A stretch of 24,044 nucleotides of DNA from a virus. The position numbers were made by a program, and so were the translations under genes. Shown here piece after piece: positions 1 to 24,044 of this stretch (the stretch's first letter is position 1; every line of letters starts with the position of its first letter). Where the stretch lies: positions 1 through 24,044 of IMG/VR virus record IMGVR_UViG_3300043567_000756. One strand, written 5' to 3'. The notes beneath the pieces are model-generated. The model was given only the letters and a program-made list of their open reading frames with translations. It was not told the DNA's origin and did not search any database.

Positions 1-2
1 TG

Positions 3-224
3 CAACTCAACATCGCGGTCGCCACGGCCAGCCAGCTCAACGAGGACGGCAAACTGCGCGAATCCCGCGCCATCGGGATGCACTCGGACCATGTGTGGAT
101 GATCCGCCACGGAGATGAATCTTTCATTTCACTCGACAAAAACCGCGACGGCGAGCGCGGCCACGCGGTGCCGGTCCAGATGGACGGCGCCATCGCCAAA
201 TTCACCCAACAACAAGAATCATGA
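3..224 (+). CDS. Replicative DNA helicase, DnaB-type, C-terminal end (partial)
   Basis: The gene enters from the left edge; only the last 73 residues are present. They fit the C-terminal RecA-like ATPase domain of DnaB family helicases: an IAVATASQLN strand matching the family's 'SQLNR' segment, then LRESRAIGMHSDHVWMI, where DnaB proteins have a 'LReSGaIEQdADvV' stretch, and finally LDKNRDGERG, matching the usual 'KNRnGp.G' near the C-terminus. The role by family is unwinding DNA at the phage replication fork. The stop codon overlaps the start of the RuvC-like gene by four bases (ATGA), so the two are probably translationally coupled. The N-terminal domain and Walker A are outside the window. 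Confidence 0.85.
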   Translation, partial: QLNIAVATASQLNEDGKLRESRAIGMHSDHVWMIRHGDESFISLDKNRDGERGHAVPVQMDGAIAKFTQQQES

Positions 225-655
225 AACTCTACATCGGCATAGACCCCGGCCTGTCCGGCGGTCTCGCATTCATCCCAACCACCGGCCAGCCATGGGCGCA
301 CAAAATGCCCGAGACTGACCGAGACCTTATCGACCTTCTCAGCGACTCCATTTCGCTGGCAGAACCTCGGGCGGTGCTGGAATTAGTCCACTCCTCGCCG
401 CAGATGGGCGTTAAATCGGCTTTCACCTTCGGCGAGGGGTTTGGACGCCTTCAAGCGGTTCTGACCGCTCTGCGGGTGCCTTACGAGCGCGTGCGGCCTC
501 AAGCATGGCAGAAGGCCATGGGGTGTCTCACTAAGGGCGACAAGAATGTGTCGAAGCGCCGGGCGCAGGAGCTTTTCCCGACCCTCAAGGTCACGCACGC
601 CACAGCGGACGCGCTCCTCATCGCCGAGTTTAACAGGAGGACGGCACAGCCATGA
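221..655 (+). CDS. RuvC-like Holliday junction resolvase
   Basis: A 144-residue RNase H-fold nuclease of the RuvC family. The first strand IGIDPGLSGG carries the catalytic Asp (D8); AVLELVHSSP carries the second acid (E54), followed by the family-typical segment around GVKSAFTFGEGFG; the C-terminal helix HATADALLIAEF carries D130. H126 sits where many RuvC proteins have another acid of the D-x-x-D pair, a substitution that some family members tolerate. Phages use such enzymes to resolve branched replication or recombination intermediates before packaging, which fits its place between a helicase and the terminase genes. Both ends overlap neighbours by ATGA, so the start at 221 is well supported. 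Confidence 0.9.
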   Translation: MKLYIGIDPGLSGGLAFIPTTGQPWAHKMPETDRDLIDLLSDSISLAEPRAVLELVHSSPQMGVKSAFTFGEGFGRLQAVLTALRVPYERVRPQAWQKAMGCLTKGDKNVSKRRAQELFPTLKVTHATADALLIAEFNRRTAQP

Positions 656-861
656 GCCGCAAAAAGCCGAAATTCGGAGGACGCGGGAAGATCATCCAAG
701 AGGTGGCCGGCTTCCGCGAGTTCCGAGAAGCCTGGCTCGCCAACATGCTCGATGAGATGAGCGCGGCCTGTGATCGCTTTTGGGCCAAGACGCCCGAACG
801 ACGGAAGATCGAGGCCTCACGCCAACGCTCGGGATTTAACTACGGGAACTCTCATGAATAA
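652..861 (+). CDS. Small hypothetical protein, basic
   Basis: A 69-residue, basic protein (N-terminus MSRKKPKFGGRGK) that I do not recognise. No cysteine motif, signal peptide or membrane segment is visible; the middle (REFREAWLANMLDEMSAACDRFWAK) looks helical. It starts on an ATGA overlap with the RuvC-like gene and has an AGGAGG-type Shine-Dalgarno sequence 11 bases upstream, so it is probably a real, coupled gene. The 3' end overlaps the next gene by eight bases. A role in DNA metabolism is suggested only by position. Confidence 0.6.
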   Translation: MSRKKPKFGGRGKIIQEVAGFREFREAWLANMLDEMSAACDRFWAKTPERRKIEASRQRSGFNYGNSHE

Positions 862-1357
862 CACATTCACCGCAAGGAACGGCGAACCCGCCTACATGCC
901 AGACTTCGACCTCGACACGCCCGAGGACATCCTTGCCGATGAACTCGGCACGACGCCGGCCGTGGCTCGCAAGGTCATTGCTATGCTCCAAGCCGCCGAA
1001 GTGCGTCAGCAGGCGTTGACCTTGGGCAAAGTGGTCGGGCTTTTGCTCGAGACAAACAACCTGCCGGTCATGGCCAACGCCATTGCTTTCGCGGCCGGCC
1101 TCGACCAGCTCAACGGCAAAATGTCGCAGGCTCAGGTGGCGCGGGAGCTGGGCGTCACCAGGGCGCTCGTGAGCCATTACACGGTCGGCGTGCGCGATGT
1201 CCTCAGCGGCAAGCGCGACACATTCGACTGCACGAAGTTCCGCAAGAAGAATTCCTCCAGAGAAACATTCCGAGCGAAAGCTACGGACCCACGCACGGCA
1301 GCCAAGGCGGCGGCCATTGCACGATATAGAGCAAGCCAAAAGATAACAACACCATGA
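854..1357 (+). CDS. Helix-turn-helix DNA-binding protein
   Basis: A 167-residue protein starting at the ATG of MNNTFTARNGEP; the frame is open further upstream, but this ATG lies at the end of the previous gene as elsewhere in this operon. Residues about 88-110 (MSQAQVARELGVTRALVSHY) form a clear helix-turn-helix of the kind in sigma-like and ParB-like regulators. An earlier stretch, DILADELGTTPAVARKVIAML, also looks like a helical DNA-binding or protein-contact region. The C-terminus is basic (KFRKKNSSRETFRAKATD). It may be a regulator of late genes or a packaging or recombination factor; the sequence does not decide. It ends in an ATGA overlap with the next gene. Confidence 0.65.
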   Translation: MNNTFTARNGEPAYMPDFDLDTPEDILADELGTTPAVARKVIAMLQAAEVRQQALTLGKVVGLLLETNNLPVMANAIAFAAGLDQLNGKMSQAQVARELGVTRALVSHYTVGVRDVLSGKRDTFDCTKFRKKNSSRETFRAKATDPRTAAKAAAIARYRASQKITTP

Positions 1358-1785
1358 CAATACAACTCGCAGAACATCCATCATTGACTCCTATGGGGGT
1401 TGATTTCACTCAAGAAACCACTCAAGACGAATGGAAAGACCTTCACAGGAGGATTCTGATTTGCAAAAAAATGGCCGCAAAGTGGCGGACTGAGTCGCTA
1501 GATTACGCAACATCCCGATGGGGTGAGGAATATGCACATGACACAGAAGTCCAGTTAGAGTTAAATCTAGGCATCCCCCTGCCGCCCGAAAAGCCCACGC
1601 TGAATCCTGCGGACAAAACCACAGCGATCGTCACCATCGAGGGGTTGTCGCAGAAGTTCCAACTCTGGGAGAGGAAGATGTCCGACGACATCGGCAAGTG
1701 GGACCGTGACCGGCTCGAGCGCGCTCTCGAACTCCTCACGCCTATGGAGACGACAGCCGCACGGATCCGGGGGCTATTGGCATGA
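1354..1785 (+). CDS. Hypothetical protein
   Basis: A 143-residue protein that I do not recognise. It is rich in Trp, Glu and Lys in its first half and has a predicted helical C-terminal half (LSQKFQLWERKMSDDIGKW then DRDRLERALELLTPMETTA). No signal peptide, transmembrane segment or metal-binding cysteines are seen. The ATGA overlaps at both ends place it in the same translationally coupled run as the RuvC-like gene. The last third could form a short coiled coil. Confidence 0.6.
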   Translation: MTIQLAEHPSLTPMGVDFTQETTQDEWKDLHRRILICKKMAAKWRTESLDYATSRWGEEYAHDTEVQLELNLGIPLPPEKPTLNPADKTTAIVTIEGLSQKFQLWERKMSDDIGKWDRDRLERALELLTPMETTAARIRGLLA

Positions 1786-2168
1786 ATATATCCACTAAAA
1801 AACTGGAAGCCTTAAACAAAGGCAAATCAAGATACAGGGAAAGCTGCATGGAATTATCACAAGCAAAAGGCACTATTGAGCAGTATAAAAATGATTTAGC
1901 TGATTCTAAATTAGATAACAACAAACAAAAGACGAAAGAGTTAAAGCTGTTAATAAAAGATCAAAAGGCTCTTGTTGAGAAGATTCAAATAAGAAACCAT
2001 CACGATAAAAGGGAGTTACTAGATTTAATCCGAGATTGTGAGGCTGAAATACCTGACAGAGTTTTACACACAAAGTCAGACAGCGGCATGGGCCGATTCG
2101 ATTCTTATGGCGGTATTAGATCAAACATAAGCAACAGGTTTTCTGATTTTGATTTAGTCAATCCATGA
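1782..2168 (+). CDS. Coiled-coil hypothetical protein, AT-rich cargo-gene candidate
   Basis: A 128-residue, Lys-rich protein. Residues about 1-90 are almost entirely charged helix (for example KTKELKLLIKDQKALVEKIQ) and should form a coiled coil. The tail (MGRFDSYGGIRSNISNRF) is Gly/Asn-rich. The DNA is clearly AT-richer than the genes on either side, with many AAA, TTA and ATA codons that are rare around it, suggesting recent acquisition as a cargo ('moron') gene. Unlike a typical moron it keeps ATGA overlaps at both ends and has no visible promoter or terminator, so it would be expressed with the operon. No function is recognised. Confidence 0.6.
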   Translation: MNISTKKLEALNKGKSRYRESCMELSQAKGTIEQYKNDLADSKLDNNKQKTKELKLLIKDQKALVEKIQIRNHHDKRELLDLIRDCEAEIPDRVLHTKSDSGMGRFDSYGGIRSNISNRFSDFDLVNP

Positions 2169-2395
2169 CCTGCCCGACCTGTGGCACCAACACCCGAGTC
2201 ATTGCAACCCGCGACGGATACAGGCGCAGGCTATGCAAGGACGGCCATCGATTCGTCACGCTAGAACAGGCGCACGAAACAAAATTCCCATGGCTATCCA
2301 AACCCAAGCGCAAACCATTGAAGAAGAAAAAGAAACCAAGGCAGGACGACAAATGGATCGAACGCATCGAGGCCAAGCTCGCCGAGCCATCATGA
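2165..2395 (+). CDS. Small zinc-ribbon protein
   Basis: A 76-residue protein with an N-terminal zinc ribbon: C3 and C6 in MTCPTCGTNT, then C24 and H28 in RRLCKDGHRFVTLE. The layout resembles the N-terminal zinc ribbon of NrdR (C-x2-C, a VI.(S/T)RDG strand, R-R-x-C, RF.T.E), but the ATP-cone domain of NrdR is absent, so this is not NrdR itself. A very basic segment (KPKRKPLKKKKKPR) follows and would bind nucleic acid. It may be a small transcription or packaging co-factor. It starts on an ATGA overlap and ends about 105 bases before the small terminase start. Confidence 0.7.
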   Translation: MTCPTCGTNTRVIATRDGYRRRLCKDGHRFVTLEQAHETKFPWLSKPKRKPLKKKKKPRQDDKWIERIEAKLAEPS

Positions 2396-2422
2396 GGGGG
2401 GTGGCATGGGAACCCTACCGAA

Positions 2423-2435
2423 ATGGTTCAACCAT
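2423..2435. repeat. Perfect 13-bp palindrome before small terminase
   Basis: ATGGTT-C-AACCAT is a perfect inverted repeat in the 105-base gap between the zinc-ribbon gene and the chosen start of the small terminase. It could be an operator, a terminase-binding element near cos, or coding sequence if the terminase starts at 2423. A G-rich stretch (GAGGGGGGTGGCATGGG) lies just upstream. No other gene is seen in this gap. Confidence 0.35.
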
Positions 2436-2500
2436 CGCAGTTTGCCAGTCGCTCGTTAGTTTTCTGTGAGCAATGCCGAGCCCAGTTCCGCCTATTCGCC

Positions 2501-2938
2501 ATGAAGAAATCAAAACCAACCCACAAACCTGCAACAACTAAACGACGACGAGGCCACCCATCGAATCCTGTGATCGATGAGCTGGTCGCCACCGGCGGCT
2601 ACACTCGCAGAGGCGCCCGAAAGATTGCCGCTGAGGCCAAGACCACCGGCGAGAGTGTCGTCGATTTGGCCTCGGCTCGTCTGCGCAAAGTGAAACTCGA
2701 GGGCGATAAGCTCGAGTATTCCATTGAGGTCTTTCGAGGAAAGCACATTCCAAAAAGCAAAGTCGAAGAAGTCGGCTTGACCCTTGGCACGATTGTTTCC
2801 GCGCAGCTTGCCGCTTTAAGCCGAGAACTACCGGGGCGGCTTGAAGGGCTGACGGCCGCGCAAATGGAGCCAATTATTTCTTTAGAGGAAGACAAGATAA
2901 AGCAAACGCTTGCGGGCGAACTTGAAAAACACCTGTGA
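2501..2938 (+). CDS. Terminase small subunit (probable)
   Basis: About 145 residues. The N-terminus is basic (KKSKPTHKPATTKRRRGHP), then a helix-turn-helix-like region (VIDELVATGGYTRRGARKIAAEAKTTGESV), then a charged helix (ASARLRKVKLEGDKLEYSIEVFRGKHIPKSKVEEVGLTL in part) of the type seen in Nu1-like small terminases, where 'AR.eKl.ae.lEle...G..ip..eve' is common. It recognises phage DNA and recruits the large subunit at packaging. The frame is open back to an ATG at 2423; I prefer 2501 because conserved-looking sequence starts after it, but neither start has a Shine-Dalgarno. The stop overlaps the large terminase start (TGATG). Confidence 0.75.
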   Translation: MKKSKPTHKPATTKRRRGHPSNPVIDELVATGGYTRRGARKIAAEAKTTGESVVDLASARLRKVKLEGDKLEYSIEVFRGKHIPKSKVEEVGLTLGTIVSAQLAALSRELPGRLEGLTAAQMEPIISLEEDKIKQTLAGELEKHL

Positions 2939-4623
2939 TGCTGATCGAGGCTTTCATTCGTGGACTTAACGCAGGCAAGCGACTGACCCCAATCGAATGG
3001 ATGCGTCGGAATGTCGTGGTCCCACACTCTGCCCGAAACACGCGATTCGACCCAGCCACCTCGCCGTGGATGAACGAGCCGATCGCCGAGATCGCCAAGG
3101 ATACGAACACCGAGATCGTCATCTCCGCGCCGGTCGGCTCCGGCAAGACCACGCTTTTCGAGGCACTCCTCGCATGGATCGTCTCGGAGAACCCCGGCCC
3201 GACCCTCGTCACCGGACAGACCGACAAGACCGCCAAGCAGTGGGCCGAGTCCCGACTCGCCCCGATGCTCGAAGCCATCCCATCCGTCTCCAAGCTCTTC
3301 CCCAAAGACCGCCACCAGAAGCGCAAAACCGAAATCCTCTTTCCCCACATGCCGCTCTTCATTGGCGGCGCCAACCTCACCAGCCTCCAAGAGAAATCCA
3401 TCCGCTGGAATATCGGCGATGAAGTCTGGCGGTGGAAAAAAGGCATGCTCGGCGAGTTCCGCCGGCGCACCCACGACCGCTGGAACGCCCGATGCATCCT
3501 CGTCTCCCAAGGTGGCGAAGAAGGCGACGACTTCCACGACGCCGAAGACCTCTGCGAAAAGCGAGACTTCGCCTGGCATTGCACCGAGTGCGATGCGTGG
3601 ACCGTCTGGGATTTCCAGCACATCAAATTCGACCGCCCCACCGACACGAACGGCAACATCCTCTGGGAGCAAGTCGCCAAGAGCGCCCGGCTCGTCTGCC
3701 CCCACTGCCAGCACGACCACCCCGACGACCCCCGCATCCGCCGCACCCTCTCCACTTCATCGAAATACCTCGCCACCTCTCCCGGCGCACCCGGCCACAT
3801 CGCTTTCCACTACGACGCCGCCGCCGTCTGGTGGATCCCTTGGGGAACCCTCGCCGTCGAATGGACAAAAGCCGACCTCGATTTGAAAAGCGGCGACCCC
3901 GACACCCTCAAGCAATTCGTGCAAAAGCGAAACGCCCGCCGCTGGGTAGACAAATCCACCGGCCCCTCCGACTCCGAAGTCCTCTCCTGCCGAGGCCAGC
4001 ACCTGCGCGGCTCCTGCCCCACCGACCCCCTCATCATTACCTTCGGCGCCGACATCGGCCAAGACACCCAACACTGGGCAGCCGTCGCATGGGCCGCCAA
4101 CGGCACCGCATTCGTCATCGATTACGGCACCGCCACCGGCATCGAAGACCTCGAAGGCATCGCCACCTCCTTGAAATACCAGACCCCATCCGGCCGCGAA
4201 GCCACCGTCGCCCACGGCATGCTCGATTCCGGCTACAACACCGGCACCGTCTATGGCCTTTGCTGGAAGACCCAAGGCTTTCTCTATCCCGCCAAAGGAT
4301 CCAACGCCAACATGGGAACCGTCTCCGAATCCATCTTGAAAGACTACCCCGCCTTACCCCTCTACACCGTCAACGAATGGTGGTCGAAAGTCTGGCTCTT
4401 CAACGGAAAAATCAAACACCGCTCCGCCCCCTTCCTGTGGTTCCCCAAAGACTCGGACGACACCTTTCTCCGCGCCTTCATGGGCCAGCGACCCGACGAC
4501 AAAAAAGGCCGACGCGAATGGCGCAAAGTTCCCAACGATCACTTCGCCGACGCCATCCGATTAAACCACGCCATCGTCCACCGCCTCCTCCTCGCCGGAG
4601 CGATTACTTTTGAGAAAAACTGA
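2938..4623 (+). CDS. Terminase large subunit, GpA type
   Basis: A 561-residue packaging ATPase-nuclease of the lambda gpA family. It has the family N-terminus (LTPIEWMRRNVVVPHSARN), Walker A APVGSGKTT at about residues 64-72, and the following LVTGQTDKTAKQWAESRLAPML typical of the family. A CxxC pair at about 214-218 (CTEC) and a second at about 254-257 (CPHC) form the zinc-like knuckle usual in GpA proteins. The nuclease domain starts at FGADIGQD near residue 370 and ends with DHFADAIRLNHA. It cuts concatemeric DNA and pumps it into the prohead, and its type suggests a cos mechanism. A GTG lies one codon earlier (2935); the ATG forms a TGATG overlap with the small subunit. Confidence 0.95.
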   Translation: MLIEAFIRGLNAGKRLTPIEWMRRNVVVPHSARNTRFDPATSPWMNEPIAEIAKDTNTEIVISAPVGSGKTTLFEALLAWIVSENPGPTLVTGQTDKTAKQWAESRLAPMLEAIPSVSKLFPKDRHQKRKTEILFPHMPLFIGGANLTSLQEKSIRWNIGDEVWRWKKGMLGEFRRRTHDRWNARCILVSQGGEEGDDFHDAEDLCEKRDFAWHCTECDAWTVWDFQHIKFDRPTDTNGNILWEQVAKSARLVCPHCQHDHPDDPRIRRTLSTSSKYLATSPGAPGHIAFHYDAAAVWWIPWGTLAVEWTKADLDLKSGDPDTLKQFVQKRNARRWVDKSTGPSDSEVLSCRGQHLRGSCPTDPLIITFGADIGQDTQHWAAVAWAANGTAFVIDYGTATGIEDLEGIATSLKYQTPSGREATVAHGMLDSGYNTGTVYGLCWKTQGFLYPAKGSNANMGTVSESILKDYPALPLYTVNEWWSKVWLFNGKIKHRSAPFLWFPKDSDDTFLRAFMGQRPDDKKGRREWRKVPNDHFADAIRLNHAIVHRLLLAGAITFEKN

Positions 4624-4629
4624 TCTGCC

Positions 4630-4637
4630 TTTGACAC
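4630..4637 (+). promoter_or_regulatory. TTTGACAC box, copy 1
   Basis: Exact TTTGACAC in the 26-base gap after the large terminase, ending 12 bases before the GTG start at 4650. No TATAAT-like element is seen about 17 bases downstream. Confidence 0.5.
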
Positions 4638-4652
4638 GCCCGCCGAGGCGTG
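4635..4652 (+). promoter_or_regulatory. Hairpin covering the GTG start of the connector gene
   Basis: CACGCC (4635-4640) pairs perfectly with GGCGTG (4647-4652) around a six-base loop. The GTG start codon is the last three bases of the 3' arm, so the fold would hide it. The 5' arm begins inside the TTTGACAC box. Confidence 0.4.
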
Positions 4653-4931
4653 GACCAGCACGCGCAAGCCTTCGCAGGATTTAAATCCTACATCCGAGCC
4701 CTCGGCAAAACTAAAGCCGAGCTTCTAGCCATGGCCGCCGATCTCGCCAATGGCGTCGAGGATGTCACGATCACCAGCATCTCGGGCGATGGCACCGCCT
4801 CCTCTGGTCAGATCGCAATGCTGCCCCGTGAGCTTCGACTCTCCGCAATAATGGAAGTCTACGCCGAGGGCAACGGCGGCCGCCAACTCTGCACGGTCCT
4901 CGACCGCTCGTTTTTCACGACCCCCGTTTGA
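4650..4931 (+). CDS. Small head protein, candidate gpW-like connector
   Basis: A 93-residue protein with a GTG start. Position decides the call: in lambda-order head modules the gene between large terminase and portal is gpW, the head-completion protein that seals the portal. The sequence fits only loosely: a helix (FKSYIRALGKTKAELLAMAADLANG), then beta-like segments (DVTITSISGDGTASSGQIAML), then PRELRLSAIMEVYAEGN. It is somewhat longer than lambda gpW (68 residues), and I would not call gpW from sequence alone. It ends inside the second TTTGACAC box. Confidence 0.5.
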   Translation: MDQHAQAFAGFKSYIRALGKTKAELLAMAADLANGVEDVTITSISGDGTASSGQIAMLPRELRLSAIMEVYAEGNGGRQLCTVLDRSFFTTPV

Positions 4932-4934
4932 CAC
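4927..4934 (+). promoter_or_regulatory. TTTGACAC box, copy 2
   Basis: Exact TTTGACAC containing the TGA stop of the connector gene; it ends 14 bases before the portal ATG at 4949. TTGAC (4928-4932) can pair with GTCAA (4945-4949), reaching the first base of the start codon. Confidence 0.5.
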
Positions 4935-4948
4935 GGCCCTCGGAGTCA

Positions 4949-6679
4949 ATGGCTCCGAAAATCAAGAAATCAAGTTGGGGCGGTCCGCGCCCCGGTGCCG
5001 GCCGACCGCGCAGAGACCCCCAAGCAGCAGCCTTCGAAGGTGCCGAGCACTCCCGCGAGCGCTCCTTGATTGTCATGAATACATTCGAGCCCAAGCGCGA
5101 ACTCGCGCCACGGACTCGCATGGAGCTCATGCAGCGCGCCCGCTGGCTTTACAACAATTTCGGCACCGCCTCCTATCTCATCGAGCACCTCGCCCAGCGC
5201 GCCGTGGGAACCGGCATTGTCCCCAAGGCCCGCACCTCCGACACCGCATGGAACCGCCAAGCCGAGCGCGCCTTCGAAGACCGCGCTTGCGGTGATGCGT
5301 GGGCATTCGATGCCAGCGCCCAAGTAAATTTCTACGGCGCGCAATCTCTCATCCTCCGCCAAGTCGCCTGCGACGGCGACTTTTTCGCGCAATTTCTTTC
5401 CACCCAAGCAGGCGGCACCCGCGTCCGATTCATCGGCGCCGAGGCGGTCGGATCCACGGCCAACAGCAACGAGCGCGCTTTCGACGGCGTTCTTCTCGAC
5501 CGCTTCAACGCCCCCGTCAGCTATCGCGTCATCACCGACCGCGCCTCTGGAAAATTTCAAGATGTCCCAGCCGCCGACATGCTGCACTTCCGGCACATCC
5601 GCCGGGCAGGATACCCCCGTGGAGTCTCGTGGCTGCATAACGCCATCACCAACTGCCACGACCTTGTCGAATATCTCGCCTACGAAAAAGGATCCGCCAA
5701 AGCAGGCGCCCAGATCGGATTTGTCGTCACCAGCAACGAAGCCCAAAAGATCGGCCTCGGCGCAGGCAAGATGATCCCCGGCCCCAACGGCGAAGAGATC
5801 AGCACCGAAGCCCTCTACAACGGCACGCTCATCCCGCGCCTCAAGCCCGGCGAGTCCATCCAATCTTTCAAAAACGAACACCCCGCCGGAGCCTTCGAGC
5901 CATTCATCCGCACCATCATGGGCGAGATCGCCCGAGGCATGGGCCTCCCGCCCGAGGCACTCATGATCTTCGTCGGCAGCGCAGGCACCGAATTTCGCGG
6001 CCTCCTGGAAGTCGCCCAAAACTTTCTCGAGCGGCTCCAGCAAATGCTGATCGATCAATTCTGCCGGCCGCTCTGGAAATTCTGGATCTACCAAGAAATC
6101 CAAGCCGGGCGTTTGCCATACCCTGGCGATGATTGGTGGCGCTGTGAGTTCGTCGCCCCGCGAAAAATCACGGTCGATAATGGCAGAGATGGCAGGCTTT
6201 ACGCCCAGCTTCTCGACTCCGGCTACATGTCTTGGGAGCGCTACTGCAACCTGCACGGCCTCGATGCCGAAGCCGAAGAGGACGACATCCTCAGCGCCTA
6301 CATTCGCCGGAAAGAAAAATGCGAATCCCTCGGACTCAACCTCGGCGATGTCTTCCCCGCCCAAGCCGAAACGATCACACCAACTCAAGCCACCCAACCC
6401 GGTTCCGAACCAGCGCAAGGCGAAATGTTTGATATGCAAGCCAAGGAAAAACTCGACGCCATCGGTGCAGCCGTCCGCGCCGGCGTCATCACTCCCTCAC
6501 AAGAAGTCGAAAGCTCCGTCCGCTCCATGCTGGCTCTGCCCGTCATGGGCGAGGAAGTCCTCAGCGAGTGGAACACCAATCCGATCCGCTCGCCGATCAC
6601 TCTCACCAACAGCCTCGCCGCGCCGGATGAACCGACGCCGCCACCTCTCCCCGAAGATTCAACACCCATCGAACCATGA
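4949..6679 (+). CDS. Portal protein, lambda gpB family
   Basis: A 576-residue portal of the lambda type: MQRARWLYNNFGTASYLIEHLAQRAVGTGIVPKA matches the family's 'R.L.rNn.~a...v...~.nvVGtGi.p' start; RQVACDGDFFAQFL, VPAADMLHFRHIRRAGYPRGVSWL and EIARGMGLPPEALM follow as expected. It forms the dodecameric ring at the packaging vertex through which DNA enters and leaves. I chose the ATG at 4949 with a nearby CGGAG; a TTG seven codons earlier lies in the TTTGACAC box and a later in-frame ATG is at 5075. Residues 10-21 (WGGPRPGAGRPR) are a motif usually seen at the start of small terminases and are odd here. The C-terminus is Pro-rich and overlaps the protease by ATGA. Confidence 0.93.
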   Translation: MAPKIKKSSWGGPRPGAGRPRRDPQAAAFEGAEHSRERSLIVMNTFEPKRELAPRTRMELMQRARWLYNNFGTASYLIEHLAQRAVGTGIVPKARTSDTAWNRQAERAFEDRACGDAWAFDASAQVNFYGAQSLILRQVACDGDFFAQFLSTQAGGTRVRFIGAEAVGSTANSNERAFDGVLLDRFNAPVSYRVITDRASGKFQDVPAADMLHFRHIRRAGYPRGVSWLHNAITNCHDLVEYLAYEKGSAKAGAQIGFVVTSNEAQKIGLGAGKMIPGPNGEEISTEALYNGTLIPRLKPGESIQSFKNEHPAGAFEPFIRTIMGEIARGMGLPPEALMIFVGSAGTEFRGLLEVAQNFLERLQQMLIDQFCRPLWKFWIYQEIQAGRLPYPGDDWWRCEFVAPRKITVDNGRDGRLYAQLLDSGYMSWERYCNLHGLDAEAEEDDILSAYIRRKEKCESLGLNLGDVFPAQAETITPTQATQPGSEPAQGEMFDMQAKEKLDAIGAAVRAGVITPSQEVESSVRSMLALPVMGEEVLSEWNTNPIRSPITLTNSLAAPDEPTPPPLPEDSTPIEP

Positions 6680-7788
6680 ACCAACCCACCCAAAAATTCT
6701 ATGCATTGGAAAAATCCAACGACGGCACGGCAACGATTCACCTCTACGATGAAGTCGGTGCTTTTGGCGCAGGGTCAAAAGAGTTCCTCGCCGACCTCGG
6801 CAAGCTCGACGGCCAGCACATCCACCTTCGCATCAACTCGCCCGGTGGGTCCGTGGTTGAGGGAACGGCCATTTATAACGCCCTCCGCCGACACAAAGGC
6901 GGTCTGACCGTTCACATCGACGCGCTCGCCGCATCCATGGCCAGCGTCATCGCCATGGCCGGCGCTCCCGTCTACATCGCCGACAACGCTCTCCTCATGA
7001 TCCACAACCCGTGGACCGTCAGCGCGGGAGACAGCGACCAGCTCCGCCGCGAAGCCGACCTCCTCGACAAACTCAAAGACTCCCTCCGCAACGCCTATGT
7101 CCGCAAAACCGGCATGGAGGCCGACCGCATCTCCCAAATGATGGACGAAGAAACCTGGCTCGATGCCGTCGAAGCCGTGGCCCTCGGATTCGCCGACGCC
7201 ATCGAGGAAGGCGTGGCCGCCGCAGCCACCGCAACCCCCGCCCAACTCCGCGCCCGATTTGACACCTTCGCCAAAGCAAAATCTATGCAGAGCCAAGCCG
7301 AAACCCAACCCGTCGCCGAGCCCGAGGTCGAAATCCTCGACACCGTCGTCAGCGAAAACGCCCCCGAAGTTGTCGAAGCCCCGGCCGCCGAGCCCGCCGT
7401 CGAGACCGTCCTCGAAGCCGAGCCTACACCCGAGCCCGAAGTCATCGAGCCGATCGAAAGCCCCGTCGCCAAGATCGCCGCCGCCGACCAGATCCTCGCC
7501 AAATACAACGCCGCCCTCGCCGAGCGCGACGGCGCCCTCGCCGAAGCCCGCAGCTACAAGGCCCAACTCGACACCGAGCGCGAAGCCCTGCAACGCCTCG
7601 AGCGCAGCCTCGGCCTCTCCGCCGCCCGCGTCGTCCCTGTCATCGAGAACGCCAGCCCCGAAGCCTCCGACCCCGTCGCCGAATACATCGCCGCCGTGGA
7701 GAGCGGAGACCGCAAAACCGCTTCGGCCCTCTTCGAAAAACACAAAGCCGCCATCTGGCAGCACCGCAATAAAATTTCCAAGGCCTGA
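6676..7788 (+). CDS. Head maturation protease (ClpP-like) with fused scaffold
   Basis: A 370-residue protein in two parts. Residues 1-190 are a ClpP-type serine protease: LRINSPGGSVVEGTAIYNAL, nucleophile S87 in DALAASMASVIAMAG, H110 in LLMIHNP, and the acidic DEETWLDAVEAVALGFADAI helix that supplies the third residue. Residues from about 200 on are acidic and Pro/Glu/Val-rich, then a coiled coil (LAKYNAALAERDGALAEARSYK), then a C-terminal helix, as in scaffold proteins. The arrangement parallels lambda gpC/Nu3, where scaffold is made from an internal in-frame start. The protease trims scaffold and capsid proteins inside the prohead. Start is on an ATGA overlap with the portal. Confidence 0.92.
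   Translation: MNQPTQKFYALEKSNDGTATIHLYDEVGAFGAGSKEFLADLGKLDGQHIHLRINSPGGSVVEGTAIYNALRRHKGGLTVHIDALAASMASVIAMAGAPVYIADNALLMIHNPWTVSAGDSDQLRREADLLDKLKDSLRNAYVRKTGMEADRISQMMDEETWLDAVEAVALGFADAIEEGVAAAATATPAQLRARFDTFAKAKSMQSQAETQPVAEPEVEILDTVVSENAPEVVEAPAAEPAVETVLEAEPTPEPEVIEPIESPVAKIAAADQILAKYNAALAERDGALAEARSYKAQLDTEREALQRLERSLGLSAARVVPVIENASPEASDPVAEYIAAVESGDRKTASALFEKHKAAIWQHRNKISKA
7258..7265 (+). promoter_or_regulatory. TTTGACAC box, copy 3, inside protease gene
   Basis: Exact TTTGACAC within coding sequence (encoding part of RFDTF), just after the protease domain ends. It ends 19 bases before an in-frame ATG at 7285, the same spacing as at the fibre gene start at 16561. Confidence 0.5.
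7285..7788 (+). CDS. Scaffold protein from internal start (predicted)
   Basis: An in-frame ATG at codon 204 of the protease gene (MQSQAETQPVAEPEVEIL) would give a 167-residue protein holding only the acidic linker, the coiled coil and the C-terminal helix. In lambda-like phages the scaffold (Nu3) is made this way from the 3' part of the protease gene. The ATG follows the end of the ClpP-like domain and has the TTTGACAC box upstream, as do seven other sites in this window. No Shine-Dalgarno is visible (AAAGCAAAATCT before the ATG). The internal start is inference; the scaffold nature of the region is better supported. Confidence 0.5.
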   Translation: MQSQAETQPVAEPEVEILDTVVSENAPEVVEAPAAEPAVETVLEAEPTPEPEVIEPIESPVAKIAAADQILAKYNAALAERDGALAEARSYKAQLDTEREALQRLERSLGLSAARVVPVIENASPEASDPVAEYIAAVESGDRKTASALFEKHKAAIWQHRNKISKA

Positions 7789-7823
7789 GCCAAGGAGAAA
7801 CCCAACACCAACCAACCACCACA

Positions 7824-8672
7824 ATGCCCAACACAATCGACAGCTCCCTGGTTGCTGACTCCATCGCTCAGCAAACAAAAACCGTCCTCAGCAAGCGCCT
7901 CTCTGCGCTCAACCTCTTCGCCTCCGACTTCAGCTCGGAAGTTAAGAAGCCAAAGGACACCATCCATGTGCCAATCGCTTCCGCGACTGCGTCCACTTCG
8001 GTGAACCCCACCACCTTCAACAGCATCGGCGGCACCACGCTCGGCAAAGCCAGCGTCGTCCTCGACCACATCTACCAGCCCTTCGGCCTCGCTTACAGCG
8101 ACCTCCAAAGCGCGCACCGCTTGGAGCGCCTCATCCAAATCAATGTCGACGCCATCGCCGACAAAATCTGGACCCTCGCCACAGCGCCCGTGACCGTTGC
8201 CAACTTCGGCGCGGCTGTCGTGGAATCCGCTGAGAACGCCATCACCGCGACCTCCGGCGACCTTCCCAAGCTCTGGGCAGGCGTCCACAAGTCGATGCGC
8301 AAAGGCCTCGTGGTCTCGCCCGTCATCTACTCGAACCTCATCCCGACCAGCACCACCGCGCTCAACCTCGGTGAAGGTGCCTACGGCTTCGAGAACGGCG
8401 TCCACTACGCAACCGCATTCGGCGGAGAAGCAGGCCTCAAGGGCTTCGCATGCTCCCCTGAGGCGCTCGTCATGGCCGCGGGCGTCCCAGCCCTCGCCGA
8501 CAACGACTACCTCGTCAGCGACAGCGTCACGCTCGACCAGATCGGCCTGACCGTCTCTTACAATGTGTATTCGGACAAGAGCACCCGCTCGCTCATCGCA
8601 TCGCTCGAAGTGATGTTCGGCGCAGCCGCTGGCCTCACCGCTGGCACGATGGCGCTCATCATTCCAGACTAA
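7824..8672 (+). CDS. Major capsid protein
   Basis: A 282-residue protein directly after protease and scaffold, the usual place of the coat gene. Beta-rich segments (TIHVPIASATASTSVNPTTFN, GKASVVLDHIYQPFGLAYSDL), a long helix with an E-loop-like region before it, and the central 'KGLVVSPVIYSNLIP' strand fit an HK97-fold coat of the class with a short N-arm. I see no separate decoration gene: only 35 bases separate it from the protease. The leader before the ATG (AACACCAACCAACCACCACA) is A/C-only with no Shine-Dalgarno; an AAGGAGA lies too far upstream. An intrinsic terminator follows. Confidence 0.88.
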   Translation: MPNTIDSSLVADSIAQQTKTVLSKRLSALNLFASDFSSEVKKPKDTIHVPIASATASTSVNPTTFNSIGGTTLGKASVVLDHIYQPFGLAYSDLQSAHRLERLIQINVDAIADKIWTLATAPVTVANFGAAVVESAENAITATSGDLPKLWAGVHKSMRKGLVVSPVIYSNLIPTSTTALNLGEGAYGFENGVHYATAFGGEAGLKGFACSPEALVMAAGVPALADNDYLVSDSVTLDQIGLTVSYNVYSDKSTRSLIASLEVMFGAAAGLTAGTMALIIPD

Positions 8673-8708
8673 TCCCGCACCAGCGCCCGCACCGCGCTCC
8701 TCGCCCGC

Positions 8709-8749
8709 AAAAGCCCTCGCCGTCTCACTCCGGCGGGGGCTTTTCTTTT
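8709..8749 (+). terminator. Rho-independent terminator after major capsid gene
   Basis: AAAAGCCCTCGCCG (8709-8722) pairs with CGGCGGGGGCTTTT (8731-8744) over 14 base pairs with one G-U pair and an eight-base loop; a T tract (CTTTT) follows. This is a textbook intrinsic terminator and would limit read-through into the tail genes. The T tract runs straight into the next TTTGACAC box. Confidence 0.88.
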
Positions 8750-8754
8750 GACAC
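8747..8754 (+). promoter_or_regulatory. TTTGACAC box, copy 4
   Basis: Exact TTTGACAC immediately after the terminator; it ends 12 bases before the GTG start at 8767. GACAC (8750-8754) pairs perfectly with GTGTC (8762-8766), the five bases immediately before that start. Confidence 0.5.
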
Positions 8755-8766
8755 GGCCCCAGTGTC

Positions 8767-9087
8767 GTGTCGCCCGCATCCCGCAACGCCCTCGCCATCC
8801 GCTCCGCGCAACTGCGCCAAACCGCCCACGGCACCACGGTCAAATTTCGCCAGGCTGAGATCCGCGTCTGCCTCGCCCCCGTCTCCATCGGCCTCGATCT
8901 CGAAACCGGCGGTCTCCGCCAAGGCGGCGAGTTCTCGATCCGTTTCCTTGCCGCCGACCTGCAAAGCCCACCCCGCCGAGGCGAAGCCGTTTCGTTCGGC
9001 GCCAAGACCTACTTCATCAGCCAGGTCTCCGAGACCCACGCCCCCGGCGAATACCTCGCCAGCATGTCCCCAGGAGGTGCCGCTTGA
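8767..9087 (+). CDS. Head-tail joining protein, gpFII-like
   Basis: A 106-residue protein with a GTG start. A central beta-rich part (TVKFRQAEIRVCLAPVSIGLDLETGG...GEFSIRFLAADL) and 'PPRRGEAVSFGAKTYFISQVSE' resemble the fold and order of lambda FII-type joining proteins, in which a 'l..GD.v.ig...f.V..v' segment lies near the C-terminus. Position directly after the capsid gene agrees. It would attach to the portal/completion ring and provide the surface for the tail. The stop overlaps the next gene's TTG start. Confidence 0.6.
   Translation: MSPASRNALAIRSAQLRQTAHGTTVKFRQAEIRVCLAPVSIGLDLETGGLRQGGEFSIRFLAADLQSPPRRGEAVSFGAKTYFISQVSETHAPGEYLASMSPGGAA
9071..9076 (+). promoter_or_regulatory. Strong Shine-Dalgarno deciding a TTG start
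   Basis: AGGAGG lies seven bases before TTG at 9084, inside the end of the FII-like gene. It is the best ribosome-binding site in the window and justifies the non-ATG start of the next gene. Confidence 0.8.
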
Positions 9088-9476
9088 ACATCCCCGTCGA
9101 GTCCTCCCTCGCCGCGTGGCTCCGCAGCCAGCCCGCCTTTGACGGCATCCCGGTCCACACCGGCCAATCCGCCGAGACGATCCCAGCCGACTGCTCGGTC
9201 CTTTTTGCCGGGTGCGAGAATGTCGAGATCATCGGCGGCACGCTCTCCCGCGCCACGGCCTCCATCGTCCTCGCTACTCCGTCGCACCTAGAGATCGAGC
9301 AACACCAACAGCTCACTTCCGCGCTCCGCACGGCACTCCGCAATCTCTCAACCCTCGCCGCGCACTTCGAGGGCATCGCATTTGCCGGAGCGGTTTTGAC
9401 CGGACTCACGGAATCGCAGTCCGATTCGCGCTGGGTTTGCAGCGCCACCCTCGTCCTCGGCATCGCCGAAATTTGA
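9084..9476 (+). CDS. Tail terminator / tail completion protein (probable)
   Basis: A 130-residue protein. An N-terminal helix (SSLAAWLRSQPAFDGIPVHTG) leads into strands (CSVLFAGCENVEIIGG, ATASIVLATPSH), a long helix (LEIEQHQQLTSALRTALRNLSTLAA) and a last strand (SRWVCSATLVLGIAEI). That alpha-beta pattern, ending in a beta strand, and its location before the tail tube fit the gpU/gpZ-type tail-end proteins of siphophages. The family is inferred from order and pattern, not from a specific motif. Its TGA stop lies in a TTTGACA box. Confidence 0.5.
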   Translation: MNIPVESSLAAWLRSQPAFDGIPVHTGQSAETIPADCSVLFAGCENVEIIGGTLSRATASIVLATPSHLEIEQHQQLTSALRTALRNLSTLAAHFEGIAFAGAVLTGLTESQSDSRWVCSATLVLGIAEI

Positions 9477-9478
9477 CA
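9472..9478 (+). promoter_or_regulatory. TTTGACA(G) box, copy 5 (variant)
   Basis: TTTGACA followed by G rather than C; it contains the TGA stop of the previous gene. The next start (9507) is 27 bases downstream of the eighth base. TTTGA can pair with TCAAA at about 9488-9492. Confidence 0.4.
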
Positions 9479-9506
9479 GCCCCACCCTCAAAGAAATCCA
9501 CCACCT

Positions 9507-9818
9507 ATGCCAGCAACCTACACCTTCGGAATCACAGGCGGAAACGCAGGATCGATGATCGTGAATTCGGTCACGATCTCCGACACCTCCAGCAAACAAG
9601 AACTCCGTGGCGCGAACGGCGAATACGCCGCTGTCGGCTACAACAAATTTAAGCGCGAGGTCTCCATCTCCGGCGTCGGCGATGCAGGCTCTCTCGCTGT
9701 CGGCGGTGCCCTCGGCAGCATGCCCGGCGTCTCTGGATCCTATACGATCGATCAAATCTCCACCTCCCGATCCATCGACGGATTCGCGGAATTCCAAATC
9801 ACAGCAACCCAAGACTAA
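9507..9818 (+). CDS. Tail tube protein candidate, copy A
   Basis: A 103-residue all-beta protein (MPATYTFGITGGNAGSMIV). Residues about 25-103 match the next gene's product: SSKQELRGANGEYAAVGYNKFKR against SDKAEIFNTDGELEHSRRYGKK, and SIDGFAEFQITATQD against TSEGFASVDISMTQYD. A small beta-sandwich at this site, before the tail chaperones, suggests the tube subunit stacked around the tape measure. The leader before the ATG (CCACCCTCAAAGAAATCCACCACCT in part) has no Shine-Dalgarno. An alternative is that only one of the two copies builds the tube. Confidence 0.6.
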   Translation: MPATYTFGITGGNAGSMIVNSVTISDTSSKQELRGANGEYAAVGYNKFKREVSISGVGDAGSLAVGGALGSMPGVSGSYTIDQISTSRSIDGFAEFQITATQD

Positions 9819-9823
9819 TTTTT

Positions 9824-10186
9824 ATGCCCGCACAATTCTACGCCGCCAGCGGAATCAATGCCGATTTCGGAATCCAAGACGAGACCGGCCTCGGCATCCT
9901 GATTCAGTCCTACAGCTACGATGTCACCAGCGACAAAGCCGAGATTTTTAACACCGACGGCGAACTCGAGCACTCACGCCGCTACGGGAAAAAAGCCACG
10001 ATTGCCATCAACGGGATCGGCACACAAATCCCCGGCGTCGGCGACATCATCACTAGCCTAGTCAACACCGGCGCAGGTGCTCTCGATGGCACGATCCTCG
10101 TGGACAGCGTGACTCAAAACCTCACCTCCGAAGGATTCGCTTCCGTGGATATTTCGATGACGCAATACGACGCCGTTTTGTCCTAG
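9824..10186 (+). CDS. Tail tube protein candidate, copy B
   Basis: A 120-residue paralogue of the preceding gene, starting five bases after its stop. Shared features are a S-x-K-x-E...N/DGE strand pair, a Y-x-K-x-x-x-x-I-x-G-x-G strand, a central G-rich loop, and the C-terminal GFA...I(T/S)xTQ-D. The N-terminal extension (AQFYAASGINADFGIQDETGLGIL) differs. It could be the main tube protein, a tube cap, or the other half of a two-subunit tube ring. A terminator follows 20 bases later. Confidence 0.6.
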   Translation: MPAQFYAASGINADFGIQDETGLGILIQSYSYDVTSDKAEIFNTDGELEHSRRYGKKATIAINGIGTQIPGVGDIITSLVNTGAGALDGTILVDSVTQNLTSEGFASVDISMTQYDAVLS

Positions 10187-10205
10187 CCCACCACGCCCGC
10201 CGACA

Positions 10206-10237
10206 GGCTCCCCGGCACAATAGGGAGCCGATTTTTT
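10206..10237 (+). terminator. Rho-independent terminator after tail tube genes
   Basis: GGCTCCC (10206-10212) pairs perfectly with GGGAGCC (10223-10229) around a ten-base loop, followed by GA and six T. It closes the tube transcript before the gene at 10252. Confidence 0.85.
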
Positions 10238-10251
10238 ACGAGACAATAGCC

Positions 10252-10641
10252 ATGGAAAAATACACCTACACACAGAACATCAAAGCCGCTGCGGCCCTCA
10301 CCACGCTCGGCTTCAAGCACAAAGAATCCTCGCCATGCGTGCGAGTCCACCGCGAAGACGGCAAGGAGACATCCTCCTTCTGGTTTGAAGAGCACGGCCC
10401 GAACGGTCTCCGAGCCTCGAAGGTCATCTTTTGGATGACCAAAGGCCACGCCGAACTCGAAGAGTCCGACCCCGAGCATCCGGTCAATTACATCCGCGCC
10501 GGTTTCGTGAACCGAGAAACCTGGATCGATGTCCACAAGAGCACCCCTCGCGTCCTCGAGCTCAAGCGAAACGGCAAAATCCTCTACCTCTCTGAGAACG
10601 CCGACGACGAGACCCGCCGCAAATTCGCCAAATTTTTTTAG
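10252..10641 (+). CDS. Hypothetical protein in tail assembly region
   Basis: A 129-residue protein that I do not recognise. It looks mixed alpha-beta: NIKAAAALTTLGFKHKESS, then strands (CVRVHREDGKETSSFWFEEH), then NYIRAGFVNRETWIDVHKSTPRVLELK, and a charged C-terminal helix (ENADDETRRKFAKFF). No metal motif, signal peptide or membrane segment is seen. It lies between tube and chaperone genes, where siphophages often have a small tail-assembly protein. It starts 14 bases after a terminator T tract, so it probably depends on read-through or on an unseen promoter. Confidence 0.6.
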   Translation: MEKYTYTQNIKAAAALTTLGFKHKESSPCVRVHREDGKETSSFWFEEHGPNGLRASKVIFWMTKGHAELEESDPEHPVNYIRAGFVNRETWIDVHKSTPRVLELKRNGKILYLSENADDETRRKFAKFF

Positions 10642-10653
10642 AAACAAAAACCC

Positions 10654-11061
10654 ATGAAAAAACAAACCCAACCCGACCCCGACCTCCTCACCGACGACGA
10701 AGCCCTGCGCGAGCAAGCCATGCGCGACGGCACCAAGCGCGTCGGCAAGTTCAAGCTCCGCCCATGCGTCCCCGGCACGATCTCGATCATCCGATCGAAC
10801 CTCCTCGAGAAACGCGATGAATTCTGGTTCGTCGCCGCCTTCGCATTCGTCCACACCGCGCCGATCGAGGACATCCTCGCCGTGGACTCCGACCCCGAAG
10901 AATTCAACCGCGCCGTCCGCCGCTGGCAGCTTGAGAACATCGCCGACCTCGATGACCAAAACGAACTCTCCAAGCTCGTCTCCGCCGCCTGGGATCGCGT
11001 GAACGCCGCCGAGACCAAAGCCAAGCACCCCTCCACCGGAGCCCCCACCTCGGGGGAGTAG
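10654..11061 (+). CDS. Tail assembly chaperone, G part
   Basis: A 135-residue protein ending at a TAG just after a run of five G. Features are a charged N-terminus, 'VGKFKLRPCVPGTISIIRSNLL', an aromatic helix (DEFWFVAAFAFVHTAPIEDI) and a C-terminal Asp/Glu-rich helix. The gene lies directly before the tape measure region, and an open -1 frame continues past its stop without an ATG of its own, the classic G/G-T arrangement of long-tailed phages. The short form and the frameshifted long form together coat the tape measure during tail assembly and are normally absent from the virion. Confidence 0.8.
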   Translation: MKKQTQPDPDLLTDDEALREQAMRDGTKRVGKFKLRPCVPGTISIIRSNLLEKRDEFWFVAAFAFVHTAPIEDILAVDSDPEEFNRAVRRWQLENIADLDDQNELSKLVSAAWDRVNAAETKAKHPSTGAPTSGE

Positions 11062-11120
11062 CATCCCCCAACTGGCTTGCATCCTATGTCTACCGCCTCG
11101 CAAGCATCACCGGTTGGGGG
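11052..11120 (+). other. Programmed -1 frameshift signal (slippery G run plus hairpin)
   Basis: The zero frame reads TCG GGG GAG TAG; the heptamer G-GGG-GAG (11052-11058) allows the P-site tRNA to slip back one base perfectly, though the A-site re-pairing is imperfect. After a six-base spacer, CCCCCAACTGG (11065-11075) pairs with CCGGTTGGGGG (11110-11120) over 11 base pairs with one G-U. CTTGC (11076-11080) pairs with GCAAG (11100-11104), extending the helix to 16 pairs with a five-base bulge. Spacer and helix length suit a frameshift stimulator. Confidence 0.75.
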
Positions 11121-11282
11121 TTCCAAGCCTGCATGTGGGAAGTCCCCTTTGCAGCCGGGCTCCAGATTTTGGACGCCGATGCATTCCAGCATGGCGTTCC
11201 TCGCCTATATCTGCGCCGCAATCCGAACGCGGATTTTGACTCCCTCGCGGCAATAGAAAGCGCGTTTGCAAAATGTCTGTAA
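11058..11282 (+). CDS. Tail assembly chaperone, T part (made only by frameshift)
   Basis: An open -1 frame without its own start, 74 codons after the slip, reading VASPNWLASYVYRLASI then TGWGFQACMWEVPFAAGLQ and ending AAIESAFAKCL. The aromatic, helical character (W, Y, F and a GWGF motif followed by a 'MWEVPFAAGLQIL' helix) is what T-domains of gpG-T look like. Fused to the G part it would give a protein of about 209 residues that links chaperones to the tube protein. The stop overlaps the ATG of the following gene by ten bases. Confidence 0.75.
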   Translation, partial: VASPNWLASYVYRLASITGWGFQACMWEVPFAAGLQILDADAFQHGVPRLYLRRNPNADFDSLAAIESAFAKCL

Positions 11283-12118
11283 AAGTTGAAACCCTCGCAT
11301 TTGAAAAACTGCTAAAAGACTACGCCGAGATTCGTGAGACCACGATCCCGAAAGCCGTAGCCATGAATGCTCGTTTGCTGTGCGTGGAATTGGCCCGCCG
11401 CACTCAGCCGTTTGGCAACAAGACAGGCGGCGAAAAGATCGGCGAAAAAGCCATTGCAAAAGACATTTATGGCGGTCGTCGAAGCAGCACTAAAGGAAAA
11501 GGCCGCGCCGGTCTGTTTGCTCATGTGACGCCACGACAGGTAGCTTACGCAGACAATTTCAGCAGTAGTGACTATATAACCGTTCACGCAACAAAAGGAG
11601 GCAGCGTCTACGGCATAGATCGCGCTCACTTTCTACCTGATGCGTCGACTTCAGATATTGCGTCGATTCACCGAGCAAATTTTGTGAATGGGCGCATGAG
11701 CGCAGCCGGTGGCGATACCCACAACATCGGACGCTGGAAATTCATAAATAAATACTTTGTCCCCAAGTCAGCTTTGGAAGGATTTGTTGCGGCTCAATAC
11801 GCCAAGGTCGGCATTGCAAAATCCGGTTGGGCTTGGTGCGCCAAGCTGCTGAAAAATCCAGTAAAAGGCAGCGCCACACGCGGCATTCCAAAATGGGTCA
11901 CTCGTCACCTTGGAGATTACGGACTCGGCCAGGTTGTGGATAATACCGACGATAAAAACAACCCGCGCATCTCTCTCACTAATACCAGCAAATATGCCGA
12001 CAAAGTAATCAGCCCAGTCGAGCAACTAAACGCCGCGCAGATCGTCGCTCGCAAAATGAAAACCCAAATGGCGCGGATTCTGAAATCACGCACCACAAAA
12101 CTGGCGGAGGCCGCGTAA
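11273..12118 (+). CDS. Minor tail protein candidate
   Basis: A 281-residue basic protein of unassigned family. It has an N-terminal helix with a run resembling tail-component proteins: 'AVAMNARLLCVELARRTQPFGNKTGGEKIGEKAIAKDI', followed by Lys/Arg-rich and Gly-rich segments, a Trp/Lys part (KSGWAWCAKLLKNPVKGSA) and a final helix (AAQIVARKMKTQMARILKS). No catalytic motif is seen. The position just before the tape measure suggests a structural or completion role in the tail. The DNA is less GC-rich than the head genes. Its start overlaps the T frame by ten bases. Confidence 0.55.
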   Translation: MSVKVETLAFEKLLKDYAEIRETTIPKAVAMNARLLCVELARRTQPFGNKTGGEKIGEKAIAKDIYGGRRSSTKGKGRAGLFAHVTPRQVAYADNFSSSDYITVHATKGGSVYGIDRAHFLPDASTSDIASIHRANFVNGRMSAAGGDTHNIGRWKFINKYFVPKSALEGFVAAQYAKVGIAKSGWAWCAKLLKNPVKGSATRGIPKWVTRHLGDYGLGQVVDNTDDKNNPRISLTNTSKYADKVISPVEQLNAAQIVARKMKTQMARILKSRTTKLAEAA

Positions 12119-12122
12119 AGCC

Positions 12123-14501
12123 ATGGCTGATGTCACAGTAGAATTCGGAGCCAAAGACCTCGGGCTCGCAAAAACCCTCGCCACTGTCCAAGAGGAACTC
12201 GTTAGCCTCCGCACAAAAGTAAAATCCGGCGACCTCTCAATCTCCGACCTCGAGCAGACCATGCGCCGTGTAGGTCAAGTCGAGTCGATGGAAAAACGAA
12301 TCAAAGGCATGGGCCAAGCCGCCGACTCCGCCACCGCCGATTTCAAGCAACTCGACGCCGCGATTGATTCCGTGCAGGCCGAGCAGGCATCCACAGGCTT
12401 CGGCTCTGTGGCCGGGCAGATTGGCAAAATGACCGCATCGCTTACGGCGGCCTACGGCGCTGTCATGGGTTTCCGTGAGGCGTTTTTGTTTGTTGGCGAT
12501 GCCATCAAACTGGCGTCTGATCTCGGGGAGACATCTTCTCAGGTTGGAGTGATTTTTGGAAACACTGCAGATTCCATTCGTTCTTGGGCTGCTACGGCTT
12601 CTACAAGTCTTGGACAGTCTACGCAGCAAGCGATGGAGGCAGCCGCGACTTTTGCGAGTTTTGGAAAAGCAGCCGGATTGAGCGGAAATTCACTTGTTGG
12701 GTTCTCAAAAGACCTCGTTCAGCTAGCGACAGATTTTGCTTCTTTCAAGAATACCTCAGTAGAAGAAGCGATTACGGCGATTGGATCCGCTTTGCGTGGA
12801 GAGTCTGAACCTATTCGGAAATTCAATGTGTTCCTTGACGAGGCAACACTGAAGGCCGAAGCGATGAAGCTAGGCTTGTATGACGGAACAGGGGCTTTGG
12901 ACGCTCAAACAAAGAGTTTAGCTGCATACAATTTAATCATTAAGCAGAGCGGCGACGCCCAAGGAGATTTTGCAAGGACGAGTGATGGTCTGGCGGCTCA
13001 AACAAAAATCCTCAGCGCAGAGTTTACCAATCTCAAAACCGCGCTCGGAGAGGGGCTAATTACCCCAACAAGCACGGTGGTCAGCTCGATCAACGACGGC
13101 TTCATCCCGGCGATGAAAGGCGCGATTCAATACTCGAAAGACCTTTTTGCCGTTCTGAGCACGACCCCGGCCAAAGGCCAATCCGTCGTTTATGATGCCG
13201 TGGCTGAATCTCTCAATGGATTCAACTATTACATGGCGCAGGCGTTTAATAATTTTACGCCATTCGGATATGCACTGACCGCACTTACCAATAAGGGCAA
13301 AGAGGTCGCGCAGACTCAAACCGAAGCCAATGCCGCGATAAATAAAACAAGCGAAGGAGCATCCACGGCCGCCGCCGAGCTAACAAAAACAGGGCTCGCC
13401 GCAGCCACCGCCGCCGGAGAATTCCAAGGCGCAGGCGAAAAAGCCGACACCGCAGGCCAGAGCATGGCCGAATCGTTTTCCCTCGGCGCGGATTTTAAGC
13501 CGCAGATCGAAGGCATCGCCGGGGGGTGGTCCGATGTTGGCGACAAGATCGCAGGCACCAAGCCCCTCCTCGAAGGCAATTTCTCCCTCGCCGACTCGAT
13601 CGCCGGGAAGACCGACGAGCAGGCCCAGAGCATCGGCGGGGTGAATGAGCAGCTCGACACCACCAATAAGCTCAACGAATTGATCGAAGGCAAGGTCACG
13701 GAGACCGACAAAAAACTCGCCGATCAAAAAGCCAAGCAAGCCGCCAGCAACGAAGAAAAACAAAAAGCCCTCGCCCTCGACCTCCAGATCGCCGAAGCCC
13801 TCGCTGGTGGTAACGAAGAGCAAGCCAAAGCACTGCAATACCAGAAAGACTTCAACGGCTACCTCAAGCAAGCCATCGACGCCGGGATGGGCGAACCAGA
13901 AGCCAATAAATTCGCCGCCGCCATGGCCAAAGCCGCAGGCAGCGCCAAAGGCATCAAAGACGACCTCTCCGAATCCGCCAAGCTCTTCAAATCCATCGAA
14001 GAAGCCCGCGCCAAAGACGCCACAGACCGTGGCGGCCGCGACACCAAGCGCGCCCAGGATGCCATCGACCGGGGAGACTTCTCCGCCGCCGAGCGAGCTG
14101 CCGGCCGCATCGCCGCCCGCGAAGAGCGCCAAGGCCGCCAAGCCGGAGAGAAACAAGCCGCCGAGGCCGAGGCCGCCAAACCCTTCTCCCAGCGCATGGC
14201 CGAAGGCACCCAATCCTTCCGCGCTCGCTTTGCCAAATCCGACAAACCCGCCGCCGACCAGCCAGCCGCCGAAGCGCCCAAATCCCTCCGCGACCGAATG
14301 GCCGAAGGCACACAAGCCTTCCGCGACCGCATGGCCGGGAAAGACGCCGTGGACAAACCCGGCCGCACCGGCCAGACCGACACCGCCGCGCAAGGCGGAG
14401 ACAAATCCGGCGGCAAGTCCTCCCTCGATACCCTCGTCGGCGACATCAAGAAACTCCTCGAAAAAATCGAACCCAAGCTCCCCGTCGCCGCCCTCGTTTA
14501 G
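12123..14501 (+). CDS. Tape measure protein
   Basis: A 792-residue protein, the longest in the window, largely helical. Heptad-rich N-terminus (LAKTLATVQEELVSLRTKVKSG...LEQTMRRVGQ), a central tape-measure core (DLGETSSQVGVIFGNTADSIR, AATFASFGKAAGLSG and FARTSDGLAAQTKILSAEF in part), Ala-rich coiled coil, and a charged, low-complexity C-terminus. The C-terminal region has two copies of an R-M-A-E-G-T-Q-x-F-R unit at about residues 696 and 729. The protein fills the tail tube, sets tail length and leaves with the DNA. From its length a tail somewhat over 100 nm is expected if the usual 1.5 angstrom per residue applies. No peptidase motif is seen. Confidence 0.93.
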   Translation: MADVTVEFGAKDLGLAKTLATVQEELVSLRTKVKSGDLSISDLEQTMRRVGQVESMEKRIKGMGQAADSATADFKQLDAAIDSVQAEQASTGFGSVAGQIGKMTASLTAAYGAVMGFREAFLFVGDAIKLASDLGETSSQVGVIFGNTADSIRSWAATASTSLGQSTQQAMEAAATFASFGKAAGLSGNSLVGFSKDLVQLATDFASFKNTSVEEAITAIGSALRGESEPIRKFNVFLDEATLKAEAMKLGLYDGTGALDAQTKSLAAYNLIIKQSGDAQGDFARTSDGLAAQTKILSAEFTNLKTALGEGLITPTSTVVSSINDGFIPAMKGAIQYSKDLFAVLSTTPAKGQSVVYDAVAESLNGFNYYMAQAFNNFTPFGYALTALTNKGKEVAQTQTEANAAINKTSEGASTAAAELTKTGLAAATAAGEFQGAGEKADTAGQSMAESFSLGADFKPQIEGIAGGWSDVGDKIAGTKPLLEGNFSLADSIAGKTDEQAQSIGGVNEQLDTTNKLNELIEGKVTETDKKLADQKAKQAASNEEKQKALALDLQIAEALAGGNEEQAKALQYQKDFNGYLKQAIDAGMGEPEANKFAAAMAKAAGSAKGIKDDLSESAKLFKSIEEARAKDATDRGGRDTKRAQDAIDRGDFSAAERAAGRIAAREERQGRQAGEKQAAEAEAAKPFSQRMAEGTQSFRARFAKSDKPAADQPAAEAPKSLRDRMAEGTQAFRDRMAGKDAVDKPGRTGQTDTAAQGGDKSGGKSSLDTLVGDIKKLLEKIEPKLPVAALV

Positions 14502-14504
14502 AAA

Positions 14505-15143
14505 ATGTCAACCATCTACACATCAGCCGCTGACTGGATTCAGCAGGCCGAAAAGAATGTCGTAAAATATCCCACCGGCCTTGTTAAAACAGAGACCATT
14601 TATATTTGGCCGGGAGGATCGCCAACCACGAACCCTCCCTCCTCCAATGGCCAAGACATCGCCCTTACCACCGACGAGAATGGATTCACCACGGCTGTTG
14701 TTACCGCTTATTCTATTTCCATCCAAAGCGGGAATGGAGGTCCTACATTTTCGCCGGGTATCCTGCGCGAATCCAAGATAATCAAAACCGGCACGGCCAT
14801 CCGCGACACGCGTGAGAAGCGCACGGTCAAAGATGGAGATAATGTTCTGACTCTGATTTTAATAAACCGTGAGACTTTCAGTTTTAGATATTTGGCCCCA
14901 GTTGCCCAAGAGACGAAAGTTTACAGCACGCCAGCCCTGCCACTCTCGGAAGGCACTGGCGACATAACAGTTATCGGCAACCCTCCCTTCTCTGGCGGGA
15001 CCATTACCCAAACATGGGCGCTCAGCTCCTACGAAGTGGTGAAATACGGGGATTATTACGAAACCACGCAATCCGTAGAGCGCGAAGCCTCTATATATCT
15101 ATTTGTGGATCCTTACCCTGGAGAACCCGATGGCCCACAATAA
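14505..15143 (+). CDS. Tail-associated structural protein, unknown family
   Basis: A 212-residue protein, rich in Thr, Ser and Gly, with predicted beta strands: VKTETIYIWPGGSPTTNPPS, TTAVVTAYSISIQSG, NVLTLILINRETFSFRY, and a Tyr-rich end (SSYEVVKYGDYYETTQSVER). It starts three bases after the tape measure stop, where siphophages carry distal tail or tip components, but nothing recognisable as a Dit or Tal protein is visible. The GC content is lower than in the head genes. The protein may lie at the tail tip or be a minor accessory. Confidence 0.55.
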   Translation: MSTIYTSAADWIQQAEKNVVKYPTGLVKTETIYIWPGGSPTTNPPSSNGQDIALTTDENGFTTAVVTAYSISIQSGNGGPTFSPGILRESKIIKTGTAIRDTREKRTVKDGDNVLTLILINRETFSFRYLAPVAQETKVYSTPALPLSEGTGDITVIGNPPFSGGTITQTWALSSYEVVKYGDYYETTQSVEREASIYLFVDPYPGEPDGPQ

Positions 15144-15146
15144 AAG

Positions 15147-15476
15147 ATGAGCTTATCCATCCCAGTCGATTTCACGCAAAAAACCGCAAAAAACAACTCC
15201 GCAGGCGGTTATCCTACGCAAATCAAGGCCGAGGATTTGCAAAAAAATTTCGTCTACTGCGCGCTCGATTGTGAGGGGCTCACCGAAAACACCACCGGTC
15301 CAGGAGGCTTTACAGCTCGCAAATTAAAAATCCTCCCAGGTTCCAAGCAGCACCAAATTCTTATTTGGGACGGTCAACAATACACTCCATTCATGCCACC
15401 TCCATCTGGCAGCATGACTTGGATTCTAGGAGCACAATACGGCGCCCTCGCGTGGATCGCCACGCAGGAATGCTAG
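15147..15476 (+). CDS. Small tail-associated protein, unknown
   Basis: A 109-residue protein. Ends with ILIWDGQQYTPFMPPPSG and SMTWILGAQYGALAWIATQEC, a pattern ('W dG..., vL....G.l.Wi.t..C') that often closes small phage tail or fibre proteins. One cysteine pair (YCALDCEG) is present. It starts three bases after the previous stop and is probably co-translated. No enzymatic motif is seen. Confidence 0.5.
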   Translation: MSLSIPVDFTQKTAKNNSAGGYPTQIKAEDLQKNFVYCALDCEGLTENTTGPGGFTARKLKILPGSKQHQILIWDGQQYTPFMPPPSGSMTWILGAQYGALAWIATQEC

Positions 15477-15480
15477 CACA

Positions 15481-15568
15481 AGTCTTAAGTCTTAAGTTTG
15501 TAAGTTTTAAGACTGACCACCGAGACAATCACGCAAACCGCCCCTTAAAACTTAATTCTTAAAACTTA
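15481..15568. repeat. AT-rich inverted and direct repeats in tail-gene gap
   Basis: The 104-base gap between two tail genes holds TAAGTTTTAAG (15501-15511), its exact reverse complement CTTAAAACTTA at 15544-15554 and again at 15558-15568, and the pair AGTCTTAA (15481-15488) / TTAAGACT (15507-15514). These allow two alternative long hairpins. The stretch is much AT-richer than its surroundings. A regulatory or terminator role is possible; no gene is seen. Confidence 0.6.
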
Positions 15569-15580
15569 AAACTCTCTGCC

Positions 15581-16150
15581 ATGACCCTCGGCCGCACACC
15601 AACCGGAGCCATCAAAATCAAGACCGACGGCGGCCTTCGCGCGGTGAATTGCGCGTGTTGTGGGGGGGGGGGGGATTTTCAACCTTGCCGCGATTGCCCT
15701 CCAGTCCTTGGGGATTGGACATTCTCACTTAGCGGTGATCAAGTCGGAGACCTTACGATATATGAATACCCTACAGGCACACAATATGATCCCCCGCGAA
15801 ATTGCGAAGATTCTTGGGACGCATTTTCTGGGACAGACCCGTCGAACTTCAAATCTTTTAGCGTCAACTTAGTAAGAGCTTCTGGTGGATGGTTTGGAGC
15901 GCCTTCCGGCACTCCGTGCTGTTGGGTTTTAGGTCTCGGAGTTCAAGGCACCTTCGAATATTGCTGCTTTATGGGGTATCCAGATTTATGCTCTGTGGGC
16001 AGCTCTGGTCAGGTAATCATTACCAGCGATAGCCCCGTCGGTTCATACGATTTCACTATTTACGCGCAATGTAAGCCCCCTTGCTATACGGGAGCGCCTG
16101 ACTGCCAAGATGAGCCATTTGAATTTAATTTCACCGTGACCGTCTCATGA
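15581..16150 (+). CDS. Cys-rich tail protein with 13-G tract, phase-variation candidate
   Basis: A 189-residue protein with about 14 cysteines, many paired (NCACC, QPCRDC, TPCCW, EYCCF, QCKPPC), suggesting disulfides or metal binding outside the cell. From residue 40 on it is beta-rich (GDWTFSLSG, GQVIITSDSPVGSYDFTIYAQC, FEFNFTVTVS). A run of 13 G at 15662-15674 encodes four glycines after CACC. One base more or less would shift the frame into early stops, so expression could vary. Its place in the fibre block suggests a surface-exposed or receptor-related role. No family is recognised. It ends in an ATGA overlap. Confidence 0.6.
   Translation: MTLGRTPTGAIKIKTDGGLRAVNCACCGGGGDFQPCRDCPPVLGDWTFSLSGDQVGDLTIYEYPTGTQYDPPRNCEDSWDAFSGTDPSNFKSFSVNLVRASGGWFGAPSGTPCCWVLGLGVQGTFEYCCFMGYPDLCSVGSSGQVIITSDSPVGSYDFTIYAQCKPPCYTGAPDCQDEPFEFNFTVTVS
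15662..15674 (+). repeat. Homopolymer tract, 13 G
   Basis: A single run of 13 guanines within the Cys-rich tail gene, in frame as given (TGT TGT GGG GGG GGG GGG GAT). Of the two alternative frames, one stops near 15731 and the other near 15872. Confidence 0.9.
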
Positions 16151-16470
16151 CATACGAGGATTTCATGAATAAAATGCCGGAAAGTTTGCGCGAGGCGCAT
16201 GCGCTAATGCGCTCGGCTTTTTTAGCAGGAACAAAATTCACAGCCTCCGGCTTCAGCGCGACCCCACCCGAAGCCCTCGCCACCCGCGAAGCCACCTGCC
16301 GCACCTGCCTAGAATGGGACGCCGCCGCGCTGAACGCCACCGGCCGCTGTCGCAAGTGCGGATGCTCCACATGGGCCAAGCTACGCATGGCATCCGAACG
16401 ATGCCCGATCGGCAAGTGGGAAGCCGTCGAATCGAAACCGGAAACCGGAGTGCTAAAACCGCAAATCTAA
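16147..16470 (+). CDS. Small zinc-binding protein (CxxC...CxxCxC)
   Basis: A 107-residue protein whose C-terminal half carries C51, C54, C68, C71, C73 and C86 in the pattern C-R-T-C, then C-R-K-C-G-C, then C-P-I-G-K-W. Small proteins with this 'rCr.CGCs...K.rma.e.CPigkW' layout are common among phage tail and fibre genes, but I know of no established function for them. The N-terminal half (ESLREAHALMRSAFLAGTK) is helical. It starts on an ATGA overlap with the Cys-rich gene. A structural metal site is likely. Confidence 0.65.
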   Translation: MTYEDFMNKMPESLREAHALMRSAFLAGTKFTASGFSATPPEALATREATCRTCLEWDAAALNATGRCRKCGCSTWAKLRMASERCPIGKWEAVESKPETGVLKPQI

Positions 16471-16533
16471 GCGCATCTTTCCGACCTCCTCCTTCCGCTC
16501 TCCGCATTAGGAGACGCTCGGAAGCCCGCCTGA

Positions 16534-16541
16534 TTTGACAC
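16534..16541 (+). promoter_or_regulatory. TTTGACAC box, copy 6
   Basis: Exact TTTGACAC in the 90-base gap before the large fibre gene, ending 19 bases before its ATG at 16561. It is followed by a hairpin that includes the start codon. Confidence 0.5.
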
Positions 16542-16542
16542 C

Positions 16543-16563
16543 CATGCCGCAAGCAGCGGCATG
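16543..16563 (+). promoter_or_regulatory. Hairpin covering the ATG of the large tail fibre
   Basis: CATGCCGC (16543-16550) and GCGGCATG (16556-16563) form a perfect eight-pair stem with a five-base loop. The fibre ATG at 16561-16563 lies at the end of the 3' arm and would be occluded when folded. No Shine-Dalgarno is visible. Confidence 0.5.
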
Positions 16564-18192
16564 AAACTTTTCCTTGATTCAAAAAACCGGCGCTTCGTCA
16601 AGAGCGCCGCGTCGAATGTCGCATTGCAGACGCTCGTCCTCAAACGCCGCGACCAAGTCCCCATCGAAATTATTTTCGTGGAGAACGGCGTGGCCGTCTC
16701 GCCCGTCACAGGCACCACGACCACCGTCGCCCTCAAGACCTCTTTCTCTGACGCCAATTTTCTAGCTCTGGCGGCCCCCGGCCAAACCATCCTCGATCTG
16801 AATACATTGCCGGTCGAGGCCGCATTCTCCTCCGACCCCGCCGCGATTTCCGCCTTTCTCGAAATCCGCTGGACCGCGCCCGCTCAGGCATTGCGAACCG
16901 CGACCCTCCAAGTCGAGATTCAGAACTCCGTCATCCTCGGAGACGAGCAGACCCCCGCCGCCCTCCCAGACGGCAAAGCCACCCAAGCCGAAGCCGAAGC
17001 CGGTCTCTCGAACGCAAAATGGATGACCCCCCTGCGCACCGCGCAGGCCATCGCCGAACTCGCCCCACCTCCCACTTGGGACAGCGTCCTCAACAAGCCT
17101 GCCACCTTCCCTCCCTCGGCCCACACCCACACCGCCAGCCAGATCACCGATTTCGCCTCCGCCGTCGTCGCCGTCTCCCCGCCCGTTGATTGGTCATCGC
17201 TCACCGGCAAGCCAACGACCTTCGCACCTTCCGCCCACACGCACCTCAAGAGCGAGATCACCGGCCTCGATGCCGACCTCGCCGCCCTTGCCACCGAAGA
17301 CACCGCCCTCGGCCAGAGGATCGACTACCTCGCCGCGAATCTGGACCCTGCCGCGCTGGATTCGATTGCCGAAGCAGCCGCCAGCATCGGATCTCTACAG
17401 ACCCAAGTGGACGGCAAAGCCACCGCCGCCCAAGGCGCTCTCGCCGACACCGCCCTCCAGCCCGAGCCAGTAGACTACCAAGGAGCCTACAACAACGGAG
17501 CCGACTACTTCCCCGGCCAAGTCGTCAGCTACAACGGCGAACTCTACCGCCGCGTCGGCGAGCCAAATCCCGGCTATCCACCGCCCGGCAGCTACTGGGC
17601 CACCTTCGATCCATCGGCCTCCCCCGCATTCAAGCTCTGGGTCGATCTCTCAAAAGCCGACACGGTCCACACCCACGCCGCCACCGAGATCACCGGCCTT
17701 TCGAGCTACATCATTTCCAGCGCACCCGGCCTGCAAATCAACACCACCGTCCGCATCGGCGACGGCGTTGCCACCACCTTCCCGATCGACGGCCTCGTCA
17801 GCAGCGATCCCGAGCATGTCCTCGTGGCCTTGAACGGCGTCACGCAAACCCCCACCACCGACTACACGGTCAGCGAAGCCACCGGCACGATCACCTTCGA
17901 CACCGCTCCAAGCGCGGGAATGCAGATCAGTTGCACCGCCTTGGGCCTGCGCACCGTCCAGCCGCCCATCGATCCCACCCTCTACCTCTACGCCTTCGAC
18001 CAAAGCCTCGACGGCCTCACGACCTACAGCGGCCGGTTGCTCAATGCCGACCGCCCCGCCGCGCCAGCACTGCCCGAGACCGCCACAAGCTGGACCATCC
18101 GCCGCAGCACCCTCAACGCCGCAGGCCAAATCCTCGCCACCGCCACCGCCGTCGGCTCGTGGGCTAACCGCACAACGCTCTCCTACACATGA
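16561..18192 (+). CDS. Large tail fibre, His-rich repeats and CBM-like insert
   Basis: A 543-residue modular fibre. The N-terminus (about 1-130) is beta-rich. Three H-T-H units follow: SAHTHTASQITDF near 185, SAHTHLKSEITGL near 223, and VHTHAATEITGL near 370; similar HxH units in phage fibres bind metal and form trimers. Residues about 305-350 (GAYNNGADYFPGQVVSYNGELY then SYWATF) resemble small carbohydrate-binding modules of the chitin-binding type. Residues about 400-462 match a beta domain common in fibres ('GDGvaTTFpiDG ... ALNGVtQtP..DYtV'). The last 68 residues recur in the protein at 19453-19833. It likely binds host surface sugars. Confidence 0.85.
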   Translation: MKLFLDSKNRRFVKSAASNVALQTLVLKRRDQVPIEIIFVENGVAVSPVTGTTTTVALKTSFSDANFLALAAPGQTILDLNTLPVEAAFSSDPAAISAFLEIRWTAPAQALRTATLQVEIQNSVILGDEQTPAALPDGKATQAEAEAGLSNAKWMTPLRTAQAIAELAPPPTWDSVLNKPATFPPSAHTHTASQITDFASAVVAVSPPVDWSSLTGKPTTFAPSAHTHLKSEITGLDADLAALATEDTALGQRIDYLAANLDPAALDSIAEAAASIGSLQTQVDGKATAAQGALADTALQPEPVDYQGAYNNGADYFPGQVVSYNGELYRRVGEPNPGYPPPGSYWATFDPSASPAFKLWVDLSKADTVHTHAATEITGLSSYIISSAPGLQINTTVRIGDGVATTFPIDGLVSSDPEHVLVALNGVTQTPTTDYTVSEATGTITFDTAPSAGMQISCTALGLRTVQPPIDPTLYLYAFDQSLDGLTTYSGRLLNADRPAAPALPETATSWTIRRSTLNAAGQILATATAVGSWANRTTLSYT

Positions 18193-18416
18193 CGACAATC
18201 ACCGAGAGCAACATCACGCAGACGCTCGATCTTTCTTCGTTCGAACTCACCCTCCCGCCGAGCGTCGTCGAATACCCGAGCCGCTCGAGCTTTCCGAGCG
18301 TCGGGAAACCCGACCGCCTCTACATGGCCCTCGACGAAGGCATGCCCTACCGCTGGTCGCCAACAGCGAACGCCTACAGGTCGTTAATCGAAACCATCGA
18401 CGGCGGCAATTTTTGA
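18189..18416 (+). CDS. Small fibre-associated protein
   Basis: A 75-residue protein. The core FPSVGKPDRLYMALDEGMPY then RWSPTANAY resembles the short 'GkadtlYv..dt...YrWd...Y' units at the ends of phage fibres. It ends in ETIDGGNF; the next gene also ends in QTIDGGSY, so a common C-terminal tag may be present. It starts on an ATGA overlap with the large fibre, so it may be a fibre chaperone or a bound accessory. Its TGA stop is part of a TTTGACAC box. Confidence 0.6.
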   Translation: MTTITESNITQTLDLSSFELTLPPSVVEYPSRSSFPSVGKPDRLYMALDEGMPYRWSPTANAYRSLIETIDGGNF

Positions 18417-18419
18417 CAC
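18412..18419 (+). promoter_or_regulatory. TTTGACAC box, copy 7
   Basis: Exact TTTGACAC containing the TGA stop of the preceding gene. The next start (18460) is 40 bases away, after a C/A-rich leader almost free of G. Confidence 0.5.
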
Positions 18420-18459
18420 TCACCCACCCACGAACACCAACACCTAACCCATCACCACT

Positions 18460-19371
18460 ATGCCACAAGTCATCAAACTAAAACGCGGTTCTGGAATTCC
18501 CGTTTCCTTGCAGAACGGGGAAGCCGGTTTCGACACCTTAAACAAGGCCCTCTACATCGGCACAGCCGAGGGGGTCTACGACCTCGCGGGCGTCAATTAC
18601 GCGAAGAAAACCTTCGTCAACGACGCGGTAGAAGCCGAAGCCGACCTTCGCAGCGCAGCGGATTCGACGCTCACCACGAACCTCAATGCGGAAATCTCCC
18701 GCGCTCAAGGTGCCGAAAGCGACCTCGCCGACGACATCGCCGCCGAGACATCCGCCCGCCAATCCGCGATCAGCTCCGAGCAGTCCGCTCGTGAAGCAGC
18801 CGACCTCGTTCTCGACGGAAAAATCTCGACCGAGAAAGGCCGCATCGATGCGATCCTCTCCGCCGCTGATGCCGACAAAGACAGCTTCGCGGAAATCGTC
18901 AGCTTGATCAACTCGGTCGATCTCACGAACGACAACGCCCTGGCATCCGCAATCTCCTCGATCAACGACGACATCGCCGCTGAAGAGACCGCACGCATCG
19001 CTGGCGACTCCGGTCTTCAGACCTCGCTCAACACCGTCTCGAGCGACCTCTCCGCGCTGACCACCCGCGTCACCGCAGCCGAGGCCGATATCGTTGCTGA
19101 GGAATCCGCCCGCATCGCCGCTGTCTCCGCCGAAGCCGCTGCCCGCGCTTCGGATGTGTCCGGCCTCGAGTCCGACATCGCCCTCGTCCAGTCGAACCTG
19201 GATTCGGAAAGCTCGACTCGTTCGACAGCCGACACCTCGTTGTCCAACCGCATCACCACCCTCGAAAACGCCAGCGCGGACAGCCGCCTCGACGCCGTAG
19301 AGGCCGATGTGGCCGACATCGAGTCGAGACTCTCCAGCCTCGAGCAGACCATCGATGGCGGCAGCTACTAG
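18460..19371 (+). CDS. Coiled-coil tail fibre
   Basis: A 303-residue fibre. The first 45 residues (IKLKRGSGIPVSLQNGEAGF, then TLNKALYIGTAEGVYDLAG) match the N-terminal attachment domain common in phage fibres and in the phage tropism determinant Mtd: 'k.kRGt...ptslq.GElaydt..k.LyIG'. From residue 55 to the end it is a continuous Ala/Asp/Ser/Glu heptad coiled coil, with repeats such as AEISRAQGAESDLADDI and AEESARIAAVSAEAAARAS. It ends in TIDGGSY. The coiled coil probably forms a trimeric shaft with no separate C-terminal head, so the receptor part may be on another protein. Confidence 0.85.
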   Translation: MPQVIKLKRGSGIPVSLQNGEAGFDTLNKALYIGTAEGVYDLAGVNYAKKTFVNDAVEAEADLRSAADSTLTTNLNAEISRAQGAESDLADDIAAETSARQSAISSEQSAREAADLVLDGKISTEKGRIDAILSAADADKDSFAEIVSLINSVDLTNDNALASAISSINDDIAAEETARIAGDSGLQTSLNTVSSDLSALTTRVTAAEADIVAEESARIAAVSAEAAARASDVSGLESDIALVQSNLDSESSTRSTADTSLSNRITTLENASADSRLDAVEADVADIESRLSSLEQTIDGGSY

Positions 19372-19387
19372 TCCCTAACCCAACCCC

Positions 19388-19413
19388 GGCGGGGCGCTCC
19401 ATAGCGCTCCGCC
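19388..19413. repeat. Strong 11-bp hairpin between fibre genes
   Basis: GGCGGGGCGCT (19388-19398) pairs with AGCGCTCCGCC (19403-19413) with one G-U pair and a CCAT loop. Outer C-rich and G-rich runs (CCCC before, GGGGGG after) could extend it. No T tract follows, so it is not a standard intrinsic terminator; it could protect mRNA or slow polymerase. Confidence 0.55.
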
Positions 19414-19452
19414 AAGCGGGGGGTCTAACTCCGCAAAATCAAAATCCGGCCC

Positions 19453-19833
19453 ATGCCAAACCCAATCATCAAGCCCAAATCCTCGACCGTAGCGTCGAAA
19501 GTCCCAGCCGCCTCCGACCTGGCCTTGGGAGAAATTTGTGTGAACCACGCAGACCGCCGACTTTACTCGCGCAATCCCAGCACGGGAGAGGTGTATAAAT
19601 TGGCCGGCACGAAAGACGCCCCCGACCGCGTCTGGGCCTTCGACATCTCCGCCGACGGCACCACCACCTACCTCGGCTTCCTCCTCTATTCGGACTTCCC
19701 GCATTCCGGCTCGGTGTATGACTCCGAAGCCTGGGAAATCTCCCGCACCATTTTCAACGCCGCAGCCACCACATCCCAAGAATCCAGCGCCACCGGCGCC
19801 TGGTCAAACAAGGCGAATCTGACCTATGCTTAG
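19453..19833 (+). CDS. Short fibre protein with shared C-terminal module
   Basis: A 126-residue protein in two parts. Residues 1-52 (KPKSSTVASKVPAASDLALGE, ADRRLYSRNPSTGEVYKLAG) resemble the fibre attachment domain of the preceding gene. Residues about 58-126 closely match the end of the large fibre: WAFDISADGTTTYLGFLL against YAFDQSLDGLTTYSGRLL, and TGAWSNKANLTYA against VGSWANRTTLSYT. It may be a short side fibre or a decoy carrying the same module. Its end overlaps the next gene's start by eight bases. Confidence 0.65.
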   Translation: MPNPIIKPKSSTVASKVPAASDLALGEICVNHADRRLYSRNPSTGEVYKLAGTKDAPDRVWAFDISADGTTTYLGFLLYSDFPHSGSVYDSEAWEISRTIFNAAATTSQESSATGAWSNKANLTYA

Positions 19834-20644
19834 TCCCCTCTACGGCCAACTCTCCCCCCTCCGCGTGCCGACAATGACAGGGGTTAACGCCGCTCAGATC
19901 GCCGCCGACTACATCGCCGCCGTTGAATCAGCGGACGGCCAACCTTTAGAATCCGCCGTCATAACTGCATACCAAAATTTTATCTCGGGTTGTGTGACCG
20001 ATGGTCTGTGGATTGCGCTCAAATCCTCCTGCATTTTGGCAGGGGCGCGCACTCTTTCAGGCGCACTCGTCCCTCTCGTCGGCACGGCCCCCACCAACAA
20101 TAATTTTGTAACCGCCGATTTTAACCGGAAGACCGGATTAAAAGGAAATGGCACTACTAAATACTTAAACTCCAACCGCGCCCACAATGCCGACCCCCAA
20201 AACAACGCCCACTTAGCGGTCAACATGTCTGTCGTGGCCGTTGGAACTCGCTATTCGATAGGGGCTGATGGCGCTGCTTGCTTTTCTAGCATACTTCACG
20301 CGTCAGGCGTCCTGTATCCGCGAATCCGCAATTCGACGGCCTCGCTAGGTAGTCAAGGCACTGCCAGCACGCTCGGCTTTTATGGCGTTTCGCGCAATGC
20401 AGCCGCAAATTATGTGCGCCGCCGTCCGACTGCCAACTCCGCAACCATTACCCACACCAGCTCCGCTGCCGACTCAAACAATATTTTAGTTTTTGGCGAT
20501 TCGCAAAGTAACGGAACTATATATTCGTCATATATATTTAACGGGGCGCTTTCCTTCTACTCCATCGGCGAATCACTCGACCTCGCACTCCTCAACACCC
20601 GCGTCAGCACACTCATGACCGACCTCGCCTCCGCCATACCATGA
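19826..20644 (+). CDS. Lectin-like (concanavalin-fold) tail protein
   Basis: A 272-residue protein. After an N-terminal helix (NAAQIAADYIAAVESADGQPL), the segments GARTLSGALVPLVGTAPT, FVTADFNRKTGLKGNGTTKYL and SNNILVFGDSQSNG then YSIGESLDLALLNTRVSTL match a family of phage receptor-binding proteins with a laminin-G/concanavalin-like beta sandwich. That fold binds carbohydrate, so a role in host recognition is likely. The DNA is less GC-rich than its neighbours, with ATA and TTA codons near 20520. Overlaps at both ends (eight bases upstream, ATGA downstream) tie it to the fibre operon. Confidence 0.7.
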   Translation: MLSPLYGQLSPLRVPTMTGVNAAQIAADYIAAVESADGQPLESAVITAYQNFISGCVTDGLWIALKSSCILAGARTLSGALVPLVGTAPTNNNFVTADFNRKTGLKGNGTTKYLNSNRAHNADPQNNAHLAVNMSVVAVGTRYSIGADGAACFSSILHASGVLYPRIRNSTASLGSQGTASTLGFYGVSRNAAANYVRRRPTANSATITHTSSAADSNNILVFGDSQSNGTIYSSYIFNGALSFYSIGESLDLALLNTRVSTLMTDLASAIP

Positions 20645-20955
20645 CACTCGCCGACCTCATCAACCAGCCTGTGAGCTACGACGCCGCGAAAAACCTCACG
20701 CTCGTCTTCTCGCCCGAACTCGCCGAGCAACTCGCCGCCGTCCAATCCGAGTATGGCAACCCCCGGCATGTTGCCAGCCCTGTCGATCTTGTTGATGGCC
20801 GCAAAATGCTGTGCGCAGACCTCCTTACAGAAATCGGCCCCGGCGGCCTCTACGCGCAGGGCTTCGCGCATCTCCCCGCCGAGCTATTTACGCTCGTCGA
20901 AGTCCTCCCCATGTCCGAAGTCCTGCCACTACTCCCGCAACCCGAAGAAATCTAA
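20641..20955 (+). CDS. Hypothetical protein in fibre operon
   Basis: A 104-residue protein that I do not recognise. It begins with SYDAAKNLTLVFSPELAEQLAAVQSEYG, continues with DLVDGRKMLCADLLTEIGPGG and ends in FTLVEVLPMSEVLPLLPQPEEI. No signal peptide or metal site is seen. It starts on an ATGA overlap with the lectin-like gene, and could be a fibre chaperone or minor structural subunit. Confidence 0.55.
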   Translation: MTLADLINQPVSYDAAKNLTLVFSPELAEQLAAVQSEYGNPRHVASPVDLVDGRKMLCADLLTEIGPGGLYAQGFAHLPAELFTLVEVLPMSEVLPLLPQPEEI

Positions 20956-20970
20956 ACCCACCACCAACCC

Positions 20971-22053
20971 ATGCTCGAACAAGTCTCCACCTCCGTAAAG
21001 TTCCTGGCTTTTTTTACAGCCAGCAAAACCGGCAAGACCGGCCTCACCGTCACCATCGACATCTACAATCCAAGCGGCACCCAGATCGTGACCGCAGGCA
21101 GCGCCACCGCCCTCGGCGGCGGGTTGTATGCCTACACGCTCTCAACCGACAATTCCTCGGAGGGTGAATACGCCGCCATCTTCAAAACCACCGACTCCAC
21201 CGTGGACGCCCAGCACATCCCAAGCCTCTGGGTCCTCGGCCGCGCAGGCGTGGAAAACCTCGATGCCGCCACCTCCTCCCGCCTGCCATCCAGCAGCTAC
21301 ACCGCCCCAGCGAACTCGGACATCTCGGCAATCAAAAGCAAGACCGACAATCTCCCAAGCGACCCCGCAGACCAAAGCCTCGTTGAGTCCGCCATCTCGG
21401 CCCTCTCGATCCCGACCGTGGTCCAGATCCGCACCGAGCTAGATTCCAACTCCGCCAAACTCGCTAACCTCGACGCCACGATCTCCAGCCGCTCGACCCT
21501 CACGACCGGCGACCTGCCGAGCGTGCCGAGCGCGGCCTCGGTAGCCACCGCCGTTCGCACAGAGCTGACCGAGATCAGTAATCTAGATGCCACGATCTCG
21601 AGCCGTTTGGCAGATGCAGACTACACAACTCCGCCGACCACCGCGCAAATCGCCACCGCAGTCGAAGGATCGCTCCTCAACGAGGCAGACGGCCAAGCCG
21701 TCCTCAACGCCCTCGTCGGCGCCATCGGTAACCAGAACCTCAGCGAAGTCTCACTCGTCGCAGCCGTCCGTGCCGACCTCGAGCGCGTCGGTGGGAAGCT
21801 CGACAGCATCCCGACTTCCTCCGCACCTAGCGCCTCCACGGTCGCCGGTGCCGTCCGCACCGAACTCAGCACCGAGCTGGCCCGAGTGGACGCAGCCGTC
21901 AGCACGCGCCTCGCCGGTTCGGCCTACACGGCGCCAGCAAACAGCGATGTCGCCGCGATCAAAGTCAAGACAGACGCCCTCAACACCGAGCGCCTCGCCA
22001 ATGTGGCGACGACAGCGATTGTTGGGAATCTTTTAGCCCAGGCGAACAGCTAA
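20971..22053 (+). CDS. Repeat-containing tail fibre
   Basis: A 360-residue protein. Residues 1-95 form a beta domain (SVKFLAFFTASKTGKTGLTV, SGTQIVTAGSATALGGGLYAY, EGEYAAIFKT). From about residue 94 there are four imperfect copies of a unit beginning L/V-D-A-A/T-x-S-S/T-R: LDAATSSRLPSSSYTAPANS, LDATISSRSTLTTGDLPS, LDATISSRLADADYTTPPTT and VDAAVSTRLAGSAYTAPANS. Between them are Val/Ala/Thr-rich helices such as ASVATAVRTEL. Such units form extended shafts in fibres. The leader before the ATG (AACCCACCACCAACCC) is A/C-only without a Shine-Dalgarno. It is the last gene before the lysis block. Confidence 0.75.
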   Translation: MLEQVSTSVKFLAFFTASKTGKTGLTVTIDIYNPSGTQIVTAGSATALGGGLYAYTLSTDNSSEGEYAAIFKTTDSTVDAQHIPSLWVLGRAGVENLDAATSSRLPSSSYTAPANSDISAIKSKTDNLPSDPADQSLVESAISALSIPTVVQIRTELDSNSAKLANLDATISSRSTLTTGDLPSVPSAASVATAVRTELTEISNLDATISSRLADADYTTPPTTAQIATAVEGSLLNEADGQAVLNALVGAIGNQNLSEVSLVAAVRADLERVGGKLDSIPTSSAPSASTVAGAVRTELSTELARVDAAVSTRLAGSAYTAPANSDVAAIKVKTDALNTERLANVATTAIVGNLLAQANS

Positions 22054-22054
22054 G

Positions 22055-22324
22055 ATGTCCACGGAAACCGTCCGCAACCGCCCCGGCGTGCGCCTCTCAT
22101 TTGGGGAGGCCATCGCAGCGATGGCGCTCATCGCCACGATCTTTTCGATTAGCCAAGCCTGGTGGATCCTGCCCGAGAAGGTCACTCGCGTGGAGATCGA
22201 AAACGACCGCCAGGAAGCCCGCCTTCAAAAAATCGAAGCCGTCGCCGCCGACCGCGCCGAGACTCTGGCCCGCATCGACGAGCGAACTAAACGCATCGAG
22301 CAAATCCTCGCCAACCGTCCGTGA
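22055..22324 (+). CDS. Single-span membrane protein, spanin-like candidate
   Basis: An 89-residue protein with one transmembrane helix at about 17-38 (EAIAAMALIATIFSISQAWW) followed by a strongly charged coiled coil (VTRVEIENDRQEARLQKIE, then AETLARIDERTKRIEQIL). That layout is typical of the inner-membrane spanin (Rz-like), and the lipoprotein two genes downstream would be its partner. The alternative is a holin-associated or tail-tip membrane protein. It starts immediately after the fibre gene stop. Confidence 0.5.
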   Translation: MSTETVRNRPGVRLSFGEAIAAMALIATIFSISQAWWILPEKVTRVEIENDRQEARLQKIEAVAADRAETLARIDERTKRIEQILANRP

Positions 22325-22327
22325 TCC

Positions 22328-22335
22328 TTTGACAC
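22328..22335 (+). promoter_or_regulatory. TTTGACAC box, copy 8
   Basis: Exact TTTGACAC four bases after the previous gene's stop, ending 13 bases before the ATG of the small holin candidate at 22349. Confidence 0.5.
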
Positions 22336-22348
22336 CCCCGCCAACTCG

Positions 22349-22522
22349 ATGAAAGCACTCTTCTTTGTCCTCGATCGTCTCAGCGAAAACAGCACTTGGC
22401 GCGGACTGATCCTTGTCGCCGTCGCCCTTGGCGTGAAGCTTGAGCCCGAACTTCAAAACCAGATCATCGCCGCCGGCCTCGGCCTAGTCGGCACGATTAA
22501 TATTTTCCGAAAAGGGAAATAA
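22349..22522 (+). CDS. Small holin candidate
   Basis: A 57-residue protein: an N-terminal helix (MKALFFVLDRLSENSTWRGL), hydrophobic LILVAVALGVKL, a short loop (EPELQNQ), hydrophobic IIAAGLGLVGTINIF and a basic end (RKGK). Small phage membrane proteins with the order 'TW.Gl ... vsl.pe....i..aG.a..g.i...r' are common beside endolysins and are often called holins. Two short hydrophobic segments and a positive C-terminus fit a class II-like holin. It overlaps the lipoprotein gene by one base (TAATG). The neighbouring endolysin strengthens the call. Confidence 0.6.
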   Translation: MKALFFVLDRLSENSTWRGLILVAVALGVKLEPELQNQIIAAGLGLVGTINIFRKGK

Positions 22523-22773
22523 TGAACCCCAAGCAAGTCGCCGCCGTGCTCATGATTCTCGGCTGGCTTTTCCTCGCCATGGCCTTCTTGACCAGCTGCG
22601 TGGCCGTCCCCGTGCCTCCTTTCGGTGACCGCATCGGCGAGGCTGGCACGCTCCACATCCGCGCCACCGTGCGCTTTGAGCCACGCCTCAGCGAAGGCGA
22701 AGCCGCCAACCGCGACCTCTGGAACGCCCTCGGCGAGTTCCAAAAAACCATCCCCGCACTGAAGGACAAATGA
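22522..22773 (+). CDS. Lipoprotein, outer-membrane spanin candidate
   Basis: An 83-residue protein with a signal sequence (VAAVLMILGWLFLAMAF) and lipobox L23-T-S-C26, so the mature protein would begin at Cys26 with a lipid anchor. The mature chain starts VAVPVPPFGDR and ends in a charged helix (EGEAANRDLWNALGEFQK). With the coiled-coil membrane protein upstream and the amidase downstream, a two-component spanin that fuses inner and outer membranes at lysis is plausible, which would imply a Gram-negative-type host. Size and mild Pro content fit only loosely. It ends in an ATGA overlap with the amidase. Confidence 0.6.
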   Translation: MNPKQVAAVLMILGWLFLAMAFLTSCVAVPVPPFGDRIGEAGTLHIRATVRFEPRLSEGEAANRDLWNALGEFQKTIPALKDK

Positions 22774-23375
22774 TCTCGCTCCTCGCCCGCTTCTTCATGT
22801 TGCCCAAGCCCGCGCAATCCCCCGCGCCTGAGCCCGCGCCGAAGCCCGCGAAGCCAACATCAAAGCCCGCCAAAACCTCCGGCACCGTCAAGCCCGAGCC
22901 AAAGTTTTACCAACAGACCAACAAGCGCACGCCCAACATCAGCGCCGGCCGCGTCATCAAACCGACGCATGTGGTTTTGCATCACACGAGCGGAGCCTAT
23001 GCCGGATCCGTCTCCTGGTGCAGCGACCCCGTCAGCAAAGTTTCGTATCACTGCATAATCGCCAGAAACGGCAAACGAACCGCCCTCGCCCTGCCGAGCC
23101 AGAGAACCTGGCACGCCGGAGTCTCCTCGTGGCAAGGCCGCAAAGACGCCAACTCATTCTCTGTCGGCATGGCATGGGAAGGCGACACCTACCAAACGCC
23201 CTTGAGCGAAGACGCCCTCCTCAGCGCCGTCGAATACCTCCTCCCCATTCTCCGCGAAAACAACATCCCCTTGGCCAACATCCTGCGCCACGCCGACATC
23301 GCCCCCGGCCGCAAAACCGACTGCTCCCCAGCCGCCCACGCCGCCCTCCTAGCGGCTCTCAATAAAGTCCTTTAG
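22770..23375 (+). CDS. N-acetylmuramoyl-L-alanine amidase (endolysin)
   Basis: A 201-residue cell-wall hydrolase of the Amidase_2/PGRP family, which cuts the amide bond between MurNAc and L-alanine. Zinc ligands are H71 or H72 in VVLHHTSG, H174 in ILRHADIAPG and C185 in KTDCSP; Y93 in KVSYHCII and K182 correspond to catalytic Tyr and Lys of T7 lysozyme. WHAG at 114-117 is also family-typical. Before the domain lies a short hydrophobic N-terminus (MISLLARFFMLP) and a Pro/Ala/Lys linker (PAPEPAPKPAKP). The hydrophobic start might be a weak export or membrane anchor. Confidence 0.93.
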   Translation: MISLLARFFMLPKPAQSPAPEPAPKPAKPTSKPAKTSGTVKPEPKFYQQTNKRTPNISAGRVIKPTHVVLHHTSGAYAGSVSWCSDPVSKVSYHCIIARNGKRTALALPSQRTWHAGVSSWQGRKDANSFSVGMAWEGDTYQTPLSEDALLSAVEYLLPILRENNIPLANILRHADIAPGRKTDCSPAAHAALLAALNKVL

Positions 23376-23391
23376 GGCAACAACGGGCAAC
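23375..23391 (+). repeat. attP left arm: two GGGCAAC repeats
   Basis: GGGCAAC at 23375-23381 and 23385-23391, ten bases apart, beginning at the last base of the amidase stop. They match three copies on the other side of the tRNA core and fit integrase arm-type sites. Confidence 0.6.
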
Positions 23392-23428
23392 ACTCCCGTA
23401 AGTCATTGCAAAACAGACCAAAGAAAGC

Positions 23429-23484
23429 GACTTAAAATCCGTTGATCCGAAAGGGTCGTGCGGGTTCAAGTCCCGCCGCCGGCA
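23429..23484 (+). other. attP core: 3' fragment of tRNA-Leu(UAA)
   Basis: From the anticodon loop (CTTAAAA, anticodon TAA) the sequence follows a class II tRNA: anticodon-stem 3' strand TCCGT, variable arm GATCC-GAAA-GGGTC, T arm GCGGG-TTCAAGT-CCCGC, acceptor strand CGCCGGC and discriminator A at 23484. The 5' half is missing and the base left of the loop does not complete the anticodon stem (AGCGA instead of ACGGA), so identity with the host gene probably begins at GACTTAAAA or a base later. On integration this fragment would restore the host tRNA gene. No CCA is encoded. Confidence 0.85.
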
Positions 23485-23520
23485 GAGTGCTTTGTGACGA
23501 TTTGGGCTAGGTTTTAAGCG

Positions 23521-23570
23521 GGTTGGCGGGCGGTTGGCTTCTTGAAACTACAGGCGGCTATTGGCGGCTA
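23521..23570 (+). repeat. Short direct repeats, possible accessory protein sites
   Basis: GGTTGGC occurs at 23521-23527 and 23532-23538 (11 bases apart), and GGCGGCTA at 23553-23560 and 23563-23570 (10 bases apart). Helical spacing between core and right arm suits sites for an excisionase or host bending factor. Confidence 0.35.
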
Positions 23571-23594
23571 CTGGAAGAAAATAGTTGAGATTTC

Positions 23595-23621
23595 GGGCAA
23601 CACGGGCAACAAGTGGGCAAC
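23595..23621 (+). repeat. attP right arm: three GGGCAAC repeats
   Basis: GGGCAAC at 23595-23601, 23604-23610 and 23615-23621, nine and eleven bases apart, ending five bases before the integrase ATG. Integrase binding here could also repress its own gene. Confidence 0.6.
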
Positions 23622-23626
23622 AGACC

Positions 23627-24044
23627 ATGAGCGCCTTTATTGTCAGTCCATATCCGCAGCGACCCGGCACCCCGTGGAAGCTGACGATTCCCGAAAAAAT
23701 ATTTGGCAAAAGGATTCGCCGGTTTTACCGCACCGAGGCGGAGGCTTGGGCGGCGGGGCCGGGTTTGCTGGAGAAGTTGCAGAAGGGGGGGACGGATTCG
23801 CTCTCGGAGGAGCAGGCGAGGGGTATGTCTATGAAATCCGCGGTGCGGGATTACATCGCATCCAAGGTGGGCAGCTCGGAGCGGCACAGGGACAAACTGG
23901 AAAAGATTTGCGGGGAGCTTTTGGATGCTTTCCCTGGCGCGGTGGCGGCGGTCACTCCGATGCAGGCGGCTCGGGTCTTTGGAAAGATTAAGGGCGCGCC
24001 GACGACGCGGGCGGGGTGGCATCGTTACGCCTCCGGGTTTTTTC
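23627..24044 (+). CDS. Tyrosine-recombinase-like integrase, N-terminal part (runs off window)
   Basis: The frame opens at the ATG of MSAFIVSPYPQRPGTPWKL and stays open to the window edge, 139 codons. The start looks like the arm-binding or N-terminal beta part of phage integrases (KLTIPEKIFGKRIRRFYRTEAEA resembles 'g.r....f.T..eA..'). Residues from about 75 on (MKSAVRDYIASKVGSSERHRDKL, then GAVAAVTPMQAARVFGKI, then RAGWHRYASGFF) fit the helical SAM-like core-binding domain. The catalytic domain lies outside. Placement directly after attP is classic. No strong Shine-Dalgarno is seen. Confidence 0.75.
   Translation, partial: MSAFIVSPYPQRPGTPWKLTIPEKIFGKRIRRFYRTEAEAWAAGPGLLEKLQKGGTDSLSEEQARGMSMKSAVRDYIASKVGSSERHRDKLEKICGELLDAFPGAVAAVTPMQAARVFGKIKGAPTTRAGWHRYASGFF

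Follow-up and report, generated by a model that had tools for sequence, protein, structure and literature searches.

A 13-G tract at the border of an exchanged domain cassette in a phage tail-module gene

The locus and its phage

The stretch of DNA analysed here, termed the window, spans an entire IMG/VR virus contig (IMGVR_UViG_3300043567_000756; 24,044 nucleotides) that carries genes for a terminase, a portal protein, a head maturation protease, a tape measure protein, a tail-fibre-like protein and an endolysin/amidase. The phage is of the temperate type and is related to elements in Verrucomicrobiota genomes. A profile search of 388 genomes from one phylum returned one real copy of the gene leader described below (L216), together with one doubtful match containing stops. 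L216 has the same leader and a P-loop-type version of the downstream gene, and its 38.9-kb contig, which may be a binned virus, is syntenic with the window. We infer that it derives from a genome of the phylum Verrucomicrobiota, the phylum being taken from the Kiritimatiellae genome used as the search centre. Towards the right end of the window (23440–24044), a stretch resembling the 3′ end of a tRNA (GGTTCAAGTCCCGCCGCCGGCA) is followed by an open frame resembling the start of an integrase. This frame had no PHROG match and no complete tRNA was found there; the region may represent a temperate-phage attachment site. A tail-region gene at 14505–15143, which appears to be fast-diverging, had no relatives in a protein scan of IMG/VR, and its counterpart in L216 (MPTQVYSSTSG...) occupies the equivalent position.

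The locus of interest comprises two overlapping genes, denoted A and B, and the following features.

15477–15580, + strand: intergenic stretch 5′ of gene A with direct and inverted repeats of the CTTAAAACTTAA type, 95% shared with L146
15581–16150, + strand: gene A, 189 aa; conserved leader and swappable C-terminal domain, predicted to be all-beta
15581–15661, + strand: conserved leader of gene A, MTLGRTPTGAIKIKTDGGLRAVNCACC, common to 82 distinct alleles with unrelated C-terminal domains
15638–15661, + strand: near-invariant 24-nt DNA core, which marks the left border of the swap; its family consensus is CGCGCTGTGAATTGCGCGTGTTGT
15662–15674, + strand: 13-G tract, four Gly codons and the first base of an Asp codon; the only homopolymer in the window longer than 7
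15662–15685, + strand: hypervariable junction from core to domain, made up in the window of the G tract and ATTTTCAACCT, up to the Cys codon at 15686
15662–16248, + strand: swap cassette, the C-terminal part of gene A and the N-terminal part of gene B, from the comparison with L146 and the identity profile
16147–16470, + strand: gene B, 107 aa, overlapping the gene A stop (ATGA)

The repeats at 15477–15580 are common to the window and L146 although the neighbouring genes differ.

The G tract and the gene A reading frame

The initial annotation had reported a run of 13 G, in frame, at 15662–15674 of a Cys-rich gene in the fibre region. Rechecking the sequence confirmed position and length exactly, as well as the Cys-rich character of the gene (ORF 15581–16150, + strand, 189 aa), and the regional label is reasonable, as gene A lies between the tape-measure gene (12123–14501) and the tail-fibre-like gene (16561–18192). 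The tract starts at codon 28 of 189, and the protein reads CACC-GGGG-DFQPCRDC across it. The runner-up homopolymers in the window have 7 bases, and a first-order model predicts 6 × 10⁻⁵ runs of at least 13 G. GGG is a rare Gly codon in the window, making up about 10% of Gly codons.

Length variants of the tract were computed. Runs of 14 or 11 G bring the frame to a stop at 15730–15732, and runs of 12 or 15 G at 15870–15872, in agreement with the stops previously placed near 15731 and 15872; with 10 or 16 G, the gene A frame stays open. Gain or loss of a single G thus truncates the protein, and the products after a 1- or 2-nt change are 49–50 or 96–97 aa long. Such slippage could also disturb gene B through the ATGA overlap at 16147–16150. 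Long mono-G tracts slip often in bacteria, as established for Helicobacter, Neisseria and Campylobacter, and gene A resembles a contingency gene in that its tract is pure and slippable (13 G) and a change of one base ends the frame early.

A conserved leader in front of exchanged domains

A protein-guided scan of IMG/VR yielded 54 loci, and further DNA scans extended the collection to 82 distinct alleles. Many of the 54 loci align to gene A residues 1–30 only, because the leader MxLGRT..AIKIKTDGGLRAVNCACC is shared and the rest of the protein is unrelated. Between cassettes of different families, identity is 93–99% over the last 24 nt of the leader, falls to 45% over the next six positions and from +6 onwards is 25%, as for random sequence. 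Position 0 of this profile is 15662, which is both the first G of the tract and the first base 3′ of the core. Synonymous sites in the core are nearly fixed among loci retrieved by protein patterns, which leave such sites free; loci from the DNA scan whose query contained the core are left out of this evidence. Codons that this genome seldom uses (GCT, GCG, TGT and GTG) occur in the core, and GGG follows directly after it. A degenerate core pattern gave at least 76 matches in genome contigs, with the leader motif in none among the matches listed; this pattern is too loose. The Cys-rich leader is probably a virion or partner anchor.

Gene A had no sequence match in Pfam, PHROG, NCBIfam or the PDB, and none among cultured-phage records. 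Its structure model contains an all-beta domain (residues 48–188; pLDDT 69) and a disordered linker (residues 19–31 under 50). A Foldseek search with this model gave no match at E ≤ 0.001, and no relation to a known receptor-binding protein was found by sequence or fold, which is weak evidence given the moderate model confidence. Gene A has the layout of a modular tail adhesin, with a conserved N-terminus, exchanged unrelated C-terminal domains and a location in the tail module. A second copy of the core, as in an invertible or reservoir system, was looked for in the window and not found.

The right border of the exchange was located by comparison with L146, which is 95% identical to the window over 15453–15662, has no match up to 16248 and is homologous again from 16249, so that the border lies inside gene B (16147–16470). 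Gene B was readable in 72 cassettes, and in these the C-terminal parts of gene A fall into 15 groups (BLAST E ≤ 1e-5), 11 of which have two or more members. These sequences indicate exchange, behind the core, of no fewer than 11 unrelated families of C-terminal domain together with the first part of gene B.

Gene B (family PHROG 13558, of unknown function) combines a variable N-terminus with a conserved Cys-rich, Zn-ribbon-like C-terminal part, TPPEALATREATCRACPEWD..CRKCGC..CP.GKW (general form CRxC..CRKCGC..CP.GKW). As a rule, each A-domain family has one type of gene B N-terminus, and types differ between families. For example, MTYEDFLxKMPE.LRE.H accompanies the FNFTVTVS family of the window, MNKEKLIAHFGLEKG occurs with CNCSNRPTGKYKF, and MFKRLMKSLRRFAEAGMPS with CSPFCGFTQIQV; in the large family L031–L197, the types are more mixed. 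Gene B might act as a partner or chaperone.

In two groups, gene B has a 200-aa N-terminal domain. That of L042, L047, L049 and L053 contains a P-loop, GFPRSGTS, and has a weak Pfam match to Sulfotransfer_3 (E 0.0014, below the curated cut-off). This sulfotransferase-like domain, present also in L216, is fused to the Cys-rich Zn-ribbon-like domain and exchanged jointly with one gene A domain family. The other 200-aa domain (L054, L199, L201, L205 and L207, and the related L030, L169 and L210) has the motif FHFFPQSR and no Pfam or NCBIfam match. The structure model of a 261-aa gene B variant is unusable (pLDDT 39).

Variation at the junction

The junction was defined as the stretch from the end of the core to the first Cys or alignable base of the domain, and spans 0–24 nt. 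In allele pairs with cores 92–100% and domains 86–99% identical, the junctions are only 33–67% identical or differ in length. L167 and L168, with domains 97% identical, have GAGTCGTCG and GCTTCACCG; L053 and L216 have GGGGGG and TGG; and L201 and L205 have GAGTCGCCTTTTCCGCCA and GTTCCTGTTCCGCCT. Moreover, junctions and domains can be paired crosswise: GTGACG is common to L146 and L191, and GTGAAT to L151 and L188, whereas the domains pair as L146/L188 (96%) and L151/L191 (93%). This crossing implies either that recombination occurs also between junction and domain or that the junction changes repeatedly, and, judged from the alleles compared, either process may be the source of junction diversity. 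Linker length changes by whole residues, with 8 in the window and 7 in most relatives. The most frequent first junction codon is GGG (35 of the 82 alleles), although the AVNCACCG search pattern favours Gly at that position.

G tracts among relatives

Junction G-runs of 0, 1, 2, 3, 4, 5, 6, 8, 11 and 13 were found. Six distinct alleles have at least 8 G. Runs of at least 11 G occur in the window (13), L058 (13) and L013/L014 (11), which represent three clades of one domain family whose nearest members without the tract have GGGCCAATCGAC, GGGCCAACTGAC or GGTGGGGGGG; runs of 8 G occur in other domain families (L221/L224, L225 and L226). The reading frame is intact in each of the six alleles, a result with probability (1/3)⁶ = 0.0014 if the phases were equally common; the scans for G-runs of at least 7 or at least 9 were independent of frame. 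L013 and L014, which come from different metagenomes and differ by 1 SNP in 5.5 kb, both have 11 G. Across divergent alleles, the lengths are thus 8, 11 and 13, all ON, with equal length in the sole near-identical pair. Reading all recurrences as independent gains had to be softened, as the 13 G of both the window and L058 are followed by ATTTYCAACCTT; recombination may have copied the tract, leaving two origins rather than three.

Replacement of the tract by mixed Gly codons in homologues had been named beforehand as an argument against switching. This argument holds in part: most homologues have mixed or non-Gly codons at this site (GPIDFQP, GSQDFQP, EPQDFQP and ASGPFIP), so that the tract is not a conserved protein feature.

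Other long G/C tracts were noted in related phages, at L034:16327–16338 (12), L033:19150–19159 (10) and L154:8–20 (13). In both L034 and L033, the tract falls in the 3′ end of a small opposite-strand gene, where slippage would alter only the C-terminus (the L034 product ends ...DSDPDMMGGGG*). The L154 contig starts 7 nt before its 13-G run.

Discussion

We consider it fairly probable that the tract is a recurrent slippage expansion, with its frame held by selection, in a linker that tolerates indels and borders a swap cassette. This short, hypervariable linker would connect the invariant leader of a tail-module gene with its swappable C-terminal domain. Phages exchange the C-terminal part of gene A together with the N-terminal part of gene B between the 24-nt core and the conserved part of gene B. 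Codons just 3′ of the core diverge fast, and long G-runs have arisen there more than once, every time in frame. Since the first junction codon is most often GGG to begin with, slippage of DNA polymerase on GGGGGG seeds would extend the run. Changes of 3 nt would add one Gly to the linker and be tolerated; changes of 1 or 2 nt would truncate gene A and be selected against, so that in-frame alleles make up the consensus. Any 13-G population probably contains a low-frequency OFF class. A tolerant linker alone does not account for pure runs of 11–13 G persisting unbroken by synonymous GGC or GGA changes, and the tract's repeated appearance at the same codon might reflect selection for switching.

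The initial annotation had proposed phase variation. What stood of this proposal is a long, pure, slippable tract near the start of a tail-module gene, with at least 11 G in three clades; the alleles that it would lead one to expect, OFF or of mixed length, were not seen. True phase variation, in which the tract would be kept as an ON/OFF switch of a receptor-related tail protein and would affect gene B through translational coupling, is in our judgement possible but rather unlikely. Thirteen pure G is a length at which slippage is frequent in bacteria, a tract at codon 28 would give clean truncation, gene A sits in the tail module, and the tract has been gained recurrently in separate clades. 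In addition, L005, 93% identical to the window, begins 18 nt past the tract position, as assemblies may at length-variable tracts; this fits an assembly break and proves nothing. Set against these points, none of the six alleles with at least 8 G is OFF, the gene A frame is unbroken in every allele that was read through, L013 and L014 have equal lengths in two samples, and the tract is absent from most homologues. Apart from the missing OFF alleles, a phase switch would agree with all of the observations. A broader version of this idea, a dedicated diversification locus that receives cassettes on the 24-nt core through disproportionately variable junctions and also acts as an ON/OFF switch where the G tract is long, is doubtful.

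The remaining alternatives concern whether the DNA has been read correctly and how it is expressed. Homopolymer lengths are error-prone, and contigs end near the tract site (L005) and at another 13-G run (L154), which suggests that assemblers struggle there. However, frame-preserving lengths were obtained here and in independent data sets (13 G in L058; 11 G in L013 and L014, from two metagenomes), and errors would ignore frame, which makes it very unlikely that the true run is shorter or otherwise different in length. Polymerase slippage is possible at long homopolymers, and programmed transcriptional or ribosomal slippage could yield both a full-length and a truncated product, in a fixed ratio, from unchanged DNA, the 49–50- or 96–97-aa products then consisting of the leader and a short tail. 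We regard this explanation as highly improbable, given that most homologues lack the tract and that the out-of-frame extensions bear no sign of conservation.

The cassette is of more interest than the tract. Whether or not the tract switches, the locus is a compact route for tail-module domain exchange in phages of uncultured freshwater-type bacteria: its elements are a coding border of 24 nt, the hypervariable junction behind it and a partner-gene N-terminus that travels with the domain. Because many junctions of one domain family can be compared, the formation of mosaic borders inside genes becomes testable. If the tract does switch, it would constitute a slippage-based on/off system of a phage tail-module gene; our literature search found phage phase variation by inversion and none by a homopolymer tract.

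Comparison with known systems

Read-level length variation has been described for poly-G contingency tracts (PMC2823697). The present locus resembles the poly-G contingency loci of Helicobacter, Neisseria and Campylobacter, which undergo translational phase variation, in that a long, uninterrupted run of G lies close to the gene's 5′ end and a one-base change truncates the product. It differs from them in that the gene belongs to a phage, every observed long tract is in frame, no length variants were seen, and the tract lies at a recombination border and is missing from most homologues.

Phages are known to vary tail proteins by invertible tail-fibre segments (Mu Gin and P1 Cin; cited in PMC6286511) and by diversity-generating retroelements, and gene A is likewise a varied tail protein. 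The window differs from invertible segments in lacking an inverted spare domain or a second core copy, and gene A differs from both systems in varying by whole-domain exchange and junction change between phages rather than within one genome.

The 'boundary sequences' of phage modules are thought to guide homologous recombination (PMC3029335). Gene A likewise has short conserved DNA at a mosaic border; unlike those sequences, the border here falls within a gene, has a hypervariable junction behind it and is used by 11 or more unrelated domain families.

Modular phage receptor-binding proteins combine a conserved N-terminal anchor with an exchangeable C-terminal domain (PMC12692247). The gene A anchor is, by comparison, very short (27–30 aa) and Cys-rich, and its last 24 nt are conserved as DNA; the junction is hypervariable, and the downstream gene keeps its C-terminus but exchanges its N-terminus in register. 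Gene A, whose product is at most a candidate receptor-binding protein, shares with these proteins a conserved leader, unrelated C-terminal domains, a place in the tail module and swapping between phages.
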